Source: Lachnospiraceae bacterium JLR.KK008
GTDB taxonomy: Bacteria > Bacillota > Clostridia > Lachnospirales > Lachnospiraceae
Length of the DNA stretch: 64,000 bases
Assembly: GCA_037015955.1 (NCBI GenBank)
Contig: CP143548.1
Location: 1,482,001-1,546,000 of the forward strand
Reading direction: 5' to 3'
Under the pieces are notes generated by a model. It saw only the letters and a list, made by a program, of their open reading frames with translations. It was not told the DNA's origin and did no database searches. The position numbers and the translations under genes are program-made. Of the stretch, positions 1 through 64,000 are shown one piece after another (the first letter of the stretch is position 1; the number at the start of each line of letters is the position of its first letter).

Positions 1-1
1 G

Positions 2-232
2 GATGAACCGACCCGTGGTATCGACGTGGGGGCAAAGCACGAGATCTATGAGATCATGAACGAGCTGGCGAAACAGGGAAAGGCGATTATTATGATCTCT
101 TCCGAAATGGCAGAACTCCTTGGTATGGCTGACAGAGTCTACGTGATGTGTAATGGCAGGATGACCGGTGAGATCACGGAGAAGGAAGAGATGAATCAGG
201 AACGTGTCATGAGTTTTGCGACCCAGTTCTGA
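2..232 (+). CDS. mglA: Sugar ABC transporter ATP-binding protein, C-terminal end (partial)
   Basis: Only the last 76 codons are present; the gene begins left of the window. The frame opens at base 2 with [19 protein letters not shown], the Walker B/D-loop region of the second nucleotide-binding domain in tandem-domain sugar ATPases (RbsA/MglA/XylG family). It continues with [18 protein letters not shown], where the switch histidine position is replaced by a serine-containing variant typical of this second domain. It would power import of a monosaccharide with the permease that follows 22 bp downstream. The Mgl rather than Rbs assignment rests on the neighbouring permease and is moderately sure. 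Confidence 0.8.
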
Positions 233-254
233 CAGAGAAGGAGGATAAAAAAGA

Positions 255-1244
255 ATGGATAAGACAAAGAAGAAAAAAATAACAGACTTTCTGATCAATA
301 ACGGTGTCATTATCGTTATGTTTGTGCTGGTAATCTATACCGGTCTGACAGCGGATAATTTCTTTACAAGCAACAATCTGTTGAATACATTGATGAACAT
401 GAGCTTCCGTCTCGTCATCGCACTCGGCATTGCCGGCTGCGTGATCACTGCCGGCTGCGACCTGTCCGCAGGACGTATGATCGGTTTTGGCGGCTGTATC
501 GCCGGTGTGCTGTTGCAGAGAATGGATTTTTCCGGTAAGTTCTTCCCGGATATGGAACCGATGAATGTTTTTCTGGTAGCGATCATTGTTATGTTGATCT
601 GTGCGGCTTTCGGTTCCGTTACCGGATTTTTCATCGCGTATCTGAGCGTGCCGCCTTTTATTGCGACGCTGGCGATGATGGAGATCGTTTATGGTATCAA
701 TATGATCTTTACGAATGCGACCCCTCTTGGCGGCTTTGTGAAGGAATATACGGACGTAGCGAGCGGCAAGTTCCTCGGTATCAGTTATCTGATCTGGATT
801 GCGGTCATTGTGGCGGCGATCACCTGGTTTATCTTTAATATGACCCGTCACGGAAAATATATGTATGCGGTAGGCGGAAATCCGCAGGCGGCGGAAGTAG
901 CCGGTGTCCCCGTAAAGAAAACGCTGATTCTGATTTATATGAAAGCGGCTGCGATGTATGGTCTGGCTGGATTTATGCTCGGGGCGAAGTCCGGAGGCGC
1001 TTCCGTGCAGCTTGGATATGGTTATGAGATGGAAGCCATCGCTGCATGTACGATCGGCGGAGTATCCGTTACCGGCGGACGAGGCAGAGTGTCTTCCGCG
1101 ATCGTCGGTGTTGCCGTGTTTGAACTCTTAAAAGTGGCATTGCAGTATCTTGGCGTCAATGCGAACGCACAGTGGATCGCGATCGGTATCGTTATCTTTA
1201 TCGCAATCTCGCTTGACATCAGAAAATACATTGCGAAGAAATAA
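255..1244 (+). CDS. mglC: Galactose/methylgalactoside-type ABC transporter permease
   Basis: A 329-residue membrane protein, the usual length for MglC/RbsC-type permeases, with about nine or ten hydrophobic segments. Family signatures include SVPPFIATLAMM near residue 132, GGNPQAAEVAGVPV near 207 and CTIGGVSVTGGRG near 265, the last being the loop that contacts the ATPase. The longer MglC form is suggested by the extra segment around FSGKFFPDMEPMN (residues 92-104). It should form the channel of a galactose or similar hexose importer. An operon with the upstream ATPase is clear from the 22-bp gap with a GAAGGAGG site; a terminator follows. Confidence 0.85.
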   Translation: MDKTKKKKITDFLINNGVIIVMFVLVIYTGLTADNFFTSNNLLNTLMNMSFRLVIALGIAGCVITAGCDLSAGRMIGFGGCIAGVLLQRMDFSGKFFPDMEPMNVFLVAIIVMLICAAFGSVTGFFIAYLSVPPFIATLAMMEIVYGINMIFTNATPLGGFVKEYTDVASGKFLGISYLIWIAVIVAAITWFIFNMTRHGKYMYAVGGNPQAAEVAGVPVKKTLILIYMKAAAMYGLAGFMLGAKSGGASVQLGYGYEMEAIAACTIGGVSVTGGRGRVSSAIVGVAVFELLKVALQYLGVNANAQWIAIGIVIFIAISLDIRKYIAKK

Positions 1245-1303
1245 ACATAAAAATAACAAGAACTATAACAAGAATAAGATATTGTTGTTATTTATGTTCC
1301 AGA

Positions 1304-1332
1304 GCGGCCGGAGAGAATATCCGGCCGCTTTT
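1304..1332 (+). terminator. Rho-independent terminator after mglC
   Basis: A perfect 9-bp stem GCGGCCGGA / TCCGGCCGC (1304-1312 with 1320-1328) with a 7-nt loop is followed by TTTT. It lies 60 bp after the permease stop and closes the transporter operon. Confidence 0.85.
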
Positions 1333-1418
1333 AGGTGTGCGGGGGGGCATCGGTTGATATAATAAATTCCGTGCATAATTTTAGTACAACCTGTATAGAA
1401 TTATATGGGTGAAGAATT

Positions 1419-2036
1419 ATGTATAAAAAATATGGACTTTTACTTGTTCTCAGTAATCTGGTCGTGCTTGCGTCCTTCTGCTGTCTTAAAATTGCGGAGA
1501 GGAGTCAGTATGCGGCCACACCGGCGTTTCAGCTACAGCTTGAAAATATCATGCTGGAAGAGGAAGCGAGCAGTATGATCGGCAGTATGGAGCGCGCCGA
1601 ATCAGGGCAGCGTATTGTGGATTATCAGGTGTTGGAGCGGCCGGAATTTTCCTTTACGGACAATGAGTTCCAGATTCTGTGCAGGATCGTGGAGGCGGAG
1701 GCTGGAGGCGAGGATATGAATGGCAGGATACTGGTGGCCAATGTGATCCTAAATCGGGTGGAAAGCCAGTCATTTCCGAATACGATTGAGGGTGTTGTGT
1801 TTCAAAAAAATAACGGGACATTTCAGTTTTCTCCGATTCGTGACGGACGCTATCAGAATGTTAAAGTGTCGGAGGAGACAAAAGAGGCGGTGCAAAGGGC
1901 GCTTTTGGGAGAAGATTACTCAAAAGGGGCTCTCTATTTTGTTTCCAGAAAGGGAGCGGCACCGGACAAGATGCGCTGGTTTGACAATCATCTGACACGA
2001 CTGTTTCAATATGGCGGACATGAGTTTTTTCTCTGA
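1419..2036 (+). CDS. Membrane-anchored SleB/CwlJ-type cell wall hydrolase
   Basis: A 205-residue protein with an N-terminal hydrophobic segment (residues 7-24, LLLVLSNLVVLASFCCL), probably an uncleaved anchor, and a C-terminal Hydrolase_2 domain from about residue 82. The domain contains RIVEAEAGGED with the likely catalytic glutamate, NVILNRVES, and a terminal GALYFVSRKG..LTRLFQYGGHEFF block. Family members cleave peptidoglycan, SleB/CwlJ acting on spore cortex; the anchored form may be vegetative or sporulation-associated. The gene stands alone behind a terminator. A phage-encoded relative lies at 26163-26792. The substrate is not determinable here. Confidence 0.8.
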   Translation: MYKKYGLLLVLSNLVVLASFCCLKIAERSQYAATPAFQLQLENIMLEEEASSMIGSMERAESGQRIVDYQVLERPEFSFTDNEFQILCRIVEAEAGGEDMNGRILVANVILNRVESQSFPNTIEGVVFQKNNGTFQFSPIRDGRYQNVKVSEETKEAVQRALLGEDYSKGALYFVSRKGAAPDKMRWFDNHLTRLFQYGGHEFFL

Positions 2037-2072
2037 TCGCCCGCCCCCCTGAGAGGTTCGGCCAAAGTTTCA

Positions 2073-2101
2073 TTGCGGGGAAAGTTGCTTTATGATATAA
2101 T
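2073..2101 (+). promoter_or_regulatory. Sigma-A type promoter for thrC
   Basis: TTGCGG (2073-2078), a 17-bp spacer and TATAAT (2096-2101) lie about 100 bp before the thrC start, giving a leader of roughly 95 nt. No convincing riboswitch was recognised in that leader. Confidence 0.65.
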
Positions 2102-2201
2102 ATCGAAGGATATTAGATCGCCGGATGGCGTTGATTTTCATGTCTGAAGGACAATAAAAGGAACGCAGATTACGGGTACATAAGAAAGGAACGGAAACAG
2201 G

Positions 2202-3698
2202 ATGGAAGTTTTATATAAGAGCACCAGGAGCGACAGCAGATCGGTTACGGCATCGGAAGCCATTTTAAAGGGACTTGCCGATGACGGGGGACTGTTTGTT
2301 CCGGAGCGCATTCCTGCGCTGGATAAGACGCCGGATGAGCTGGCGGGGATGACATACGCGGAGACAGCTTATGAAGTGATGAAGCTGTATCTGACGGATT
2401 TTACAGAAGAAGAACTGAAGGCGTGTATTGCAGGCGCCTATGACAGTAAGTTTGACACAGAGACGATCGCTCCGCTTGTGGAGGCGGAAGGCGCCTATTA
2501 TCTGGAACTTTTTCATGGCGCGACCATCGCTTTTAAAGATATGGCGCTTTCTATCTTACCGCATCTGATGACGACAGCCGCCAAAAAGAATCAGATCAAA
2601 AATGAGATTGTGATTCTGACGGCGACTTCAGGAGATACGGGCAAGGCGGCGCTGGCAGGATTTGCCGATGTGAAAGGAACTCGGATCATTGTCTTTTATC
2701 CGAAAAACGGAGTCAGCCCGATCCAGGAGAAGCAAATGGTAACGCAGAAGGGGGCCAATACGTCTGTCGTCGGTATTCACGGTAACTTTGACGATGCGCA
2801 GACAGGTGTGAAGCGCATTTTTTCTGACGCGGAGATGAAGCGGAAACTGGCGGATAACGGATTTCAGTTTTCCTCGGCCAATTCGATCAATATTGGCCGT
2901 CTCGTTCCTCAGATCGTATACTATGTGTACGCCTACGGTGTTTTGCTGCGGGAGGGGAAGATCAAAAGCGGAGAAGAGATCAATGTAGTGGTACCCACCG
3001 GCAATTTTGGAAATATACTGGCCGCTTATTATGCGAAGCATATGGGTCTTCCGATTGCCCGTCTGATCTGTGCTTCCAATGAGAATAAAGTGCTGACAGA
3101 CTTTTTTCATACGGGTATTTATGACAGGAACAGAGAATTTGTGCTGACAAGTTCACCGTCCATGGATATTCTGGTCTCCAGTAATCTGGAACGTCTGATC
3201 TATCGGATCACAGGGGAAGACGCACAGGCAACGGAGCGGCTGATGCGTCAGCTTGGCGGTGACGGGAAATATGAAGTGACGGAAGAGATGAGGAAGGAAC
3301 TGACTGCTTTTTATGGCGGTTATGCCACCGAGAAAGAGACTGCCGAGCGGATCAGAACTTTGTATGAAAACAGCGGATATGTGATTGATACTCATACGGC
3401 AGTGGCGTCTGCAGTGTATGAGACGTACAGACAGGAGACCGGAGACGAGAGGAAGACAGTGATCGCTTCCACGGCCAGTCCCTTTAAGTTTACAAGAAGT
3501 GTGATGGATGCCGTTGCTCCGGACTGTAATGAGATGGATGACTTTGCGCTCGCGGACGCGCTTGCGAAAATTTCCAATACGCCGGTACCGGGGGCGGTGG
3601 AAGAGATCCGTAATGCGCCGATTCTGCATGACAATGTATGCGGGAAAGAGGAAATGGCGCAGATGGTTTGCCGTCTCCTCCAGACAGAGATCGGATAA
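2202..3698 (+). CDS. thrC: Threonine synthase
   Basis: A PLP-dependent lyase of 498 residues that converts O-phosphohomoserine to threonine and phosphate in the cytoplasm, the last step of threonine biosynthesis. The PLP lysine is K112 in HGATIAFKDMAL, and the phosphate-binding loop is seen in TATSGDTGKAALAGF (about 140-154) and VPTGNFGNILAAYY (about 267-280). Length and the N-terminal STRS..TASEAILKGLADDGGLF block match the long (yeast/E. coli-like) class. It starts at ATG 2202 after GAAAGGAACGG and has its own promoter. Confidence 0.95.
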   Translation: MEVLYKSTRSDSRSVTASEAILKGLADDGGLFVPERIPALDKTPDELAGMTYAETAYEVMKLYLTDFTEEELKACIAGAYDSKFDTETIAPLVEAEGAYYLELFHGATIAFKDMALSILPHLMTTAAKKNQIKNEIVILTATSGDTGKAALAGFADVKGTRIIVFYPKNGVSPIQEKQMVTQKGANTSVVGIHGNFDDAQTGVKRIFSDAEMKRKLADNGFQFSSANSINIGRLVPQIVYYVYAYGVLLREGKIKSGEEINVVVPTGNFGNILAAYYAKHMGLPIARLICASNENKVLTDFFHTGIYDRNREFVLTSSPSMDILVSSNLERLIYRITGEDAQATERLMRQLGGDGKYEVTEEMRKELTAFYGGYATEKETAERIRTLYENSGYVIDTHTAVASAVYETYRQETGDERKTVIASTASPFKFTRSVMDAVAPDCNEMDDFALADALAKISNTPVPGAVEEIRNAPILHDNVCGKEEMAQMVCRLLQTEIG

Positions 3699-3740
3699 GG
3701 AGCTTTTACAAAAGAGTTTACGATAAGAAAGGACAGTAGT

Positions 3741-4082
3741 ATGGATTTTATGATGGATGTTCTGATCGTCGGTTTTGGACTGTATCTGATCTATTGTGCG
3801 GTCAAGATGAAACGAACGGGAGAACTGACAAAAGGGGTAATTATCAGAAAGGATGCAGATCTTACAAAAGCGCCGGATGTACCGGGATTTATCCGTTACA
3901 TGTATGCCAAAGTAATTGCAATCGGTATCTGTACCTGTATCTGCGGAACGCTCGGTATCATCAATGATACGTATATGCAGCTTGGCATGATGTATCTCGG
4001 TGTGATCGGGATCTTTGTTGTAGCGATCGGAATTTTTGCATTTGTCACAGTGAAAGCACAAAAAAAATATCTGGGAATCTGA
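3741..4082 (+). CDS. Small membrane protein, unknown function
   Basis: A 113-residue protein with a short hydrophobic N-terminus (residues 4-21), a soluble basic middle segment and two closely spaced hydrophobic stretches (about 53-70 and 78-102). I recognise no family. It follows thrC by 42 bp and its stop codon lies in the loop of the downstream terminator, so it is probably the last gene of a thrC transcript. The coding frame is supported by a ribosome site (GAAAGGACAG) and a clean end at the terminator. Confidence 0.65.
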   Translation: MDFMMDVLIVGFGLYLIYCAVKMKRTGELTKGVIIRKDADLTKAPDVPGFIRYMYAKVIAIGICTCICGTLGIINDTYMQLGMMYLGVIGIFVVAIGIFAFVTVKAQKKYLGI

Positions 4083-4102
4083 CGATTCCCGGATATTTTT
4101 TT
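4066..4102 (+). terminator. Terminator overlapping the end of the small membrane protein gene
   Basis: A 14-bp stem (4066-4079 with 4084-4097, one G-U pair) has loop TGAC and a run of T through 4102. The upstream gene's TGA stop (4080-4082) sits in the loop. In reverse it could also serve the convergent citrate synthase gene. Confidence 0.85.
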
Positions 4103-4131
4103 GTATGTTTCTGCCTGTGAAGTTCTGAATG

Positions 4132-5496
4132 TCAGCGTTCTGTCATTGGTATATATGGATGATCGGTACATAATGTCATATAGGCAGGGCGCATAATCTT
4201 ACCGTTTGTTGCCAGTTCTTCCAATCTGTGTGCGCTCCAGCCGACGATTCTGGCAATGGCAAAGATAGGTGTATACAACTCCATTGGCAGATGTAGCATT
4301 TTATAGACAAAACCGGAATAAAAGTCGACATTAATGCTGACACCTTTGAACATCTGACGTTCCTGGGCGATGATTTCGGGTGCCAGCCGTTCCACGAGGG
4401 AGTAAAGGGCAAATTCTTTCTGCAGGCCTTTTTCCTCAGAGAGATTTTTGACAAAATCACGGAAGATCTCGGCACGGGGATCGGATTTGGAATAAACCGC
4501 ATGTCCGACGCCGTAAATAAGTCCTGCCTTGTCAAAGGCTTCTTTGTGGAGCAGACGGCGCAGATAGTTTCCAACTTCCTCTTCGTCGGTCCAGTCGGAT
4601 ACCTGCTCCATCATATCGTCAAACATTTTTACAACTTTGATATTGGCGCCGCCGTGCCGCGGCCCTTTCAGGGAACCGATGGCGGCTGCGATCACCGAAT
4701 AAGTATCTGTCATCGTGGAGGAGACAACATGGGTTGTAAACGAGGAGTTATTACCGCCGCCGTGTTCCATATGAATCACGAGAGCGATGTCCAGCAGCTT
4801 CGCCTCGAGTGGCGAATAAGAGCTGTCGGGGCGGAGAATGTGGAGAATATTCTCTGCCGTGGACAGGTTGGGCTGCGGCTGATGGACATACAGACTGTCC
4901 CCGTTGTGATAATGATTGTAAGCCTGGTATCCGTAGATGGTGAGAAGCGGAAAGAGGCTGATCAGTTCCAGACATTGACGCAGTACATTGGGAATGGAAG
5001 TGTCATCCGCGTGTTTGTCATAAGAATACAGTGTGAGTACGCTTCTTGACAGCGTGTTCATCATATCTTTACTCGGCGCCTTCATAATAATATCCCGCAC
5101 AAAATGAGTGGGCAGGGTACGGTAATCGGATAGTAACTGCGTAAACTCTGCCAGTTCTTTTTCCGTGGGGAGCTTATTGAAAAGGAGCAGGTATGTAATT
5201 TCTTCATAGCCAAACTGTTTTCTGGCGGTAAAACCAAGGACCAAATCTTTGATGTCATATCCCCGGTAAAAGAGGCGGCCCTGGGCCGGCACGAGTTCCC
5301 CGTCTATCATTTCCTTGGCGCGGACATCGGAAATATTGGTCAATCCGGTGAGAACACCTTTCCCGTTCAGGTCACGAAGTCCTCGATTCACGTTATATTT
5401 TGTATAAAGGGCAGGGTCGATAGTACCGGCTTCTTCGCTGAGTTCTGCCAATGCCAAAATTTCCGGCGTAATGCTTGAGTAGATATTGTGGTCCAT
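4132..5496 (-). CDS. gltA: Citrate synthase
   Basis: A 454-residue enzyme condensing acetyl-CoA with oxaloacetate to citrate. The family catalytic set is visible: EHGGGN at H245, GPRHGGAN at H281, GVGHAVY at H332 and NVDFYSG at D391. It is longer than the usual ~370-430 residues because of an N-terminal extension of about 45 residues (YTKYNVNRGLRD) seen in clostridial forms. The start at 5496 is chosen over the longer frame because AAAGGTGG lies 8 bp upstream. It is monocistronic, convergent with the thrC unit; without other cycle genes nearby it most likely feeds glutamate synthesis. Confidence 0.93.
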   Translation of the reverse strand: MDHNIYSSITPEILALAELSEEAGTIDPALYTKYNVNRGLRDLNGKGVLTGLTNISDVRAKEMIDGELVPAQGRLFYRGYDIKDLVLGFTARKQFGYEEITYLLLFNKLPTEKELAEFTQLLSDYRTLPTHFVRDIIMKAPSKDMMNTLSRSVLTLYSYDKHADDTSIPNVLRQCLELISLFPLLTIYGYQAYNHYHNGDSLYVHQPQPNLSTAENILHILRPDSSYSPLEAKLLDIALVIHMEHGGGNNSSFTTHVVSSTMTDTYSVIAAAIGSLKGPRHGGANIKVVKMFDDMMEQVSDWTDEEEVGNYLRRLLHKEAFDKAGLIYGVGHAVYSKSDPRAEIFRDFVKNLSEEKGLQKEFALYSLVERLAPEIIAQERQMFKGVSINVDFYSGFVYKMLHLPMELYTPIFAIARIVGWSAHRLEELATNGKIMRPAYMTLCTDHPYIPMTER

Positions 5497-5666
5497 AATG
5501 ATCGCCACCTTTCTGAAAAAATAAATCAATTTACAGTATCGGATAATATGTCTCGGGGATATTATGTGTTCAAGTGTTTTCTATTACTTCCTGAAACATA
5601 GACTGGTAAAAACCAAACCGAAAGACACAGCGCATACAGGCTGCATTTTGCGAAATAGATTAGTTT

Positions 5667-5696
5667 ATCATATCATAAAAGTTAATTTGCAGGCAA
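5667..5696 (-). promoter_or_regulatory. Possible promoter for citrate synthase
   Basis: On the minus strand TTGCCT, an 18-bp spacer and TATGAT fit a weak sigma-A promoter, giving a leader of about 165 nt. The 322-bp gap 5497-5818 otherwise holds AT-rich sequence and the deoC promoter; no RNA structure was recognised. Confidence 0.35.
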
Positions 5697-5740
5697 GTAA
5701 AAAATCAGATTTCACATAATTTTAATATCACGAAAATTGC

Positions 5741-5769
5741 TTGTAAAAAACAGAAAAAGAGAATATCAT
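5741..5769 (+). promoter_or_regulatory. Probable promoter for deoC
   Basis: TTGTAA (5741-5746), a 17-bp spacer and TATCAT (5764-5769) lie about 50 bp upstream of the deoC start. Confidence 0.5.
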
Positions 5770-5818
5770 AGTAAAATAGACAGGTAAGAAAACGACGGGA
5801 GAGACAGGAGGAATTGCT

Positions 5819-6484
5819 ATGACGAACGAAGAAATGCTGTGTCATGTTGACCATACGCAGTTAAAACCATTTGCCACATGGGAAGATATTGAGAAATTAT
5901 GCGAGGAGGCGGTAAAATATCAGACAGCCTCGGTCTGTGTGCCTCCGGCATACATCAAACGGATTGCGGATCAATACGCCGGCCGGCTGACGATCTGTAC
6001 CGTAGTCGGATTTCCACTGGGATACAGTGTAACGGCGGCCAAAGTGACGGAAGTGCAGGAGGCGCTGCGCGATGGTGCCAGTGAGATTGACATGGTAGTC
6101 AATATCAGTGATGTAAAAAATCATTTGTATGACAAGGTGGAGGAGGAGATCCGGACATTAAAAGAAGTCTGCAAAGATCATATTCTGAAAGTAATCATTG
6201 AGACATGCTTCCTGACGGAAGAGGAAAAAATTGCCATGTGCCAGGCAGTGACAAAGGCGGGAGCGGATTACATTAAGACGTCCACCGGCTTCGGGACTGG
6301 CGGCGCCACGATGGAGGATGTGCAGCTGTTTCAAAAGAATATCGGTCCTGATGTAAAGATCAAGGCGGCCGGCGGTGTGAAGACGAAAGCGGATCTGGAG
6401 GCTTTCTTACAGGCCGGGTGCGACAGGATCGGCACTTCCTCTGCGGTGAGTATTTTAAATGGGGAATCGGCGAAGGGATATTAA
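5819..6484 (+). CDS. deoC: Deoxyribose-phosphate aldolase
   Basis: A 221-residue class I aldolase splitting 2-deoxyribose 5-phosphate to acetaldehyde and glyceraldehyde 3-phosphate in deoxynucleoside catabolism. The Schiff-base lysine is K153 in DYIKTSTGFG; the DHTQLKP start, GFPLGYS, EIDMVVNI and AAGGVKT blocks all match the family and the length is standard. The start follows a strong AGGAGG. The stop is 14 bp from the next gene, so it is probably co-transcribed with the aminopeptidase, although the two have no metabolic link. Confidence 0.95.
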   Translation: MTNEEMLCHVDHTQLKPFATWEDIEKLCEEAVKYQTASVCVPPAYIKRIADQYAGRLTICTVVGFPLGYSVTAAKVTEVQEALRDGASEIDMVVNISDVKNHLYDKVEEEIRTLKEVCKDHILKVIIETCFLTEEEKIAMCQAVTKAGADYIKTSTGFGTGGATMEDVQLFQKNIGPDVKIKAAGGVKTKADLEAFLQAGCDRIGTSSAVSILNGESAKGY

Positions 6485-6497
6485 AAAGGGAAACCAT

Positions 6498-8456
6498 ATG
6501 ATGGAAAAGAAGATAATCAGGCAGAGAATACGAATGATGCGCACCGCCATGCGGGAGATGAGGATTGACTATTATCTTGTGCCGACGGCGGATTTTCATA
6601 ATTCGGAATATGTGAACGATTATTTTAAGGCGCGTGAGTTTTTATCCGGATTTACCGGTTCTAACGGGACACTTGTCATCTCTCAGGAGGAAGCGGGCCT
6701 GTGGACGGACGGGCGCTATTATGTGCAGGCGCAGAGGGAGCTGGAAGGTACGGAGATCCGGCTTTTCCGCATGAATGAAGAGGGAGTACCGGATATTCCC
6801 GCATATCTGTGTCAGCATATGTGGGAAGGCCAGAGCCTTGGCTTCGACGGAAGAGTGGTCGACGCCGGGTTCGGGAAACGGCTGGAAGCCGCTCTGTCAG
6901 AGAAAAGGATCCGCTTTGCGTACGAGAGAGATGTCGTGGACACAATATGGCAGGAACGTCCGGCTTTTCCATGCAGCAGGGCGGAGATCGTCCCTGAGCG
7001 GTACTGCGGGGAAAGCGTGAGAGAGAAGCTGTCCAGGGTGCGGGAAAAAATGAGAGCGCACAGGGCTTCGTGCTTTTTCTTAAGCCGTCTGGACGATCTG
7101 ATGTGGCTTTTTAATCTGCGGGGCAGTGATGTGGCCTGCAATCCGGTTCTCATGTCCTATGGATTTATTACGGAAAGTGACGCCTGGCTTTTTCTCCAGG
7201 CACAATCTCTGCACAGGGAGACGATAGACAGTATGCGGGATTCACAGGTGCAGATCAGAGACTACCGGGTGATTCTTCCGTTCCTGCGGGAATATCTGTT
7301 CGGAGGAAATGGCAGTGTCTCTGCCGGTGGATATGGTTCAGGGCGGGGCGGCGCCAGAAACAGGGGGCTTTTGCTATGTGACAGCAGGAATATCAGCTAT
7401 TCCATGTACCGGCTGTTCAGAGAGTATGGGAATTATGTGGAGCGGAGCAACCCCACGGAGCTGATGAAAGCCGTAAAGACGGACACAGAGCTGGAATTTA
7501 TTCGCAAAATCTATCTCAAAGACAGTGTGGCGGTGACGAAGTTTATTTACTGGATTAAAAATGCAGTCAACGGACAGATGGCAGAAGATCAGACAGCAGA
7601 AGACCAGGCAGCAGACAGTCAGCCGATGGACAGCCAGAGTCTGGAGTCAGGCGATCAGGAAACGCCGGCCTGCAGGCTGACGGAGTACACAGCCGCACAA
7701 TATCTGGATGATCTGCGCAGGGCGATCCCGGAATTTCTTGACAGTTCGTTTCCGACGATCAGCGCTTATATGGAAAATGCTGCCATGATGCACTATGAGG
7801 CCGACCCTCAAGCGTGTAGTCAGCTGGAGGCGAGAGGAATGCTCCTTGTTGACTCTGGCGGCCAATATCTGGGCGGGACAACCGATGTGACGAGAACGAT
7901 TGTGCTCGGAGAACTTTCGCAGGAGATGAAAGAACATTATACGGCAGTCGCCACCGGGATGCTGAGGCTGGCGCGTGCGCAGTTTCTGCACGGCTGCACG
8001 GGAAGGAATCTGGACATTCTTGCCCGCAGCCCTCTGTGGGACAGAGGACTTGACTATAAATGCGGCACGGGACATGGGATCGGCTATATGCTCAATGTAC
8101 ATGAGGGCCCTCACAATATCCGCTGGAAATATCAGGAAGGCATACCGGAGACAGTTCTGGAGGAAGGAATGCTCGTGACGGACGAGCCGGGCGTTTATCT
8201 GGAAGGAAAGTACGGAATACGGATCGAAAATGTCCTGGAGATCAGGAAGTCGCTGAAAAACGAAGAAGGACAGTTTATGCAGTTCGCGCCTCTGACATGG
8301 GTACCGCTTGATCTCGATGGCATTTTGCCGGAGCAGATGCCGGAGCAGGAGAGACTGGCGCTGAATGCTTACCACCGGGATGTCCGTGAGAAGCTATCTC
8401 CCTATCTGACGGAGGAAGAGAATGCGTGGCTGGAAACAGCCACCCGGGAAATCTAA
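6498..8456 (+). CDS. pepP: Xaa-Pro aminopeptidase (M24B) with low-complexity insertions
   Basis: A 652-residue metallopeptidase that removes the N-terminal residue before proline. Two creatinase-like N-terminal domains (RIDYYLVPTADFH, FTGSNGTLVIS) precede the pita-bread catalytic domain. Metal ligands appear in LLVDSGGQYLGGTTDVTRT (two Asp), GTGHGIGY (His) and DEPGVYLEGKYGIRIEN (two Glu). It is longer than the ~595-residue clostridial norm: a Gly-rich insert near residue 280 and a Gln/Asp/Ser-rich insert at about residues 358-390 interrupt the conserved fold. Start ATG 6498 is chosen from the AAGGG upstream; 6501 is possible. Confidence 0.88.
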   Translation: MMEKKIIRQRIRMMRTAMREMRIDYYLVPTADFHNSEYVNDYFKAREFLSGFTGSNGTLVISQEEAGLWTDGRYYVQAQRELEGTEIRLFRMNEEGVPDIPAYLCQHMWEGQSLGFDGRVVDAGFGKRLEAALSEKRIRFAYERDVVDTIWQERPAFPCSRAEIVPERYCGESVREKLSRVREKMRAHRASCFFLSRLDDLMWLFNLRGSDVACNPVLMSYGFITESDAWLFLQAQSLHRETIDSMRDSQVQIRDYRVILPFLREYLFGGNGSVSAGGYGSGRGGARNRGLLLCDSRNISYSMYRLFREYGNYVERSNPTELMKAVKTDTELEFIRKIYLKDSVAVTKFIYWIKNAVNGQMAEDQTAEDQAADSQPMDSQSLESGDQETPACRLTEYTAAQYLDDLRRAIPEFLDSSFPTISAYMENAAMMHYEADPQACSQLEARGMLLVDSGGQYLGGTTDVTRTIVLGELSQEMKEHYTAVATGMLRLARAQFLHGCTGRNLDILARSPLWDRGLDYKCGTGHGIGYMLNVHEGPHNIRWKYQEGIPETVLEEGMLVTDEPGVYLEGKYGIRIENVLEIRKSLKNEEGQFMQFAPLTWVPLDLDGILPEQMPEQERLALNAYHRDVREKLSPYLTEEENAWLETATREI

Positions 8457-8494
8457 AAAGATTGTGAAACTTTAGAAAAATCCCCGGTTCATTC

Positions 8495-8523
8495 TTGACT
8501 TTTTGCAGGGGGTTTGAGATAAT
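8495..8523 (+). promoter_or_regulatory. Sigma-A type promoter for pckA
   Basis: TTGACT (8495-8500), a 17-bp spacer and GATAAT (8518-8523). The ~105-nt leader contains a short hairpin (TGTAC...GGTACA, about 8532-8550) and a strong AAGGAGG site before pckA. Confidence 0.65.
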
Positions 8524-8633
8524 ACTTACGGTGTACTGGAAGCCGGTACATCAGGTGAAGCATATATCTGTCCGGGACTTTTGAGGGGCCGCGGACATGA
8601 TATGAAATACATATTTTTTAAGGAGGACGTAGT

Positions 8634-10340
8634 ATGTCAACAAAAGCGTATTATCCGTTAAACGAGATCGGTGCTGGAAAACCGGGTTTTTCCAAGACAC
8701 GTTCTATCGTTGAGGCAGCTTTCTATGGCAATAATGTTGTGAAAGTCAACACATTAAAGGAAGCGTATGAATTAGCGAAAAATTCTCCGGGCACTGTTGT
8801 AACAGACATGCCGGTATATCACGGAGAGGAATTTGGTCTTGAGAGAGACGCAAAGGTTCTTTTGTTCAATGACGGCGCCGTTACGGGACGTTATGCAGCA
8901 GCGCGCCGTATTAAGGGAGAACCGGGCGTAGACGAAGCAAAACTCGATAAAGTAGTAATGGATGCTGTCTATGAGACACGCTGGAAAACGATGTATCATG
9001 CAGAGTGCTTTATCGGACTTGATCCTGAATTTATGGCAAAAGCTCACCTCCTTATTCCGGAAGGTGAAGAGAACATCCTTTACAACTGGATGTTGAACTT
9101 CCAGTATATGTCTGACGAGTATGTGAAGATGTACAAGAACTCCAAACCGATCGGAGACGGCAAAGAGCCTGATATTTATATTTTCTCCGATCCACAGTGG
9201 GCACCGCACGATGCACCGGATGTGGATTACAGCTGCCTGAGCGATCCGCTGACACTTTGCTATTTTGATACGAACCAGAACTGCGCGGCAATTCTCGGTA
9301 TGAGATATTTCGGCGAGCATAAGAAAGGTACGCTGACAATGGCATGGGCACTTGCTAACAGAAACGGTTATGCTTCCTGCCACGGTGGTCAGAAAGAGTA
9401 TACGCTTGCGGACGGTTCCAAGTTCGTTGCTTCCGTTTATGGTCTGTCAGGTTCCGGAAAATCCACACTGACACATGCAAAACATGGCGGCAAATATCCG
9501 ATCACGGTTCTGCATGATGATGCGTTCATCATCAATACGGATACCTGCTCTTCCGTAGCGTTAGAGCCTACTTATTTTGATAAGACTGCAGATTATCCGA
9601 CAGGCTGCCCGGACAATACCTATCTTTTGTCCGCACAGAACTGTTCCTGCACGATGGATGAGGACGGCAAGATCCAGCTTGTGACAGAGGATGTAAGAAA
9701 CGGTAATGGCCGTGCAATCAAATCCAAACTTTGGTCTCCGAACCGTGTAGATAAGATCGATGCACCGGTTAATGCGATCTTCTGGATTATGAAAGATCCG
9801 ACGATTCCGCCGGTACTGAAATTAAAAGGTTCCGCACTTGCTTCTGTTATGGGTGCTACACTGGCTACAAAGACTTCCACTGCAGAGCGTGTTGCAGCAG
9901 GTACCGATCTGAACGCACTCCGTATCGTGCCTTATGCAAACCCGTTCAGAACATATCCGCTCGTACATGACTATGAGAAGTTCAAAAAACTGGTGGAAGA
10001 GAAGAATGTTGCCTGCTATATCGTAAACACAGGTGACTTCATGGGCAAGAAGGTAAAACCGGCCGATACACTTGGTATTCTTGAGACGATCGTAGAAGGA
10101 AAGGCTAATTTCGAAAAATGGGGTCCTTTCGAAGACATCGAAATCATGAACGACTGGTCCGGTAAGACAGGCGACTTTACACCTGACCTGAACGATAAAG
10201 ATTATGCGGCAGCACTGAAGAATGCTATGCAGAATCGTGTTGATGCGGTAGAAGGTTTCGCAACGAAGAAGGAAGGCTATGACAAACTTCCTGATGAAGC
10301 ACTGGAAGCAGTGAAGAAACTGGTAGATGCGTTGAAATAA
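8634..10340 (+). CDS. pckA: Phosphoenolpyruvate carboxykinase (ATP)
   Basis: A 568-residue cytoplasmic enzyme interconverting oxaloacetate and PEP with ATP/ADP; in fermenters it often runs toward oxaloacetate. The kinase-1a P-loop GLSGSGKST is at about residues 270-278, followed by the metal-site HDDAF block and TSTAERVAAG near the C-terminal third. Codon use is more uniform than in neighbours (GGC/CCG/AAA preferred), suggesting high expression, in line with its strong promoter, AAGGAGG site and terminator. It is monocistronic. Confidence 0.93.
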   Translation: MSTKAYYPLNEIGAGKPGFSKTRSIVEAAFYGNNVVKVNTLKEAYELAKNSPGTVVTDMPVYHGEEFGLERDAKVLLFNDGAVTGRYAAARRIKGEPGVDEAKLDKVVMDAVYETRWKTMYHAECFIGLDPEFMAKAHLLIPEGEENILYNWMLNFQYMSDEYVKMYKNSKPIGDGKEPDIYIFSDPQWAPHDAPDVDYSCLSDPLTLCYFDTNQNCAAILGMRYFGEHKKGTLTMAWALANRNGYASCHGGQKEYTLADGSKFVASVYGLSGSGKSTLTHAKHGGKYPITVLHDDAFIINTDTCSSVALEPTYFDKTADYPTGCPDNTYLLSAQNCSCTMDEDGKIQLVTEDVRNGNGRAIKSKLWSPNRVDKIDAPVNAIFWIMKDPTIPPVLKLKGSALASVMGATLATKTSTAERVAAGTDLNALRIVPYANPFRTYPLVHDYEKFKKLVEEKNVACYIVNTGDFMGKKVKPADTLGILETIVEGKANFEKWGPFEDIEIMNDWSGKTGDFTPDLNDKDYAAALKNAMQNRVDAVEGFATKKEGYDKLPDEALEAVKKLVDALK

Positions 10341-10371
10341 TTCCGCTATATCAATTTTTATAAACAGAGAG

Positions 10372-10405
10372 GAATCTGCCTGAATACAGGCAGATTCTCT
10401 TTTTT
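10372..10405 (+). terminator. Terminator after pckA
   Basis: A perfect 11-bp stem GAATCTGCCTG / CAGGCAGATTC with loop AATA is followed by TCTTTTTT. Confidence 0.9.
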
Positions 10406-10500
10406 GTCTGAGCTGGAGCATATAGACGGATGTCGATTCAGGGAATTAGAAATAATATTCTCAACACGCAAATTATGGTAGAAGATCGGAGGATTTTTGT

Positions 10501-11250
10501 ATGAAAAAACTGGTCGCAGATCTGCATACACATACGATCGTCAGTGGACACGCATACGGAACGATTCGTGAGATGGCGGCGGCTGCCGCTGAAAAGGAAC
10601 TGAAGATTCTGGGAATCAGTGAACACGCGCCAGGGATTCCCGGGACGGTGGCTCCCTTCTACTATGGAAATTTGCAGGTCATTCCCCGCATCTTATATGG
10701 AGTGAAGATTCTTCACGGCTGCGAGGTCAATGTGCTCTCCGGCGGACGGCTTTCTCTGGAACAGCAATATCTGGATTGGCTGGACTATGCGATCGCGGGG
10801 ATACATCGCCCATGTTATGAGGATGAAGGGCGGGAGAAAAATACAGAAAATGTGATCGCCTGTATGAAGAATGAAAAAATTCGTTTTATCTCTCATCCGG
10901 ATGATGATCATACGCCGTTTGATTATGTAGAGCTGGTAAAAGCTGCAGAGAAGTATCAGGTGGCGCTTGAAGTGAACAACAGTTCTCTGGTAAAGAAGGA
11001 ATTGCGGCAAAACTGTTATGAGAATTATAAAACGATGCTGCAGCTCTGCATGAAACATGGCGTCCATATCATTGTAAACTCTGATGCCCATGATCCGAGC
11101 TGGGTCGGTGAATTTCGTCTGGCAGAGGAATTGTTGTCAGAGCTGAAATTTGACGAGAGTCTTATTTTAAATAATAATATGGAAAAAGTGGAGCAATTTC
11201 TTCTTGCAAAGGAAAAGCGTAATTTCCCTGAGAAATCGTACAAGAACTGA
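10501..11250 (+). CDS. PHP-domain phosphatase, YcdX type
   Basis: A 249-residue PHP metal-dependent hydrolase. Metal-binding motifs are visible: DLHTHT at the N-terminus, SEHAPG (about 40), HGCEVNV (about 76), ISHPDDDH (about 133) and NSDAHDP near 197. This set fits the YcdX/YcsE-like subgroup of probable phosphatases and differs from histidinol phosphatase HisK; the substrate is unknown. It starts at ATG 10501 after CGGAGG and is apparently single. Confidence 0.8.
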   Translation: MKKLVADLHTHTIVSGHAYGTIREMAAAAAEKELKILGISEHAPGIPGTVAPFYYGNLQVIPRILYGVKILHGCEVNVLSGGRLSLEQQYLDWLDYAIAGIHRPCYEDEGREKNTENVIACMKNEKIRFISHPDDDHTPFDYVELVKAAEKYQVALEVNNSSLVKKELRQNCYENYKTMLQLCMKHGVHIIVNSDAHDPSWVGEFRLAEELLSELKFDESLILNNNMEKVEQFLLAKEKRNFPEKSYKN

Positions 11251-11290
11251 CAAAGCAGCCATTTAGAAAATATTTTCCATCGCCTACATA

Positions 11291-11319
11291 TTGTAATTTT
11301 TGAACTGTTTGGGTATAAT
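11291..11319 (+). promoter_or_regulatory. Sigma-A promoter of the 6S-like RNA
   Basis: TTGTAA (11291-11296), a 17-bp spacer and a perfect TATAAT (11314-11319) predict transcription from about 11326, exactly where the RNA's closing stem begins. Confidence 0.7.
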
Positions 11320-11325
11320 GATAGT

Positions 11326-11505
11326 AACCTCAGATGTGGATAAAATTCTTGTTATTTTTGAACCTACATTTACTTTAAACGGGATTCCTATATCGCCGGA
11401 CTAATGTCAGGCCTTCATTGCGCAGAGGAAGACAGGCATCCGTGCTGCGGTCACCCACCTGGCGTCAGCTAGGAGTCAAAAGACAGGAACCACATTTTGG
11501 GGATA
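11326..11505 (+). ncRNA. ssrS: Probable 6S RNA
   Basis: A gene-free stretch of 392 bp (11251-11642) holds an independently transcribed RNA of about 180 nt plus a terminator tail. The 5' end CCTCAGATGTGG (11328-11339) pairs with CCACATTTTGGGG (11490-11502) to form a closing stem. A second long stem joins ATGTCAGGCCTTC (about 11404-11416) and GGAAGACAGGCAT (about 11427-11439). A large internal loop lies between. Length, closing stem, open centre, promoter and lack of an ORF match 6S RNA, which binds the housekeeping RNA polymerase in stationary phase. The call is by architecture; another structured RNA is possible. Confidence 0.6.
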
Positions 11506-11516
11506 CAGAAGATAAA

Positions 11517-11547
11517 GGCAGTTGCGGGACAGCAACTGCCTTTTTTT
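11517..11547 (+). terminator. Terminator of the 6S-like RNA
   Basis: A perfect 9-bp stem GGCAGTTGC / GCAACTGCC with a 6-nt loop is followed by seven T. Confidence 0.9.
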
Positions 11548-11554
11548 CATATCA

Positions 11555-11617
11555 GCAGGCGCGGCGAAGAAGTCTGTGCGAACAGGGACGAAGCCCATGA
11601 AATGCAGGCGCGGCGAA
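11555..11617 (+). repeat. 14-bp direct repeat pair before the SpoIID gene
   Basis: GCAGGCGCGGCGAA occurs at 11555-11568 and again at 11604-11617, 49 bp apart, between the RNA terminator and the SpoIID-like gene. The significance is unknown. Confidence 0.6.
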
Positions 11618-11642
11618 CAAAACGGTAAATTCAGGAGGCGGA

Positions 11643-13715
11643 ATGGAAAAGAGACATAGAATGTGGCTGAAAGCGTTTATGATTATAGCGGGCCTTTTGC
11701 TTTTCTGTTTTCTGGCGGGAAAGCGTGGACCGGAGGTGGATTACGAAAAAGAGGCGCGGATCAGGCAGTATGAGGAAGATGAGAGCATTACGAAGACAGA
11801 AACAACACTGTTGGCATACGGGGATATGATACAGGGAACTGCGACAGGACCGGAGGACAACACGGTACTGACAACAGACGGAATCTTTACATATGAGAAC
11901 GAGGAAGTGGAAAGCTGCAGATTCAAGCAGGTGACAGCCTACGTCAGGGATAACAGGATTCTGGAAGTGGTAGAACGCGAAGATCAGAAAGAGGTGGTGC
12001 TGCCTAACCTGTGGATCAGTGAAGTGGAGGAGGACACCATTCTCTGTTTTCTGTCGGGGATCAGTTTCTATGTACCGTATCAGGCTGAAAACAGCGACCG
12101 GGAGCAGGTGGCAGATCTCATACTCTATGACGGGGCAGTGAAAGACTGCATCTTCAAAAAGGAAAAGGTGACAGGGAAGCTACTCGGTGTGACAGAGCAA
12201 GAGATCAGGCTGGCAGGGCAGAACTTTGCATTGTCGGAGGATGTCAGGGTATACCGGCTATATGGGGAGATGAAAGAGATTACCCTGCAGGATTTGCCGA
12301 TTGGTTATGAGAATACGGACTATGTGATAGAGGATGGAGAAGTATGTGCCTGCCTTGTGACCTGTGAGGAGAACATGGAAACGATTCGCGTCCTCTTACA
12401 GAGTGGAAATTATAACGGGCGTTATCATGATAGCGTTCTGTTATCGGCGGATTGTGAGTATACGCTGCGCTATGGAGAGGAAGAGGAACGGCATGGATCA
12501 GGGGAAGGCATCACCATCGATGCAGACAGTAGTTATTTTAAAGAAAATGAAAGAATAACTCTGACTCTGGCAGTCAATACAGGCAAGATTACCTTACATT
12601 CGATTCAGCGGGGACGTGAACAGACAGATTACAGGGGAAGCATGGAGATCATAAAGACAGAAGAGGGGCTTGTCGTGATTAACGAGCTTTTGCTGGAAGA
12701 GTATCTGTATGGGGTCGTTCCGAGTGAGATGCCGGCTTCCTATCCTCCGGAAAGTTTGAAGGCACAGGCAGTCTGTGCCAGGACATATGCTTATCGGAAT
12801 ATGGAGAAGGCAGGTCTGCCGGAACTTGGTGCACATGTAGACGACAGTACGGCATTTCAGGTATATGGCAATACGGACGAAAAAGCGGAGACGACAGCAG
12901 CGGTGAAGGCGACAAAAGGAGAACTTTTGCTGTATGAAGGAGAGCCTGTCAATGCCTATTATTATTCCACTTCCTGCGGATATGGGACAGATATGCGGGC
13001 GTGGAACGGATCGGAGGCAGACACGCTTCCTTATCTGCAGGCGAGAAGCATCTGCCAGGGCGGAGCGGAAATTGTCACTGCTTCCGGACAGACGACAGCA
13101 ACACCGACTCCGGAAGAGATTCAGGAAGAATCATTGTTTGCACAGTTTATCATGCAGGAACAGACAGATTTTTTTGAGAGCGAAGAGGCATGGTACCGAT
13201 GGAAGTATATTGTCGATGAAGTCGATGTGGAAGAGATCGAGCGGCGGCTTGCGGAGCGATATGCGCTTCAGCCACAATTCATACTCACAAAAACGGGAGA
13301 GGATGACTATTCCAGTCTGCAAACCGAAAAGATCGGTGACCTGAAGGAAATCAGCATTGTCGGGAGAACTGCGGGAGGGAATGCGGCAGAGCTGCTGATT
13401 GAAGGCAGTGAGAAAACGTATCTCGTAATGACAGAATATAATATCAGGTGTATTTTAAATAGCGGTCAGCATCCGGTAATCCGTCAAGATGGAAGTGAAG
13501 TCGCATCTGCCACCTTGCTTCCAAGCGCTTTCTTTACAATAACGACTGCTAAGGAAAACGGAAAGGTAACAGGATATAGCATAACAGGTGGTGGCTATGG
13601 TCATGGGATCGGTATGAGCCAGAACGGGGCCAGACAGATGGCTTTGGCAGGTATGAGTGGGGAAGAAATACTGGCATTTTTTTATAACGGGAGTTATTTG
13701 GAAACAATTTATTAA
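11643..13715 (+). CDS. SpoIID/LytB-domain protein
   Basis: A 690-residue membrane-anchored protein: basic start, transmembrane segment at about residues 11-25, a long charged region, then a SpoIID/LytB domain from about residue 340 (GVVPSEMPASYPPESLKAQA, AVCARTYAY, YYYSTSCGYGTD) ending in GYGHGIGMSQNGA (about 650). SpoIID is a lytic transglycosylase removing stem-less glycan during engulfment; the conserved SEMP glutamate is present. It is about twice as long as canonical SpoIID, so this is a family member and its role in sporulation is not certain. Start ATG follows CAGGAGG. Confidence 0.8.
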   Translation: MEKRHRMWLKAFMIIAGLLLFCFLAGKRGPEVDYEKEARIRQYEEDESITKTETTLLAYGDMIQGTATGPEDNTVLTTDGIFTYENEEVESCRFKQVTAYVRDNRILEVVEREDQKEVVLPNLWISEVEEDTILCFLSGISFYVPYQAENSDREQVADLILYDGAVKDCIFKKEKVTGKLLGVTEQEIRLAGQNFALSEDVRVYRLYGEMKEITLQDLPIGYENTDYVIEDGEVCACLVTCEENMETIRVLLQSGNYNGRYHDSVLLSADCEYTLRYGEEEERHGSGEGITIDADSSYFKENERITLTLAVNTGKITLHSIQRGREQTDYRGSMEIIKTEEGLVVINELLLEEYLYGVVPSEMPASYPPESLKAQAVCARTYAYRNMEKAGLPELGAHVDDSTAFQVYGNTDEKAETTAAVKATKGELLLYEGEPVNAYYYSTSCGYGTDMRAWNGSEADTLPYLQARSICQGGAEIVTASGQTTATPTPEEIQEESLFAQFIMQEQTDFFESEEAWYRWKYIVDEVDVEEIERRLAERYALQPQFILTKTGEDDYSSLQTEKIGDLKEISIVGRTAGGNAAELLIEGSEKTYLVMTEYNIRCILNSGQHPVIRQDGSEVASATLLPSAFFTITTAKENGKVTGYSITGGGYGHGIGMSQNGARQMALAGMSGEEILAFFYNGSYLETIY

Positions 13716-13820
13716 AAGGTGATTTACAACGGAAATTGATTTGTTAAAATATGATTTAGAGAGAAAATTGGTTTGTTAAAGGACAATTTATGACCAAATC
13801 GGTCATTAAATGGCGATTTA
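13712..13820 (+). repeat. Four degenerate tandem repeats of about 32 bp
   Basis: A motif TTAAAnnnnrATTTA occurs four times, starting at 13712, 13744, 13776 and 13806, so the period is 32, 32 and 30 bp. Preceding bases (GAAA-TT--TTTG) are also partly conserved. The first copy overlaps the stop of the SpoIID-like gene and the fourth contains the ATG of the YihY gene. They may bind a regulator on one DNA face or be relics of local duplication. Confidence 0.7.
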
Positions 13821-14691
13821 TGAAGGCAAGAAAGGTATGTGGCGTAAAATATTTAATATCATACGTAATTTTACAAGAAAGGTGTCACGGGACAATGTGA
13901 GCGCCCATGCGGCCAGCACAGCTTTTTTTCTTTTTCTGTCTCTGATCCCGCTGTTGATGCTGGTCTGTTCAATTCTTCCCTATACGCCGGTGACAGAATC
14001 GATGCTGATGCAGTTCATGGTCGATCTGACACCGGATTCCGCGGATGGTTTGATGGTATATCTTGTGGGAGAAGTTTACGATCAGTCTGCGGGCGTTATT
14101 TCTATCGCGGCTGTGGCGACGATATGGGTGGCTGCCAAGGGAATGCTGGCATTGATGCGGGGGCTGAATGCTGTCAACGGCGTGACAGAGCGGAGAAATT
14201 ATTTTCTCCTGCGGGTGGAAGCCTGTTTCTATACTGTGTTGATGCTCATCTCGATGATAATCGCTCTGCTGATTCTTGTATTTGGCAATAAACTGTCAGG
14301 AGTCCTTTCTGATCAGGTACCCGGGATTGGCGCATTTTTGCGTATCTTCATGTATATCCGGTTTGTGCCGGTCTGGCTCATACTGACAGCCGTGTTTGCA
14401 GTTCTCTATACATACATTCCAAGAGTGAGGACGCGGCTGCTCTATCAACTGCCGGGCGCTCTGCTTGCGGCTGTGGCATGGAGCTGTTTTTCCTGGGGAT
14501 TTTCCATCTATGTTGATAAATTTAACGGTTTCAGTATGTATGGAAATCTGACGACGGTCATCATTGTGATGTTATGGCTCTACTTCTGCATGTATCTGCT
14601 GCTTATAGGGGCCAACATTAACCGCTACTTTTTGCCGGCGATTGAGTTTCTGCACAAAAAACACCGTTATCAGAGAAGCGCTGGTCATTAG
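13810..14691 (+). CDS. YihY/BrkB family membrane protein
   Basis: A 293-residue polytopic membrane protein with about six hydrophobic segments. The family signatures HAASTAFFLFLSLIPLLML (about 33-51), AAKGMLALMRGLNAV (about 116) and TTVIIVMLWLYFCMYLLLIG near the C-terminus are clear. Its function is unsettled; older annotation as ribonuclease BN is wrong for this family. No good ribosome site precedes ATG 13810, because the upstream sequence is made of the tandem repeats, so translation may be weak or start at ATG 13819. Confidence 0.8.
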   Translation: MAIYEGKKGMWRKIFNIIRNFTRKVSRDNVSAHAASTAFFLFLSLIPLLMLVCSILPYTPVTESMLMQFMVDLTPDSADGLMVYLVGEVYDQSAGVISIAAVATIWVAAKGMLALMRGLNAVNGVTERRNYFLLRVEACFYTVLMLISMIIALLILVFGNKLSGVLSDQVPGIGAFLRIFMYIRFVPVWLILTAVFAVLYTYIPRVRTRLLYQLPGALLAAVAWSCFSWGFSIYVDKFNGFSMYGNLTTVIIVMLWLYFCMYLLLIGANINRYFLPAIEFLHKKHRYQRSAGH

Positions 14692-14806
14692 AGAGGTCAA
14701 TGCGTATGGATGAATTTTCCTGTGTGAGAAAGCAAGGGATGGGAGATCAGCGGATGGGAAGAGGATTCAGAAATCAGGGGACAGGGTCCGCCGCTGAAAA
14801 TAGTAT

Positions 14807-14835
14807 TTGACAATCTCCGGCGTTCCGGCTAGAAT
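14807..14835 (+). promoter_or_regulatory. Promoter of the pheST T-box leader
   Basis: A perfect TTGACA (14807-14812), a 17-bp spacer and TAGAAT (14830-14835), with predicted start near 14842. Confidence 0.8.
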
Positions 14836-14841
14836 AGAACT

Positions 14842-15110
14842 CAGATTTATTTATGAAAAAGGCAGAGATGGTGTCAGTAGAAGTACATTTTCTTCCAGAG
14901 AGAGGAGGTCATCGGCTGTAAGCCTCCTTAAGTGCAGATGTATGTTCGAATTTCCCACCGGAGCCGTCTGGCGGAAAGCAGCAATGCCTGTCAGTAAGCC
15001 GGGCCGTGAGCGCACGTTATGCGTATGGAGTGCCTGCCACAGAGCAGGAATATTGGGTGGTACCGCGGAGAATTTCGTCCCTTGCATAGAGTTATGCAGG
15101 GGATTTTTTA
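14842..15110 (+). promoter_or_regulatory. T-box riboswitch (tRNA-Phe sensing expected)
   Basis: The 500-bp gap before pheS holds a T-box leader. The T-box sequence TGGGTGGTACCGCGG is at 15054-15068, followed by CGTCCC and a terminator, so antiterminator and terminator can compete. A stem I region with CCAGAGAGAGG lies near 14895. Uncharged tRNA pairing to the specifier and to the T-box bulge would allow read-through into pheS-pheT. Phenylalanine specificity is inferred from the genes controlled; a TTC lies both near 14892 and near 14946, and I cannot decide which is the specifier. Confidence 0.92.
15078..15109 (+). terminator. T-box terminator hairpin
   Basis: TCCCTTGCATA (15078-15088) pairs with TATGCAGGGGA (15093-15103), loop GAGT, followed by TTTTTT. 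Its 5' arm overlaps the antiterminator. Confidence 0.88.
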
Positions 15111-15191
15111 TCGTAACAGGAAATTCCTAATACGATGAAAATCAAAATGTGCAGCTCGCGGAGTGGAAACAAATATGACAAGGAGAAGAAT

Positions 15192-16211
15192 ATGAGAGAG
15201 AAATTAAAGCAGATCAAAGAAAAAGCACTGGAGCAGATTCGGGAGGCGCAGGCTCCGGAAATGCTGAATGAAGTGAGAGTGAATATTCTCGGAAAAAAGG
15301 GTGCGCTCACTGCCGTGCTGAAAAGTATGAAGGAAGTGGCTCCCGAAGACCGGCCCAAGGTCGGACAACTTGTCAATGAGACGAGAGAAGAGATCGAGAG
15401 AGTGCTGGAAGATGCCAAAAGAAAGATGGATCAGATTATCCGCGAGCAGAAGATGAAAGAAGAGGTCATCGACGTCACGCTGCCGGCTGAGAGAAATATT
15501 CTTGGACACAGACATCCCAATATGATCACGCTGGAGGAAGTGGAGCGGATCTTTATCGGCATGGGCTATGAGGTCGTGGAAGGGCCGGAAGTGGAAAAGG
15601 ATTATTATAATTTTGAGGCGCTCAACATTCCCGCCGACCATCCGGCGAAAGATGAGCAGGATACCTTTTATGTGAACGGCGATATTTTGCTGCGGACGCA
15701 GACTTCTCCGGTGCAGGTGCGTGTGATGGAGCAGGGGAAACTGCCGATCCGTATGATTGCGCCTGGGCGGGTATTTCGCTCCGACGAGGTGGATGCCACC
15801 CATTCGCCCTCTTTCCATCAAATCGAAGGGCTTGTTGTTGACAAAAACATTACCTTTGCCGATCTGAAAGGGACGCTGGCAGAGTTTGCCCGGGAACTGT
15901 TCGGGGAGGATACGAAAGTGAAATTCAGACCGCATCACTTCCCGTTCACGGAGCCGAGTGCGGAGGTGGATGTGAGCTGCTTCAAGTGCCATGGCAAGGG
16001 CTGCCGGTTCTGTAAGGGAAGCGGATGGATCGAAATCCTTGGCTGTGGTATGGTGCATCCTCATGTGTTTGAAATGTGCGGCATTGATCCGAAGGAATAT
16101 ACGGGTTTTGCGTTCGGGATGGGTCTGGAACGGATTTCTTTGTTAAAATATGAGATTGACGATATGCGTCTGCTGTATGAGAATGATATTCGTTTTTTAA
16201 GACAGTTTTAG
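15192..16211 (+). CDS. pheS: Phenylalanyl-tRNA synthetase alpha subunit
   Basis: A 339-residue catalytic subunit of the (alpha-beta)2 enzyme. An N-terminal coiled coil that binds tRNA (about residues 1-90) is followed by the class II core: motif 2 in [19 protein letters not shown] and motif 3 in [16 protein letters not shown] near the end. [13 protein letters not shown] insertion with four Cys is present near residue 258, a possible zinc site seen in some bacterial forms. ATG 15192 is preferred to the in-frame 15135 because AAGGAG precedes it and the alignment length is right. It is first gene of the T-box operon. Confidence 0.95.
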
Positions 16212-16287
16212 AAGGCAGACAATCCAAAACCGGCCGCTGTGTTTTTTATTGACACGGCATAATATCAGAAAAGGAGAAAATAATAAT

Positions 16288-18711
16288 ATGAATACAGCAT
16301 TATCATGGGTGAAAGCATATGTACCGGAGCTTTCCTGCACGGATCAGGAGTATTGCGATGCCATGACGTTATCCGGTACGAAAGTGGAAGGGTTTCAGCG
16401 CAGCGATAAAAATCTGGAAAAGATCGTCATCGGAAAAATTCTGAAGATCGAGAAACATCCGGATGCCGACAAACTGATCGTCTGTCAGGTGGACATTGGT
16501 GGGGAAACGATTCAGATTGTCACCGGTGCTCCCAATGTGAAAGAAGGAGATAAAGTGCCTGTCGTGCTGGACGGCGGGAAGGTGGCAGGCAGCGCACACA
16601 GCGATGGACCGCTCCCGGAGGAGGGCATTGCGATCAGGGCCGGCAAACTGCGGGGCGTACCTTCCAACGGAATGATGTGTTCCATCGAGGAACTTGGCTC
16701 TGACAGGGGTATGTATCCGGAGGCGCCGGAGCTTGGTATTTATATTTTCCCGGAAGATGCGGAAGTCGGCGCAGACGCTGTGGAAGCGCTGGGACTCAGA
16801 GATACCGTATTTGAGTATGAGATCACGTCCAATCGGGTGGATTGTTACAGTGTGCTCGGCATCGCCAGAGAGGCGGCAGCGACCTTTGGTAAACCGTTTG
16901 TGCCTCCGGTTGTGGAGATCAAAAACGAGAAGGGCAGCGCACAGGACTATATCAGTGTGGAAGTACAGGACAGCGATCTGTGTACGCGCTATTGTGCGCG
17001 GGTATGCACCAACATCAAAATCGGGCCTTCCCCGAAATGGATGCAGCGCAGGCTGGCAGCCAGCGGCATTCGTCCGATCAACAATCTTGTGGACATTACC
17101 AATTATGTGATGGAAGAATATGGACAGCCGATGCACGCTTATGATCTGGATACAATCGCGGGACATAAGATCATCGTGCGCCGGGCAGGGGACGGAGACG
17201 AATTCCAGACGCTTGACGGGCAAGTCAGAAAGCTGGATCATGACGTGTTGATGATCTGTGATGCGGAGAAGGAGATTGGCATCGCCGGGATCATGGGTGG
17301 TGAAAACTCGAAGATCACGGACGAGGTGAAAACGGTGCTCTTTGAGGCGGCCACGTTCCATGGTCCCAATATCCGGAAATCGGCAAAGAGGATCGGTCTG
17401 CGCACGGACGCCTCAGGCATATTCGAAAAAGGTCTGGACCCGCGCAATGCACAGGCGGCGATTGACCGGGCCTGCCAGCTCATCGAAGAGCTTGGCTGCG
17501 GGGAAGTCGTGGGCGGTATGGTGGATGCCGGTGCGCCGCTTGCGCCTTTGCGTAAAATCCCCTTTGAGCCGGAGCGGATCAATCAGCTGCTCGGCACGGA
17601 CATTTCTGCGCAGGAAATGCGGAACATATTCGAGAAATTAGAACTCGTCTATGCGGAAGAAAAGAATGCGCTGATCATTCCTTCATTCCGCCAGGATCTG
17701 GAAGGGTTTGCCGATATTGCCGAAGAAGTGGCGAGATTTTTCGGTTATGATAAGATTCCGACGACACTGCCGCGGGGAGAAGCGACGACGGGGAAACTGC
17801 CGTTTAAGCTGCGTATCGAGCAGAAAGCGAGAGATATTGCCGAGTACTGCGGCTTTTCGCAGGGGATGAGCTATTCCTTCGAGAGTCCGAAAGTATTTGA
17901 CAAACTGCTGCTGCCACAGGACAGCGGCCTGCGGGAAACCGTGACGATTTCCAATCCACTCGGAGAGGACTTTTCCGTGATGCGAACGACATCGCTGAAT
18001 GGGCTTCTGACATCGCTGTCCGTCAATTACAATAGAAGAAATAAAGATGTGCGGCTGTATGAGCTTGGCAATGTGTATCTGCCGCATCAGGTTCCGGTAA
18101 CGGAGCTGCCGGACGAGAGAATGCAGTTTACACTCGGTATGTACGGGGCGGGCGATTTCTTTACGATGAAAGGTGTCATCGAAGAATTTTTCATAAGTAT
18201 CGGGATGACGAAGCGCGTACAGTATGATCCGCAGGCGGGGAAACCATTCCTGCATCCGGGCAGACAGGCGCTCATCCGCTATGAAGAGATGGAAGTCGGT
18301 TTCCTTGGGGAGCTTCATCCGCAGGTAGCCGACAACTATGAGATCGGTACGAAAGTATATGTGGCGGTACTTGATATGCCGGAAGTGACCAAGTTTGCCA
18401 CATTTGACAGGAAATACACCGGAGTTGCCAGATTCCCGGCGGTTACCAGGGACATCAGTATGGTCGTGCCGGGAGATGTGCTTGCGGGTCAGATCGAGAC
18501 AATGATCGAACAACGGGGCGGTAAGATTCTGGAGAGTTATCACCTGTTTGATATTTACGAAGGGGAACAGATCAGGAAAGGCTTCAAGTCCATGGCATAT
18601 TCGATCACGTTCCGTGCACAGGACCGGACGCTGAGCGAGAGCGATGTTTCGGCATCGATGAAAAAGATTCTGCACGGGCTGGAAGGAATGGGTATAGAAC
18701 TGCGGCAGTAG
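16288..18711 (+). CDS. pheT: Phenylalanyl-tRNA synthetase beta subunit
   Basis: An 807-residue partner of PheS, of standard length. Domains in order are the tRNA-binding OB fold (about 40-150, IGKILKIEKHPDADKLIVC), B3/B4 editing domain (about 205-385), B5 (about 410-475), the catalytic-like fold and the C-terminal anticodon-binding ferredoxin-like domain (from about 715, FPAVTRDISMVV). Start ATG 16288 follows AAAAGGAG; the longer frame from 16249 lacks a site. It is 76 bp from pheS and under the same T-box. Confidence 0.95.
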   Translation: MNTALSWVKAYVPELSCTDQEYCDAMTLSGTKVEGFQRSDKNLEKIVIGKILKIEKHPDADKLIVCQVDIGGETIQIVTGAPNVKEGDKVPVVLDGGKVAGSAHSDGPLPEEGIAIRAGKLRGVPSNGMMCSIEELGSDRGMYPEAPELGIYIFPEDAEVGADAVEALGLRDTVFEYEITSNRVDCYSVLGIAREAAATFGKPFVPPVVEIKNEKGSAQDYISVEVQDSDLCTRYCARVCTNIKIGPSPKWMQRRLAASGIRPINNLVDITNYVMEEYGQPMHAYDLDTIAGHKIIVRRAGDGDEFQTLDGQVRKLDHDVLMICDAEKEIGIAGIMGGENSKITDEVKTVLFEAATFHGPNIRKSAKRIGLRTDASGIFEKGLDPRNAQAAIDRACQLIEELGCGEVVGGMVDAGAPLAPLRKIPFEPERINQLLGTDISAQEMRNIFEKLELVYAEEKNALIIPSFRQDLEGFADIAEEVARFFGYDKIPTTLPRGEATTGKLPFKLRIEQKARDIAEYCGFSQGMSYSFESPKVFDKLLLPQDSGLRETVTISNPLGEDFSVMRTTSLNGLLTSLSVNYNRRNKDVRLYELGNVYLPHQVPVTELPDERMQFTLGMYGAGDFFTMKGVIEEFFISIGMTKRVQYDPQAGKPFLHPGRQALIRYEEMEVGFLGELHPQVADNYEIGTKVYVAVLDMPEVTKFATFDRKYTGVARFPAVTRDISMVVPGDVLAGQIETMIEQRGGKILESYHLFDIYEGEQIRKGFKSMAYSITFRAQDRTLSESDVSASMKKILHGLEGMGIELRQ

Positions 18712-18820
18712 ACGCGAAAGCAGTGTGGGGAAACAGGCGAAAGAGAGACTGTTTCTCTGTGGTTTGCCGCCGGAATCCTCCGGCGTAAAACCAGATAAAA
18801 GCAGAAAGAAGGAATTATGT

Positions 18821-20263
18821 ATGGAAAATAAAAATATATGGGAGACGTACGACGCGGAGCAGCTTGCGGAGATGGAACGTTTCACAGAGCAGTACCGTCA
18901 GTTTCTTGATGAGGGAAAGACAGAGCGGGAGTGTATCGACAGCATTGTCAACCGCATTGAAAAAGAAGGCTACCGGGAACTGGATGCGTTGCGCAGAGAA
19001 AAGCGGACGCTGAAAGCGGGAGATAAAGTTTATACTGTCTGTATGAACAAATCGATCATTCTGTATCAGATCGGCAGCCGTCCGCTGGAGGAAGGCATGA
19101 ATATTCTGGGAGCGCACATCGACTCCCCGCGTCTTGACATTAAGCAAAATCCCCTGTATGAGGATGGGGGCTTTGCCTATCTGGATACTCACTATTATGG
19201 CGGCGTAAAGAAATATCAGTGGGTGACGATGCCGCTTGCCCTGCACGGGGTCATTGTCAAAAAAGACGGCACGACGATTGAAATGAAGATTGGAGAGGAT
19301 GAGGACGATCCGGTATTTTTTATCTCCGATCTGCTCATTCATCTGGCCGCAGAACAGCTGGAGAAAAAGGCAGGTAAGGTCATCGAGGGAGAGGCGCTCG
19401 ACATTATCATCGGTAACCGTCCGCTTACCATTGATCGTGATGACAGTGGAAAAGAGAATGAGGACGATGACCGGAAGAAGAAAAAAGATCCGGTGAAAAA
19501 GGCCATATTGCATCGCCTGAAAGAAGACTACGGCATCGAAGAAGAGGACTTTCTCTCCGCGGAGCTGGAGGCAGTGCCGGCCGGCCGGGCGAGAGAAGCC
19601 GGATTTGACCGCAGCATGATACTGGCCTATGGACAGGACGACAGGGTATGCGCATTTGCATCTCTGCAGGCAATGTTGGAGATGGGCTTGCCAGAGCGCA
19701 CGGCATGTTGTATTCTTGTAGATAAAGAAGAGATTGGCAGTGTGGGAGCTACCGGTATGCGTTCCATGTTTTTTGAGAACAGCGTGGCAGAGCTGCTTGC
19801 ACTGTGCGGCGGATATAATGATCTGACACTGCGCAGGTGCCTGGCATCGTCTCTGATGCTCTCCTCCGATGTGAGCAGCGCCTATGATCCGGCTTTTGCC
19901 AGCAGTTTTGACAAGAAAAATGTGGCGTATCTCGGAAAAGGCATGGTATTTAACAAGTTCACCGGTTCCAGAGGCAAGTCGGGGTCGAACGATGCCAATG
20001 CGGAATATCTGGCCTATATCCGCAATATTTTTGAGAAAGAAAAGGTGCATTTTCAGACGGCGGAGCTTGGCAAAGTCGATCTTGGCGGAGGCGGTACGAT
20101 CGCCTATATTATGGCGTTGTATGGGATGCAGGTCATAGACAGCGGTGTGGCGGTGCTGAACATGCACGCGCCATGGGAAGCAACGAGCAAGGCGGACGTC
20201 TATGAGGCGAAACGGGGCTATGCCGCTTTTCTGAAATATAACGGTATGACATGGCAAGGATAA
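18821..20263 (+). CDS. M18 family zinc aminopeptidase
   Basis: A 480-residue cytoplasmic aminopeptidase I-type enzyme, expected to form a dodecamer. Metal ligands and catalytic motifs are visible: GAHIDSPRLDIK (about 102), the DKEEIGSVGATGM block (about 303), SSDVSSAYDP (about 347) and a C-terminal MHAPWE. A strongly charged insert, DDSGKENEDDDRKKKKDP (about residues 207-225), occurs at the lid. It would trim N-terminal residues in peptide turnover. Start ATG 18821 follows AGAAGGA; 109 bp separate it from pheT, so it may be read from the same transcript. Confidence 0.88.
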   Translation: MENKNIWETYDAEQLAEMERFTEQYRQFLDEGKTERECIDSIVNRIEKEGYRELDALRREKRTLKAGDKVYTVCMNKSIILYQIGSRPLEEGMNILGAHIDSPRLDIKQNPLYEDGGFAYLDTHYYGGVKKYQWVTMPLALHGVIVKKDGTTIEMKIGEDEDDPVFFISDLLIHLAAEQLEKKAGKVIEGEALDIIIGNRPLTIDRDDSGKENEDDDRKKKKDPVKKAILHRLKEDYGIEEEDFLSAELEAVPAGRAREAGFDRSMILAYGQDDRVCAFASLQAMLEMGLPERTACCILVDKEEIGSVGATGMRSMFFENSVAELLALCGGYNDLTLRRCLASSLMLSSDVSSAYDPAFASSFDKKNVAYLGKGMVFNKFTGSRGKSGSNDANAEYLAYIRNIFEKEKVHFQTAELGKVDLGGGGTIAYIMALYGMQVIDSGVAVLNMHAPWEATSKADVYEAKRGYAAFLKYNGMTWQG

Positions 20264-20284
20264 CAGAAAGTAGAAAAAGACATC

Positions 20285-21319
20285 ATGGAAGGATTGAAAA
20301 CTTCGGATTATGATTTTGATCTGCCGCCGGAGCTGATCGCTCAGGACCCGCTGACCGACCGCAGCGGGTCCCGGCTGCTGACACTGGACAGAGACAGCGG
20401 GGCGGTCGGACATCATCAGTTCCGGGAGATTACGGATTACCTGCGGCCGGGTGACTGCCTTGTATTAAACAATACAAAAGTCATCCCTGCCAGGCTCTAT
20501 GGCGTAAAACAAGAGACAGGAGCGGTGATCGAAGTGCTTTTGCTCAGGCGCAGGGAGAATGATCTGTGGGAGACACTTGTAAAGCCCGGGAAGAAAGCGC
20601 GGGCGGGGACACAGCTTATCTTTGGCGACGGAGAATTGACCGGAGTGGTCAGCGATGTTCTGGAGGACGGCAATCGTCTGATCCGTTTCACATATGAAGG
20701 TATTTGGGAGGAAGTGCTGGACCGTCTGGGAGAGATGCCGCTGCCTCCCTATATTACCCATAAACTACAGGACAGAACCCGTTATCAGACCATATATGCA
20801 CGATATGAGGGATCTGCGGCGGCGCCTACCGCCGGGCTGCACTTTACGGAACAACTGTTGCGGGAGATAGAGGCGAAGGGTGTCTCACTTGTCTATGTGA
20901 CGCTGCATGTCGGGCTTGGCACGTTCCGCCCGGTAAAAGTGGAAAATATTCAGGAGCATCTGATGCACTCGGAATGGTATGAGGTGACGGAGGAAGCTGC
21001 GGAACGCATCAATCGCTCAAAGAGAGAAGGTGGGCGCATCCTCTGTGTGGGAACGACGAGCTGTCGCACGGTTGAGAGTGCGGCAAACGAGAGCGGGATC
21101 GTCAGGCCTGGACAGGGCAGTACGGAAATCTTTATTTATCCGGGCTACCGGTTTCGGGTACTCGACGGTCTGCTCACGAATTTTCATCTGCCGCAGTCGA
21201 CATTGCTGATGCTCGTATCCGCGCTGGCTGGCAGAGAGCATGTGCTGGCGGCATATGAAGAGGCAGTCAGGGAGAGATACCGGTTTTTCAGCTTTGGCGA
21301 CGCGATGCTTATAATTTGA
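20285..21319 (+). CDS. queA: S-adenosylmethionine:tRNA ribosyltransferase-isomerase
   Basis: A 344-residue enzyme that moves the ribose of SAM onto preQ1 in tRNA, giving epoxyqueuosine. Typical blocks are [10 protein letters not shown]-like [12 protein letters not shown] at the start, [15 protein letters not shown] (about 59), TAGLHFT (about 182), [13 protein letters not shown] (about 203) and [15 protein letters not shown] near the end. The length is standard. It lies 21 bp from the aminopeptidase gene, is the last host gene, and is followed by a terminator. No other queuosine gene is in the window. Confidence 0.95.
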
Positions 21320-21359
21320 CACAAAATGTTACATTTGTGAAGTAGAGGGTTCAGAGTTG

Positions 21360-21396
21360 CCCGGTAGGTAGAGATTACCTACCGGGTAATTTTTTT
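21360..21396 (+). terminator. Terminator after queA, at the host/phage border
   Basis: A perfect 11-bp stem CCCGGTAGGTA / TACCTACCGGG (21360-21370 with 21376-21386), loop GAGAT, followed by TAAT and six T. Confidence 0.92.
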
Positions 21397-21428
21397 GAAA
21401 TTTTCCGAAAAAAATTTCCGTAAAACCA

Positions 21429-21470
21429 TTGACAACGTAGGTGGCAGTGTTAGAGTACGAGTACGATAAA
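21429..21470 (+). promoter_or_regulatory. Phage repeated promoter, copy 1
   Basis: TTGACA (21429-21434), 16-bp spacer, then TAGAGTACGAGTACGATAAA (21451-21470), the first six bases being the -10. The stretch after the -10 and the bases before the -35 (GTAAAACCATTGACA) recur at three other phage positions. Confidence 0.8.
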
Positions 21471-21499
21471 ACAAAGGAAATAACCAGGAGGTAGAGGTC

Positions 21500-21730
21500 A
21501 TGGAAGAAAAGATTAGAGAAGAAATCAGAAGCATCGAAAGAAGGATGGAATGGAAGTTGGAAAGCCTTAATAAAGCAGTTGAGGAATTTAAGGAGTCCGC
21601 AGCTTCATATGATGCCTACCATATCACGACATTCCTTCCTGGAAAGATTGAGGAAATTGCAAGATGCAAAGCAGAAGTCGAAAAGTTGGCAGAACAGAAA
21701 CAGATGTTAGAGTATATGCTCGGAAAGTAA
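21500..21730 (+). CDS. Small coiled-coil phage protein, unknown
   Basis: A 76-residue, Glu/Lys-rich, almost wholly helical protein with heptad-like spacing (IRSIERRMEWKLESLNKAV, EEIARCKAEVEKLAEQ). No family is recognised. It has a good AGGAGG site and is driven by the repeated promoter copy 1. It lies outboard of the recombinase together with the next gene, so the pair is probably expressed in the lysogen. Confidence 0.65.
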   Translation: MEEKIREEIRSIERRMEWKLESLNKAVEEFKESAASYDAYHITTFLPGKIEEIARCKAEVEKLAEQKQMLEYMLGK

Positions 21731-21744
21731 AGGAGGAAAAGATT

Positions 21745-22227
21745 ATGGATAACAAGAAAATGATTGAGACAATCGAAAAGAAGCTGGAAGTTAAGGTTGA
21801 AAAGGTTCTGGAAGTAAAGCAGGATGGCAAGGAAGTCATCGCCGATGTGAAGGTTGGAGAGACCAGCTGCCGCAAGGTAGTCCTCAAAGAGTCGAAAAAC
21901 CAGTATGGTACATATTACAGATTTGTTTCTGCCAGCGAGTATGAGCTGAAGGTCGAAGCTGAACCGAAGAAAGCAGAGAAGAAGTCATCCGGAAAGCTGA
22001 GAACAAAGACAGAGCAGCTTTGCGGTGCAAGAAGGCAGGAGATTATCAGTTTCGCAGAGAAGACAATCAGCAAGGTGGCAGATGGCACAGCCCGGATCAA
22101 GGAAATTGAAGGTGCTGCACTGGAGAATACAGTTATCCGGTTCGTCCTTCTGATGAATGAGGATGACAGCCGCTTCAAAGAGGACATCGCAGTCAGCACC
22201 ATCAGAGAAGCCGTTGCCAGTGCATAA
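21745..22227 (+). CDS. Phage protein of unknown function
   Basis: A 160-residue soluble, lysine/glutamate-rich protein. The first ~75 residues look like a small alpha/beta domain (EKKLEVKVEKVLEVKQDGKE), then a basic linker (KKAEKKSSGKLRTKTEQ), then a helical tail. I do not recognise it. Start ATG 21745 follows AAAGGAGG and lies 14 bp after the previous gene, so they form one unit ending at the bidirectional terminator at 22270. Confidence 0.6.
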   Translation: MDNKKMIETIEKKLEVKVEKVLEVKQDGKEVIADVKVGETSCRKVVLKESKNQYGTYYRFVSASEYELKVEAEPKKAEKKSSGKLRTKTEQLCGARRQEIISFAEKTISKVADGTARIKEIEGAALENTVIRFVLLMNEDDSRFKEDIAVSTIREAVASA

Positions 22228-22269
22228 ATCCCATCTGCAAGAAAAATGCGAAAATGAGACAGATAAGAA

Positions 22270-22303
22270 ACCCAGGAGATATGCGGTCTCCTGGGTGTTT
22301 TTG
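22270..22303 (+). terminator. Terminator between convergent units
   Basis: CCCAGGAGA (22271-22279) pairs with TCTCCTGGG (22287-22295), 7-nt loop, followed by TGTTTTT. It separates the rightward small genes from the leftward recombinase and may work both ways. Confidence 0.8.
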
Positions 22304-22308
22304 TCTCA

Positions 22309-24030
22309 CTACTGCTTGAAGATGAAAGAATGAGACAGTCCGTTTTTGAAAGTGATACGCTGCACCATACCGTCCGTCACGATAATGCTGTCGATTATGC
22401 TGGTGAGGAAGTTTCGTAGGACTTCGGCATCTACGGACTGAGCCAGCCGTTTGTAGTTGATATAGTTCCGGTCGGTCAGCTTCTGGCTGATGATGAACTC
22501 GCTCGCCTTGGCGATGAACATTTCGTCTGTCACTGATTGCTGCCATTCGTCCGACTGCATCATGCCGATCTCGTCATTGATTTCATCCAGTTTTTCGGTA
22601 AGGGTTGTCCGCTGGATGATGTATTCCTTCTCAGACATGGCATCCTCAGAATAAAGGTAGAGGTTGCGGAGTCTGTCTAATGCACGTTCCGTCTTCTGCT
22701 TTTCGGCTCTCAGAGAGGCGATTTCGCTGTCTTCAGCATCCTTTGGTTTGATGCTCGCCCCCTTGCCGAATACCGCTCCCTGGACCTTCCCCGAAGTCAG
22801 AATATCGTATAAATCAAGCACTCCATCCGGCTCTATGCTGTCGATGTATGAAAAGGTGTTCCCGGTCAGCAGGACAGCTTGCAGGTCATCCGGAGAGGAA
22901 ATATTCTCGAAGTTCTTCTGTGCGTTCAGCATATTGAGTATGTAGTTCATGGCAAACTCCCCAACGACAGGATCAGATGTTGACTTGCCGGTACAAGTGT
23001 ATGCGTTCTTCCGCCGAGTAGGGCATGAGTATTTCGAGTACCGCCAGCCGTCCGCCCGGAGGGAAGCCGGGGCAGCACCCATAGGACAGCCGCAATTTCC
23101 GCAGAAACACAGCCCGGAGAATATGTGAGTGTACTTTCCGGATTTGTAGTTGTTCTTCTTCTTGTTTATCCGGGAGTTGGCATCCAGCATGGTGATGACA
23201 CGCTGCTTTTGCTCCCTGGTGATGATAGGTGGATGGTGTTCCTCAATCGTTATCCATTCGGACTCGTCCTTGACTTTCTGCCGGTCGCCTTCCTTCAGCA
23301 CATTGTACCGATAGTCTCCACAGTAGAAGATATTGTGAAGGATGATATGGAGGGAGACCGGGTTCCATTCATTGCCGGCTCTTGTGCGGTATCCTTTGGA
23401 GTTCAGTATGCGAGACTCCCGGACCAGGGAGCGCTCCTTCTCGTAAAGGTCATGGATCAGCTGAACGATAGGCGCTTCCGTTTCGCTCGGAGTGAAGTCG
23501 TGGGTATCGTAGTCATAGTCGTAACCGTAAGGTATCCTGCCGCCGTTCCACTGACCGTTATTTGCCCTGGAAATCATGGTGGCTGTCACACGCTCGGAAG
23601 TCATGTTCCGCTCCAGCTCCGCAAAGACCAGGATGATTTTGAGCATTGCCTCGCCCATAGCGGTAGATGTGTCAAACTGCTCGTTTTTGCTGACGAATAT
23701 CACGCCCAGGTCCTTCAGTTCGTTATACATGGTTGCGAAGTCCAGAAGGTTCCTGGAGATACGGTCAATCTTCCATACCAGGAGGTGAGTGAAGCCGCCT
23801 GCCCGGATTTGCGACATCATTTCCTGGAACTTCGGACGGTCAGTGTTCTTGCCGGAGTACCCGGCATCCTCGAAGATAACGCAGTCCTCAGTACCGAGCA
23901 TGAGTTTTGCGTATGCCAGCAGGTCCTGCTTCTGCATTGGAAGCGAGTCCTTGTCTACCTGGTGAAGGGTAGACACCCGGACGTAGATAGCCACCCTCGG
24001 ATTTGTTTGCTTTAGCTTGGCATAAGCCAT
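22309..24030 (-). CDS. Large serine recombinase (phage integrase)
   Basis: A 573-residue site-specific recombinase expected to catalyse integration and, with a directionality factor, excision. The resolvase domain holds the nucleophile S20 in YVRVSTLHQ, and the arginine-bearing block LLVWKIDRISRN (about 85-96). The recombinase domain follows (GRIPYGYDYD), then a zinc ribbon with CFCGNCGCP and a later CPTRR..YTC, and a coiled coil near residues 425-500. The start at 24030 is set by GGAGGTGGT; the open frame extends upstream but overlaps gene A out of phase. It is last in the leftward repressor operon. Confidence 0.93.
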   Translation of the reverse strand: MAYAKLKQTNPRVAIYVRVSTLHQVDKDSLPMQKQDLLAYAKLMLGTEDCVIFEDAGYSGKNTDRPKFQEMMSQIRAGGFTHLLVWKIDRISRNLLDFATMYNELKDLGVIFVSKNEQFDTSTAMGEAMLKIILVFAELERNMTSERVTATMISRANNGQWNGGRIPYGYDYDYDTHDFTPSETEAPIVQLIHDLYEKERSLVRESRILNSKGYRTRAGNEWNPVSLHIILHNIFYCGDYRYNVLKEGDRQKVKDESEWITIEEHHPPIITREQKQRVITMLDANSRINKKKNNYKSGKYTHIFSGLCFCGNCGCPMGAAPASLRADGWRYSKYSCPTRRKNAYTCTGKSTSDPVVGEFAMNYILNMLNAQKNFENISSPDDLQAVLLTGNTFSYIDSIEPDGVLDLYDILTSGKVQGAVFGKGASIKPKDAEDSEIASLRAEKQKTERALDRLRNLYLYSEDAMSEKEYIIQRTTLTEKLDEINDEIGMMQSDEWQQSVTDEMFIAKASEFIISQKLTDRNYINYKRLAQSVDAEVLRNFLTSIIDSIIVTDGMVQRITFKNGLSHSFIFKQ

Positions 24031-24062
24031 AGTACCACCTCCATAAAGAAACGCCCGATTTC

Positions 24063-24647
24063 TCAGGCGTTCTTCTCCATTGCTTTCTGTATTGCTTCCC
24101 CTATTCCGTAATAGTCGCACCATACCGGCTCCAGCTTCATAAGTGATGGGAGCGTTATTGTTTTCTGAACAGGCTTCATCTCGTCCAGTACCGAAGTTGG
24201 AAGCACATAGAACTCCCAAAGGTCCAGGTCCAAAGGAGACTCGTCTTTTTCCATAGCCTTGTATATGCAGAAGATATATACATCTAATTTCCGTTGTAGA
24301 GGAGTGTCCAGTTTTGGCTTTCCGGAGCTGTCCGGCATCCTGGAAGGAGCTATCTGAAAAGAAACGTGATCCGGATGCTCCGTATCCCATGACTGGACGT
24401 ATGCAGCTGATTGGACCTCCAGCTTGTAACCGTCCGGAGATAGCAGACTGTATTGTTTCCATGCCGATCTGGATGTATCTGTATCTAAGTGAGCCGCCCC
24501 GATGGACGATGCCACGATGAACTCTGCCATCACAGAACGGTTGCGGCTGTCGGCAAGGTCTGAGTAAGCCCACCTCCAGTAATCGTTCATGGTGATGCTT
24601 ATTGGTTTGCCGCCTACCAGGAATGGCTCGTTTCCGATGTATGTCAA
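24063..24647 (-). CDS. PD-(D/E)XK-like protein A, unknown function
   Basis: A 194-residue protein lying between repressor and recombinase, starting at TTG 24647 eight bases after AAAGGAGG. It is a clear paralogue of protein B (35208-35948): shared blocks are WAYSD, RSVMAEFIV, LEVQSAAYVQSW, SFQIAPSRMPD, LDVYIF.IY and LWEFYVLPTSVL. The order Glu, ExK-like, Gln suggests a restriction-endonuclease-like fold, but here the usual lysine is glutamine (EVQ), so activity may be altered or lost. Operon position implies expression in the lysogen. A role in immunity or exclusion is inference; an integration accessory role is the alternative. Confidence 0.6.
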   Translation of the reverse strand: MTYIGNEPFLVGGKPISITMNDYWRWAYSDLADSRNRSVMAEFIVASSIGAAHLDTDTSRSAWKQYSLLSPDGYKLEVQSAAYVQSWDTEHPDHVSFQIAPSRMPDSSGKPKLDTPLQRKLDVYIFCIYKAMEKDESPLDLDLWEFYVLPTSVLDEMKPVQKTITLPSLMKLEPVWCDYYGIGEAIQKAMEKNA

Positions 24648-24672
24648 TATTACCGCCTCCTTTTGTAATCAC

Positions 24673-25047
24673 TCAGCCGGACAATTTCGCAGCGTCTTCC
24701 GTAGAAGCAGATGAAGGCATGGCTGCCAACATTCCTTCAATGTAGCCAGTTGCCTTCAAGCGGAGTTCCGGAGAGAGCCGATGGAATGACTCCAGCAGCG
24801 CATCGTCTTCCGGATTGGAAATTTCCACTATGTTCTGATTTTGATGCTCCTTGCCATAGACAAGGTAGTCCAGCGATACATCAAAGTATTCAGCGAACTG
24901 CATAACTGCCTTTAGGGAAGGAGAACCCTTGCCTTTGCTCCAGTCTGTAAATGTTGAAGTTGACATCCCAAGCTGTTTCGCCAGTTGGGTAGGCTTGATG
25001 TCATGCTTGTTCATAAGCCGGTAAACACGTTCCAGTAAGTCAGACAT
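24673..25047 (-). CDS. CI-like lysogeny repressor
   Basis: A 124-residue HTH_XRE repressor. The helix-turn-helix is at about residues 15-42 (QLAKQLGMSTSTFTDWSKGK), followed by SLDYLVYG and a short C-terminal tail with no LexA-type Ser/Lys protease domain. Such small repressors are induced by other routes, for example antirepressors. Start ATG 25047 follows AGGTGA. It is divergent from the Cro-like gene and heads the repressor / protein A / recombinase operon. Likely operators lie in the 231-bp divergent region. Confidence 0.85.
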   Translation of the reverse strand: MSDLLERVYRLMNKHDIKPTQLAKQLGMSTSTFTDWSKGKGSPSLKAVMQFAEYFDVSLDYLVYGKEHQNQNIVEISNPEDDALLESFHRLSPELRLKATGYIEGMLAAMPSSASTEDAAKLSG

Positions 25048-25069
25048 AAAATCACCTCGTAAAATTATT

Positions 25070-25081
25070 TGGAAAATTCCA
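25070..25081. promoter_or_regulatory. Putative repressor operator 1
   Basis: TGGAAAATTCCA is a perfect 12-bp palindrome placed between the repressor start and the rightward -35 element. Confidence 0.6.
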
Positions 25082-25091
25082 GTATTCTCTA

Positions 25092-25120
25092 TTGACAAAC
25101 TCGAATTTTCCAGTTACGAT
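25092..25120 (+). promoter_or_regulatory. Rightward early promoter (PR)
   Basis: TTGACA (25092-25097), 17-bp spacer, TACGAT (25115-25120). It should drive the early operon from the Cro-like gene onward. Operator 2 lies within its spacer. Confidence 0.7.
25102..25113. promoter_or_regulatory. Putative repressor operator 2
   Basis: CGAATTTTCCAG, read in reverse CTGGAAAATTCG, matches operator 1 in 10 central bases and lies between the -35 and -10 of PR, where binding would block polymerase. Confidence 0.55.
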
Positions 25121-25125
25121 GTGTA

Positions 25126-25251
25126 TTGTAAATTACAAAACACTACAACCAATCGTAAGGCAAAAGCATACTTGGGAAGGTTAGCAAAAAGCCATACGAA
25201 AGGCAGTTTACATTTCCATTCTACCAAAAGATTGCGGAAATGTAAATTACA
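25126..25251. promoter_or_regulatory. Second operator class in the early leader
   Basis: TTGTAAATTACAA (25126-25138) and TGTAAATTACA (25241-25251) are near-identical odd palindromes. The second is joined to GGAAATGTAAA (25236-25246), whose exact inverse TTTACATTTCC is at 25207-25217. They lie downstream of PR and before the Cro-like gene and may bind the Cro-like or second HTH protein, or fold in the RNA leader. Confidence 0.5.
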
Positions 25252-25278
25252 AATCCGTAACGGAAGGAGGAAAGCTGA

Positions 25279-25491
25279 ATGGGAAAAGTGTTATCGCCTT
25301 GGTGTAAGCAGGCAAAGATAGCGATGATCGAACTGGATATGACGGTTGTGGAGTTGGCTGAAAAAATCGGTAAATCCAGGGAATACACTTCCGCCGTAGT
25401 CAATGGTCGAATTTACGCCGAGCCGGTGGTAAAAGCAATCAGTGATGTGCTTAATATCCCGGAAACTGCCTGCTCGTTAAATGGTAATTAG
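25279..25491 (+). CDS. Cro-like HTH regulator
   Basis: A 70-residue single-domain HTH protein. The motif lies at about residues 20-45 (TVVELAEKIGKSREYTSAV). It is the first gene after PR, behind GGAAGGAGG, the usual position of a Cro-type antagonist. Size and position support the call; there is no direct evidence of its operator, though the second palindrome class next to it is a candidate. Confidence 0.75.
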   Translation: MGKVLSPWCKQAKIAMIELDMTVVELAEKIGKSREYTSAVVNGRIYAEPVVKAISDVLNIPETACSLNGN

Positions 25492-25519
25492 ATTATAGCA
25501 AGAAAGGCTGGTGACGAAC

Positions 25520-26011
25520 ATGGGAAAAGACTCCGCGAAAGGCAATGATAATGTGTACTTTCGGGCGAGGAAAGAGGCTGCAATATACAATGAGAGGCTA
25601 TTCAGTAGGGAAGGAGCCGCAGAGCTGCTTGGAATTTCCGTTTCCACCCTGGCTGATTACGAGTTGGGGAATACGAAGGTAGTTCCAGTAGATAAAGTGG
25701 TCTTGATGGCTGATCTGTATAACTGTCCGGAATTGAAGTATGGATACTGCAAGCATGAATGCCCGATTGGGAAGCAGATGCCACTCGCAACTGAGGCGAA
25801 AGGCATTGAAGGAATTGCATTGCGGATGATACAGAAGTTCGATCCCGAAGGACTGAGCGAAATGAAGAACAGCCTGGTGGATATTGCCGCCGATGGAATT
25901 ATCAGCGATGACGAGAAGCCGAAGCTGGAAGCTATTCTCCGTAAGCTGGATGATATGGCAGTTGTCATCAATGAGATGAAGCTCGTTGGCGAGAAAGCAT
26001 TAAAAGGATAG
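25520..26011 (+). CDS. HTH_XRE regulator with C-terminal helical domain
   Basis: A 163-residue protein. The HTH spans about residues 20-50 (SREGAAELLGISVSTLADYE) and is followed by a Cys-rich turn CPELKYGYCKHECPIG and a long helical tail with an acidic loop. It is common in clostridial phages as second early regulator. Start ATG 25520 is preferred to GTG 25511 because GGTGA lies five bases upstream. Its target is unknown. Confidence 0.75.
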   Translation: MGKDSAKGNDNVYFRARKEAAIYNERLFSREGAAELLGISVSTLADYELGNTKVVPVDKVVLMADLYNCPELKYGYCKHECPIGKQMPLATEAKGIEGIALRMIQKFDPEGLSEMKNSLVDIAADGIISDDEKPKLEAILRKLDDMAVVINEMKLVGEKALKG

Positions 26012-26020
26012 GTGTTATCA

Positions 26021-26197
26021 ATGGATGCTGCCAAAATGAAAGAAATTCTGAAAACCGAATATGGAATATGCGATGAAGCAGAGTTCAATGCGGCAGTGTC
26101 TAAGTCAGCCGGTATCAACCTGGGGATATTCACCATGCCGCTAACCGAAAGGAGTGTCAGATGTGAACAGACGAACAAAAAAGTGGCTACGGCGTAA
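26021..26197 (+). CDS. Small phage protein, unknown
   Basis: A 58-residue protein starting at ATG 26021 behind AAAGGATAGG. Its first 45 residues look helical (KMKEILKTEYGICDEAEFNAAV). The 3' end overlaps the following hydrolase gene by 35 bp. I do not recognise it; an excisionase-like or antirepressor role would be a guess. Confidence 0.55.
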   Translation: MDAAKMKEILKTEYGICDEAEFNAAVSKSAGINLGIFTMPLTERSVRCEQTNKKVATA

Positions 26198-26792
26198 TGC
26201 CAAGATACTCGCCGTATGTGGAGGAGTAGTATACCTCACAGCCGGCGTTGCTAAGTTGGCAGCGGAGCCGCAGGAGTCGGAGGTTCCTAGAATGGTGTTT
26301 GCACAGATACCGGAAGAAACCGTTGTACCGACAGAAACACCGGAAGTTCCGGAAGAAACAGCAGAGCCGGTAGAAGCTGGATGCCATACGATTGTGATGT
26401 CGAGAGATTGGGATGCCGATGACTCATACCGCCTTGCTAAATTGGCTATGGCTGAAGCGGAAGGCGAAGATACTGAAGGAAAAGCACTTGTGGTTATGGT
26501 AGTTCTGAACCGGGTGTGGAGCGATGATTTCCCCGGAACGATTGAGGAAGTCATCATGGAAGAACATGGCGGAGTCCACCAGTTCAGTGTCACGCAGAAA
26601 GAAGGAAGATGGTGGAAAGTAGAGCCGGATGCCGATTGCTATGAAGCAGTCGAGATGGTGATGACCGGATGGGATGAAAGCCAGGGAGCGTTGTACTTTG
26701 AAAGCAGGAGCGACTCTGTATGGCATCAAAAGAACCTGGACTTCCTATTTCAGCATGGCAGCCACTTTTTCTACAAGGATAAGGAGGAGTAG
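26163..26792 (+). CDS. Phage-encoded SleB-like cell wall hydrolase
   Basis: A 209-residue protein starting at GTG 26163, eight bases after AAAGGAG. A basic N-terminus and hydrophobic segment (about 14-30) suggest export or anchoring, followed by a Pro/Glu-rich linker of ~35 residues and a Hydrolase_2 domain (KLAMAEAEGEDTEGKALVV, VLNRVWSDDFP, QGALYFESR, FLFQHGSHFF). The domain layout parallels the host protein at 1419-2036. Its place in the early operon, far from lysis genes, argues against a simple endolysin; modification of the infected cell's wall or sporulation interference are possibilities. Confidence 0.8.
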   Translation: MNRRTKKWLRRNAKILAVCGGVVYLTAGVAKLAAEPQESEVPRMVFAQIPEETVVPTETPEVPEETAEPVEAGCHTIVMSRDWDADDSYRLAKLAMAEAEGEDTEGKALVVMVVLNRVWSDDFPGTIEEVIMEEHGGVHQFSVTQKEGRWWKVEPDADCYEAVEMVMTGWDESQGALYFESRSDSVWHQKNLDFLFQHGSHFFYKDKEE

Positions 26793-26795
26793 GCA

Positions 26796-27056
26796 ATGAA
26801 AAAGATGGAGAAGTACATCGTCCGGAATTGGATATGGCTTGTGACTGGATTGATCCTCACTCGGAAGGCTGTTGAGTTTGCCTATGCTGAGAGAGGATGT
26901 GTAGCTTTTGGAGGAGAATGGCTTGTATTGCCGGTAATGATGATGCTGGTCCACATAGTAAGAGATGTGAGAAGCAGCCTTTTCGCAACATTTGGGGAGG
27001 AGGTCGATGCTGGTGACAGAAGAACTTCAAGGCATCATCGCAGAATGGCGAAATAA
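26796..27056 (+). CDS. Small membrane protein
   Basis: An 86-residue protein with two hydrophobic stretches (about 10-24 and 42-56), the first after a basic KKMEKYIVRN start. It follows the SleB-like gene by three bases with GGAGGAG upstream and overlaps the next gene by 50 bp. With the hydrolase it may form a wall/membrane unit, but no family is recognised. Confidence 0.6.
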   Translation: MKKMEKYIVRNWIWLVTGLILTRKAVEFAYAERGCVAFGGEWLVLPVMMMLVHIVRDVRSSLFATFGEEVDAGDRRTSRHHRRMAK

Positions 27057-27276
27057 GGACGTTCCCATATCAGACGAGGAGGCAGAGTACATCTTGTGGT
27101 ATTGCAACCGGAAGATGGATGTTTGCAAGACAGAGAACCGGAAGGAGTATCTGCCGCTTTTGTATGCGGATGAAGTCAAGAATTATCTTTTCCGGAGGGC
27201 AGTTAATGCAACAACGATGCTCCGGAAGCTGGAGAAAGAATTGAAGGAGGAAGGCAAATGTGCAGTATGTGTCTGA
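27007..27276 (+). CDS. Small helical phage protein, unknown
   Basis: An 89-residue charged, probably all-helical protein ending in GKCAVCV. Start ATG 27007 is chosen by the GGGGAGGAGG just upstream; the gene overlaps neighbours on both sides, typical of a tightly packed early operon. Function unknown. Confidence 0.6.
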   Translation: MLVTEELQGIIAEWRNKDVPISDEEAEYILWYCNRKMDVCKTENRKEYLPLLYADEVKNYLFRRAVNATTMLRKLEKELKEEGKCAVCV

Positions 27277-27488
27277 GTTCACCTTGCCATCCGAGATGTC
27301 CGAACGCTCTGGAACCGGTGGCGATTTTTATGTGTTGCAAATGCGGAGAAGGAGTTTTCGAGGGTGATAAGTACCTCGATACTTCAGAAGGGCAGATTTG
27401 CGAGGACTGCCTGGATGATATGACAGCCGATGAATGGCTGGAATTGTTTGGAGAAAGCCTCGCAATAGCAGAAAAGGAGGAAATGTAG
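27258..27488 (+). CDS. Small zinc-ribbon-like phage protein
   Basis: A 76-residue protein rich in cysteine: CSMC and CHPRC near the start, then CCKC (about 27) and CEDC (about 48). The CxxC pairs about 20 residues apart suggest a zinc ribbon or treble clef, followed by an acidic helical tail. It lies immediately before recT and may bind DNA or a partner protein. Confidence 0.65.
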   Translation: MCSMCLSSPCHPRCPNALEPVAIFMCCKCGEGVFEGDKYLDTSEGQICEDCLDDMTADEWLELFGESLAIAEKEEM

Positions 27489-28415
27489 ATGGCTGAGAAT
27501 AAGCAGGCACCGGCGGCGCCGCAGCCTAAGAAGGTTCCGGTCGTGAACCAAGTCAAGAGCATCCTGGGAGAGGAGAATGTCAAGAAAAGGTTCCAGGAGG
27601 TGTTGGGGAAGAAAGCCCCTCAGTTTATGGCATCAATCGTCAATGTAGTAAGTGCCACACCTGCATTGAAGAAGTGTGAGCCGAACTCTATTATTGCGGC
27701 GGCGTTTGTTGCTTCATCATTTGATCTGCCGATTGACAGTAACCTGGGATTTGCTGCGCTGGTTCCGTATGATAAGAGCTTCAGAAACCCGGCTACTGGA
27801 GAATGGGATAAAGTGAAACTGGCACAGTTTCAAATGATGTATAAAGGTTTTATCCAGCTGGCAATCAGAACTGGCGAATACGAGAAGATGAACTGTTCTG
27901 CGGTGTACCAAGACGAAATCGTAGATTACAACCCTATCACCGGGGAGTGCCAGTTTGTTACAGAGTTTAGCGCCTGCGAGCAAAGGAACAATGGAGAAAC
28001 GGATAAGATTGTCGGATATTACGCATGGTTCCGGCTGAAGTCCGGCTTCACTAAGGAACTGTATATGAGCAAGAATGAGGTTCTCAATCATGCGAAGAAA
28101 TACAGCCAGTCATACAGATATGATCTGAATGACAATAAGAATAGCAGCAAGTGGTCTACTGATTTCGATGCGATGGCATTAAAAACAGTGATTAAGCTGC
28201 TGTTAAGCAAGTGGGGCATCCTCTCCATAGAGATGCAGAAAGCAATCCAGGACGATCAGAAGACGTTCGATGAAGACGGAAACGAGAGTTATGGAGATAA
28301 TGAACCGGATTTGGATGACGAGCCGGACCCGTTCGTAACGCCTGCACTGGAGGATAACCAGGGAGCGGCGGAAACACCGGCAGATGAAGTAGAGGAAATA
28401 GATATTACCCAGTAA
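27489..28415 (+). CDS. recT: RecT single-strand annealing protein
   Basis: A 308-residue recombinase that anneals complementary single strands in phage replication and recombination. Family blocks include KKRFQEVLGKKAPQFMASI, the AAFVASSFDLPIDSNLGFA stretch near residue 70, LAQFQMMYKGFIQLAIRTG near 115 and the KLLLSKWGILSIEM block near 235, followed by an acidic C-terminal tail (EDGNESYGDNEPDLDDEPD) of the kind that contacts SSB. The gene pairs with the RecE-like nuclease 16 bp downstream. Confidence 0.92.
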   Translation: MAENKQAPAAPQPKKVPVVNQVKSILGEENVKKRFQEVLGKKAPQFMASIVNVVSATPALKKCEPNSIIAAAFVASSFDLPIDSNLGFAALVPYDKSFRNPATGEWDKVKLAQFQMMYKGFIQLAIRTGEYEKMNCSAVYQDEIVDYNPITGECQFVTEFSACEQRNNGETDKIVGYYAWFRLKSGFTKELYMSKNEVLNHAKKYSQSYRYDLNDNKNSSKWSTDFDAMALKTVIKLLLSKWGILSIEMQKAIQDDQKTFDEDGNESYGDNEPDLDDEPDPFVTPALEDNQGAAETPADEVEEIDITQ

Positions 28416-28431
28416 AGGAGGAATATGACAC

Positions 28432-29229
28432 ATGGAGTTGTCGGCAGAGAATTATTATAGCCAGGAAGCGAACCTGGAGTATATGTCTGTCAGCCAGTTC
28501 AAGGACTTCGCCGGAACGTATGGGAAGATGCAGTGCGAGTTCTATGGAATGGAAAAGCTGGCTGGAAGATGGGAAGACGAAGAAACCACCGCATTGCTGG
28601 TTGGAAGTTATGTAGATGCTTATTTTGAAGGAAGCCTGGAGAAGTTTAAGAAGGAGCATCCTGCATTATTCAAGAAGGATGGCGGTCTGAAAGCTGATTA
28701 CGTCAAGGCAGATGAAATCATTGCCCGGATAGAGCGAGATGAATATTTCATGCGGTGTATGTCCGGGCAGAAGCAGGTCATTATGACCGGCGAAATGTTT
28801 GGAACCAAGTGGAAGATAAAGATGGACTCATACCTTCCTGGATCAGCAATAGTCGATTTGAAGGTGATGGCATCCATTACAGACTTGAAGTGGGTGAGAG
28901 ACCTCGGATACCTGGATTTTGTGAGGTATTGGGGATATGACGTACAAGGGGCAGTGTATCAGAAGATTGTTGAACTGAACACTGGAAAGAAACTGCCATT
29001 CTTCATAGCAGCCGCCACCAAAGAGAAAGAGCCGGATATTCGAGTGATTAAGATTGAGCAGAACTATCTCGATGAAGCACTCATTCTGGTGGAGCATAAT
29101 ATCCAGCGCATCCTCAGAGTGAAGAACGGAGAAGAAGCGCCGGATAAATGCGAGCTTTGCGATTGTTGCAGACACAGCCGGGTACTGAAAGGCTATATCT
29201 CCATCAATGATCTGACTGCAAACATCTGA
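28432..29229 (+). CDS. RecE-like PD-(D/E)XK exonuclease
   Basis: A 265-residue nuclease expected to resect double-stranded DNA 5'-3' and feed RecT. It has SVSQFKDFAGTYGKMQCE at the start, the catalytic pattern D...(D/E)xK in KIKMDSYLPGSAIVDLKV (about 125-143), YDVQGAVYQKI with the family Gln and Tyr, and a C-terminal CELCDCC cysteine cluster that could hold an iron-sulfur centre. It resembles the DUF3799/PDDEXK_12 group next to recT in many Firmicute phages. Confidence 0.85.
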   Translation: MELSAENYYSQEANLEYMSVSQFKDFAGTYGKMQCEFYGMEKLAGRWEDEETTALLVGSYVDAYFEGSLEKFKKEHPALFKKDGGLKADYVKADEIIARIERDEYFMRCMSGQKQVIMTGEMFGTKWKIKMDSYLPGSAIVDLKVMASITDLKWVRDLGYLDFVRYWGYDVQGAVYQKIVELNTGKKLPFFIAAATKEKEPDIRVIKIEQNYLDEALILVEHNIQRILRVKNGEEAPDKCELCDCCRHSRVLKGYISINDLTANI

Positions 29230-29263
29230 TGTACGCAATTTAGGATGGAATGGTGGTGATAAG

Positions 29264-30073
29264 ATGGCGTGGATAAGCGTACATGAGCAGGTTATTGGAG
29301 GGAAGCTGAGAAATCTGGCAAAGGAAATCGGCTGTTCGCAGAATGAGGCGTTGGGTATTTTGATACGGCTATGGCTGTGGGCGATTAACAATGCCGGGAA
29401 GGATGGCTGCATTGTCGGGGCAGACAAAGATGATGTGGCAGAAATCCTTAATATCGGCATCGACAGAAGATACAGTGCTGATGACGTTGTTGATGCCTTA
29501 ATCGCTACAAATTGGATTGATATGGAGAACGGCTTGTATATCCATGATTGGGAAGAATGGCAGGAGCAATGGTACAAGGCAATCGAGGTCAGAGAAAGGG
29601 ATGCGGCCAGGAAAAGGGAAGAAAGGAAGCGGAAGCGGATGACTAAGCAGATGGCAGAGCAAAGTGTTCCACCAGCAGAACCGCCGCCAGCGGAAGATAT
29701 GGAGCATGATTTACCGACTCCGCACCTTAATATTCCACTTGAAGAAGCACCAAAACAGAAACCAGCAGAATACTCAAAAGACTTTGAAGCATTTTGGGAA
29801 GTATACCCAAGAAAAGTCGGGAAGGGAGAGGCTTATAAGAAATATAAGGCAAGGTTGAATGACGGATGGAGTGAAGCAGAACTGTTAGAAGCTGCCAAGA
29901 ATTATGCCGGAAGAGTTGCCAGGGAAAGGACAGAGCAGAAGTATATCAAACACGCAAAGACATTTCTGTCGGAGAATACTCCGTTTACAGATTTCCTTCC
30001 GAAAGACAGAGGCATAGGGCAGAAGGCATCAGCGGATGACGGTGATGATCCATACGCAGAATGGAGGAATTAG
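29264..30073 (+). CDS. Phage replication initiator (replisome organizer type)
   Basis: A 269-residue protein with an N-terminal winged-helix-like domain (WISVHEQVIGGKLRNLAKEI; LGILIRLWLWAINNA), a basic coiled segment (RERDAARKREERKRKR), a Pro/Glu-rich linker, and a C-terminal FWEVYPRKVGKGEAYKKY module common in phage replication proteins. It probably binds the phage origin and recruits the DnaC-like loader encoded directly downstream with no gap. The origin may lie within or near this gene; I saw no clear iterons. Confidence 0.75.
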   Translation: MAWISVHEQVIGGKLRNLAKEIGCSQNEALGILIRLWLWAINNAGKDGCIVGADKDDVAEILNIGIDRRYSADDVVDALIATNWIDMENGLYIHDWEEWQEQWYKAIEVRERDAARKREERKRKRMTKQMAEQSVPPAEPPPAEDMEHDLPTPHLNIPLEEAPKQKPAEYSKDFEAFWEVYPRKVGKGEAYKKYKARLNDGWSEAELLEAAKNYAGRVARERTEQKYIKHAKTFLSENTPFTDFLPKDRGIGQKASADDGDDPYAEWRN

Positions 30074-30880
30074 ATGGAGACAAATGAGGTTGTTGGAGAA
30101 GTAAGTCTCTGCAAAGTCTGCGGTGAACGCACTGAAAGAGAGATAGACTTTCCGATTATGGATGGGAAAGGCGGCACCAGGAAAATGAAGGTGCATTGTA
30201 TGTGCCGGTGCGAAAGAGAGCGGAAGGAGGCGGAAGACCGAAGGCTTGCGTATGAGGAAGAACAGCGGCAGATTGATAATCTGAAACAGCTGAGCCTCAT
30301 TGATGCAAAGTCCAGGAATGTACGCTTCTCAACATACCAGGTGAATGAGGAAAATGCGAAGGTGTTCGGGATTGCGAAGCGGTATGTGGAGAATTTTCCG
30401 GAAATGTATAGCCAGAACCAGGGAATGTTGTTTTGGGGCGATGTCGGAACCGGGAAAAGCTACACAGCCGCCGCCATAGCGAATGAGCTGATGGAAAGGC
30501 TACATCCGGTGATTATGACATCCTTCGTGAAGCTGTTGCAGGATATGCAAGGTTTTGACAATGACGATGGTGCGTACATGAACCGTCTGAATAGGGCAAA
30601 GCTGCTGATTATTGATGATCTTGGAGCTGAAAGGGGAACCGACTTCGCATTGGAAAAGGTGTATGACATTATCGACAGTAGATACCGAAGCGGAAAGCCG
30701 GCAATCTTCACTACGAATTTGACAATGGGGCAGATGAAGGAGTGTACCGACATCCGCTATAACCGTATCTATGACAGAATTTTTGAGATGTGCTATCCGG
30801 TCAAGTTCAGTGGATTGTCCTGGAGGAAGCGTGAGGCGGCAGGACGGTATGCCAGCATGAAGAAGATACTGGAGGGTTGA
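30074..30880 (+). CDS. dnaC: DnaC-like helicase loader ATPase
   Basis: A 268-residue AAA+ protein loading the host replicative helicase. N-terminal cysteines (CKVCGER, CMCRC) suggest a zinc site, followed by a helical segment and the ATPase: Walker A GDVGTGKS (about 122-129), Walker B LLIIDDLGAE (about 176-185), sensor-1 FTTNL and a C-terminal arginine-rich helix (YNRIYDRIFEM). It matches DnaC/DnaI-type loaders in length and order and follows the initiator gene directly. Confidence 0.9.
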   Translation: METNEVVGEVSLCKVCGERTEREIDFPIMDGKGGTRKMKVHCMCRCERERKEAEDRRLAYEEEQRQIDNLKQLSLIDAKSRNVRFSTYQVNEENAKVFGIAKRYVENFPEMYSQNQGMLFWGDVGTGKSYTAAAIANELMERLHPVIMTSFVKLLQDMQGFDNDDGAYMNRLNRAKLLIIDDLGAERGTDFALEKVYDIIDSRYRSGKPAIFTTNLTMGQMKECTDIRYNRIYDRIFEMCYPVKFSGLSWRKREAAGRYASMKKILEG

Positions 30881-30882
30881 TT

Positions 30883-31065
30883 ATGGCAGAGGCAATGGAA
30901 CTGAAGATTTACAGTAAGGAGGACCGGCTGAAAGTGGCAGCGATTTTGATTGACAACGGATATACGGTCAGCCAGGGGAAACGGCAGCGAACCCCTACCG
31001 GGAAAACGCTTGACTATTTCCTCAAAGTGACAGAGGACGGTGATAATGCAGATACGTCCAAATAG
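30883..31065 (+). CDS. Small phage protein, unknown
   Basis: A 60-residue protein from ATG 30883, overlapping nothing but only two bases after dnaC. The sequence LKIYSKEDRLKVAAILIDNGYTV looks like a small alpha/beta fold and recurs in phage replication operons before rusA. No function can be assigned. Confidence 0.6.
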   Translation: MAEAMELKIYSKEDRLKVAAILIDNGYTVSQGKRQRTPTGKTLDYFLKVTEDGDNADTSK

Positions 31066-31079
31066 GAGGTGAGTGGTGC

Positions 31080-31526
31080 ATGGCGAAGCAAGTTAGGTTT
31101 ACGGTCTTGGGAGAGCCGAAAGGGAAGGGAAGACCCCGGTTCAGCACTCAGACTGGCAGAGCCTTCACACCGAAGCAGACAGTCAACTATGAGACATTGG
31201 TACATACCGAGTATATGGTTCAGTGCAAAGGCTTCCGGTTCCCGGATGATGCAATGCTGGATATGAGGATACTGGCGTATTACTCCATACCGAAAAGCGG
31301 CAGCAAGAAAGTAAAGGCTCAAAAGCTGGCGAACGTCATCCGTCCGACAAAGAAGCCGGATATGGATAATGTGGTGAAGATGGTGGCGGATGCCCTCAAC
31401 CAGGTGGCGTACAAGGATGATACTCAGATTGTGGATTGCCAGGTCCGGAAGTTCTTTTCAGAGGAGCCGAGGATCGAGGTAATCATCCGGGAGGTAGTTC
31501 CGAAGGAGGTGAAGGAGGAAGCATGA
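31080..31526 (+). CDS. rusA: RusA-type Holliday junction resolvase
   Basis: A 148-residue endonuclease that cuts four-way junctions made in replication/recombination. Seen are GEPKGKGRPRFS at the N-terminus and the acidic catalytic block KPDMDNVVKMVADALNQ followed by YKDDTQIVD (about 95-121). Length and layout are standard for the dimeric RusA family. Its stop overlaps the start of the next small gene (ATGA). Confidence 0.9.
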   Translation: MAKQVRFTVLGEPKGKGRPRFSTQTGRAFTPKQTVNYETLVHTEYMVQCKGFRFPDDAMLDMRILAYYSIPKSGSKKVKAQKLANVIRPTKKPDMDNVVKMVADALNQVAYKDDTQIVDCQVRKFFSEEPRIEVIIREVVPKEVKEEA

Positions 31527-31660
31527 ACATATTTCTTATGGTTGCTGGCGGCATTTTCGGTATCGGAGTGATTGCTGAAAAACATGAAAAGAAGTGTAAG
31601 TGTATGCTGGCAGGATTTACAGTGTGTGTTATCGGGCTGGTTGCCCTGCAAATTTTATGA
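31523..31660 (+). CDS. Very small membrane protein
   Basis: A 45-residue protein with two hydrophobic helices around a basic, Cys-containing loop (EKHEKKCKCM). It starts at ATG 31523, overlapping the rusA stop, behind GAAGGAGG. The frame fits the operon's coupled arrangement. Function unknown. Confidence 0.55.
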   Translation: MNIFLMVAGGIFGIGVIAEKHEKKCKCMLAGFTVCVIGLVALQIL

Positions 31661-31676
31661 TTAGGAGGAAGAAGAC

Positions 31677-32717
31677 ATGGCTGAAGAATTGAGTTTGGTG
31701 ATTGAGAACCCACACGAAGGGGAGTTCCTCAAACACATCGACTGGAACAAAGAGGAGTTTATGGAGTTGGTGGCATCCATAACGGAGCAGTATGAAGGTC
31801 TGACCTATACAGAGGATCAGATGAAGGCGGCGAAGGCGGACAGAGCAAGGCTGAACGCTATGAAGAAGGCAATATCTGACCGCCGTATCCAGGTGAAGAA
31901 GGCTGTCATGGAACCGTACACGAAGTTTGAGGCGGAGGTCTCAGAGGTTACGGCTCTCATTGATAAGCCTATTGCCATGATTGACGGTCAGATAAAGGAG
32001 TATGAGGATCGCACCAAAGAGGAGAAGAAGGCGGCATTGAAGAAGCATTTCGAGGAGATTGCTGCCGACCTGGAAGGCATCCTCACATTCGACAGGGTAT
32101 TCGACCAGAGGTATCTGAATGTGTCTGTCAGTCTGAATAAGGCAAAGGCTGACATCCAGGAGAAGGTTGATCGGGTGCATACGGACCTTAGAAGTCTGGA
32201 AGGTTTCTGTGAGGAGAAGTATCTCACCATAGCGAAGGATGCTTACATCCGGACGCTGAATGTATCGGATGCCCTGGCAGAGGCGAGGCGGTTGCAGGAG
32301 TTTGACCGAAAGGCAGAGGAGGAACGGCTCCGCCGGGAGGAGGAAGCGGAAGAAGCAAGGCTTGCCGCTGAAGCGAAGGCGGCTGCGGCGAAAGCTGCTG
32401 AGACCAAAACAGCCGAAAGCGTTACCGAAACTCCGGAAAATGTAACCAAAGGGGCTGAAAATGTGACCGAACCGGCGAAAAGCGTATCAGAACCTATCGA
32501 AAACGTAACGAAGCAGGCTGAAGTTATTCCTCCTGCCGCCCCGGTAGGACCGTCTATTGATACACCGGATACATCCGCAGGAAGCAAAAAGGCGGTGGAG
32601 GCAGACAGTAAGCCTTGCAAGGCATCTTTCACCGTATACGGTACAAAGGCTCAAATCATGGCACTCAGAGAGTACATGGTTCAGCATAACATCAAATTTG
32701 GAAAGGTGGAAAAGTGA
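31677..32717 (+). CDS. DUF1351 family phage protein
   Basis: A 346-residue, largely coiled-coil protein: the N-terminal ~210 residues (YEGLTYTEDQMKAAKADRA, KAVMEPYTKFEAEVSEV) match the DUF1351 family found beside phage recombination genes. It is followed by an Ala/Glu-rich helix, a degenerate ENVT/KSVSE-like repeat stretch (about 245-280) and a C-terminal ~45-residue FTVYGTKAQIMALREYM domain. The role is unknown; the neighbourhood suggests replication or recombination. Confidence 0.8.
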   Translation: MAEELSLVIENPHEGEFLKHIDWNKEEFMELVASITEQYEGLTYTEDQMKAAKADRARLNAMKKAISDRRIQVKKAVMEPYTKFEAEVSEVTALIDKPIAMIDGQIKEYEDRTKEEKKAALKKHFEEIAADLEGILTFDRVFDQRYLNVSVSLNKAKADIQEKVDRVHTDLRSLEGFCEEKYLTIAKDAYIRTLNVSDALAEARRLQEFDRKAEEERLRREEEAEEARLAAEAKAAAAKAAETKTAESVTETPENVTKGAENVTEPAKSVSEPIENVTKQAEVIPPAAPVGPSIDTPDTSAGSKKAVEADSKPCKASFTVYGTKAQIMALREYMVQHNIKFGKVEK

Positions 32718-32718
32718 T

Positions 32719-33387
32719 ATGGAATGTTATGAGCAGGAGTTGCACATCAATGATGAACTGTTCGCCGGCATGAGAGAAGATGCAGACAGAGTTTTGCAGA
32801 AGCTGCTGAAGAACATGGTCGAGAAGGACAGCCTGGAAGGAAAGGTGACTATCGGAATTGATGTCACGCTCGTCCAGGAGTTCATTCCCAATCGTGATCC
32901 AAACATCGAAGGCGAGACAAGGAGGATTTTGACACCTAAGTTTTCTCATAAAGTCGGCTCTGTGATGCAGATTAAGAATGAGGCGAAGGGTGATCGCAAC
33001 TGCGATGGCACTGAACTGGTATGGGATGAAGAAAGAGGTGAATACGTCCTCAGACCGATTGCCAATACCGAGCAGATGACGATTTTCGATGCCGACTTTC
33101 GCTGCGTCAACGATGAAACCAGTGAAGCAGGCGGAGGAGATGAAGAAGGACAGCCAGCCCTCGAAGGGCGGCGTATTGCAGCTTTACCTGGACCTTCTGA
33201 TACAGAAGGCGATGGAACGGAGGGAGAAGTAGCTGAGGAAGCTCCTGGCGGAGATACGGAAGGCATGGACGGTACTGAAGAAGGGGAGGCAGAAGATATG
33301 TCTGAAGCCTTCGATCCGAGTGAAATGCCTTTTGCAGGCGGCGATGATGATGGATACGGATATGAAGAACCGGGAGAGGAGGAATAA
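32719..33387 (+). CDS. Phage protein with acidic tail, unknown
   Basis: A 222-residue protein. The first ~135 residues form a compact region (LEGKVTIGIDVTLVQEFIPN, VGSVMQIKNEAKGD) and the rest is an extremely acidic, Gly/Glu/Asp-rich tail with repeated DTEG/GTE blocks. The acidic tail resembles DNA-mimic or SSB-like C-termini but the family is not recognised. It starts one base after the DUF1351 stop. Confidence 0.6.
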   Translation: MECYEQELHINDELFAGMREDADRVLQKLLKNMVEKDSLEGKVTIGIDVTLVQEFIPNRDPNIEGETRRILTPKFSHKVGSVMQIKNEAKGDRNCDGTELVWDEERGEYVLRPIANTEQMTIFDADFRCVNDETSEAGGGDEEGQPALEGRRIAALPGPSDTEGDGTEGEVAEEAPGGDTEGMDGTEEGEAEDMSEAFDPSEMPFAGGDDDGYGYEEPGEEE

Positions 33388-33389
33388 GC

Positions 33390-33554
33390 ATGAGTACAAT
33401 GAGAAGCCTGGCAAGGACGGTTGCAAGAAACCAGAGTTACAAGAAAAGCCACACCACCGATATGTTCCAGTATTTCTTCACGAAGCTGTGGAGAGAGAAG
33501 GGGCATCCGGCAAGCGGAATTGACAGACCTACCAAGAATCGGAGGGGGAGATAG
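33390..33554 (+). CDS. Small basic phage protein, unknown
   Basis: A 54-residue protein (ATG 33390, stop 33552-33554), rich in Arg/Lys, with RSLARTVARNQSYKKSHTTD and FFTKLWREKGHP. It starts after GGAGGAATAAGC and ends one base before the next start. Context and ribosome site support it; no function known. Confidence 0.5.
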   Translation: MSTMRSLARTVARNQSYKKSHTTDMFQYFFTKLWREKGHPASGIDRPTKNRRGR

Positions 33555-33555
33555 C

Positions 33556-33828
33556 ATGGAGATTAAAAGACCGAACACGCCGCAGGATGGACCTGCCGAT
33601 GGAGTCATGGGAGTTGTTGAGTGTATCAGAACGGACTTCCTGGAAAATCCGGCGGAGGGCGAAGCTGCCTTCCAGCAGAGAGATAAGAGCCAGGCACATA
33701 TTACGGCGAGCGTTGAGATTGGAACCTTCGGGATCAGAGATATGGCAACTGGAGTTATGCTTACTGTCTGCCTGGAGGATGCTATGGAGATTATGAAGGA
33801 AGCTATTGATGCTTCCAAGAAGGAGTAG
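33556..33828 (+). CDS. Small phage protein, unknown
   Basis: A 90-residue acidic protein starting at ATG 33556 behind GGAGGGGGAG. It contains KSQAHITASVEIGTFGIRDM, probably beta-rich, and a helical C-terminus. No family is recognised. It is in line with neighbours and coupled to the next gene. Confidence 0.55.
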   Translation: MEIKRPNTPQDGPADGVMGVVECIRTDFLENPAEGEAAFQQRDKSQAHITASVEIGTFGIRDMATGVMLTVCLEDAMEIMKEAIDASKKE

Positions 33829-33831
33829 TTT

Positions 33832-34089
33832 ATGGGAGATGTATCACAATGTAGAAGTTGCGGTGAGAGGATCATGTTCATCCGTATGAAGTCCGGAAAG
33901 AGTATGCCGGTCAACCCTATATTCGTGAATTTCAAGAAGAACCCTGGAGGCAAGGACAGAATTGTCCTTCCTTCTGGGGATGTAATAGCTTGTGATGCGA
34001 ATGTGAGTGTTGACGAAGCCGATGGCTATGGCTATGTATCGCACTTCGCCACCTGCCCTATGGCAGGAAAGCACAGAAACAAGAGGTGA
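33832..34089 (+). CDS. Small zinc-finger-like phage protein
   Basis: An 85-residue protein with CRSCGERI near the start, SMPVNP in the middle and a C-terminal HFATCP...H. The CxxC plus later His/Cys pattern suggests a zinc-bound fold, seen in many small phage proteins. Function unknown. Confidence 0.6.
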   Translation: MGDVSQCRSCGERIMFIRMKSGKSMPVNPIFVNFKKNPGGKDRIVLPSGDVIACDANVSVDEADGYGYVSHFATCPMAGKHRNKR

Positions 34090-34094
34090 AAAAT

Positions 34095-34271
34095 GTGAGC
34101 GAATTTAACAGAGGAGCGGCTTATTGCAAAGATTGCATTATTGCAAATATTATAGGACTCCAGAATGAGGTTGGTCTTGATGAAAGCAATGAGCAGTATC
34201 AGATATTACAGAAGCTGCTGGTTCACATTGAGGAAACCTACGGCGGTTGTTGTAGAGACTTCAAGGGATAG
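34095..34271 (+). CDS. Small phage protein, unknown
   Basis: A 58-residue protein starting at GTG 34095, eight bases after AAGAGG; the in-frame GTG 34086 overlaps that site and is less likely. It has YCKDC and GGCC cysteine pairs and is otherwise helical. The 111 bp after it (34272-34382) hold no gene, only a small palindrome CTCCTATTATAGGAG near 34333. Confidence 0.5.
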   Translation: MSEFNRGAAYCKDCIIANIIGLQNEVGLDESNEQYQILQKLLVHIEETYGGCCRDFKG

Positions 34272-34382
34272 GGCAAAAGAAAAAGACCATGCCGCCTATG
34301 CAGCACAGCCTTCGTTCTCTAATACGTTTGCAACTCCTATTATAGGAGGTTATTAAGAGAATGTCAAGGAGGTAATGCACAG

Positions 34383-35012
34383 ATGGGAAGTAATGTGAAG
34401 AAATATGTGGTAACGGAGAGTGAACTGGCAATGATTGCCGAGGTTGCCGCTGAAAAAGCAATCAGTACATACAAGAGGGAGCAGGAGGAGCAGATACAGC
34501 AGCAAGCCGAGAAATGCCGGTACAGTGCAAAGCTGCTCATTATCCATTACAAGCGGCTGAAGCGGATGAAGGATACCTCAGTGTACGATGCAAATACCGT
34601 CACTGATGCCACGCTTGCGGAGATTTTTGATAATATGCTCGGAAAAATCCGTATGAATGAGTTTGATCTCACAAGTACAAACCGGAACCGGATAATTACC
34701 GGGATGCTGATGAACCATGTCGATGTTCAGCTGGAGAATTACCAAAAGGAGTGCGAGAAGTCTAAGGAGCAGGATGTAGCCCGAAGATACCGCATAGTTG
34801 AAATGATGTATCTCCGGGAGGAGTCTCTGACAGCAGATGAAGTTGCCGATGTGGAGAGCATTGATAAAAGCAATGTGTACCGCACTTTAGAGAGAGCGTA
34901 TGATGACCTGGCAGTCCTGTTTTTTGGAGTTGATGGGGCTAAGATGGTAGAACTGAGAAAGCGTGAAATCAAGGCAAAAAGGGAGCGTTCAAAGAAAAAC
35001 AGAGGCAAGTGA
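34383..35012 (+). CDS. ArpU/RinA-like late transcription regulator
   Basis: A 209-residue helical protein. The N-terminal part is a charged coiled coil; the C-terminal part has a sigma-4-like HTH (SLTADEVADVESIDKSNVYR, then LERAYDDLAVLFFG). Size, HTH location and position just before the packaging genes match late-gene activators of Gram-positive phages. It probably turns on the late operon from a promoter I could not identify. It starts at ATG 34383 after AAGGAGG and ends the early operon. Confidence 0.65.
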   Translation: MGSNVKKYVVTESELAMIAEVAAEKAISTYKREQEEQIQQQAEKCRYSAKLLIIHYKRLKRMKDTSVYDANTVTDATLAEIFDNMLGKIRMNEFDLTSTNRNRIITGMLMNHVDVQLENYQKECEKSKEQDVARRYRIVEMMYLREESLTADEVADVESIDKSNVYRTLERAYDDLAVLFFGVDGAKMVELRKREIKAKRERSKKNRGK

Positions 35013-35141
35013 AGGCATCGTGCGAAAAAGTTGCACTTTACCTGCGAATGGGAAAGTTGTAATATGATAAACAGCCAACAACCCATAATGTCACCACCGA
35101 CACAGAGCCATGTAGTTTTTCTTCCCAAAAGTGCATGAAAG

Positions 35142-35173
35142 AACGCCCAAGGATAACCTCCCTGGGCGTTTTG
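35142..35173. terminator. Hairpin between early operon and cargo gene B
   Basis: AACGCCCA (35142-35149) pairs with TGGGCGTT (35163-35170), followed by TTTTG on the plus strand and CTTTC on the minus strand, so it may end both the early operon and gene B. A second weaker hairpin with TTTTTT (about 35200-35228) overlaps the end of B. Confidence 0.55.
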
Positions 35174-35207
35174 CTGTGCGGTGTACCAATTAACGAGCAG
35201 GACTGTC

Positions 35208-35948
35208 TCATTGAGGACGGTCTTTTTTGCTGTCGGAAGAAATGTCCTCGCAAGCACTCAGTATTGCCGGACAGAGTTCATTGAATGACAGCTCCGGAGA
35301 CCCCAAAGTCTCCAGTTTGGTGAGAGAGATTGTTTTCTGCTCACCGCACTTTTCATTAAGGACAGATGTTTTGATGACATAGAATTTCCAAAGGCTCATG
35401 TCGAAAATGTTCTGTTCTTTTGTAGTCGCTGTATAGATAGCGAAAACGTATATGTCGGAATTGCGCTGGCGTTCTGCATCCGGACGGTAATCGCCGATTT
35501 CGTCTGGCACTTTTGCCGGTGCTATGCTGAAAGAAATTCTAGGCGTAGTTCCAGGATGCGGTTCCCATGCCTGGACGTAGGCAGCCGATTTCACTTCTAT
35601 GCGGCATGGCAGAAATTCAGTAGAGTTGGAAACTTCCAATTTTTCGGGGGGGGGGGTAAACGCTTGTTCGATATTTGGTCCTACGAGGTCGTAAGGCTCA
35701 AAGTTGGAACGGATGTCGGTGTTGGTGTAAATTCCCCCTAGTTCCAGGGCAGCTTTTACAACGAACTCCGCAAGCACCCCTCTGTTTGTGTTGCGGAGCA
35801 TATCGGAATAAGCCCACTGCCAAAACTCGGCAATGTGGAACGGCAGGACTTTACCGCCATCCACAAGATGCTCCAGCCCGGTCAGCTTCCTCTGATAGGA
35901 GCCGGAGTAGTTTGCGGTCCTTAAAGGACCAGGGTATGTATTGTTCAT
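35208..35948 (-). CDS. PD-(D/E)XK-like protein B, reversed cargo gene
   Basis: A 246-residue paralogue of protein A, opposite to surrounding genes. Core blocks are FWQWAYSDML, NRGVLAEFVV, IEVKSAAYVQAW, SFSIAPAKVPD, SDIYVFAIY and LWKFYVIKTSVL. E in AEF, ExK in EVK and the following Gln fit a restriction-endonuclease-like nuclease fold; in B the lysine is kept. It is longer than A by an N-terminal extension and an insert before ExK encoded partly by eleven C on the sense strand (TPPPEK). Start 35948 follows AAAGGAGG. Own promoter and flanking hairpins mark a moron. A defence role is inferred. Confidence 0.65.
   Translation of the reverse strand: MNNTYPGPLRTANYSGSYQRKLTGLEHLVDGGKVLPFHIAEFWQWAYSDMLRNTNRGVLAEFVVKAALELGGIYTNTDIRSNFEPYDLVGPNIEQAFTPPPEKLEVSNSTEFLPCRIEVKSAAYVQAWEPHPGTTPRISFSIAPAKVPDEIGDYRPDAERQRNSDIYVFAIYTATTKEQNIFDMSLWKFYVIKTSVLNEKCGEQKTISLTKLETLGSPELSFNELCPAILSACEDISSDSKKDRPQ
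35646..35656 (-). repeat. Homopolymer of 11 G (C on the coding strand) inside gene B
   Basis: Eleven G in a row encode the end of Thr and Pro-Pro-Pro in protein B, upstream of the ExK motif. A gain or loss of one base would truncate the protein before its likely active site. Confidence 0.9.
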
Positions 35949-35973
35949 TATTGTCTTTCCTCCTTTGGGAAGA

Positions 35974-36002
35974 ATTATAGCATAAAAGGAGAGTGCGATA
36001 AA
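35974..36002 (-). promoter_or_regulatory. Promoter of cargo gene B
   Basis: On the minus strand TTTATC, a 17-bp spacer and a perfect TATAAT, about 26 bp upstream of B's start codon with AAAGGAGG between. It lies in the 56-bp gap shared with the divergent ParB-like gene. Confidence 0.5.
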
Positions 36003-36004
36003 CC

Positions 36005-36652
36005 ATGAAAAGAATAGAAGTGTGTAAGATGCGTGTCGGTGATCTGAAACACAATTTTGGAAATCCCAGGAAGATTTCAAAGAAGAAAGCTGAGGAGCTT
36101 GAACGGTCGATGGATTTGTTCGGTGACTTCGGCGTTTTTGTTGTTGACGAACACAATAATGTGATTGCTGGAAACCAGAGGTCCATCATACTTGCGAGGC
36201 GTGATCCGGACATCGAAGTCGATGTTAAGAAACTGATAGGATATTCGGAGGCAGAACTTCGCTCAATCAACATCATGGATAACACCCATGCCGGCGAATG
36301 GGATTTGGAACTGTTGGCTGACTGGACTGCGGACCTCAACCTGGATTTGGGAATTGACCTCAACAATGAAAATCCGGAAGAACGGAAGATTGAGGACATG
36401 GAACTGATCCGGTACGAGAAGTACAACTATGTGATGATAGTCTGTAAGAGTGAGATTGACTATAACGATTTGATAAGGAAACTCGGTATCGAAGGCAGGA
36501 AGGTTGCTATCACCAAAAAGCGGAAGATAAAGGCAAGGGCAATCTGGTACGATCAGATGAAGGCACAGATAGTCGAGAAACCGCCGGAAGCAAACCAACC
36601 TTCCGAAGATGATGAAAAAGATGGTGAAAATGGAAAGGAGGAGCAGGAATGA
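36005..36652 (+). CDS. ParB/Srx-fold domain protein
   Basis: A 215-residue protein with an N-terminal ParB-like domain: KMRVGDLKHNFGNPRKISKK (substrate loop with NPR), then VIAGNQRSIILAR, the GxxR box of ParB CTPase/kinase-like folds (about residues 58-70), and VKKLIGYSEAELRSINIMDN. The C-terminal half (about 120-215) is unrelated, ending in an acidic Lys/Glu tail. Chromosome-type partition HTH is absent. Its stop overlaps the next start (ATGA), so it is coupled to the PIG-L, WbqC and glycosyltransferase genes. Such domains occur in phage DNA modification loci; a role here is inferred. Confidence 0.75.
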   Translation: MKRIEVCKMRVGDLKHNFGNPRKISKKKAEELERSMDLFGDFGVFVVDEHNNVIAGNQRSIILARRDPDIEVDVKKLIGYSEAELRSINIMDNTHAGEWDLELLADWTADLNLDLGIDLNNENPEERKIEDMELIRYEKYNYVMIVCKSEIDYNDLIRKLGIEGRKVAITKKRKIKARAIWYDQMKAQIVEKPPEANQPSEDDEKDGENGKEEQE

Positions 36653-37317
36653 GGTATTTGATAGTTGCGGCACATCCGGATGATGAAGTCCTGGGAGCCG
36701 GTGCGATGATGCACAAGGCAGCTGGAAACGGCGATGAAGTCTATGTCTGCCTGCTCAGTCATTGGAGTCCTACCAGGGATGATAACCTGGAGGACGGCAT
36801 TGCATCCAGCCACGCCATCCTGGGAGTGAAGAAGTCCTATGTCGGAGATTTCGGGTGCATGAGGTTCAAGGATGAAGACCATCATGCCATTGTCCGGTTC
36901 ATCGAGGCGGCGATTAGAGACTGCCAGCCGGATGTTCTGATTACTCACCACCCGGCGGATGTTCATGTGGATCATGGCATCACATCGGAGTGCTGCATGG
37001 AAGCATCGAAGCTCCCTATGAGGCAGATTGCGAATATCCAGCCAATCCGGAAGATTATGTATATGGAGGTTCCGTCCTCTACGGACTGGAATGTAAGTAC
37101 GGCCAATGGAGTTTTTGTTCCGAATGTGTTTGTCGGCGTAAGCGAGGAAGATTTGGCTGAGAAGGTTAAGGCGGTAGGTGTCTATAAGGATGTCATCCGG
37201 AAAGCACCTCACCCACGTTCCAGGGAAGTCATCAATGCTATGGCGGTGCTGAGAGGAAGCCAGTCTGGTTTGATGGCGGCGGAGTCCTTCCAGCTGGTGT
37301 TTGGATTGGGGGTGTAG
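36649..37317 (+). CDS. PIG-L family deacetylase
   Basis: A 222-residue zinc hydrolase. The motif AAHPDDEVLGAGAMM (about 7-21) gives the metal ligands His and Asp and the catalytic Asp; THHPADVHVDHGITSE (about 99-114) gives the third ligand region. Family members remove N-acetyl from GlcNAc-type sugars linked to lipids, thiols or antibiotics. In this operon the likely substrate is a sugar carried on DNA, a nucleotide or a virion glycan; none is proven. It overlaps the ParB-like gene and precedes the WbqC gene by 3 bp. Confidence 0.88.
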   Translation: MRYLIVAAHPDDEVLGAGAMMHKAAGNGDEVYVCLLSHWSPTRDDNLEDGIASSHAILGVKKSYVGDFGCMRFKDEDHHAIVRFIEAAIRDCQPDVLITHHPADVHVDHGITSECCMEASKLPMRQIANIQPIRKIMYMEVPSSTDWNVSTANGVFVPNVFVGVSEEDLAEKVKAVGVYKDVIRKAPHPRSREVINAMAVLRGSQSGLMAAESFQLVFGLGV

Positions 37318-37320
37318 GGC

Positions 37321-38025
37321 ATGATGGTTACAATTCATCAGCCATGCTATCTGCCATACCTGGGAGTGTTTCACAAGATATGGAAGGCTGATGCCTTCGT
37401 ATTCCTGGATGATGCACAGTATAGCAACGGCTATGTGTTTGAATGGAACCGGATCAAGACACCGCAAGGCGAGTGCCGGCTGAAAGTTCCACTGCATAAG
37501 GAGTTCGGGCAGACACTTCGGGAGGTAGTTCCAAAGGACGGTCTCGGCTGGCAGCATAAGCATATAAAGACAGTAGAGATGAATTACAAGAAGGCTCCGT
37601 ATTTCCCGGAGCTTTTTCCTGCTTATGAAGGAATTGTCAGTGAGTGCTATGATAATTTGGCACAGCTGAACATTGCACTGATGAATTTCTTCCTACTGTG
37701 GTTCGGATGGCATGATAAGAAAGTCTATTACGCATCGGATTGGAAGCTGGAAAGCAGATCAGAAGCCAGGGTGATTGAGATATGCAAACGCCTTGGAGCC
37801 GATGCCTACCTGTCTGGGACCGGCGGAAGGAATTACCAGGAGGAAGAACACTTCAAGGAGGCTGGCATCAAGCTGGTGTACCAGGAATGGGAGCCGCTGG
37901 AGTACCGGCAGTTGTGGGGAGAGTTCCGACCGTATATGTCAATCCTGGACTACGCAATGAATGAAGGGCATGACATAGGCAGCCACTTCAGAAGGATGGA
38001 GGAGGTGATGGCAGATGGCAGATGA
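37321..38025 (+). CDS. WbqC family protein
   Basis: A 234-residue member of the WbqC-like family. The starting block IHQPCYLPYLGVFHKIWKAD and DDAQYSNGYVFEWNRIK (about 3-45) are diagnostic, with a later CKRLGADAYLSGTGGRNYQ. WbqC proteins occur in O-antigen and other nucleotide-sugar operons, probably transferring an acyl or amino acyl group onto an amino sugar; the chemistry is not settled. After a deacetylase exposing an amine, such a step would make sense. It overlaps the glycosyltransferase gene by 11 bp. Confidence 0.85.
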   Translation: MMVTIHQPCYLPYLGVFHKIWKADAFVFLDDAQYSNGYVFEWNRIKTPQGECRLKVPLHKEFGQTLREVVPKDGLGWQHKHIKTVEMNYKKAPYFPELFPAYEGIVSECYDNLAQLNIALMNFFLLWFGWHDKKVYYASDWKLESRSEARVIEICKRLGADAYLSGTGGRNYQEEEHFKEAGIKLVYQEWEPLEYRQLWGEFRPYMSILDYAMNEGHDIGSHFRRMEEVMADGR

Positions 38026-38734
38026 AGAACTGACATTAGGCATATACGTCCAAAGCTATCACCGTCACAATAAGATACTCACCCAGGATTTGCTGGAACG
38101 GTGTACCTATGTGGTGAGGGCGAGCGAAGCGGATTTGTACCGCAAGGCAGGAGTGGAGAATGTATGGGCTGCTCCGGACGAGGAGGTCAACAATGCCATC
38201 CGGACGTACTGGTGGATAGTGGATCATGCACCGGAAGACATCGTATTCATTGCAGACGATGATATTGAGGATGTGATGTACCGCATGGATGACACCACCC
38301 GGCTGAATAAGGATAAGGAGACCATCATGGCGGAGATTGAACGCATCGCGCAGATGATGGTTGATCTGAATGTAGGATATGCCTGCATAGATGCTACCGG
38401 CATCCCTTATGGGTATGACGGTGAATTTGCATTTAAGGGAACGTCCGGCTCTTTGAAATGGGTGTATAAGAAAGTGCTGAAGGCTCGCCCGGATGAAAAC
38501 TGCAAGTACAATTATGACCTGGACCTGGTATTGCAGGAGTTGCTGCACAATCGCATCATTCTGAAGCCCCGGTACATCATCTGCAAAGATTACCAGGATG
38601 TCAATGCCGGTGGAGACAGCTCCAAACTACGGCAGGATCAGATAGACAGCATCGAGAACATGAAGCGGAAGTGGGGAAAGTATTTCAAGTACAATTACAA
38701 GAATAACAAGCCTCAGATAAATGTTCCCCGGTAA
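38015..38734 (+). CDS. GT-A-like glycosyltransferase (phage DNA-modification type resemblance)
   Basis: A 239-residue protein with a GT-A-like fold: LGIYVQSYHRHNKILT at the start, VVRASEADLYRKAGV, then IVFIADDDIEDVMY with the DDD metal motif (about 88-101), and a later YNYDLDLVLQELLH. The layout of short SYHR start, VV..SE...Y and hydrophobic-DDDI resembles TAGT/GREB1-like glycosyltransferases proposed to modify phage bases; this is family recognition by eye. It is last in the coupled four-gene cassette and is followed by a repeated phage promoter. Confidence 0.65.
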   Translation: MADEELTLGIYVQSYHRHNKILTQDLLERCTYVVRASEADLYRKAGVENVWAAPDEEVNNAIRTYWWIVDHAPEDIVFIADDDIEDVMYRMDDTTRLNKDKETIMAEIERIAQMMVDLNVGYACIDATGIPYGYDGEFAFKGTSGSLKWVYKKVLKARPDENCKYNYDLDLVLQELLHNRIILKPRYIICKDYQDVNAGGDSSKLRQDQIDSIENMKRKWGKYFKYNYKNNKPQINVPR

Positions 38735-38760
38735 AATCAGTAATTCCAGCCAATTTCCAT

Positions 38761-38802
38761 TTGACAACGGTGGTGCAGGTGCTACGATGCGGTTACGATA
38801 AA
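38761..38802 (+). promoter_or_regulatory. Phage repeated promoter, copy 2
   Basis: TTGACA (38761-38766), 16-bp spacer, TACGATGCGGTTACGATAAA (38783-38802), then AGGAGG and the ATG of the RarA-C-like gene 20 bp on. Confidence 0.8.
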
Positions 38803-38821
38803 AAAATAGGAGGTTGGCGTT

Positions 38822-39484
38822 ATGGCTTACGATTTAGTAACTAAGAACGGTCATAATATGTATGACATGGCATCAATGATGCAGAAGGCGATCCGGAGGA
38901 ACAATCCGAACCTGGCAGGATATGCCGCCTATGAACTGTTCGGCAATTTCCACACCTATATGTGGAAGCGGCTGGTGGTGGTATCGGCGGAGGACTGCTA
39001 CGGCATTATGACGAAGGAAGTAATCGCTCTGAAGCTGGCAGATGATTTCTGCAACAAAGGCAGGAAGGGATATGATAAGGACCCTCTGTTTGCGGCGAAG
39101 GCGATCACGCTGTTATGCCAGGCGAGAAAGAACCGGGATGCCTGCTATGTAGCCTGTAATTTCATGTTGCCGGACCGTATCCTGGATGAAAGCGAGATTG
39201 AACATATCGACATCACGAAATGTCACCTGGGAGTGGAAGGGATACCGGATTGGGTGTTCGATGTTCATACCCTCACCGGGAAAAGGAATGGCAAGACAGA
39301 CCTTGATATGACAATCGAGGAGCAGGCGGCACTGGAACCGAAGCAGATGTCTCTGTTTGATGACTGCTCATGGGAGAACTACTACACATGGGCGAGGAGC
39401 CAGGGCAAGGTAGGGAATAAGGAGTGGGCGGACTTCCAGCAGTTCAAGAAGGGAAGGAAGCTTGAACCGGACTACAACGCATGA
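38822..39484 (+). CDS. Stand-alone RarA/MgsA C-terminal domain protein
   Basis: A 220-residue protein that aligns by eye with the C-terminal part of RarA/WRNIP1 AAA+ proteins: MYDMASMMQKAIRRNNPNLA for the SAxxKSIRGSDPDAA block, RLVVVSAEDCYG for RLVRxASEDIG, and AITLLCQARKNRDACYVA for the final YLAxAPKSNAVY helix. No Walker motifs exist, so the ATPase half is missing. RarA acts at stalled replication forks and its C-terminal region mediates tetramerisation and SSB contact. The C-terminal ~70 residues (MTIEEQAALEPKQMSLFDD) are extra. It may cap or redirect host RarA. Confidence 0.6.
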   Translation: MAYDLVTKNGHNMYDMASMMQKAIRRNNPNLAGYAAYELFGNFHTYMWKRLVVVSAEDCYGIMTKEVIALKLADDFCNKGRKGYDKDPLFAAKAITLLCQARKNRDACYVACNFMLPDRILDESEIEHIDITKCHLGVEGIPDWVFDVHTLTGKRNGKTDLDMTIEEQAALEPKQMSLFDDCSWENYYTWARSQGKVGNKEWADFQQFKKGRKLEPDYNA

Positions 39485-39496
39485 GGAGGACATTGC

Positions 39497-39667
39497 ATGA
39501 ATGAATATGAATTTGAACTGATGGTAAATGGTGTTGCCTGCGGAACCTTCACCAAAGAAGGGAAAACGGAGGCGGAAGCATACGAGAAGGCTCAGGAGGA
39601 GATTGACGGCGTTATGGCACAGCTGCCTGCCACTGTTAATGTAGAGTATAGCATTGGAGTGGCGTAA
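39497..39667 (+). CDS. Small phage protein, unknown
   Basis: A 56-residue protein (ATG 39497, stop 39665-39667), with MNEYEFELMVNGVACGTFTK then a helix and a final strand. It starts 12 bp after the previous stop, with GAGGAGG upstream. No function recognised. Confidence 0.55.
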   Translation: MNEYEFELMVNGVACGTFTKEGKTEAEAYEKAQEEIDGVMAQLPATVNVEYSIGVA

Positions 39668-39695
39668 AAAATCAGTATTTTTTCTGAAAAACCTA

Positions 39696-39737
39696 TTGAC
39701 ACCAAAAACGCAGGTGCTACGTTACGAGTACGATAAA
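39696..39737 (+). promoter_or_regulatory. Phage repeated promoter, copy 3
   Basis: TTGACA (39696-39701), 16-bp spacer, TACGTTACGAGTACGATAAA (39718-39737). Fourteen bases after the -10 are identical to copy 1. Confidence 0.8.
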
Positions 39738-39762
39738 TAACAGAGGAAAGGCGGTAGCACTT

Positions 39763-40002
39763 ATGAAGGTTAAGGTTAAAGTATATGACGGAGTTAAGTA
39801 TAACAAGGGAAGCAAGAAGGTAGCAGAGGTTGAATATCAGATTGAAGGATTTGAAGTAGTGACCGGGGACCGGGCTACTGAAATCGGATTGGAAACTGAT
39901 GAAAACAGCCGGGATGAATACAACGAGTACCTGGTATTGGACCTGGGAAATGGAGAGACCGCTACATTCTGCAATTCCCATGTTGATCTGTTCAGAATAT
40001 AG
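39763..40002 (+). CDS. Small beta-rich phage protein, unknown
   Basis: A 79-residue protein with alternating hydrophobic pattern (KVKVKVYDGVKYNKGSKKV) and ending NSHVDLFRI. It follows promoter copy 3 by 25 bp. Not recognised; similar small proteins are common in clostridial phages. Confidence 0.6.
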   Translation: MKVKVKVYDGVKYNKGSKKVAEVEYQIEGFEVVTGDRATEIGLETDENSRDEYNEYLVLDLGNGETATFCNSHVDLFRI

Positions 40003-40013
40003 GAGGTGTCGGT

Positions 40014-40265
40014 ATGGTAGTAAGAGATGGAAAGCTGGTAAAGCAGTCAGACATAGTAAGGGAGGCAGTAAAATCCGGGGAGTGGAAGAAGGCTCTCCGG
40101 ATAGCAAAGGACTTCCGGATAAATGTTACGAAGGCACAGAGGGATGCGATGGCAAGGGCGTATGAGTGCATGGTACATCCGGAGTTCTATAAGCAGATAG
40201 GCACAGACATACCCGGAGCGATAGCGAAGGGGAAGGAAGTAGTAAGCTGTCTGTATGGGGCGTAG
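40014..40265 (+). CDS. Small phage protein, unknown
   Basis: An 83-residue helical, basic protein (LVKQSDIVREAVKSGEWKKA; LRIAKDFRINVTKAQRDAM) that could be an HTH or DNA-associated protein. It begins 11 bp after the preceding gene behind AGGAGGTG. Its place just before terminase hints at packaging or regulation; this is only position. Confidence 0.55.
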   Translation: MVVRDGKLVKQSDIVREAVKSGEWKKALRIAKDFRINVTKAQRDAMARAYECMVHPEFYKQIGTDIPGAIAKGKEVVSCLYGA

Positions 40266-40298
40266 AAGCCCATAAACTGAATAGGTAACAAATCCATC

Positions 40299-40346
40299 AA
40301 GGGAACTCGGAAAAAGGCTGCACAAGGCTACAACGGGTTCCTTTTT
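40299..40346 (+). terminator. Possible terminator/attenuator before terminase
   Basis: AAGGGAACTCG (40299-40309) can pair with CGGGTTCCTTT (40334-40344), closing a 24-nt loop, and runs into TTTTT. It ends 29 bp before the terminase start and could limit read-through from promoter copy 3. Confidence 0.4.
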
Positions 40347-40375
40347 CGTGCCTACGGAAAGGTGGTGAGGCAGAT

Positions 40376-42142
40376 GTGGCACAGAAGGACTTAAAGCCGG
40401 TACGAACCAAAGAGGAAGCAAAGGCGAGGGGCAGGAATGGCGGCATTAAATCCGGAGAAGTCCGAAGGGCAAAAAAATCCATGCGTGAAACTGCAAAAGC
40501 TCTCATGTCAATGGAGGTGGTTGGAGACAACAACAAGAAGAACCTGGAAGCCTTCGGTATCCAAAAGGGAGATCAGAATTATCAAACGGCGGTCGTTGTC
40601 CGGCTCATGCAGAAGGCTTTAGTCGAAGGTGACACATCCGCCATCCGGCTGATTGGAGAATTGACCGGAGATTTGAATAGATTTGGACTCATACCGGAAG
40701 AAGAAAGCGAGATTGTTGAGCTTGCATACCCGACAATCAATCTGCCGAACAACGGAAGGGATAAGAAGGATGCCTTCCAGCTTGCACCCCAGGCTGGACC
40801 ACAGACGCAGTTCATGGCATCGTCAGCGGACATCATCATATATGGTGGCGCCGCCGGTGGAGGAAAGACATACGCATTGCTGTTGGAGGCTCTCCGGCAC
40901 AAAGATGTTAAGAGTTTTGGCGCTGTTATTTTCCGTCACAATTACAATCAGATAACGGCAGAGGGTGGCTTATGGGATGCCAGTCAGAAGATATTCAATC
41001 AAGTTCCGGATGCACACTCCAGGAAGTCACCGAAGTTGCACTGGAGGTTTGACGGCGGTGCGAAGCTGAGTTTCGCCCACATCGAAAGAGATGAAGACCT
41101 CAAATCATGGCAAGGTACAGAGATTGCCTATATCGGCTTCGATGAATTGACACACTTCACGAAGCACCAGTTTCTGTATATGCTATCCCGAAACAGAACT
41201 ACTTGCGGCATACGACCGTATGTGAGAGCAACCTGCAACCCGGACTCAGACTCATGGGTGGCAGAATTTATCAGTTGGTGGATAGACCAGGAAACCGGAT
41301 ATGCAATACCGGAGCGATCCGGACAGATACGATGGATGGTTGTGCTGAATGACATCATCTATTGGGGAGATACCCCGGAGGAGTTGGCGAAAAAGTATGA
41401 AGTCAATGTGGAGGACTGCAAAAGTGTTACGTTCATTGCAAGCCGCCTGGAAGACAATAAGATACTGATGGAAAGCGACCCTGGATATTTGGCGAACTTG
41501 AAGGCGATGACGGAAGTTGACATGGAACGGTTGCTGAGAGGTAACTGGAAGATTAAGGCAGCTGCCGGTTCCTTCTTCAAACGAAGCCAGGTAGGAGAAA
41601 TCCTTACAGAAGTACCGAAGGATTTGGTTGCTGTATGCCGAGGCTGGGATTTGGCTGCCACAGATAAGGATGAAGATGACGAAGCTGCATTTACTGCCGG
41701 TGTCCTCATGGGCAGAAGGGAGAATGGCAGATTTGTCATCATTGACGTTATCAATCGCCAGTTGAAAGCTGGTGATGTACGAAGCACCGTATTGGTGACA
41801 GCTAAGATGGATCATGCAAAGTATGCTTGGTGCAGGCAAAGATTGCCGCAGGACCCAGGGCAGGCTGGAAAAGACCAGAAGGCTTCCTACATGGAGATGC
41901 TTGCCGGATTTGATGTTCACATGATACCGGAGTCTGGTGATAAAGCAACCAGGGCGGAGCCTATGGCGGCACAATGGCAGCATGGAATGTTCGATTTGGT
42001 TGCCGGCGAATGGAATGAAGCATATCTCAATCAGTTGGAGTCATTCCCGGACAGCAAGTGGAAAGATATGGTGGATGCCAGCAGTTCAGCCTTCAACGAG
42101 ATAACGCTTGGCATGGGCTTCAACATTGACAATTTGCTATAA
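40376..42142 (+). CDS. terL: Terminase large subunit with small-subunit-like N-terminus
   Basis: A 588-residue packaging motor starting at GTG 40376. The first ~120 residues (ARGRNGGIKSGEVRRAKKSM; QKGDQNYQTAVVVRLMQKAL) resemble the separate small terminase-like protein of many Firmicute phages. The ATPase follows with Walker A GGAAGGGKT (about 160-168) and Walker B YIGFDELTHF (about 252), then the nuclease domain with GWDLAATD (about 420), FVIIDVI and a terminal WKDMVDASSSAFNEI. No other small subunit gene is seen nearby, which supports a fusion. It lies 20 bp before the portal gene. Confidence 0.88.
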   Translation: MAQKDLKPVRTKEEAKARGRNGGIKSGEVRRAKKSMRETAKALMSMEVVGDNNKKNLEAFGIQKGDQNYQTAVVVRLMQKALVEGDTSAIRLIGELTGDLNRFGLIPEEESEIVELAYPTINLPNNGRDKKDAFQLAPQAGPQTQFMASSADIIIYGGAAGGGKTYALLLEALRHKDVKSFGAVIFRHNYNQITAEGGLWDASQKIFNQVPDAHSRKSPKLHWRFDGGAKLSFAHIERDEDLKSWQGTEIAYIGFDELTHFTKHQFLYMLSRNRTTCGIRPYVRATCNPDSDSWVAEFISWWIDQETGYAIPERSGQIRWMVVLNDIIYWGDTPEELAKKYEVNVEDCKSVTFIASRLEDNKILMESDPGYLANLKAMTEVDMERLLRGNWKIKAAAGSFFKRSQVGEILTEVPKDLVAVCRGWDLAATDKDEDDEAAFTAGVLMGRRENGRFVIIDVINRQLKAGDVRSTVLVTAKMDHAKYAWCRQRLPQDPGQAGKDQKASYMEMLAGFDVHMIPESGDKATRAEPMAAQWQHGMFDLVAGEWNEAYLNQLESFPDSKWKDMVDASSSAFNEITLGMGFNIDNLL

Positions 42143-42162
42143 GGAAGGAGGTAGCGTAAGAA

Positions 42163-44169
42163 ATGAATGAACAGCAGAAAGCTATGCTGGATCGGCAGTT
42201 GAAACTGCAAAGGGGAGCCGCAATCATCGAAGGCACCCAGGAAAAGTTCCGGCAGGATGGTTATAGCAACCTGCTGAACAAATACGGAACCGCACAGGAC
42301 AGCTCCACATCGTACCAGTACAACCAGGAGATTATCACGAATGACATGGAACTCATACGGCTGTATGAAGGAAACGGTCTGTTCACGAAGATTATTGATC
42401 GCCCATCAGAGGAAGCAGTAAAGCATGGATTTGACATAGATTTCGGTGATGAAGATGTTACTGAATATGTTGATGACAGAATGGATGACCTGGATTTCGA
42501 GTCGAAGTTTGCTACGGCTGAGAAGTGGGCGAGGCTCTACGGCGGCTCCATAATTGTAATGCTTGTTGATGACGGCAGAGGATTGGAGGAACCTCTCGAT
42601 TGGAAGAATGTCCGGACAATCGAAGAACTCCGGGTGTTTGAAAGGGCGATAGTCCAGCCGGACTACACCTCGATGTATCATTTCCATTTCCTTGATACGA
42701 TTGACAGTGACCGTCCGTTCGCAGAACCGGAATATTACCAGGTGTTCAGCATCTATGGATACTTCATCGTACACCGAAGCAGATGCCTGGTATTCAGAAA
42801 CGGCAGACTTCCAGAGCAGACCACCAATGCAATCTATCGGTATTGGGGCATCCCGGAATATGTCAAGATTAAGCGAGCATTGAGGGAGTGCATCACTTCC
42901 CATGAAAACGGAACTAAGCTGCTTGAAAGGTGTGTGCAGGCAATCTACAAGATGAAGAACCTGGCGAATATGCTTGGTACGGATGAAGGTGAAGACAAGG
43001 TATTGCAGAGGCTCCAGGTCATTGATATGGCGAGGAGCATTTTGAACTCCATAGCCATTGACAGTGATGGTGAAGATTATGATTTCAAGACCTTCTCAAT
43101 GGCAGGAGTTAAGGATGTCCTAGACTCCACCTGCAATATGCTGTCAGCAGTAACAGAAATTCCGCAGACGATTTTGTTTGGGCGGTCTCCGGCAGGAATG
43201 AACGCCACCGGCGAGAATGACATGGAGAACTACTACAACATGGTGGAGAACATTCAGAAGCAGAACATGAAGAAGAACTCCAGGACAGTCATTGATTTGA
43301 TATTACGCCAAGGGAGGCTGGAAGGAAAGATACCGGAGGAGCCGAAGTACAAAGTCAAGTTTGCTGCCCTTTGGTCCTTGTCTGATACAGAAAAAGCCAA
43401 TGTCGATAAGACAAAGGCTGATACGGAGTATACGAAGGCTCAGACATCGCAGATTTACATGGATAGCAATGTCCTGGACCCTTCAGAAGTGAGGAAATCG
43501 CTGGCATCGGAAGGGGATTTTGAAATCGAGGAGGTTTTGTCAGAGGAAGAACTCAACCTTCCGGAAGATACGTTTGATGTTGGCGAAAAGGCAACGGTCG
43601 GAGAACCGATTGAAATTCTCGGACAGACCAATGATGAAGATGATGCCATTGAGATTGATATGCCTGGAAGCCAGTTAAGGACCGGCGAGAAGGTAGTCAT
43701 CAAAGATACCGAAGGAGATGCCGGAGGCGGTGCTGAAACAATCATCGTGGAAGGTGTTTCTGAAAATGGCGATGGAGCAGATTATCCGGCAGCCGCAGTT
43801 ATAATCATCAAAGACGGCAAGATTTTATGTGCTTCCAGGAGAAATAACGAAGGCGTGTGTGGACCCGGAGGTCATATAGAAGAAGGAGAAGAACCCGAAG
43901 ATACGGCGGTGAGGGAGGCGATGGAGGAGTTCAATATTGTTCCCCTCAACCTACAACCGTTAGGCGAATACAAAGGCGGCACTGGTTCATATCTGCCTTC
44001 TATGGTGTACTGGACGGATCAGTTCTCCGGAACTCCCGAAGCAGATGGTGATGAAATGCTCAATGCGAGGTGGATGACCTTGGAGGAACTGCAAAGCCAG
44101 CTTTTGTTTCCACCGTTCGAGGAAAGTCTCCGGATGCTTGCTGAAACAATGAGCGGCTACATACAGTAA
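42163..44169 (+). CDS. Portal protein fused to a C-terminal Nudix hydrolase domain
   Basis: A 668-residue protein. Residues ~1-430 are a DUF1073/Acb1-family type portal (NLLNKYGTAQDSS, IIDRPSEEAVKHGFD, LYGGSIIVMLVDDG, the PQTILFGRSPAGMNATGEND block). An acidic linker (~435-535) leads to a Nudix domain (~538-660) with the complete box GGHIEEGEEPEDTAVREAME plus EFNI, about residues 568-591; only the last Gly is Asn. The portal forms the dodecameric DNA gate of the capsid. The Nudix enzyme would therefore be present in about 12 copies per particle; its nucleotide substrate is unknown. Confidence 0.88.
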   Translation: MNEQQKAMLDRQLKLQRGAAIIEGTQEKFRQDGYSNLLNKYGTAQDSSTSYQYNQEIITNDMELIRLYEGNGLFTKIIDRPSEEAVKHGFDIDFGDEDVTEYVDDRMDDLDFESKFATAEKWARLYGGSIIVMLVDDGRGLEEPLDWKNVRTIEELRVFERAIVQPDYTSMYHFHFLDTIDSDRPFAEPEYYQVFSIYGYFIVHRSRCLVFRNGRLPEQTTNAIYRYWGIPEYVKIKRALRECITSHENGTKLLERCVQAIYKMKNLANMLGTDEGEDKVLQRLQVIDMARSILNSIAIDSDGEDYDFKTFSMAGVKDVLDSTCNMLSAVTEIPQTILFGRSPAGMNATGENDMENYYNMVENIQKQNMKKNSRTVIDLILRQGRLEGKIPEEPKYKVKFAALWSLSDTEKANVDKTKADTEYTKAQTSQIYMDSNVLDPSEVRKSLASEGDFEIEEVLSEEELNLPEDTFDVGEKATVGEPIEILGQTNDEDDAIEIDMPGSQLRTGEKVVIKDTEGDAGGGAETIIVEGVSENGDGADYPAAAVIIIKDGKILCASRRNNEGVCGPGGHIEEGEEPEDTAVREAMEEFNIVPLNLQPLGEYKGGTGSYLPSMVYWTDQFSGTPEADGDEMLNARWMTLEELQSQLLFPPFEESLRMLAETMSGYIQ

Positions 44170-44191
44170 CGTAATTTTTTCAGTAAAACTA

Positions 44192-44233
44192 TTGACAACG
44201 GTGGTGGTGCTGTTATAGTTCGCCGCGCGATAC
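44192..44233 (+). promoter_or_regulatory. Phage repeated promoter, copy 4
   Basis: TTGACA (44192-44197), 16-bp spacer, TATAGTTCGCCGCGCGATAC (44214-44233). The -35 and spacer (ACGGTGGTG) match copy 2; the downstream part is the most diverged. Confidence 0.75.
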
Positions 44234-44271
44234 AAAAAACACAGAAGATTTCAGATAGGAGGTTTTGGACT

Positions 44272-44433
44272 ATGGGCGAATTGAGCAGAGAGCAGTTGGA
44301 GAAAATGGCAGATGTTTTGAGCAGCCTGCTCCTTGAATTTGTAGATGCACAGACAGCCGAAAGGCTGCTCCGGGCAAATGGATTTGAGAATGAGGAACTG
44401 AAGGCGATTGGTTTCGATGTGGAGGTGGAGTGA
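44272..44433 (+). CDS. Small phage protein, unknown
   Basis: A 53-residue acidic helical protein (LSREQLEKMADVLSSLLLEF) behind TAGGAGG, first gene after promoter copy 4. It is coupled to the next gene, one base apart. Function unknown. Confidence 0.55.
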   Translation: MGELSREQLEKMADVLSSLLLEFVDAQTAERLLRANGFENEELKAIGFDVEVE

Positions 44434-44434
44434 T

Positions 44435-45109
44435 ATGGATAATGCACTGAAATTCAATGACAAAGCAATCCAGCAGCTGTTCTTCCAGTATATCGAAAGC
44501 TGCCAGGATAAGGAAAGGCACTCCGCCGAAGCTGTTCGGTGTGCGGAAGTGTTCGATGATTTTTGTAGCCGGCACATTGAAGGCGATATGCTGAAGAAGA
44601 TTGAGGCGTACACCAAAATGACAGATGTGGCGGTCGAGTTCGAGGAAGATGGTTTCATCGCAGGCTTCAAGATGGCGATGAATTTGTTATTAGCCCAGGA
44701 GCCGAATTTATCAGATGACACACAAAATACTACCGATGAAGCCAGGGAAAGCCGGCATGAGGCTACAAGCGGTTCAAATGAAGGCTCAAAGATGAAATGC
44801 TTCATCACATCGTTGCAGATTGCAGAATTGTTTCAGACTCCGAACCATAAGGTGATTAAGCGGATTGAGGAAAGGATCATGCCTCTCCTGGATGAAGACA
44901 GCAAGGCGATGTTCAAGAAGGCATCCGGGAAGAACTCGCAGAATAAGGAAGTCACGTTCTACAAACTGAACCAGGCGGCTTGCATGATGTATCTGGAAAT
45001 CATGGAGCCGAAGAAGACGCAGTTCATCAACATAGCAGGAGGATATGCAAAGCTCCAGGAATTGATGCAGAGTACATTCCGTACAGAAGCAGTTCCGCTC
45101 CCGGCATAG
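44435..45109 (+). CDS. Two-part protein with a Rha-like C-terminal domain
   Basis: A 224-residue protein. Residues ~1-90 are a helical domain (YIESCQDKERHSAEAVRCAE; FEEDGFIAGFKMAM) like DUF6809-type small phage proteins. After a Ser/Glu linker, residues ~125-215 (FITSLQIAELFQTPNHKVIK; FYKLNQAACMMYLEIM) resemble the Rha regulatory family linked to prophage control. It interrupts the head genes, has its own promoter (copy 4) and terminator, and so is an independent cassette. The fusion and regulatory role are inferred. Confidence 0.6.
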   Translation: MDNALKFNDKAIQQLFFQYIESCQDKERHSAEAVRCAEVFDDFCSRHIEGDMLKKIEAYTKMTDVAVEFEEDGFIAGFKMAMNLLLAQEPNLSDDTQNTTDEARESRHEATSGSNEGSKMKCFITSLQIAELFQTPNHKVIKRIEERIMPLLDEDSKAMFKKASGKNSQNKEVTFYKLNQAACMMYLEIMEPKKTQFINIAGGYAKLQELMQSTFRTEAVPLPA

Positions 45110-45138
45110 GAAGGATAGAAAACAGAATAGAGACTACG

Positions 45139-45175
45139 AACAGTCTATGTCATCCACATAGGCTGTTTTTGTTTT
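45139..45175 (+). terminator. Terminator after the Rha-like gene
   Basis: AACAGTCTATGT (45139-45150) pairs with ACATAGGCTGTT (45156-45167), one G-U pair, loop CATCC, followed by TTTGTTTT. It lies inside the late region, directly before the minor head gene. Confidence 0.8.
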
Positions 45176-45194
45176 GAAGGAGGTGGTAGAAGAT

Positions 45195-46133
45195 ATGGAT
45201 GAAGTGCAGATGAACCGGCTGCTCATGCAGAAAGTCGGAAGAAAATTCTACGGTCACGACACATTGAACAGTAAGTATGATCCTCAGATACCGGCATCTG
45301 CTGAAAGGGAATACGTCCGGACCACAAACGCATACATGGCAATACTGAAGACTGAACTGGAGGAGCAACTGCCGAAGCTGAAGGAGATTTACAAGGAGAA
45401 CCGGGATGCAGAAGTCCGGGAGAACCGAAGGAATGACTCAGCAACGGATTTGATGCTTGCCGTTTCTCAGATATTCACCACGATAAAGAACAATGTCATT
45501 GCAAAGACGATTGGCTTTGGTCTTCGGCGGAAGTTGGAGTCCCTGGCACACCTCACCCGTAAGCTGACGGTCAAAGAATGGAAGAAAGCAATCAAAGCTA
45601 CCCTGGGTATCGACATCCGAGAGGACTATTACCTGGGGGATTTTTATGTCGAGCAGCTGAAGAAATGGGTAGAGGAGAATGTCGGACTGATTTCCTCCAT
45701 ACCGGAAGACACCCTGGAAAAAATGAAGGACATCGTATATGACGGCTTTACCAATGGCAAGACCACAACCCGAATGGTAAAGGAGATACAGAGAGCATAC
45801 GGCATAAGCCGCCGCCGGGCGGAATTGATTGCGAGGGACCAGACGGCAAAACTGAACGGCCAGATACAGAAGACTCAACAGCAGGATGCCGGAATTACGG
45901 AGTATGTTTGGTCTACCACCGGTGATGAAAGGGTAAGGAGAAGCCACCGGGAGCTGAATGGGAAAAAGTTCTCCTGGGATGATCCTCCGGAAAATTCAGA
46001 CGGAAGGAAATGCCACCCAGGTCAAGATTTTCAGTGTCGTTGCATCGGGAGACCGGTGTTCAATCGCAATATCAATCTGCCAGTAGCCGATGATGAACCG
46101 GCTCAGATAACCATAAAAAGGAATGGAGGCTAA
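45195..46133 (+). CDS. Minor head / morphogenesis protein (Mu F / SPP1 gp7 type)
   Basis: A 312-residue head protein. The C-terminal Mu F-like region is clear: RRRAELIARDQTAKLNGQIQ, then YVWSTTGDERVRRSHRELNG, WDDPP and HPGQDFQCRC (about 200-290). Such proteins bind the portal inside the procapsid and enter the head. Start ATG 45195 is chosen from AAGGAGGTGG; the frame is open further upstream but has no site. It follows the portal after the inserted regulatory cassette. Confidence 0.85.
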   Translation: MDEVQMNRLLMQKVGRKFYGHDTLNSKYDPQIPASAEREYVRTTNAYMAILKTELEEQLPKLKEIYKENRDAEVRENRRNDSATDLMLAVSQIFTTIKNNVIAKTIGFGLRRKLESLAHLTRKLTVKEWKKAIKATLGIDIREDYYLGDFYVEQLKKWVEENVGLISSIPEDTLEKMKDIVYDGFTNGKTTTRMVKEIQRAYGISRRRAELIARDQTAKLNGQIQKTQQQDAGITEYVWSTTGDERVRRSHRELNGKKFSWDDPPENSDGRKCHPGQDFQCRCIGRPVFNRNINLPVADDEPAQITIKRNGG

Positions 46134-46137
46134 GTAA

Positions 46138-46392
46138 ATGGATGAAGTAATAAAAAATATCTGCAACGCCTTAAAAGAGGAGGCAGAGGCAGTTATCAGC
46201 TACACAGACAAGATTTCCTCTACATCAGCAGTCGAAGGTATGGATGCAACGGTCCAGGCACTTGCTTTGATCCGGCTTGATGAAGTGGAGCATATTCAGA
46301 ATTTGACTATCGAACTCACCAAGATGATGTCAACTGGTGCATTGTCTGCTTCTTCTATGGGTGAGGGAGAAGGCGAGGAGAATGAGCAATAA
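46138..46392 (+). CDS. Small helical protein, unknown
   Basis: An 84-residue protein of two helices (ICNALKEEAEAVISYTDKI; LIRLDEVEHIQNLTIELTKM) with the Glu/His spacing of ferritin-like folds, then a Gly/Glu tail. It sits between minor head and protease genes, where clostridial phages often carry a similar protein. No activity can be assigned. Confidence 0.6.
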   Translation: MDEVIKNICNALKEEAEAVISYTDKISSTSAVEGMDATVQALALIRLDEVEHIQNLTIELTKMMSTGALSASSMGEGEGEENEQ

Positions 46393-46522
46393 GGAAGGAT
46401 ACCCGGACAGGACCGCCGAGGTAGCAATCGCCCATGTAGCCAAGCATGAAAAGCGAAAAAGGAAGGAGAGGACCAATGGAGATAAGAGACAAACCAAAAC
46501 TGAAAAGAGTAACAAGAATTGA
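46382..46522 (+). CDS. Very small basic protein, unknown
   Basis: A 46-residue lysine/arginine-rich protein (GYPDRTAEVAIAHVAKHEKR) overlapping both neighbours: it begins 11 bp before the previous stop and ends 47 bp after the next start. GAGGAG precedes it. The overlap makes it uncertain, but the N-terminal GYPDxTA..AI motif looks protein-like. Confidence 0.45.
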   Translation: MSNKEGYPDRTAEVAIAHVAKHEKRKRKERTNGDKRQTKTEKSNKN

Positions 46523-47855
46523 CAGCATCCCTATCGGCAACACCAGTTTTGACGAGCAGGGATTTTTGCATGATACGCCTATTGTCACATCGACCGGCAT
46601 CTTTGAATACGGATTGCCGGATGGCGGAGTAAGGAGGGAACTGAGGCTTCCAGAACACGTTTTCGATAAGAAATCTCTTGCTTCGTATGCCGGGAAGCCG
46701 GTAATCATCACTCACGAAGCAGGCTCAATCGACAAAGACAATGTAATGAAAGAGATTGTCGGAACAATTCTAAGCGAAGGGTTCCAGGACGGTTCGGATG
46801 TCAGATGCAAGGTTGTCATCCATGACATCGACAAGGTAAAGAAGACACCGTACCGAGAACTGAGTCTCGGATATAATTTGGACCTCATAGAAGAACCTGG
46901 CGAATGGAATGGCGAACCGTATGATGCCATTCAGACGAATATTCGCATCAACCACCTGGCGATTGTAGAAAGTGCAAGAGCCGGGGAACAAGCGCATCTT
47001 AATCTCGATGGGAAGAAAGTCGAGTTGGATGATAAAAAATCAAAAGGAGGTAACAGAAAAATGGATGGAAACACCACAAGGAAAGATAGTGTTGCCATGA
47101 CTCCGGAAGAACTGGTCGAAGCAATCAATCAGTATAAAGCCGGGGCAAAGCCGGCAGAGGAAGCAGCACCTGCTCCTGCTGGAGAAGGCGGCACTGGTTC
47201 GGAAGCAATTCCGGAAGAAAAGGACGGTGCAGGCATTGAGGAACCGGTTGCAGCACCTGCCGGGGAGCCTTCGGCTATGGGAGAAGCTCCGATGCAGGAG
47301 GAGAAAAAGGAAGATGGAGGCGTAGGAAAGCTGATCGGCGTGTTGGAGGAGTTCCTGGCTGAACTGAAGTCCAGTGCAGGCGGCGGTGAAGCACATGACA
47401 GCACTGGAACGGATGCCGCAGACGGTGCTTCTGGTGCTGACTCCGCAGATGGAGAATGTACCGATGCCGAGGACAATGCAGACTGCTCCGATGATAAGTC
47501 CGGCTCCATGAACAATGACTCTGCTGACGAGATTTTCCGCCAGAGGTTAAGCATTTGCCGCATGGGAGACAAACTCCATCTGGACGGACTGGAGGATAAG
47601 TCCATCATCGAAGGCAAGAAAGCCATTGTCAAGAAGGTGTTCCCGGAAATGCGGCTCGATGGTAAGAGTAAAGTTTATGTCGATGCCGCTTACGACCTGG
47701 CAGTAAACGCAGCAAACAAGCGTAAGGACGTTGCATATCAGAAGCAGCAGATGTCCTCTACTCCTGCACCACAGCAGAGAGCAGACGGTCAGACCGGGAG
47801 CAATGCGGCGGCTGCAAGACAGAGAATGATTGAGAGAGAAGGAGGTAATGAGTAA
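46476..47855 (+). CDS. Prohead protease/scaffold protein (DUF2213 type)
   Basis: A 459-residue protein. Residues ~1-185 form a DUF2213 domain (DTPIVTSTGIFEY, GKPVIITHEAGSID, YRELSLGYNLDLIEEPG, INHLAIVESARAG) with a conserved His and Ser typical of capsid maturation proteases. The remainder is an Ala/Glu/Gly-rich scaffold-like region ending in a helical domain (IFRQRLSICRMGDKLHLDGL). A single protein thus supplies protease and scaffold. Start ATG 46476 follows AAGGAGAGG. The stop overlaps the next start (TAATG). Confidence 0.82.
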   Translation: MEIRDKPKLKRVTRIDSIPIGNTSFDEQGFLHDTPIVTSTGIFEYGLPDGGVRRELRLPEHVFDKKSLASYAGKPVIITHEAGSIDKDNVMKEIVGTILSEGFQDGSDVRCKVVIHDIDKVKKTPYRELSLGYNLDLIEEPGEWNGEPYDAIQTNIRINHLAIVESARAGEQAHLNLDGKKVELDDKKSKGGNRKMDGNTTRKDSVAMTPEELVEAINQYKAGAKPAEEAAPAPAGEGGTGSEAIPEEKDGAGIEEPVAAPAGEPSAMGEAPMQEEKKEDGGVGKLIGVLEEFLAELKSSAGGGEAHDSTGTDAADGASGADSADGECTDAEDNADCSDDKSGSMNNDSADEIFRQRLSICRMGDKLHLDGLEDKSIIEGKKAIVKKVFPEMRLDGKSKVYVDAAYDLAVNAANKRKDVAYQKQQMSSTPAPQQRADGQTGSNAAAARQRMIEREGGNE

Positions 47856-48502
47856 TGGCAGCACAGTTAGATTATGGTTATAGCACTCCGAAAGGTGTGG
47901 CAGGTGGCAAGGTAGACATCGCCTATGACGAGGTTATCACTCGCAAGAATGAGGAAGCAGACGGCGTTCTGAAATATGGCATGGCGGCAATGATCGGTAC
48001 TTCCAAAGGAACCGGCGTGAAGGTTCCTGTAACCGGGGCAACCGCAGACCAGATTGAGGGTATTGTTCTTCATGCAGCAAATACTGAGCAGGACATGAAA
48101 GGCAAGGTCATTGTACCCAACAACGCTTCGGTCGGTATTCTCCGCAAGGGCAGAATTTGGGGCAGGACCTCTAAGGAAGCAGCGCCCACATATAAGGCGA
48201 AAGCCTACGTTGTGGTGGATGGCGATGATGCCGGATGCTTTACAGATCAGTCTGCTGCATATTCTGCATACGTCAAGGTGGAGTCCGGCGATGCTGGTGC
48301 GAAGGAAGTTGTTGCAGATACTGCAACTCCTACCGCAACACAGATCAAGGTGTCCGGAGTGACTCCGGCGCTGGATGGATATGTGCCGGCTGTCGGCGAT
48401 TATGTAGTCAGCAAACAGCTTCATGGAGCAACCGTTGACATCGGCGCCAAATTTGGCAACGCTTCCGATGATGGCATCGCCGTTATCGAGATCAATATGT
48501 AA
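47855..48502 (+). CDS. Capsid decoration/structural protein
   Basis: A 215-residue beta-rich protein (AQLDYGYSTPKGVAGGKVDI; EGIVLHAANTEQDMKGK) with alternating short strands and no basic stretches. Its position between scaffold and major capsid gene and its composition fit head decoration proteins of DUF2184-capsid phages. Translation is coupled to the protease gene. Confidence 0.7.
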   Translation: MAAQLDYGYSTPKGVAGGKVDIAYDEVITRKNEEADGVLKYGMAAMIGTSKGTGVKVPVTGATADQIEGIVLHAANTEQDMKGKVIVPNNASVGILRKGRIWGRTSKEAAPTYKAKAYVVVDGDDAGCFTDQSAAYSAYVKVESGDAGAKEVVADTATPTATQIKVSGVTPALDGYVPAVGDYVVSKQLHGATVDIGAKFGNASDDGIAVIEINM

Positions 48503-48519
48503 GAAGGAGGAGAATGACA

Positions 48520-49551
48520 ATGAAAAATCAGTACAATCCGGAGATGCCTTCCACTGGATACGACCAGGCGGACTATGCAGCATTGATGGCATCCAACATC
48601 GCACCTACCCTGGCAGGAAATAAGCAGATGCGTTTCGACAGTGCCGAGGACGCTTCTATTTTCTTCGCAAGGGAGCTGGACTACATCAAGTCCAAGTCCT
48701 ATGACAAGATTTATCCGGAGTTCACCGCTCTGAACAACTTCCCGATCACGCATGAAGTTCCGGAAGGAGCAGAGACGATGACCTATTACAGCTATGAGAA
48801 AACCGGCATGGCTGCAATCATCAGCAACTATGCAACTGACCTTCCGAGAGCGGATGTGAAGGGCAGCCCTACCACCGCCTATGTTAAGTCAATCGGTGAC
48901 AGCTACGGTTACTCCATCCAGGAAATGAGAGCGAGCCGCATGGCAGGAAAGAGCCTGGATACCCGGAAAGCGGAAGCGGCAAGGTATGCTATTGACCGCA
49001 AGACCAATGAGATTGCTTTTGCTGGTGACAAGGAGCATAAGCTCATGGGTATGCTTTCCAGCGACAACAATATTCCGCTTTACACCCTCGCTACGGTTGA
49101 AACCAAGACTTCCTGGAAAGACAAGAGTGCTGCCGAGATTTTGGCAGACATCAACGGAATGTTCGCATACCAGTCTCGCATCACCCAGGATGTTGAGAGG
49201 GCGGACACCCTGGCACTTCCGCCGGCGGTGTTCATTGACATCAGCACAAGACAGATCCCGAATACCGGCTATACGGTGAAAAGGTTCCTGCTGGAGAACG
49301 CTCCATATCTGAAGAACATCATTACGGCTCCGGAGTTATCTGCCGAGAATAAAGCCACCAATCCCTACGGCGTTGATGTGGCGATGCTCTATACCAACAG
49401 TGCCGATAAGTTCAGCCTGGAAATCCCGATGGCGTTCTATCAGTATCCGTTGCAGAACCGCAACCTGGAGGTCATTGTTCCTTGCGAGGAGCGTGTGGCT
49501 GGTATCGTATTGTATTATCCTCTGTCTGCATTGCTGGCAGTAGGTGTCTAA
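48520..49551 (+). CDS. Major capsid protein (DUF2184 type)
   Basis: A 343-residue capsid subunit. Family blocks include ARELDYIKSKSYDKIYPEFT near the start, the YGYSIQEMRASRMAGKSLDT stretch (about 127), NEIAFAGDKEHKLMGML (about 166) and CEERVAGIVLYYPLSALLA at the end. It should assemble the head on the HK97 fold. ATG 48520 is preferred to 48514 because it lies nine bases from AAGGAGG rather than three. Confidence 0.88.
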   Translation: MKNQYNPEMPSTGYDQADYAALMASNIAPTLAGNKQMRFDSAEDASIFFARELDYIKSKSYDKIYPEFTALNNFPITHEVPEGAETMTYYSYEKTGMAAIISNYATDLPRADVKGSPTTAYVKSIGDSYGYSIQEMRASRMAGKSLDTRKAEAARYAIDRKTNEIAFAGDKEHKLMGMLSSDNNIPLYTLATVETKTSWKDKSAAEILADINGMFAYQSRITQDVERADTLALPPAVFIDISTRQIPNTGYTVKRFLLENAPYLKNIITAPELSAENKATNPYGVDVAMLYTNSADKFSLEIPMAFYQYPLQNRNLEVIVPCEERVAGIVLYYPLSALLAVGV

Positions 49552-49570
49552 GAAAAGGAGGAACATGGCT

Positions 49571-49951
49571 ATGAAGATCGAGAATACTTCAAGTGGAAAG
49601 ATTATCGGAATTGGCGAGGTGAGCGTACTGCCTGGGGAGACAAAGGAAATCCCGGAGGCGTATGAGACCAGCCCGATCCTGGAAGTTTACCGGAAGCAGG
49701 GGTTCGCAAAGATTACCGGAAAGCCGAAGGCGGTTCAGAAAGCAGAGGAGAAGGCAGCTGCCGATAAAGCGGCTGCCGAAAAGAAGGCGGCGGAGGAGGC
49801 AGAAGCACTTCGCCAGTCTCGCCTTGCATCGCTGGAAGGCATCAGCGAGGAGGACCTCGGAAAGCTGGCGAATGAACTCGGCATCAATCCTGCTGAGTGC
49901 AAGGACCAGGCTGATGTGCTGAAAAAGGTGAAGGCTGCACTGAAGAAGTAA
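49571..49951 (+). CDS. Phage head-region protein with helical linker
   Basis: A 126-residue protein: N-terminal beta part (GKIIGIGEVSVLPGETKEIP), an Ala/Lys/Glu helix, and a C-terminal ~40-residue HeH/SAP-like helical motif (ISEEDLGKLANELGINPAEC). Directly after the major capsid gene; probably a minor head or connector-associated protein. ATG 49571 is set by AAAGGAGG nine bases upstream. Confidence 0.6.
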   Translation: MKIENTSSGKIIGIGEVSVLPGETKEIPEAYETSPILEVYRKQGFAKITGKPKAVQKAEEKAAADKAAAEKKAAEEAEALRQSRLASLEGISEEDLGKLANELGINPAECKDQADVLKKVKAALKK

Positions 49952-49965
49952 GGAAGGTGAACGGC

Positions 49966-50397
49966 ATGGATGCACTCGCAATTTTTCGCCTGGTGGCAAC
50001 CGAGTTTGCCGATATGCCGGACGATGATATTGTTGATGCCGACACCGGAAAGGTCACTAAGTATGGAGTCAATTCGTTCCTGCAACTGTACTCCGATCAG
50101 ATTTCAGAGAAACGCTTTGGAAAGTCATATCAGAAAGCACTGGCATATCTGACCGCCCACAAGCTGAAGATGAATGGTTATGGGAACAATGAGAACGGTG
50201 TAATTGGTGACAGTCTCCGGGTCGGCTCGTATTCCGAGGGAGAAACCTCAATAAGTTATACCACGAACCAACAGACGAACCTCCAGGTCGATGCTGAGTA
50301 TGCACTCACAGTCTACGGCCTGGAGTTTCTTACGCTGCGGCGAAATGCGGTCATTCCGATTATTTCAGCCGGGGAAGGACCTGGCTATGGCTGCTAG
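49966..50397 (+). CDS. Head-tail connector protein (DUF4054 type)
   Basis: A 143-residue protein (IFRLVATEFADMPDDDIVDA; KSYQKALAYLTAHKLKMNGY) with the typical DUF4054 layout of N-terminal helices and a C-terminal TTNQQT..EYALTVYGLEF..LRR block. It acts as adaptor below the portal. It is the first of four overlapping neck genes. Confidence 0.8.
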   Translation: MDALAIFRLVATEFADMPDDDIVDADTGKVTKYGVNSFLQLYSDQISEKRFGKSYQKALAYLTAHKLKMNGYGNNENGVIGDSLRVGSYSEGETSISYTTNQQTNLQVDAEYALTVYGLEFLTLRRNAVIPIISAGEGPGYGC

Positions 50398-50854
50398 GAC
50401 AACGGACAGAATAACTCCAGACGGTATCAAGTTTCAGAGGATGCTAAAGGAACTTGCAGACAAAGAGGTCCGCATCGGCTTCCAGCATGGTAAAGCCACT
50501 GAGGAAAACGGAGCGGATGTATGCGATGTTGCGGCATGGAATGAACTTGGTACTGAACGGATGCCTTCTCGTCCGTTTCTCCGCAAAAGTGTAGATGAAA
50601 ACGAAAGCAAGATTAACGCCTTCTTGCAATCAAAGAAGAAAGATTTAATCAGAGGCGTATCTGCCGAACAGGTGCTGAAGGAGATAGGAATTTTTCAGAA
50701 AGACTTGATCCAGGAAAAAATCACTGATGGAGACTTCGCCCCAAACGCTGAGTCCACCATACGGCAGAAAGGCAGTAGCAAACCATTGATTGACAGTGGC
50801 AGGATGCGGCAGTCGGTCAACTATGTCATCCAGAAGAAAGGAAGTGGGGACTGA
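50387..50854 (+). CDS. HK97 gp10-like tail completion protein
   Basis: A 155-residue protein. It carries the motif KEVRIGFQHGKATEENGADV, then VAAWNELGTERMPSRPFLRK, typical of gp10-like proteins at the head-tail joint, and ends with LIDSGRMRQSVNY. Start ATG 50387 lies within the end of the previous gene (11-bp overlap). Confidence 0.8.
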   Translation: MAARTTDRITPDGIKFQRMLKELADKEVRIGFQHGKATEENGADVCDVAAWNELGTERMPSRPFLRKSVDENESKINAFLQSKKKDLIRGVSAEQVLKEIGIFQKDLIQEKITDGDFAPNAESTIRQKGSSKPLIDSGRMRQSVNYVIQKKGSGD

Positions 50855-51246
50855 TGAATTTCTTGAAAAGACCGCACACGCTACGGCGTTATTCCGAGCC
50901 GGTTTTTGTGAAGGGGTATTCTTCTATACCTTATGAAGATTTAACGCTCCCTATGGACGTACAGACGTTGGAGGACGTAGTTATCACCACACCGGACGGT
51001 TCTAAGTCGGTGCAGAAGCTGAAAGTATTCTGCGACAGCGAGATATTTGTGGAAAGCGAAGCGAAGCAGCAAAAGGCGGATAGGTTATGGTTTCAGAATA
51101 AGTGGTTTGAATGTAAGTCATGCAGACTCAGCGAGAACACTCCGCTGCGGCATTACACAGCTACATTCATTGAATGTCTGGACCAGGAGCCTCTCAATGA
51201 TGCCGAGGAAAGTGGGGGAACGGAAAATGAACCTGGCGGAAGTTAA
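50854..51246 (+). CDS. Neck/head closure protein, probable
   Basis: A 130-residue beta-rich protein (EPVFVKGYSSIPYEDLTLPM; KVFCDSEIFVESEAKQQKAD). Its position among neck genes and the layout fit a head closure or neck protein, but no exact family is recognised. It overlaps genes on both sides. Confidence 0.55.
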   Translation: MNFLKRPHTLRRYSEPVFVKGYSSIPYEDLTLPMDVQTLEDVVITTPDGSKSVQKLKVFCDSEIFVESEAKQQKADRLWFQNKWFECKSCRLSENTPLRHYTATFIECLDQEPLNDAEESGGTENEPGGS

Positions 51247-51820
51247 GGATAGGCTCTATGAATTGACAGACTCGTTCTTCAAAGGAGCAACGGTGATATG
51301 GTCCGAACAGATTAACACGAAACCGCCATTACCGTACATCGCCCTTAAATGCGGAGGTGTAGGAAGAACCTCATTCCCGGTGGGTGATGGAGAAGGCAGG
51401 AGAGTTTACCAGTCGAAAACAACCTGGGAGGTCAACCTATTTACCAAAGGTCAGCCCATAACAGTTGGAGAAGGCGTTACTGGAAATTACGCCAACACAG
51501 CCGTATCTGATTTGTCTGAGTTCGCAAATTATCTGGACTCGGAAGAAATCGTTGACATCATAGCCGGATACGGCATGGACATAATGCTCATGCCTCCGGT
51601 GAGGGATTTGACGAATTTACAGAATGACAGTAAGTACCGCTACCGGGCGATGGCAGAGTTTACAGTCTCATTCGTCCAGGAAGCAGACGGTCCTTATGGA
51701 ATGGGAGGTATGCCGCTTGTGCCGAACAGCAGCGGAGGCGGCACGAAGGAGATGGCGGAAGCGGAGACTGAAACCATCGAAGAAGTAGAAATCACAGAAG
51801 GAGGATATGACGATGAATAA
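51227..51820 (+). CDS. Tail terminator / neck protein, probable
   Basis: A 197-residue protein starting at ATG 51227 within the previous gene. It has RLYELTDSFFKGATVIWSEQ, KPPLPYIALKCGGVG and YRYRAMAEFTVSFVQ; this pattern of a short helix then PPxPY resembles LIC12-type neck/terminator proteins of contractile tails. An acidic tail precedes the sheath gene. Confidence 0.65.
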   Translation: MNLAEVKDRLYELTDSFFKGATVIWSEQINTKPPLPYIALKCGGVGRTSFPVGDGEGRRVYQSKTTWEVNLFTKGQPITVGEGVTGNYANTAVSDLSEFANYLDSEEIVDIIAGYGMDIMLMPPVRDLTNLQNDSKYRYRAMAEFTVSFVQEADGPYGMGGMPLVPNSSGGGTKEMAEAETETIEEVEITEGGYDDE

Positions 51821-52922
51821 TAACCCATTGGACGATATTGTGAAATGCAATGTCGAGATTTCCAATCCGGCATCCAACGATGCCACATTTGACAGTATCC
51901 TGCTGGTGGTAAAAGGTCCGGAGGCTTCCGGCGAAAAGACCATGAGCAAGACCACTGCAATATCCCAGGCGGATGAATTGCTGGACTATGGATTTACAAC
52001 GGAGGATGCGGCATACGTTGCAGCTACCGTTGCTTTTTCCCAGAACCCGGCACCGAGCAGCATTTATATCTGCATCCGCAAGGAGACTTCCGCAGAAAGT
52101 GCTGAAACCGTAACCTATGAGGACATCAAGAATACGCTTGCGAGAGCTAAAGGCGAGGTTTCATTCTATGGCATCCACATCACAGAGTTTGGTGATGATG
52201 CAGACATCCAGGGAGCGATTTCGTGGACGGAGGCAAATGAGAAGATTTTTAGCTTCGAGTATAGTGACATCACCAAATGCCCGGTAAAGAATTTTTCGTT
52301 CTACCGTAGCTTCGGATTGTTTTCCGGAAAAGCAGACGGGTATGATGCGGACGAACAGCCGATTGAGAATGAATATGCTGCCCTGGCATGGATGGCTAAA
52401 TGCTTTGGGTATGATCCCGGAACGGAAACCTGGAACATGAAGGAACTGGCAACCATCGTTCCGTCTGCTCTCAGTACGGATGAAAAGAAGTCACTGGAGG
52501 AAAGCAACATCAATTCTTTCCGCAGGTATGCCGGAAGCAATATCACCTTCGGCGGCAAGATGCTCTCCGGAGAATGGATTGATGTCATCCGCTTCAGAGA
52601 TTGGCTCAAAGCAGAAATGCAGACCAATGTGTTCAACGCATTGAAGACCAATCGCAAGGTTCCGTTCACTGATGGAGGCATCGGGCTGATTGAAGGGCAG
52701 ATGGAAGCCACCCTCTCCAAAGGACAGACAGTTGGCGGCATCGCTCCTACGGAGTATGACTCGGATGACAATGAAATCCCTGGCTATACCGTAACGGTTC
52801 CGCTGGCATCTGATTTGACGGAAGCGGAGAGGAAGTCTCGTAAGCTGACCGGATGCAGATACACAGCCCGGCTTGCAGGAGCTATCCATATCGTAGAAAT
52901 TCATGGAAATCTCACGTTTTAA
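51813..52922 (+). CDS. Contractile tail sheath protein (DUF3383 type)
   Basis: A 369-residue sheath subunit, marking a myovirus. Blocks include FDSILLVVKGPEA near residue 25, SFYGIHITEFGDDADIQGAI (about 112), GSNITFGGKMLSGEWIDVIR (about 245) and a C-terminal RLAGAIHIVEIHGNLTF strand. Length and ends match DUF3383. ATG 51813 is preferred to 51807 by spacing from AAGGAGG. Confidence 0.87.
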   Translation: MNNNPLDDIVKCNVEISNPASNDATFDSILLVVKGPEASGEKTMSKTTAISQADELLDYGFTTEDAAYVAATVAFSQNPAPSSIYICIRKETSAESAETVTYEDIKNTLARAKGEVSFYGIHITEFGDDADIQGAISWTEANEKIFSFEYSDITKCPVKNFSFYRSFGLFSGKADGYDADEQPIENEYAALAWMAKCFGYDPGTETWNMKELATIVPSALSTDEKKSLEESNINSFRRYAGSNITFGGKMLSGEWIDVIRFRDWLKAEMQTNVFNALKTNRKVPFTDGGIGLIEGQMEATLSKGQTVGGIAPTEYDSDDNEIPGYTVTVPLASDLTEAERKSRKLTGCRYTARLAGAIHIVEIHGNLTF

Positions 52923-52940
52923 GGAAGGAGGAAATAGAAG

Positions 52941-53351
52941 ATGGCGATGAAGACGTACAATCCCAAGAAAGTTACCTGCTCTCTCGGCAGACACATCGTT
53001 GTAGGGTACGCTGAAGACAGCATGATTACCATTGATTTTGCCAGTGACGGCACAAGCTATGTGGTAGGTGCTGACGGCGAAGTCGTAAGAAGCATTGATC
53101 CTGCTGAAATCTACACATTGAAGCTGTCAGTCCAGCAGACATCCGCAACCAATGCGTTTTTGCAGAAGATGTTCGACAAGGACCGCAAGGACGGCTCCGG
53201 TACGTTCCCGGTGAATATCAATGATATTCTCGGAAAAGAGAAGTTTTCCGGTGAAGTGGCGTGGGTAACGAAGCCTGCTTCGTTCGTGAGAGGCAAGACT
53301 CAGAATGATCGTGAGTGGGAGATTGCAGTAAACAAAGGACAGTTCAAATAG
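52941..53351 (+). CDS. Tail tube protein (DUF3277 type)
   Basis: A 136-residue tube subunit (YNPKKVTCSLGRHIVVGYAE; KLSVQQTSATNAFLQKMFDK) with the small beta-barrel layout of DUF3277 tubes. Its position directly after the sheath gene and size support the call. Confidence 0.85.
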   Translation: MAMKTYNPKKVTCSLGRHIVVGYAEDSMITIDFASDGTSYVVGADGEVVRSIDPAEIYTLKLSVQQTSATNAFLQKMFDKDRKDGSGTFPVNINDILGKEKFSGEVAWVTKPASFVRGKTQNDREWEIAVNKGQFK

Positions 53352-53364
53352 GAGGTAAACAGAC

Positions 53365-53850
53365 ATGGCACTTAAACAGGTAGAGCCGACAATGGAAACT
53401 GTTGGCGAAAATAAGTTTTATATCACACCGTTTGCGGCTTTTAAGGCTGCGAACCTCACCGGGGAGTTAGCTTCAGTGCTGGCTCCCCTTTTGGGTGTAC
53501 TCGCACCCCTGGTAAATGACGGAAGCCTCATGGATGTGGATGCAGGCAAGGCAGCTGAAGCAATGGCAAACTGCACAGCGATTGACGGCGATAAGCTGGA
53601 GAAGCTGATGAAGAAATTGCTCCTCGGCGGTCATATCACAGTTGAATTTACCAATGAAGACGGAGAACCAGAAGGGGAAAGGCTGAATGAGGATTTGGCG
53701 AATGAGATTTTCTGCGGTGATGTGCAGGATATGTTCGTCTTATGCTTCCATGTCATCAAGCTGAATTTCAACGGTTTTTTCAAGAAGTTCGCCGCCCTAT
53801 CTGGGAAGGCAGGGTTGGCAGAGGTCAAGACGCCGAGAGCAGTCTTGTAA
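53365..53850 (+). CDS. Tail assembly chaperone, short form
   Basis: A 161-residue protein (MALKQVEPTMETVGENKFYI; AAFKAANLTGELASVLAPLL) equivalent to lambda gpG: it coats the tape measure during tail assembly. It lies between tube and tape measure genes. A slippery heptamer at codons 138-139 allows some ribosomes to shift -1 into the next frame and make the longer form. Confidence 0.82.
   Translation: MALKQVEPTMETVGENKFYITPFAAFKAANLTGELASVLAPLLGVLAPLVNDGSLMDVDAGKAAEAMANCTAIDGDKLEKLMKKLLLGGHITVEFTNEDGEPEGERLNEDLANEIFCGDVQDMFVLCFHVIKLNFNGFFKKFAALSGKAGLAEVKTPRAVL
53775..53781 (+). other. -1 ribosomal frameshift site T TTT TTC
   Basis: The heptamer TTTTTTC sits in the canonical X XXY YYZ phase of the chaperone frame (GGT TTT TTC). 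A -1 slip continues from base 53781 in the frame that remains open to 54047. Confidence 0.8.
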
Positions 53851-54047
53851 AATATGGCAAGTTCGACTACTCACAATTTAGCGAGTTGGAACTCCGCTGC
53901 TACATTCTGATTAAGGCTAGGATGGCTTCGATGTACGAACTCCAGGAGGTTTATACCCTGGATGAAGCATTGAAGCTGTACGCCTTGTATGAAATGGAAT
54001 TGGATGTAGAAAAGGGGAGAGCTGACGAACTGGAAAGGAGGACTTAA
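53781..54047 (+). CDS. Tail assembly chaperone, frameshift extension
   Basis: This -1 frame continues the chaperone for 88 residues, giving a fusion of about 227 residues (139 + 88), the gpGT-type product. Its C-terminal part is protein-like (LELRCYILIKARMASMYELQ; LDEALKLYALYEMELDVEKG), and no start codon with a ribosome site lies at its head, the first usable Met being far inside. It ends three bases before the tape measure start. Confidence 0.78.
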   Translation, partial: QEVRRPIWEGRVGRGQDAESSLVKYGKFDYSQFSELELRCYILIKARMASMYELQEVYTLDEALKLYALYEMELDVEKGRADELERRT

Positions 54048-54050
54048 AGT

Positions 54051-56732
54051 TTGACGATACGAGACATAGCGGTGGCATTTGGGTTCGAGGTTGACAGAAA
54101 CAGCGAGAAGCAGGCGGAAAACAGTATCAAAGGCATCAAAAATCTCGCCACAAAGCTGCTCGGTGTTATCGGAATTGGCTTTTCCATCGCTGGTCTCAGT
54201 GAATTGGCAGAAACTGCCGCAGAAGCAGAGGCTTTGAAGTCTCAGTTCACGCAGGTATTCGGTGAAATGGAAACCGATGCCGCAAGCAAGTTGGATGCAA
54301 TAGCGGACGAAACCGGTGTTGCAGTAAACCGGATGAAGGGCAGCTTCACACAGATAGCCGCCTTCTCTAAGACAACCGGACTGGATCAAGCCCAGTCTCT
54401 TGAAATTGCTGACAGAGCAATGAAAGCCGTAACGGACTCGGCGGCGTTTTACGACCGGTCCATCGAAGATGTAACGGAGTCAATGCGGTCCTTCTTGAAA
54501 GGAAACTTTGAGCAGGACGCAGCTCTTGGTCTGTCAGCAACGGAAACAACACGAAACGCTGCCGCAAATGAACTGTACGGTAAGTCGTTCAAAGATTTAT
54601 CTGAAGCAGAGAAACAGTTCACTTTGCTGTCGATGGTAGAGGAAGCAAATAAGGCATCCGGCGCTTTAGGGCAGGCTGCAAGGGAGTCCGACACATGGAC
54701 GAACCAGTTAGGAAACTTGAAGCAGTCTGTTACGGACCTTAAAGCTGCCGCCGGAAGTGCGTTCCTCAAACCGGCAGTGCAGGTGCTGAAGATATTAAAC
54801 GGATTGGTGCAAAGGGCAACCGCAGCCATACAAGAAATGACCGGGGAGACTGGATTTCTCACACGTTCTTTCGAGAGGTTCCATGCCCTTGTCAAACGAC
54901 TGCAACCGGCGATAGACAGAATGAGCCAGACACTATCCAGAGGAATATCAAAGGGCATTGATGTTGCGAAAGGCATTGTGGATAAGCTCGGTGGCTTGGA
55001 GAATGTACTGAAGATAGCCGCAATAGCCGCCGGAGCCTTCATTGCCGTAATGAGCGTTGCAAAGATTGTGAGCATGATAAAGGCTGTCGGAGGATTGGCT
55101 GGAATAGTCAGCAAGCTGGCAAAGATATTCAGCCTTGCAAATCTGAAGATACTGGCAATCATTGCTGTTGTGGTGATCCTGGCACTGATAATTGAGGACT
55201 TCATCAATTTTATGATGGGGAATGACTCGGTTATCGGAACTCTTTTTGAGAAAGCCGGTATCAGCGCAGAAGATGCCCGGCAGATGATTGTCAATGCCTG
55301 GAACAAAGTTAAAGAATTTCTGCTCGGCGTATGGGATTTCATCAAGCAGGCAGCCCTAATGTGGGTGGATGCCATCAAAGGATTTTTTGAACGGCATGGT
55401 GAGAGCATCCGGCAGAATTTTGAAAGAGCATGGGGAATAATCAAGACGTTCCTCAAAGGAGTGTGGACCTTCATCTCGCAGTTGGCATCTACGCTGTTCG
55501 GAGACACAGAGAACAGTATTGATGGTTCCACGACTAGCACGAAAGATAAACTTCTCGAAGTATGGGGAGCGATTTTGGATGCACTGTCGGCTATATGGGA
55601 TGCACTGTATGAAGTCGGAAGTGCTGTTTTTAATGCCATTGCCACAGTGATAGAAACCGTATTTGGCTGGATACAGACATTTTGGAACAACTGGGGCGAA
55701 AGAATTTTGTCATGGTTCAAAGTGTTGTGGGATAGCTTGGGCGGTATTCTGAACGGCTTCCTGGAAATCATCAAAGGAGTGGCGAATTTCATTTCATCGG
55801 TATTCACCGGTGATTGGCAAGGAGCCTGGGAAGCTATCAAGCAGGTGTTCGTTGGTATATGGGATGTCATCGTGAATTTCATAACCGCAGTATGGGATAC
55901 CATAAAAATGCTGTTTGAGATGGCATTGGGAGCAATTAAGGCGATATGGGAAGCTATATGGGGAGCAATCAGCAGTTTCTTCCAGGGAATATGGAATGGA
56001 ATTGTGTCGTTTGTGACCGGAGTATGGAATACCATCACCAGTACAATATCGAACGCAATCAACACCGCATACAATACGGTGGTTTCTGTATTGCAGGCGA
56101 TATACAATTTTTTCAGCAACATTTTCAGCAGTATAGCCAATTTCGTAAGCAGCACGTTTTCCAATATACTGAACGGCATCATCACCACAGTCACCAGTAT
56201 TAAGGATGCCATAGTCAACGGCTTCAATGCTGCCATAGACTTTATCAAAGGTCTGCCAGGGCAAGCGATACAATGGGGCAAGGATTTCATAGGCGGACTG
56301 AAGGACGGTATCATGTCTGGAGTACAAGGAATTGTTGATGCGGTAAAAGGCATCGGAGATAAGATAAGGTCATTCCTGCACTTCTCCGTTCCGGACGAAG
56401 GACCATTGACAGATTATGAGTCGTGGATGCCGGACTTTATGAGCGGTCTCGCAGAAGGCATCTCCAACAACGAAAATACAGTCCTGGATAAAGTGAAGGG
56501 GCTGGCGAGCGGAATAGCAACATTAACGCAGGCAGCGGTAGCACAGCCTGCAACTGCAACAACAAGCACTGTAAACAATAAGACATCCAACGTCACGCAG
56601 AATGTGAATATTGATAACACATACAGCGGCGGATCAGCGGATGCACAGAAAGCAGTGTCCAGGACCATGAAGAAGTCTGCAACCGATGCGACAACTCAGA
56701 TGGCTAGGGCATTGGCATATTCAAGGGGGTAG
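54051..56732 (+). CDS. Tape measure protein
   Basis: An 893-residue protein starting at TTG 54051, nine bases after GGAGG. Helical throughout, it sets tail length. The N-terminal part is typical (KSQFTQVFGEMETDAASKLD; SFTQIAAFSKTTGLDQAQSL; LKQSVTDLKAAAGSAFLKPA), followed by hydrophobic helices at about 322-392, and a Trp/Ile-rich repeat region (AIKAIWEAIWGAISSFFQG; WNTITSTISNAIN) before a C-terminal VPDEGPLTDYESWMPDFMSG motif. At ~0.15 nm per residue a tail of about 130 nm would be predicted, in the range for myoviruses. Confidence 0.9.
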   Translation: MTIRDIAVAFGFEVDRNSEKQAENSIKGIKNLATKLLGVIGIGFSIAGLSELAETAAEAEALKSQFTQVFGEMETDAASKLDAIADETGVAVNRMKGSFTQIAAFSKTTGLDQAQSLEIADRAMKAVTDSAAFYDRSIEDVTESMRSFLKGNFEQDAALGLSATETTRNAAANELYGKSFKDLSEAEKQFTLLSMVEEANKASGALGQAARESDTWTNQLGNLKQSVTDLKAAAGSAFLKPAVQVLKILNGLVQRATAAIQEMTGETGFLTRSFERFHALVKRLQPAIDRMSQTLSRGISKGIDVAKGIVDKLGGLENVLKIAAIAAGAFIAVMSVAKIVSMIKAVGGLAGIVSKLAKIFSLANLKILAIIAVVVILALIIEDFINFMMGNDSVIGTLFEKAGISAEDARQMIVNAWNKVKEFLLGVWDFIKQAALMWVDAIKGFFERHGESIRQNFERAWGIIKTFLKGVWTFISQLASTLFGDTENSIDGSTTSTKDKLLEVWGAILDALSAIWDALYEVGSAVFNAIATVIETVFGWIQTFWNNWGERILSWFKVLWDSLGGILNGFLEIIKGVANFISSVFTGDWQGAWEAIKQVFVGIWDVIVNFITAVWDTIKMLFEMALGAIKAIWEAIWGAISSFFQGIWNGIVSFVTGVWNTITSTISNAINTAYNTVVSVLQAIYNFFSNIFSSIANFVSSTFSNILNGIITTVTSIKDAIVNGFNAAIDFIKGLPGQAIQWGKDFIGGLKDGIMSGVQGIVDAVKGIGDKIRSFLHFSVPDEGPLTDYESWMPDFMSGLAEGISNNENTVLDKVKGLASGIATLTQAAVAQPATATTSTVNNKTSNVTQNVNIDNTYSGGSADAQKAVSRTMKKSATDATTQMARALAYSRG

Positions 56733-56738
56733 GCAGAC

Positions 56739-57380
56739 ATGGCGAGAAAGAAGTTAAAACCAGTGAGTATATGGGGCATTGAGTTCGATGCTCTGATTGA
56801 CGAGACGAAAAACCTGTCTGCCACAATCCCGACATATCCGGTTGAAAAAGGATTTCCAGTGTCAGATACGATTATCCTGGAACCAATCAGCGTACAGATG
56901 ACTCTGTATATCAGCAATACGCCGGTTACATGGCTGTACCGGCATGGAAGTTCCACTGACCGGGTAAATAAGATATGCGATCTGCTGGAGCAGAAATGGC
57001 TCAAAAAGCAGCTTGCAAAGATTGTAACTACCGAAGCTATCTACAAGGATATGGGAATTACCAGCATCAGCATTAAGAAGTCGCATGACATCGGGTATGC
57101 AAGGGAGGTATCCATATCTGCACAGAAGGTTCGGATAACCAAAAGGAAGACGGTCAAGATACCGTCTTATGTACTGAAAAGTGGAGAGACAAAAGCCAAT
57201 GCCGGAACTGCTTCGACATCAACATCGTCAAGCAAATCCAGTACCGGTTCCGGAAACGGAGGTTCCGGCGGCGGAGGCGGTTCGTCAAGCAGTAAAGGCA
57301 GTGGAAGTTCCGGAAGCTCTAATGCAAAGAAAGGACAGTCTATCCTCTATGGTGCAGCCAGTGGACTCGGATTGATATAG
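56739..57380 (+). CDS. Baseplate/tail protein with Ser-Gly linker
   Basis: A 213-residue protein. Residues ~1-145 (IWGIEFDALIDETKNLSATI; KSHDIGYAREVSISAQKVRI) look like a beta-rich DUF6046-type initiator protein; the rest is a 60-residue Ser/Gly tract with a short hydrophobic end (GAASGLGLI). It follows the tape measure by 6 bp, the usual place for a baseplate hub-proximal protein. Confidence 0.65.
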   Translation: MARKKLKPVSIWGIEFDALIDETKNLSATIPTYPVEKGFPVSDTIILEPISVQMTLYISNTPVTWLYRHGSSTDRVNKICDLLEQKWLKKQLAKIVTTEAIYKDMGITSISIKKSHDIGYAREVSISAQKVRITKRKTVKIPSYVLKSGETKANAGTASTSTSSSKSSTGSGNGGSGGGGGSSSSKGSGSSGSSNAKKGQSILYGAASGLGLI

Positions 57381-57392
57381 GAGGTGGAGAAT

Positions 57393-57710
57393 TTGCTTTA
57401 CATCAAAGTGCCGGACATGAATGATAGTATGTCAACGCTGTCGATTGATGGTGTGGAGTATCTGCTCCGCTTCACATATAACGAGAAGTATGATTACTGG
57501 AGTTTTGGACTGTATACGGCAGAGGAAGAACCTATTGTCGCAATGACAAGGATTGTTCCGAACTTCCCGATCATGCACTATTACACATACTCAGATATTC
57601 CGGATGGCATCTTCGGATGCCTTTCGGATACTGATACAGTTGGGAGGCAGGCGTTCAATAATCAGACGGCAGAGTTTGTTTACATTCCAAATGTAGAATT
57701 GGAGGAATGA
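57393..57710 (+). CDS. Small baseplate plug protein, probable
   Basis: A 105-residue beta-rich protein (DGVEYLLRFTYNEKYDYWSF) starting at TTG 57393, eight bases after ATAGGAGG; GTG 57384 lies inside that site and is less likely. Its WSFGLY and YYTYSDIPDGIFG blocks match the small DUF6983-type proteins between baseplate genes. One base separates it from the hub gene. Confidence 0.65.
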   Translation: MLYIKVPDMNDSMSTLSIDGVEYLLRFTYNEKYDYWSFGLYTAEEEPIVAMTRIVPNFPIMHYYTYSDIPDGIFGCLSDTDTVGRQAFNNQTAEFVYIPNVELEE

Positions 57711-57711
57711 T

Positions 57712-58845
57712 ATGGCGAATGAGAATTTTTTGAGAACGTACACCATGAAGTGCGGAAAGATGAAGTCGAAAGGCTTTATGATAGGGAATATCCATAATGC
57801 AACCGAAACTACGTTGCACGTTTCGTTCAGTGTTGAGAAGTGCGATGTGGAAAGCCCCAATACAGCGAAGGTCCAGGTATGGAATTTGTCTGATGAAAAT
57901 TTGAAGATACTGGATGGCAAGGACTGCATAGTCGAACTGAAGGCAGGATATGGAAACAACAACGCCCTCATTCTTGTCGGCAATGTCACATCGGTAATCA
58001 CAACTCCGGAAAACGCAGACCAGATGACGGAGATTGAGGTGATGGATGGCAGAGTGGAATTAAGGGATACCACAATCAGCATCTCAATAAATGGTTCCGT
58101 AAATTGCAAAGATGTCTATAAGAAAATCGCAAGCAAGATGGGGCTTCCCATCACATTTGCTGGCGATTTGTCATTTAAGAAGATGCCAAACGGCTTCAGC
58201 TATACCGGAAAGGCAAAGAACGCATTGCAGAAGATAGCCAAGTATTGCGGACACAGATGGACCATTCAGAACCAAACGATACAGATTACATGGCCTGGAC
58301 GGGCGATAAGTGCAAGGGGGTTCCTGCTGAACTCCGATACCGGACTGATAAGCATACCGAAGCGAATAACGATTGGCTCCACATCAGATAAAGAGGAGTC
58401 ACAGACCGGATGGGAAGTTGAGTATTTCCTCAACGGAGCAATCGGTGTCAACGATGTTGTGAAGATACAAAGCTCAACGGCGAATGGCTATTTCCGGGTG
58501 TATAAAGTTACCATTGACGGAGACAACATGGAAGGGGATTGGGTATGCACCGCTCAGTTGCTGGAGATTAAGGCACAGCCGAAGCTGGATAAGAAGGCGG
58601 ACAATGCCAAAAAGTCCAGCACCACTCCGGAAAAAGGCGGAGACATCAAGAAAGGCGATAAGGTCAAAGTGATCCGGACGTTCAAACAAGGCACTAAGAC
58701 CAAAGGATACCAGTATGCAGGCGGCACGTTTGTATGCTGGTATTCTGTATATGATGTCATCCAGGTTAAGGGTGACAGGGTAGTAATTGGAATTGGTAGC
58801 ACAGTAACGGCTGCCGTAAACATGAAGGACCTGGCAAAAGCATAG
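57712..58845 (+). CDS. Baseplate hub protein with C-terminal SH3-like domain
   Basis: A 377-residue protein. The N-terminal ~290 residues follow the gp27/gpD hub layout (VQVWNLSDENLKILDGKDC; ALQKIAKYCGHRWTIQNQTI). A Lys/Ser linker leads to a ~60-residue SH3-like domain (KKGDKVKVIRTFKQGTKTKG; GGTFVCWYSVYDVIQ) that may bind peptidoglycan. It joins tube and spike. Confidence 0.75.
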   Translation: MANENFLRTYTMKCGKMKSKGFMIGNIHNATETTLHVSFSVEKCDVESPNTAKVQVWNLSDENLKILDGKDCIVELKAGYGNNNALILVGNVTSVITTPENADQMTEIEVMDGRVELRDTTISISINGSVNCKDVYKKIASKMGLPITFAGDLSFKKMPNGFSYTGKAKNALQKIAKYCGHRWTIQNQTIQITWPGRAISARGFLLNSDTGLISIPKRITIGSTSDKEESQTGWEVEYFLNGAIGVNDVVKIQSSTANGYFRVYKVTIDGDNMEGDWVCTAQLLEIKAQPKLDKKADNAKKSSTTPEKGGDIKKGDKVKVIRTFKQGTKTKGYQYAGGTFVCWYSVYDVIQVKGDRVVIGIGSTVTAAVNMKDLAKA

Positions 58846-58859
58846 GGAGGTGATTGAGC

Positions 58860-59432
58860 ATGATGCAGGAACTCACGCAGCAGATTGAGGAAACCGCAAG
58901 AGCGGTGACAGATGAAATCCACACAGCGATGCCCGGAACCATTGTTGCATTTGATCCCGGAAGCGGAACTGCAACGGTAAAGCCAAGCGGCAAGTATGTG
59001 ACAGCAGATGGAAAGAGCCTTGACTATCCGCAGATAACGGATGTTCCAGTCACCTTCCCATTCTGCCAGACGGCAGGAGTCGGGATTGCCTTCCCGGTAG
59101 GGAAAGGAGATAGCTGTCTGATAGTCATATCGGAAGTTGAGCTTGACGAATGGCGGACCGGTGCCGAGTCTGAAGGCTCGCTTCGGTTTGATTTGACAAG
59201 TGCAATGTGCATACCCGGTCTGCTTGAAGGCGGAGGAGACATCATCTCCAAAGCCTGCCAGAATAACGCAGTAATTGTCGGAGCCGGAGACGTTGAAGTC
59301 ATGGTGTCCGATGCTGGTGCGGTGATTACGTCCGGAGGCACGAAGATGACCGTCTCAGACGATGGTGTAGCCATCAGCGGCGATTTGAAAGTAGATGGCA
59401 ATATTTCTTCCACTGGAACGATAACGCCTTAA
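58860..59432 (+). CDS. Baseplate spike protein (gp138 N-terminal type)
   Basis: A 190-residue protein: N-terminal helix, an OB-like domain (MPGTIVAFDPGSGTATVKPS; GVGIAFPVGKGDSCLIVISE) of the Gp138_N membrane-puncturing family, and a C-terminal beta-helix stretch with repeating short strands (AVITSGGTKMTVSDDGVAIS). It forms the cell-piercing tip. Start ATG 58860 is six bases after GGAGGTGA. Confidence 0.85.
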   Translation: MMQELTQQIEETARAVTDEIHTAMPGTIVAFDPGSGTATVKPSGKYVTADGKSLDYPQITDVPVTFPFCQTAGVGIAFPVGKGDSCLIVISEVELDEWRTGAESEGSLRFDLTSAMCIPGLLEGGGDIISKACQNNAVIVGAGDVEVMVSDAGAVITSGGTKMTVSDDGVAISGDLKVDGNISSTGTITP

Positions 59433-59502
59433 AATGAAGCCATCAGAAGCTAAAAAAGGCATCATCGGTATTTGACCGAAAAAGCCGAAGCAGGAGGTGC
59501 TT

Positions 59503-59865
59503 ATGGATATATTGCTTGACAGAAGCGGAGACCTTCTCGTCACTAAGGCAGGAGACATCCTGCTGGAGAACTCAGTCGCACAGAAGATACGGATACGGCT
59601 GTTGTGGTTTGAAGGCGAATGGCGGTGGAATACCGATGAAGGTATGCCGTACATGACAAATCTGCTTGTTAAGAACCCGGATACAGACTACTTCGAGAGC
59701 ATTGTCCGGGAGAAGATTTTTGAAGTAGATGAAGTAGTAGATGTAAGAGATGTGCGGATTGTGTATGATGCCAGGACAAGGGAGGCTGCCATACATTATG
59801 TCGCATTGACAGATTACGAGACCATAAAGGAGGAGGTGAAGATAAGATGTCGGACTATGGAGTGA
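59503..59865 (+). CDS. gp25-like baseplate wedge protein
   Basis: A 120-residue protein (LLTKAGD-like LLVTKAGDILLENSVAQKIR; RLLWFEGEWRWNTDEGMPY) of the DUF2634/gp25 group, which starts sheath assembly. ATG 59503 follows CAGGAGGTG. It overlaps the baseplate J gene by 19 bp. The 70 bp before it hold no gene. Confidence 0.82.
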   Translation: MDILLDRSGDLLVTKAGDILLENSVAQKIRIRLLWFEGEWRWNTDEGMPYMTNLLVKNPDTDYFESIVREKIFEVDEVVDVRDVRIVYDARTREAAIHYVALTDYETIKEEVKIRCRTME

Positions 59866-61307
59866 CAAATCAAGGCTTCGTTCTGAAACGCATGGATACC
59901 ATTCTGGAGGAGATACATTCCGATTTGACGGAAGGATTTGGAGTTGATACCCGGCTGTCCGGAACTTCATTCCTGGATACGCTGGTTACGACATTCGCCG
60001 GGCAGATTGCAGACTTGTGGGAGACAGCCCAGGACAGTTACTATGCGAAATATCCGGCAACGGCAACTGGAGTCAACCTGGATCATGCAGTCCAGTACGG
60101 CGGCATACGCAGGATGCCGAACAAACGGACCTGCTATCCTCTGCATTGTACCGGCGATGACGGTGCATACATTCGTGAGGAGGCGATAGTTGCCACGAAT
60201 ACGATGCCGGAGGTTAGATTGTATTCTGCCGATGAATTTCAGATTACCAGGGATAACTTCAATGCCGTCTGCATCAAGGTTGCGGTTGTTGAGAATGAAG
60301 CGGTGTATACGGTGACGATCAACGGCAATCATTACAGCTATTCAAATTCTGATGGCTCTGAAGGAGACATCCTGGAAGGATTGAAAGCGGTGATTACCAA
60401 CGCTGAGTATGTGGTGGAGTTCAATGCCTCTGATAACATTCTGAAAATTACGGATACGGTGAAGTCGAGAGGAAATGCCCTGGTGCTGTCGGATAACCTC
60501 ACAACGAGCAGTGTCACAACGATTGCCAATTTCTTTACGCAGGAGTACGGACACATCACGCTTCCTTATGGGATTGTGACAAAGATGGTGAACAATATCA
60601 CCGGATTTACAGAAGTGACAAATCAACTGGAGCCTACCTATGGCAGATTGCAGGAGTCAGACATTGAATTGCGGCAATCGTACATTGCCAAGTCAGCGCT
60701 TCGCTCCAACACGATGATAGACAGCATTGTTGCTGAATTACTGAATAATGTTGCTGATGTGGAGTCCGCATCCGGTTATGAGAATGACACAGACTATACG
60801 GATGAAAGGGGGCTGCCGCCGCATAGCGTAGAAATCATCGTTGAAGGCGGAGATAATAACAAGATTGCTGAAGCTATCCTCCGGAGAAAAGCCGGAGGTA
60901 TTCAGACACATGGAAGTGTTACGGTCAATGTTCCCGGAAAGTATGGCGATACAATACCGGTGCATTTCAACAGACCGGAATATCTGTATACCTGGCTGAA
61001 AGTCGTGCTTCATGGAAACAGTGGAAAGTTGCCTACGAACTATGCGGCGCTCACCACAGCCTCGATATGCGAGGATGGAAGCCAGATGGTTGCCGGGAAC
61101 AATCTGCTCACACAGTTGCTTAACGAAGGCATCTACAATGCAGTTGCCGGAATAACCTATGTCGAAATCAAGACGGCGTATTCGACCGACAAGGCATACA
61201 TTCCGAAGGAAGGAGATTATAAGGCAGAGAATATCATCGTCACATCAAGGCAGAAGGTGCTGATAGATGAACGGAGAATTGAGGTGACGTTCGATGCAGA
61301 TAGCTGA
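59847..61307 (+). CDS. Baseplate J-like wedge protein
   Basis: A 486-residue protein typical of phage baseplate J: LVTTFAGQIADLWETAQDSY, then TGVNLDHAVQYGGIRRMP near residue 75, a variable middle, and KSALRSNTMIDSIVAELLNN followed by PPHSVEIIVEGGDNNKIAEA (about 325-345). It builds the wedge around the hub. It overlaps the next gene by 14 bp. Confidence 0.88.
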   Translation: MSDYGVTNQGFVLKRMDTILEEIHSDLTEGFGVDTRLSGTSFLDTLVTTFAGQIADLWETAQDSYYAKYPATATGVNLDHAVQYGGIRRMPNKRTCYPLHCTGDDGAYIREEAIVATNTMPEVRLYSADEFQITRDNFNAVCIKVAVVENEAVYTVTINGNHYSYSNSDGSEGDILEGLKAVITNAEYVVEFNASDNILKITDTVKSRGNALVLSDNLTTSSVTTIANFFTQEYGHITLPYGIVTKMVNNITGFTEVTNQLEPTYGRLQESDIELRQSYIAKSALRSNTMIDSIVAELLNNVADVESASGYENDTDYTDERGLPPHSVEIIVEGGDNNKIAEAILRRKAGGIQTHGSVTVNVPGKYGDTIPVHFNRPEYLYTWLKVVLHGNSGKLPTNYAALTTASICEDGSQMVAGNNLLTQLLNEGIYNAVAGITYVEIKTAYSTDKAYIPKEGDYKAENIIVTSRQKVLIDERRIEVTFDADS

Positions 61308-62439
61308 TATTTGGCTCCGGGATTTGCCGCAGCAGTTCCAAAGCAAACACAATATCGAGGTTTTGATAAAAGCATTTTCTAAGCAGATGCAGGAGCTGGA
61401 TAAGGTATTCCAGGACCTCAACACCATGACAGATATTGATGATGCTGTCGGGCAGAACCTGGACTATGTAGGAACAATCATACCGCTCACAAGGAAAGAG
61501 GCTGGCGAGTTAGCTGGCATTGGAGTTACCGATCCGGTAATCTCTGATGACCGTTACCGCCAGTTTTTGCGTTATCAGAATTTGGTGAATACGAATGAGT
61601 GTACCTACTATGACCTCATGGAAGGACTGGCATTGCTATGGGATGTCTCCCCGATTTATTACATCGAGGACCCGGATATGCCGGCAACAATCATTCTGAC
61701 AATGCCGTTTCTGAAGCCGGGAGGAGAAGTGGTTCGTCTCGGCGAAGTTCCGATGGTAAAGCCTGCCGGTGTCCGGATTGAGTTTGAGTATCTGATACGG
61801 TATGCGGTTGAAACGCTTGTGCGTTGGGTGTATTCGGTGTACGGAGTGCCGCTCTGCAATCAGTTACTATGCGGCCAGCATCCACGCCCCGGCTCCCTGG
61901 GAGAAATCCTGTTATTGCAGACGGAAGTGGAACTGGAGGAGATAAGGAAAATCTTCGAGCAGACGAAGACCGGAACAATCCGGGTAGGAGGAAAGCTGTA
62001 CGACTCCACCAAAGGAGAGATAATCACCGATGATGTGGAGATTGAAATAAATGCAGATTACCAGATTGAGGAGCTGATCCTCGCCGGGCAGGTGGTGTCC
62101 GGAACGCACCCGATACAGTCCGTCAATGGATTTGTTATGGGAACCACCGTAGAAGCCGCCGGGAGCAGCACCACTGCATCGGCGGATTTGCCGTTATCCG
62201 GCACATTCCCTATCCAGTCCGTAGAGGGCGTAATGATAGGCAGTAGTGTAGAAGCTGATAGAATTGTCAGCAATTCCAAAGTAAACGCTCCTCTGACCGG
62301 TACGCTTGTCACAAGCGGTACTACGGAGGAGAAAACGCTGTTCGTATCAACGGAGACGGTCAGCGTGGAACCAGTAGTCCATATTGCGGCGGTGAAGCCC
62401 AGGAGGTGTGGAACCGGCGTTTGTGGAAATAAATCATAA
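61294..62439 (+). CDS. Tail protein I / DUF2612-like baseplate protein with repeats
   Basis: A 381-residue protein. The first ~190 residues (MQELDKVFQDLNTMTDIDDA; GQNLDYVGTIIPLTRKEAG; YYDLMEGLALLWDVSPIYYI) match the gpI/DUF2612 wedge family. The C-terminal part holds two related units, SGTHPIQSVNGFVMGTTVEA and SGTFPIQSVEGVMIGSSVEA (about 267-325), likely an exposed beta-repeat extension. It connects baseplate and fibres. Confidence 0.8.
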   Translation: MQIADIWLRDLPQQFQSKHNIEVLIKAFSKQMQELDKVFQDLNTMTDIDDAVGQNLDYVGTIIPLTRKEAGELAGIGVTDPVISDDRYRQFLRYQNLVNTNECTYYDLMEGLALLWDVSPIYYIEDPDMPATIILTMPFLKPGGEVVRLGEVPMVKPAGVRIEFEYLIRYAVETLVRWVYSVYGVPLCNQLLCGQHPRPGSLGEILLLQTEVELEEIRKIFEQTKTGTIRVGGKLYDSTKGEIITDDVEIEINADYQIEELILAGQVVSGTHPIQSVNGFVMGTTVEAAGSSTTASADLPLSGTFPIQSVEGVMIGSSVEADRIVSNSKVNAPLTGTLVTSGTTEEKTLFVSTETVSVEPVVHIAAVKPRRCGTGVCGNKS

Positions 62440-62454
62440 GGAGGTAGAAAACAG

Positions 62455-62775
62455 ATGTCTTTTTGGTCCACAGATTTTATGAATGACCGAAGGAAGCAAT
62501 GGCTGGCGGCACTGGTGAAGTTCCAGTTCCGGGTAGGCTCAACCTGGCACGATGCGGTAATCAACACGAAGCGTATCGTTGGAAACCGGGTGGAGATTAT
62601 CGTCAGCTTCCCTCGGACATCATCCGGCAGTCAGACGATTACGGCAGTCCGTATCATTGATGTGACCGGAAAGCAGTGCGGCTTCCAGGAAACGGAGGTT
62701 GTGAGGGCATCCAGCCAGGGAGTTCTGACTAAGTTCGAGTTCCCTATCTACGAGAAAGAAGGTGAAGAAGCATGA
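62455..62775 (+). CDS. Tail-region protein, unknown
   Basis: A 106-residue protein (MSFWSTDFMNDRRKQWLAAL) with a beta-rich core and AVRIIDVTGKQCGFQE. Located between wedge and fibre genes; similar small proteins occur there in clostridial myophages. Its stop overlaps the next start (ATGA). Confidence 0.6.
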   Translation: MSFWSTDFMNDRRKQWLAALVKFQFRVGSTWHDAVINTKRIVGNRVEIIVSFPRTSSGSQTITAVRIIDVTGKQCGFQETEVVRASSQGVLTKFEFPIYEKEGEEA

Positions 62776-63239
62776 ATGGCAGAGAGCAGCCGTACATCAG
62801 AGGAAACGGAACCGGAACATACGAGCCTACGCAGTGGCTTGACGATGTTCCTGGCATCCAGGAAGGTACGCCGCAGGATGAACAGCACTTCAACAACATG
62901 GAGACCGGTATCAATGGCTCCAATCTGTTAGGAGAGTTTCTTGCGGAGGTTGTATCGAAACAGCAGAAACGCCTGGATGACATTGACGGCGAGGTGATTG
63001 CAGTCACGCTCACCAATACGCAGGACTATTACGCCAACAATTCCACGAAGACGGTGGCGTTGTCAGTCCGCAGAGATACCCTGGACTACATCGTGGATGC
63101 AGAAATCCAGGGAGATACCGTCAATGTCGGAGACATTGTTGTCTATGACAAGCAGGTCAATGGCTTCAAGGTAAAGTTCACCGGAAGTGCAGCTTCGGTG
63201 GCTTTGAAACTTTATGTGCATGGAGGTAATGCGGCGTGA
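62772..63239 (+). CDS. Fibre-region protein, unknown
   Basis: A 155-residue protein: an N-terminal extended part (IQEGTPQDEQHFNNMETGIN) that resembles the start of tail fibre proteins, a helix, then a C-terminal beta domain (KTVALSVRRDTLDYIVDAEI; VASVALKLYVHG-like end). It is probably a short fibre or attachment adaptor. Coupled by overlap on both sides. Confidence 0.6.
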   Translation: MNGREQPYIRGNGTGTYEPTQWLDDVPGIQEGTPQDEQHFNNMETGINGSNLLGEFLAEVVSKQQKRLDDIDGEVIAVTLTNTQDYYANNSTKTVALSVRRDTLDYIVDAEIQGDTVNVGDIVVYDKQVNGFKVKFTGSAASVALKLYVHGGNAA

Positions 63240-63418
63240 GTGTAGGTGTGATTATCAGAAGTGACGAGAGAGTTCGTCAGCAGAATGAGGCATTAAGGGA
63301 GTATGGCATCAACCCAGACAGAGCAACAGCGCACCAGCGAGACATGGCAGACTGTATCGCTCAGAAGACCAACGAGGCTTACGATGAAGCCCGAAGAAAA
63401 GGAGGAAGCAGACGATGA
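63236..63418 (+). CDS. Small phage protein, unknown
   Basis: A 60-residue basic helical protein starting at GTG 63236, overlapping the previous stop, with IRSDERVRQQNEALREYGIN. It overlaps the next start (ATGA). Function unknown; possibly a fibre assembly helper by position. Confidence 0.55.
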   Translation: MSVGVIIRSDERVRQQNEALREYGINPDRATAHQRDMADCIAQKTNEAYDEARRKGGSRR

Positions 63419-63753
63419 ATGTAATCGAAGTAAATGAAGGAACGAAAATTCCGTATTCTGTCAGCAAGACGAAGATCACGTTCGATGACGAGCTTATGCT
63501 GAATGTGCAGAAGTTGGAGCGTGATTTTGATGTCTGCATTGACATCTGCATCGACAAGTATGGCATGGTGACTACCGGACTTGGAGTGAAGTATGCGGCT
63601 CAGATTGAAATTCCTGCCAGGGAATATACCGAGCATACCGAGGAGAACCCCGACTATGATCCGGAAGATGAAACGAGCCGGGAGACCATCACCACGAAGG
63701 AGCCGGTTCCGTTCAATATGGCAAATGTTACTTTGAAACTGTATGCGATTTAA
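63415..63753 (+). CDS. Fibre-region protein, unknown
   Basis: A 112-residue beta-rich protein (SVSKTKITFDDELMLNVQKL; DICIDKYGMVTTGLGVKYAA) ending in NMANVTLKLYAI. It recalls small tail-tip proteins found before fibre genes. Not recognised further. Confidence 0.55.
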   Translation: MNVIEVNEGTKIPYSVSKTKITFDDELMLNVQKLERDFDVCIDICIDKYGMVTTGLGVKYAAQIEIPAREYTEHTEENPDYDPEDETSRETITTKEPVPFNMANVTLKLYAI

Positions 63754-63768
63754 GGAGGTAAAGATATT

Positions 63769-64000
63769 ATGGCAAATTACGATCAGTTTGCAGCGGCAGT
63801 AAAGGAGATTTCCGGGGGAAAGAATGTCGTCCTGCTGGATGACCTCGGCATCCCTTCTGTGTATGTACCCATCAATAAGCTGAAGAACAGCGAACTTGTG
63901 TCCGGATTGAGTGAGAACATTCATCCGGCGTTCAGCGTTGCGGTCAACGGCGCACAGGTAGAGAAGGATTGCTTCTACTACTCTAAGTACCAGAATGTAA
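63769..64000 (+). CDS. Fibre-region protein, N-terminal part (cut by window end)
   Basis: The first 77 codons of a gene behind TAAGGAGG (ATG 63769). The visible start (MANYDQFAAAVKEISGGKNV, then LLDDLGIPSVYVPINKLKN) resembles the N-terminus of larger phage tail or receptor-binding proteins of clostridial myophages, but too little is present for a firm call. Confidence 0.6.
   Translation, partial: MANYDQFAAAVKEISGGKNVVLLDDLGIPSVYVPINKLKNSELVSGLSENIHPAFSVAVNGAQVEKDCFYYSKYQNV

Follow-up and report, generated by a model that had tools for sequence, protein, structure and literature searches.

A candidate sugar-decoration operon, most likely acting on phage DNA, in a prophage of Lachnospiraceae bacterium JLR.KK008

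The question raised by this locus is what a tightly packed group of sugar-handling genes does directly in front of the packaging genes of a prophage, and on what it acts. The window, i.e. the whole stretch of DNA that was analysed, comprised 64,000 nucleotides of contig CP143548.1 (positions 1,482,001 to 1,546,000). An earlier note on it had described four genes as a multistep system that adds and edits an amino sugar, on phage DNA or on a virion glycan. The genes are read here as a prophage operon for sugar decoration whose target is most likely phage DNA, a reading given a probability of about 0.57.

Cassette layout and protein families

Four open reading frames (ParB-like, PIG-L, WbqC and GT-A glycosyltransferase) were found at 36005-38734; their limits, their spacing and the position of the terminase gene all agreed with the earlier description of a group joined by ATGA or 11-bp overlaps or a 3-bp gap. 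Two genes had been overlooked, a fifth cassette gene and a divergent gene. The features, by window position, are as follows.

35208-35948, minus strand: divergent gene with an EVK pattern, family unassigned; optional neighbour, not core
36005-36652, plus strand: ParB/Srx-like protein, 215 aa (ParB-type PHROG matches)
36649-37317, plus strand: PIG-L family de-N-acetylase, 222 aa (Pfam PIG-L); ATGA overlap with the ParB-like gene
37321-38025, plus strand: WbqC family protein, 234 aa (Pfam WbqC); 3-bp gap after the PIG-L gene
38015-38734, plus strand: GT-A glycosyltransferase, 239 aa (Pfam TAGT); 11-bp overlap with the WbqC gene
38822-39484, plus strand: MgsA/RarA C-terminal-domain-like (RarA-C-like) protein, 220 aa (Pfam match of a homologue, and linkage)
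40376-42142, plus strand: terminase large subunit, TerL (PHROG 979, 4e-158)
42163-44169: portal, a context gene 3' of TerL

The gene spacing suggests that the cassette is one translational unit. Promoter and terminator sites were no more numerous in a scan than in shuffles.

The glycosyltransferase scored 31.3 bits against the curated cut-off of 27.5 for Pfam TAGT, a family that also contains a T6-type phage DNA glucosyltransferase (the L011 homologue, at 23.5, fell under it), and matched PHROG 842, beta-glucosyl-HMC-alpha-glucosyltransferase, at 1e-9. Residues 81-83, DDD, which we take to be the GT-A metal-binding acidic motif, were invariant in all 14 aligned sequences (13 of the 14 glycosyltransferase stretches and the window protein). 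Among viral folds, an AF2 model (pLDDT 81.5) matched entries labelled TAGT or beta-glucosyl-HMC-alpha-glucosyltransferase; its best PDB folds included a nucleoside glycosyltransferase, polysaccharide glycosyltransferases and teichoic-acid glycosyltransferases, with no DNA enzyme among them, and solved structures searched by sequence returned no match. The likeness to proposed phage base glycosyltransferases noted earlier was upheld in so far as Pfam, PHROG and viral fold matches place the enzyme in TAGT. In the accessible text of PMC13390438, TAGT is described as likely adding a second glucose on T6-like phage DNA.

The PIG-L protein scored 64.3 bits against a Pfam cut-off of 28.2, and its HPDD and DH residues, presumably the zinc-site motifs, were invariant in 6 of 6 sequences. 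The nearest NCBIfam model was BshB1 (E 1.6e-11), with 44.4 bits, well under the equivalog cut-off of 182.5. The enzyme is predicted to unmask a sugar amine.

The WbqC protein belongs to PF08889 (213.3 bits, cut-off 21.3), and was aligned with 29 of the 33 listed stretches, and L056 and L065 missed the trimming pattern. Its AF2 model (pLDDT 95.6) was closest among PDB folds to 2b7l_A, a cytidylyltransferase (probability 0.97, E 0.011), BshC 4wbd (0.85, E 0.042) and 2b7l_B (0.80), where 2b7l and 4wbd are taken to be HUP folds; these matches are weak, none having E < 0.001, with TM scores to the query of 0.30-0.44 and unrelated folds also on the list. The sequence itself gave seven matches to solved structures, all with E 0.12 or worse, and no match to BshC in NCBIfam. 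From the modelled fold, WbqC is tentatively predicted to be a HUP-fold enzyme whose task would be acylation of the freed amine.

For the ParB-like protein, membership of the ParB/Srx superfamily follows from ParB-type PHROG profiles. It matched PHROG 498, which is annotated as a DNA methyltransferase, at 4e-19 over positions 34-163 of the 633 in the profile, as well as PHROG 620 (ParB-like, 2e-18), PHROGs 723 and 8071 and others; Pfam gave no match at E up to 1, and a remote homologue in L074 matched Pfam ParB_N. Mean column identity was 82% over 6 sequences, with L014, which has two stops in its ParB stretch, left out of this and the PIG-L alignment. The protein is possibly a DNA-recognition or activating subunit. 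Thus the profile searches proposed in the earlier note placed three proteins (PIG-L, WbqC, TAGT) over Pfam cut-offs and the fourth by PHROGs only.

The fifth gene is part of the cassette core. Its product had no Pfam match at E up to 1, and the homologue at L074:2543-3145 matched MgsA_C (PF12002) with 38.4 bits against a cut-off of 27 (1.5e-9). RarA-C-like matches occurred in 10 of 397 family genomes, and the five strongest have TAGT adjoining.

Linkage and exchange of modules in relatives

Loci were gathered by scans seeded with glycosyltransferase, WbqC, PIG-L and ParB, and the raw PIG-L and WbqC frequencies are therefore inflated. Of 41 close ParB clusters, the 34 with 3.5 kb or more of downstream sequence entered the close-clade counts; Fisher tests on these counts were run without correction for relatedness. 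TAGT lay near the ParB-like gene in 34 of 34 and the RarA-C-like gene was present in 33, while PIG-L and WbqC occurred together in 17. In the ParB-seeded scan alone, TAGT adjoined ParB in 39 of 53 newly fetched loci (L096-L148), two of the other 14 being incomplete; in the PIG-L-seeded set, ParB was present in 22 of 54 clusters, every one of which also had TAGT. TerL homologues come after the cassette in relatives too. Since the same genes recur jointly in dozens of distinct loci, chance adjacency was ruled out, and the earlier expectation of co-occurrence in other prophages was borne out. Among more distant ParB clusters TAGT was absent in 10 of 18, so ParB beside TerL does not by itself signal DNA modification.

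Around this core the enzymes vary. The TAGT core was found with neither PIG-L nor WbqC in L108, L109 and L131. WbqC occurred in 18 of the 34 close-clade loci and an ATP-grasp ligase in 13 others, the two never together. This alternation is clumped on the tree, with 6 changes on the best tree, of which well-supported branches require at least 2, and an independent-pairs test of it was not significant. Relatives' cassettes also carried an FnlA/PseB-like UDP-GlcNAc 4,6-dehydratase, DegT, UDP-galactopyranose mutase, a LysA-like decarboxylase, ATP-grasp, FemAB and PglD. Precursor enzymes are thus variable among related cassettes, gained and lost around the same core; many records are fragments, so that a gene's absence from them is weak evidence.

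Some PIG-L genes adjoin dehydratase, aminotransferase and NeuB/NeuA sets. Such sets resemble protein or surface glycan pathways and would suit a cassette whose edited amino sugar ends up on a capsid or tail protein of the virion, as would the location directly 5' of the packaging and head genes and the lack of DNA enzymes among the nearest PDB folds of the glycosyltransferase. This alternative was judged unlikely, because the conserved partners are the ParB-like and RarA-C-like proteins and no structural protein, and because TAGT clusters with phage DNA glycosyltransferases.

Searches of the divergent gene against Pfam, PHROG, PADLOC and NCBIfam found nothing, and it looked nuclease-like by eye only. 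If the cassette marks phage DNA and this gene encodes a nuclease sparing marked DNA, the two would form a restriction-modification-like pair, and the EVK pattern and divergent position are conserved in L003, L011, L014, L015 and L099. Such a pair was considered very unlikely: the gene was present in just 3 of the 34 filtered clusters, it belongs to no matched family, and a paralogue with EVQ instead of EVK (24063-24647, minus strand) adjoins the repressor. A known anti-phage defence system was rejected, PADLOC models having given 0 families for 7 proteins.

Acceptor and cultured phages with a similar cassette

The earlier note had found no hydroxymethylase or pyrimidine hydroxylase in the window, and this absence was extended to the whole genome by models of two types. 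The thymidylate-synthase type (PF00303) was not found in the host genome (9 of 14 control genomes were positive) and occurred in 2 of 50 records, neither bearing TAGT; the 50 were picked from the records fetched by then. A TET-type hydroxylase was found in neither the host genome, the 50 records nor 5 cultured phages, an absence that counts as weak because the TET model gave signals in 1, 0 and 1 of 14 control genomes, never over cut-off. A Pfam search of 20 selected prophage ORFs likewise returned no hydroxylase, and together these searches speak against one elsewhere in the host. The single C5-cytosine methylase match of the genome, at 1854208, lies beyond the prophage. With no TS- or TET-type hydroxylase found, the usual hydroxyl acceptor is missing, which counts against DNA decoration.

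Linked PIG-L, ParB and a second type of glycosyltransferase were found in the cultured phages DLP3, V-YDF132, KarBoss and DanielleIgnace, with TerL after the cassette in the first three. Their glycosyltransferases matched GT4/GT1-group models (over cut-off in V-YDF132 only) and not TAGT. The first profile set included cultured-phage sequences, which made those phages' E-values partly self-derived, and the search was repeated with them omitted; V-YDF132 then showed two WbqC matches and DanielleIgnace also had WbqC; RarA-C-like ORFs were recognised in KarBoss and V-YDF132 and, with a weak match, in DanielleIgnace. The presence of the RarA-C-like gene beside another glycosyltransferase type slightly raised confidence in DNA decoration. 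Dehydratase/epimerase and aminotransferase genes were seen in the DLP3 and KarBoss cassettes. A PIG-L relative in Acinetobacter phage 3098 lay amid genes annotated only as hypothetical, in a stretch with no ParB, TAGT, WbqC or RarA-C-like profile match.

According to the portion of PMC7326821 that was available, DLP3 DNA resisted 15 of 15 restriction enzymes, without a cause being assigned there. DLP5, whose PIG-L, glycosyltransferase and ParB cassette is known only from the table of relatives in that paper, is listed as restriction-resistant in the available part of PMC8228603, as are many S. maltophilia phages. The accessible V-YDF132 literature contained no usable restriction-test data. Resistance of DLP3 and DLP5 DNA also counts against decoration of a virion protein. 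By analogy with these phages, and from the gene partners, phage DNA is the best guess for the acceptor, its main rival being a virion or host glycan.

For the glycosyltransferase of DLP3 its authors proposed a role in LPS modification (PMC7326821, available portion), which favours an alternative in which the cassette alters host surface polysaccharide in lysogeny (superinfection exclusion or seroconversion). The host genome also has its own WbqC elsewhere, with 33% identity to the cassette protein. WbqC and PIG-L families are moreover common in polysaccharide loci. A flippase and a polymerase were, however, absent among eight proteins tested around the cassette, and the genes accompany ParB-like, RarA-C-like and TerL genes and lie apart from the integrase and repressor (22-25 kb); a host-surface role was accordingly thought quite unlikely. 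The earlier interpretation thus stood for amino-sugar editing by a multistep system, which was supported, as well as for co-occurrence, the TAGT-family enzyme and the missing hydroxylase; of its two candidate acceptors, phage DNA is the likelier.

Proposed route and relation to known systems

If phage DNA is the target, the core step would be transfer of a sugar by the TAGT glycosyltransferase, assisted by the ParB-like and RarA-C-like proteins, which may bring it to replicating DNA. As no precursor enzyme is in the window's cassette, the donor is probably host-supplied, a UDP-N-acetyl amino sugar (UDP-GlcNAc or similar). PIG-L would remove the N-acetyl group, probably after transfer, and WbqC, probably using ATP, would couple the resulting amine to a carboxylic acid or an amino acid. 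The varied decoration would protect phage DNA against restriction enzymes and also against nucleases specific for a single modification.

Bacillithiol and mycothiol are made by BshA-BshB-BshC and MshA-MshB-MshC. The likeness of the WbqC model to HUP-fold enzymes, including the weak match to BshC, led us to propose the same logic here, with glycosyl transfer, PIG-L deacetylation and acylation of the amine by a HUP-fold ligase (predicted here) in that order, re-used on a polymer; those pathways differ in having a small-molecule acceptor and another glycosyltransferase family, and the cassette WbqC has no NCBIfam match to BshC. That the genes instead serve the synthesis of a small thiol or conjugate resembling bacillithiol is highly improbable. 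A glycosyltransferase, a PIG-L nearest BshB1 and a fold with BshC as second-best match do parallel BshA, BshB and BshC, but BshA and MshA are GT4 enzymes whereas the cassette has a GT-A TAGT, three loci have the TAGT core without PIG-L or WbqC, WbqC alternates with an ATP-grasp ligase, and NCBIfam cut-offs were not reached.

T-even DNA glucosylation shares a phage-encoded glycosyltransferase of the same Pfam family (TAGT) and similar fold. It differs in having a hydroxymethylase, none being found here; in the present cassette the sugar would be modified by a deacetylase and a ligase, the glycosyltransferase has ParB-like and RarA-C-like partners, and the phage is temperate. The cassettes of DLP3/DLP5, V-YDF132, KarBoss and DanielleIgnace share PIG-L, a glycosyltransferase and ParB, and have an enzyme matching GT4/GT1-group models in place of TAGT. 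Iyer et al. in 2013 reportedly described TET/JBP-associated glycosyltransferase systems in which TAGT and ParB-type proteins share phage operons, as here; unlike in those systems, TET/JBP was found neither here nor in the 50 records, by a weakly controlled model.

A broader possibility, held tentatively and as rather doubtful, is that ParB-like, TAGT and RarA-C-like proteins are a portable core that glycosylates DNA without any known base hydroxylase, by a new way to make or use the acceptor, with interchangeable tailoring modules yielding aminoacylated amino sugars or sialic-acid-like sugars on phage DNA. Equally tentative candidates for such modules are PIG-L with WbqC, decarboxylase with ATP-grasp, and the L047-type nonulosonic-acid-like pathway behind a ParB-TAGT pair. 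We know of no DNA that carries either kind of sugar.

Added here to the earlier interpretation are the conserved fifth gene, the WbqC/ATP-grasp alternation, a predicted HUP-like fold for WbqC and a proposed bacillithiol-like step order. If DNA is the target, edited amino sugars are placed on the genomes of this set of phages without the textbook hydroxylase, and where the acceptor comes from can be asked and tested directly. Swapping of ligases and precursor genes around a constant core resembles an arms race against modification-dependent nucleases. For the uncharacterised WbqC family a concrete and testable chemistry is put forward, acylation of a sugar amine at the expense of ATP, and its reach would extend well beyond phages.

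Layout of the cassette and family assignments

The window covers 1482001-1546000 of a 3.19-Mb genome in one contig. The prophage starts at ~22-25 kb of the window, where an integrase (PHROG 95) and a repressor-like gene lie, and its head and tail genes run on to ~1568.5 kb of the genome, followed by ordinary host-like ORFs (boundary placed by eye). Four closely packed genes, as the earlier note had claimed, were found at 36005-38734, with a fifth starting 87 bases behind the glycosyltransferase (GT) gene.

Genes of the cassette (window coordinates)
36005-36652, + strand, ParB-like
36649-37317, + strand, PIG-L (Pfam cut-off passed)
37321-38025, + strand, WbqC (Pfam cut-off passed)
38015-38734, + strand, glycosyltransferase, TAGT (Pfam cut-off passed)
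38822-39484, + strand, fifth gene, RarA-C-like

Small genes, TerL and portal follow in that order. The portal protein (42163-44169) carries a C-terminal NUDIX-like domain (residues ~544-654; PHROG 1198). Two paralogues, 24063-24647 (-) with an EVQ pattern and 35208-35948 (-) with EVK, belong to no known family; the first adjoins the repressor and the second diverges from the cassette. A diversity-generating retroelement occupies L018:769-3918 (window 63769 onward) and L094:284-1339 (genome 1564284-1565339), both stretches of the same genome. It comprises a reverse transcriptase (PHROG 1423), two variable target proteins and, around L018:2408-2497, a template repeat; in a 90-base comparison, mismatches fell at template adenines in 13/13 cases for the first target and 11/17 for the second. 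L018:17918-18622, amid unknown genes, weakly matches the antirestriction protein ArdA (19.1 bits against a cut-off of 27). The host's second WbqC homologue (genome 2709468-2710124, 33% identity) lies outside the prophage.

The TAGT name reportedly originates with Iyer et al. 2013. In PHROG profile comparison the GT matched PHROG 842 (beta-glucosyl-HMC-alpha-glucosyltransferase), and the ParB-like protein matched several ParB-like PHROGs as well as the N-terminal part of PHROG 498, annotated DNA methyltransferase. The GT model (pLDDT 81.5) had as best PDB match AvpGT (E 3.7e-6), also solved with a nucleoside; viral structure matches included TAGT proteins and one beta-glucosyl-HMC-alpha-glucosyltransferase. 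The fifth-gene protein is 28% identical to that of related locus L074 (2543-3145), which matches Pfam MgsA_C, the model for the RarA/MgsA C-terminal domain; in the Pfam search the window's protein itself did not reach this model. BshB1 was the closest NCBIfam model for the PIG-L protein, with a score far under its cut-off.

Linkage and exchange of modules in related loci

Loci were collected by scanning viral contigs with WbqC, GT, PIG-L and ParB queries, and genome contigs with GT, which yielded two loci, both from Lachnospiraceae assemblies. The GT was present in 1/391 genomes of the class, the present one. The fifth gene was matched in 10/397 genomes of the family and in neither of the two listed same-genus genomes. 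TAGT adjoins it in the five strong-match genomes (E 5e-30 or better, own genome counted; WbqC in four, ATP-grasp in one) and was absent within the ~3.4 kb examined in the five weak-match genomes.

Grouping the loci by ParB at 95% identity produced 41 close clusters, of which the 34 that extend at least 3.5 kb downstream were counted. The genes grouped in the earlier note do recur together, and the fifth gene with them: TAGT was present in 34/34, the RarA-C-like gene in 33/34, PIG-L in 19/34 and WbqC in 18/34, 17 of these also with PIG-L. ATP-grasp occurred in 13/34, among them all clusters with LysA-like decarboxylase (8/34) or UDP-galactopyranose mutase (6/34); DegT and 4,6-dehydratase were each found in 8/34. 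Eight of 18 more distant ParB clusters had TAGT and 10 lacked it. Among 54 PIG-L-seeded clusters, ParB was present in 22, all with TAGT (23 in total), and WbqC in 34.

WbqC and ATP-grasp never shared a close cluster (0/34), and three had neither. For the WbqC model (pLDDT 95.6) every PDB match had E of at least 0.001; the three highest probabilities went to two chains of CTP:glycerol-3-phosphate cytidylyltransferase and to BshC, the bacillithiol ligase. Fom1 cytidylyltransferase and tRNA synthetases ranked below these, mixed with metal-binding lipoproteins and other folds. The alternation points the same way as these matches, in that WbqC and ATP-grasp would each form an amide using ATP.

Mapping the tailoring type (WbqC or ATP-grasp) onto a 39-GT tree required 6 changes, at least two of them forced by well-supported branches. 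The ATP-grasp locus L011, which retains PIG-L, dehydratase and aminotransferase, is sister to six WbqC entries (support 100/96) inside a 12-member group in which every other entry has WbqC (91/91, not starred). Core (ParB-like, TAGT, RarA-C-like) and tailoring genes are thus separable modules, though few of the exchanges can confidently be counted as independent.

Another group of loci (L067, L071, L073-L081, L086; some of them truncated) has its genes in the sequence ParB, TAGT, SAM-methyltransferase-like (scoring under the Pfam cut-offs), RarA-C-like, PIG-L, WbqC, TerS-like (called by eye), TerL. On the L047 contig, ParB and TAGT genes form an overlapping pair accompanied by a dehydratase (L095); ~13 kb downstream lie genes resembling NeuB and NeuA together with aminotransferases, WbqC, PIG-L and TerL. 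NeuB was matched by Pfam in L072 and by profile in L047, whose NeuB-like protein had no match in the PHROG search. Such nonulosonic-acid genes adjoin PIG-L and WbqC in L047, L049, L058, L072 and others, some beside TerL. Core variants include an additional family-2 glycosyltransferase (L134) and an upstream MT-A70 methylase (L131).

Cultured phages with an analogous cassette

Phages DLP3, V-YDF132, KarBoss and DanielleIgnace combine PIG-L and ParB with a GT4/GT1-group glycosyltransferase (over the Pfam cut-off in V-YDF132 only), and TerL then follows in the first three. With profiles rebuilt excluding these phages (E-values refer to six small loci), WbqC had two matches in V-YDF132 and one in DanielleIgnace. 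The RarA-C-like profile picked out ORFs of KarBoss (2e-12), V-YDF132 (5e-7) and DanielleIgnace (4e-5, annotated AAA-ATPase), and none in DLP3. The ParB profile did not pick up the KarBoss ParB, which was called from PHROG 26387 and DLP3's ParB. Two GT types with shared partners argue for one system logic behind both cassettes.

According to the DLP3 paper, which tabulates its cassette version gene by gene, DLP3 DNA resists 15/15 restriction enzymes, and the authors state the type of modification as undetermined (PMC7326821); another source lists its relative DLP5 and several other S. maltophilia phages as resistant (PMC8228603). Title and abstract searches found no description of the present cassette; since most subscription papers, e.g. 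Iyer et al. 2013, lie outside this coverage, no claim is made that it is unpublished.

Acceptor and proposed function

The absence of a hydroxymethylase or pyrimidine hydroxylase, reported earlier for the window, extends to the whole host genome in profile searches for TS-type (PF00303) and TET (PF12851) enzymes, less strongly for TET, whose model exceeded its cut-off in zero control genomes. Among 50 related records, TAGT was matched with E of 0.01 or lower in 30 (above its cut-off in 19); TET was found in none, and TS in two, neither of which carries TAGT. Five cultured phage records matched neither; the DLP3 gene annotated thymidylate synthase fails to match PF00303. Krischvirus phage SAP is reported to have glucosylated cytosines without a recognisable synthase or DNA glucosyltransferase (PMC13390438), so a missing hydroxylase is compatible with DNA glycosylation.

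A protein or a surface glycan are rival targets. DNA is the best candidate because of the ParB-like and RarA-C-like partners, the TAGT family and the resistance of DLP3 and DLP5. Bacillithiol and mycothiol pathways proceed by transfer, deacetylation and acylation, and because of this analogy the cassette would act in the same order: the GT would transfer a sugar, PIG-L would deacetylate it and WbqC would acylate it.
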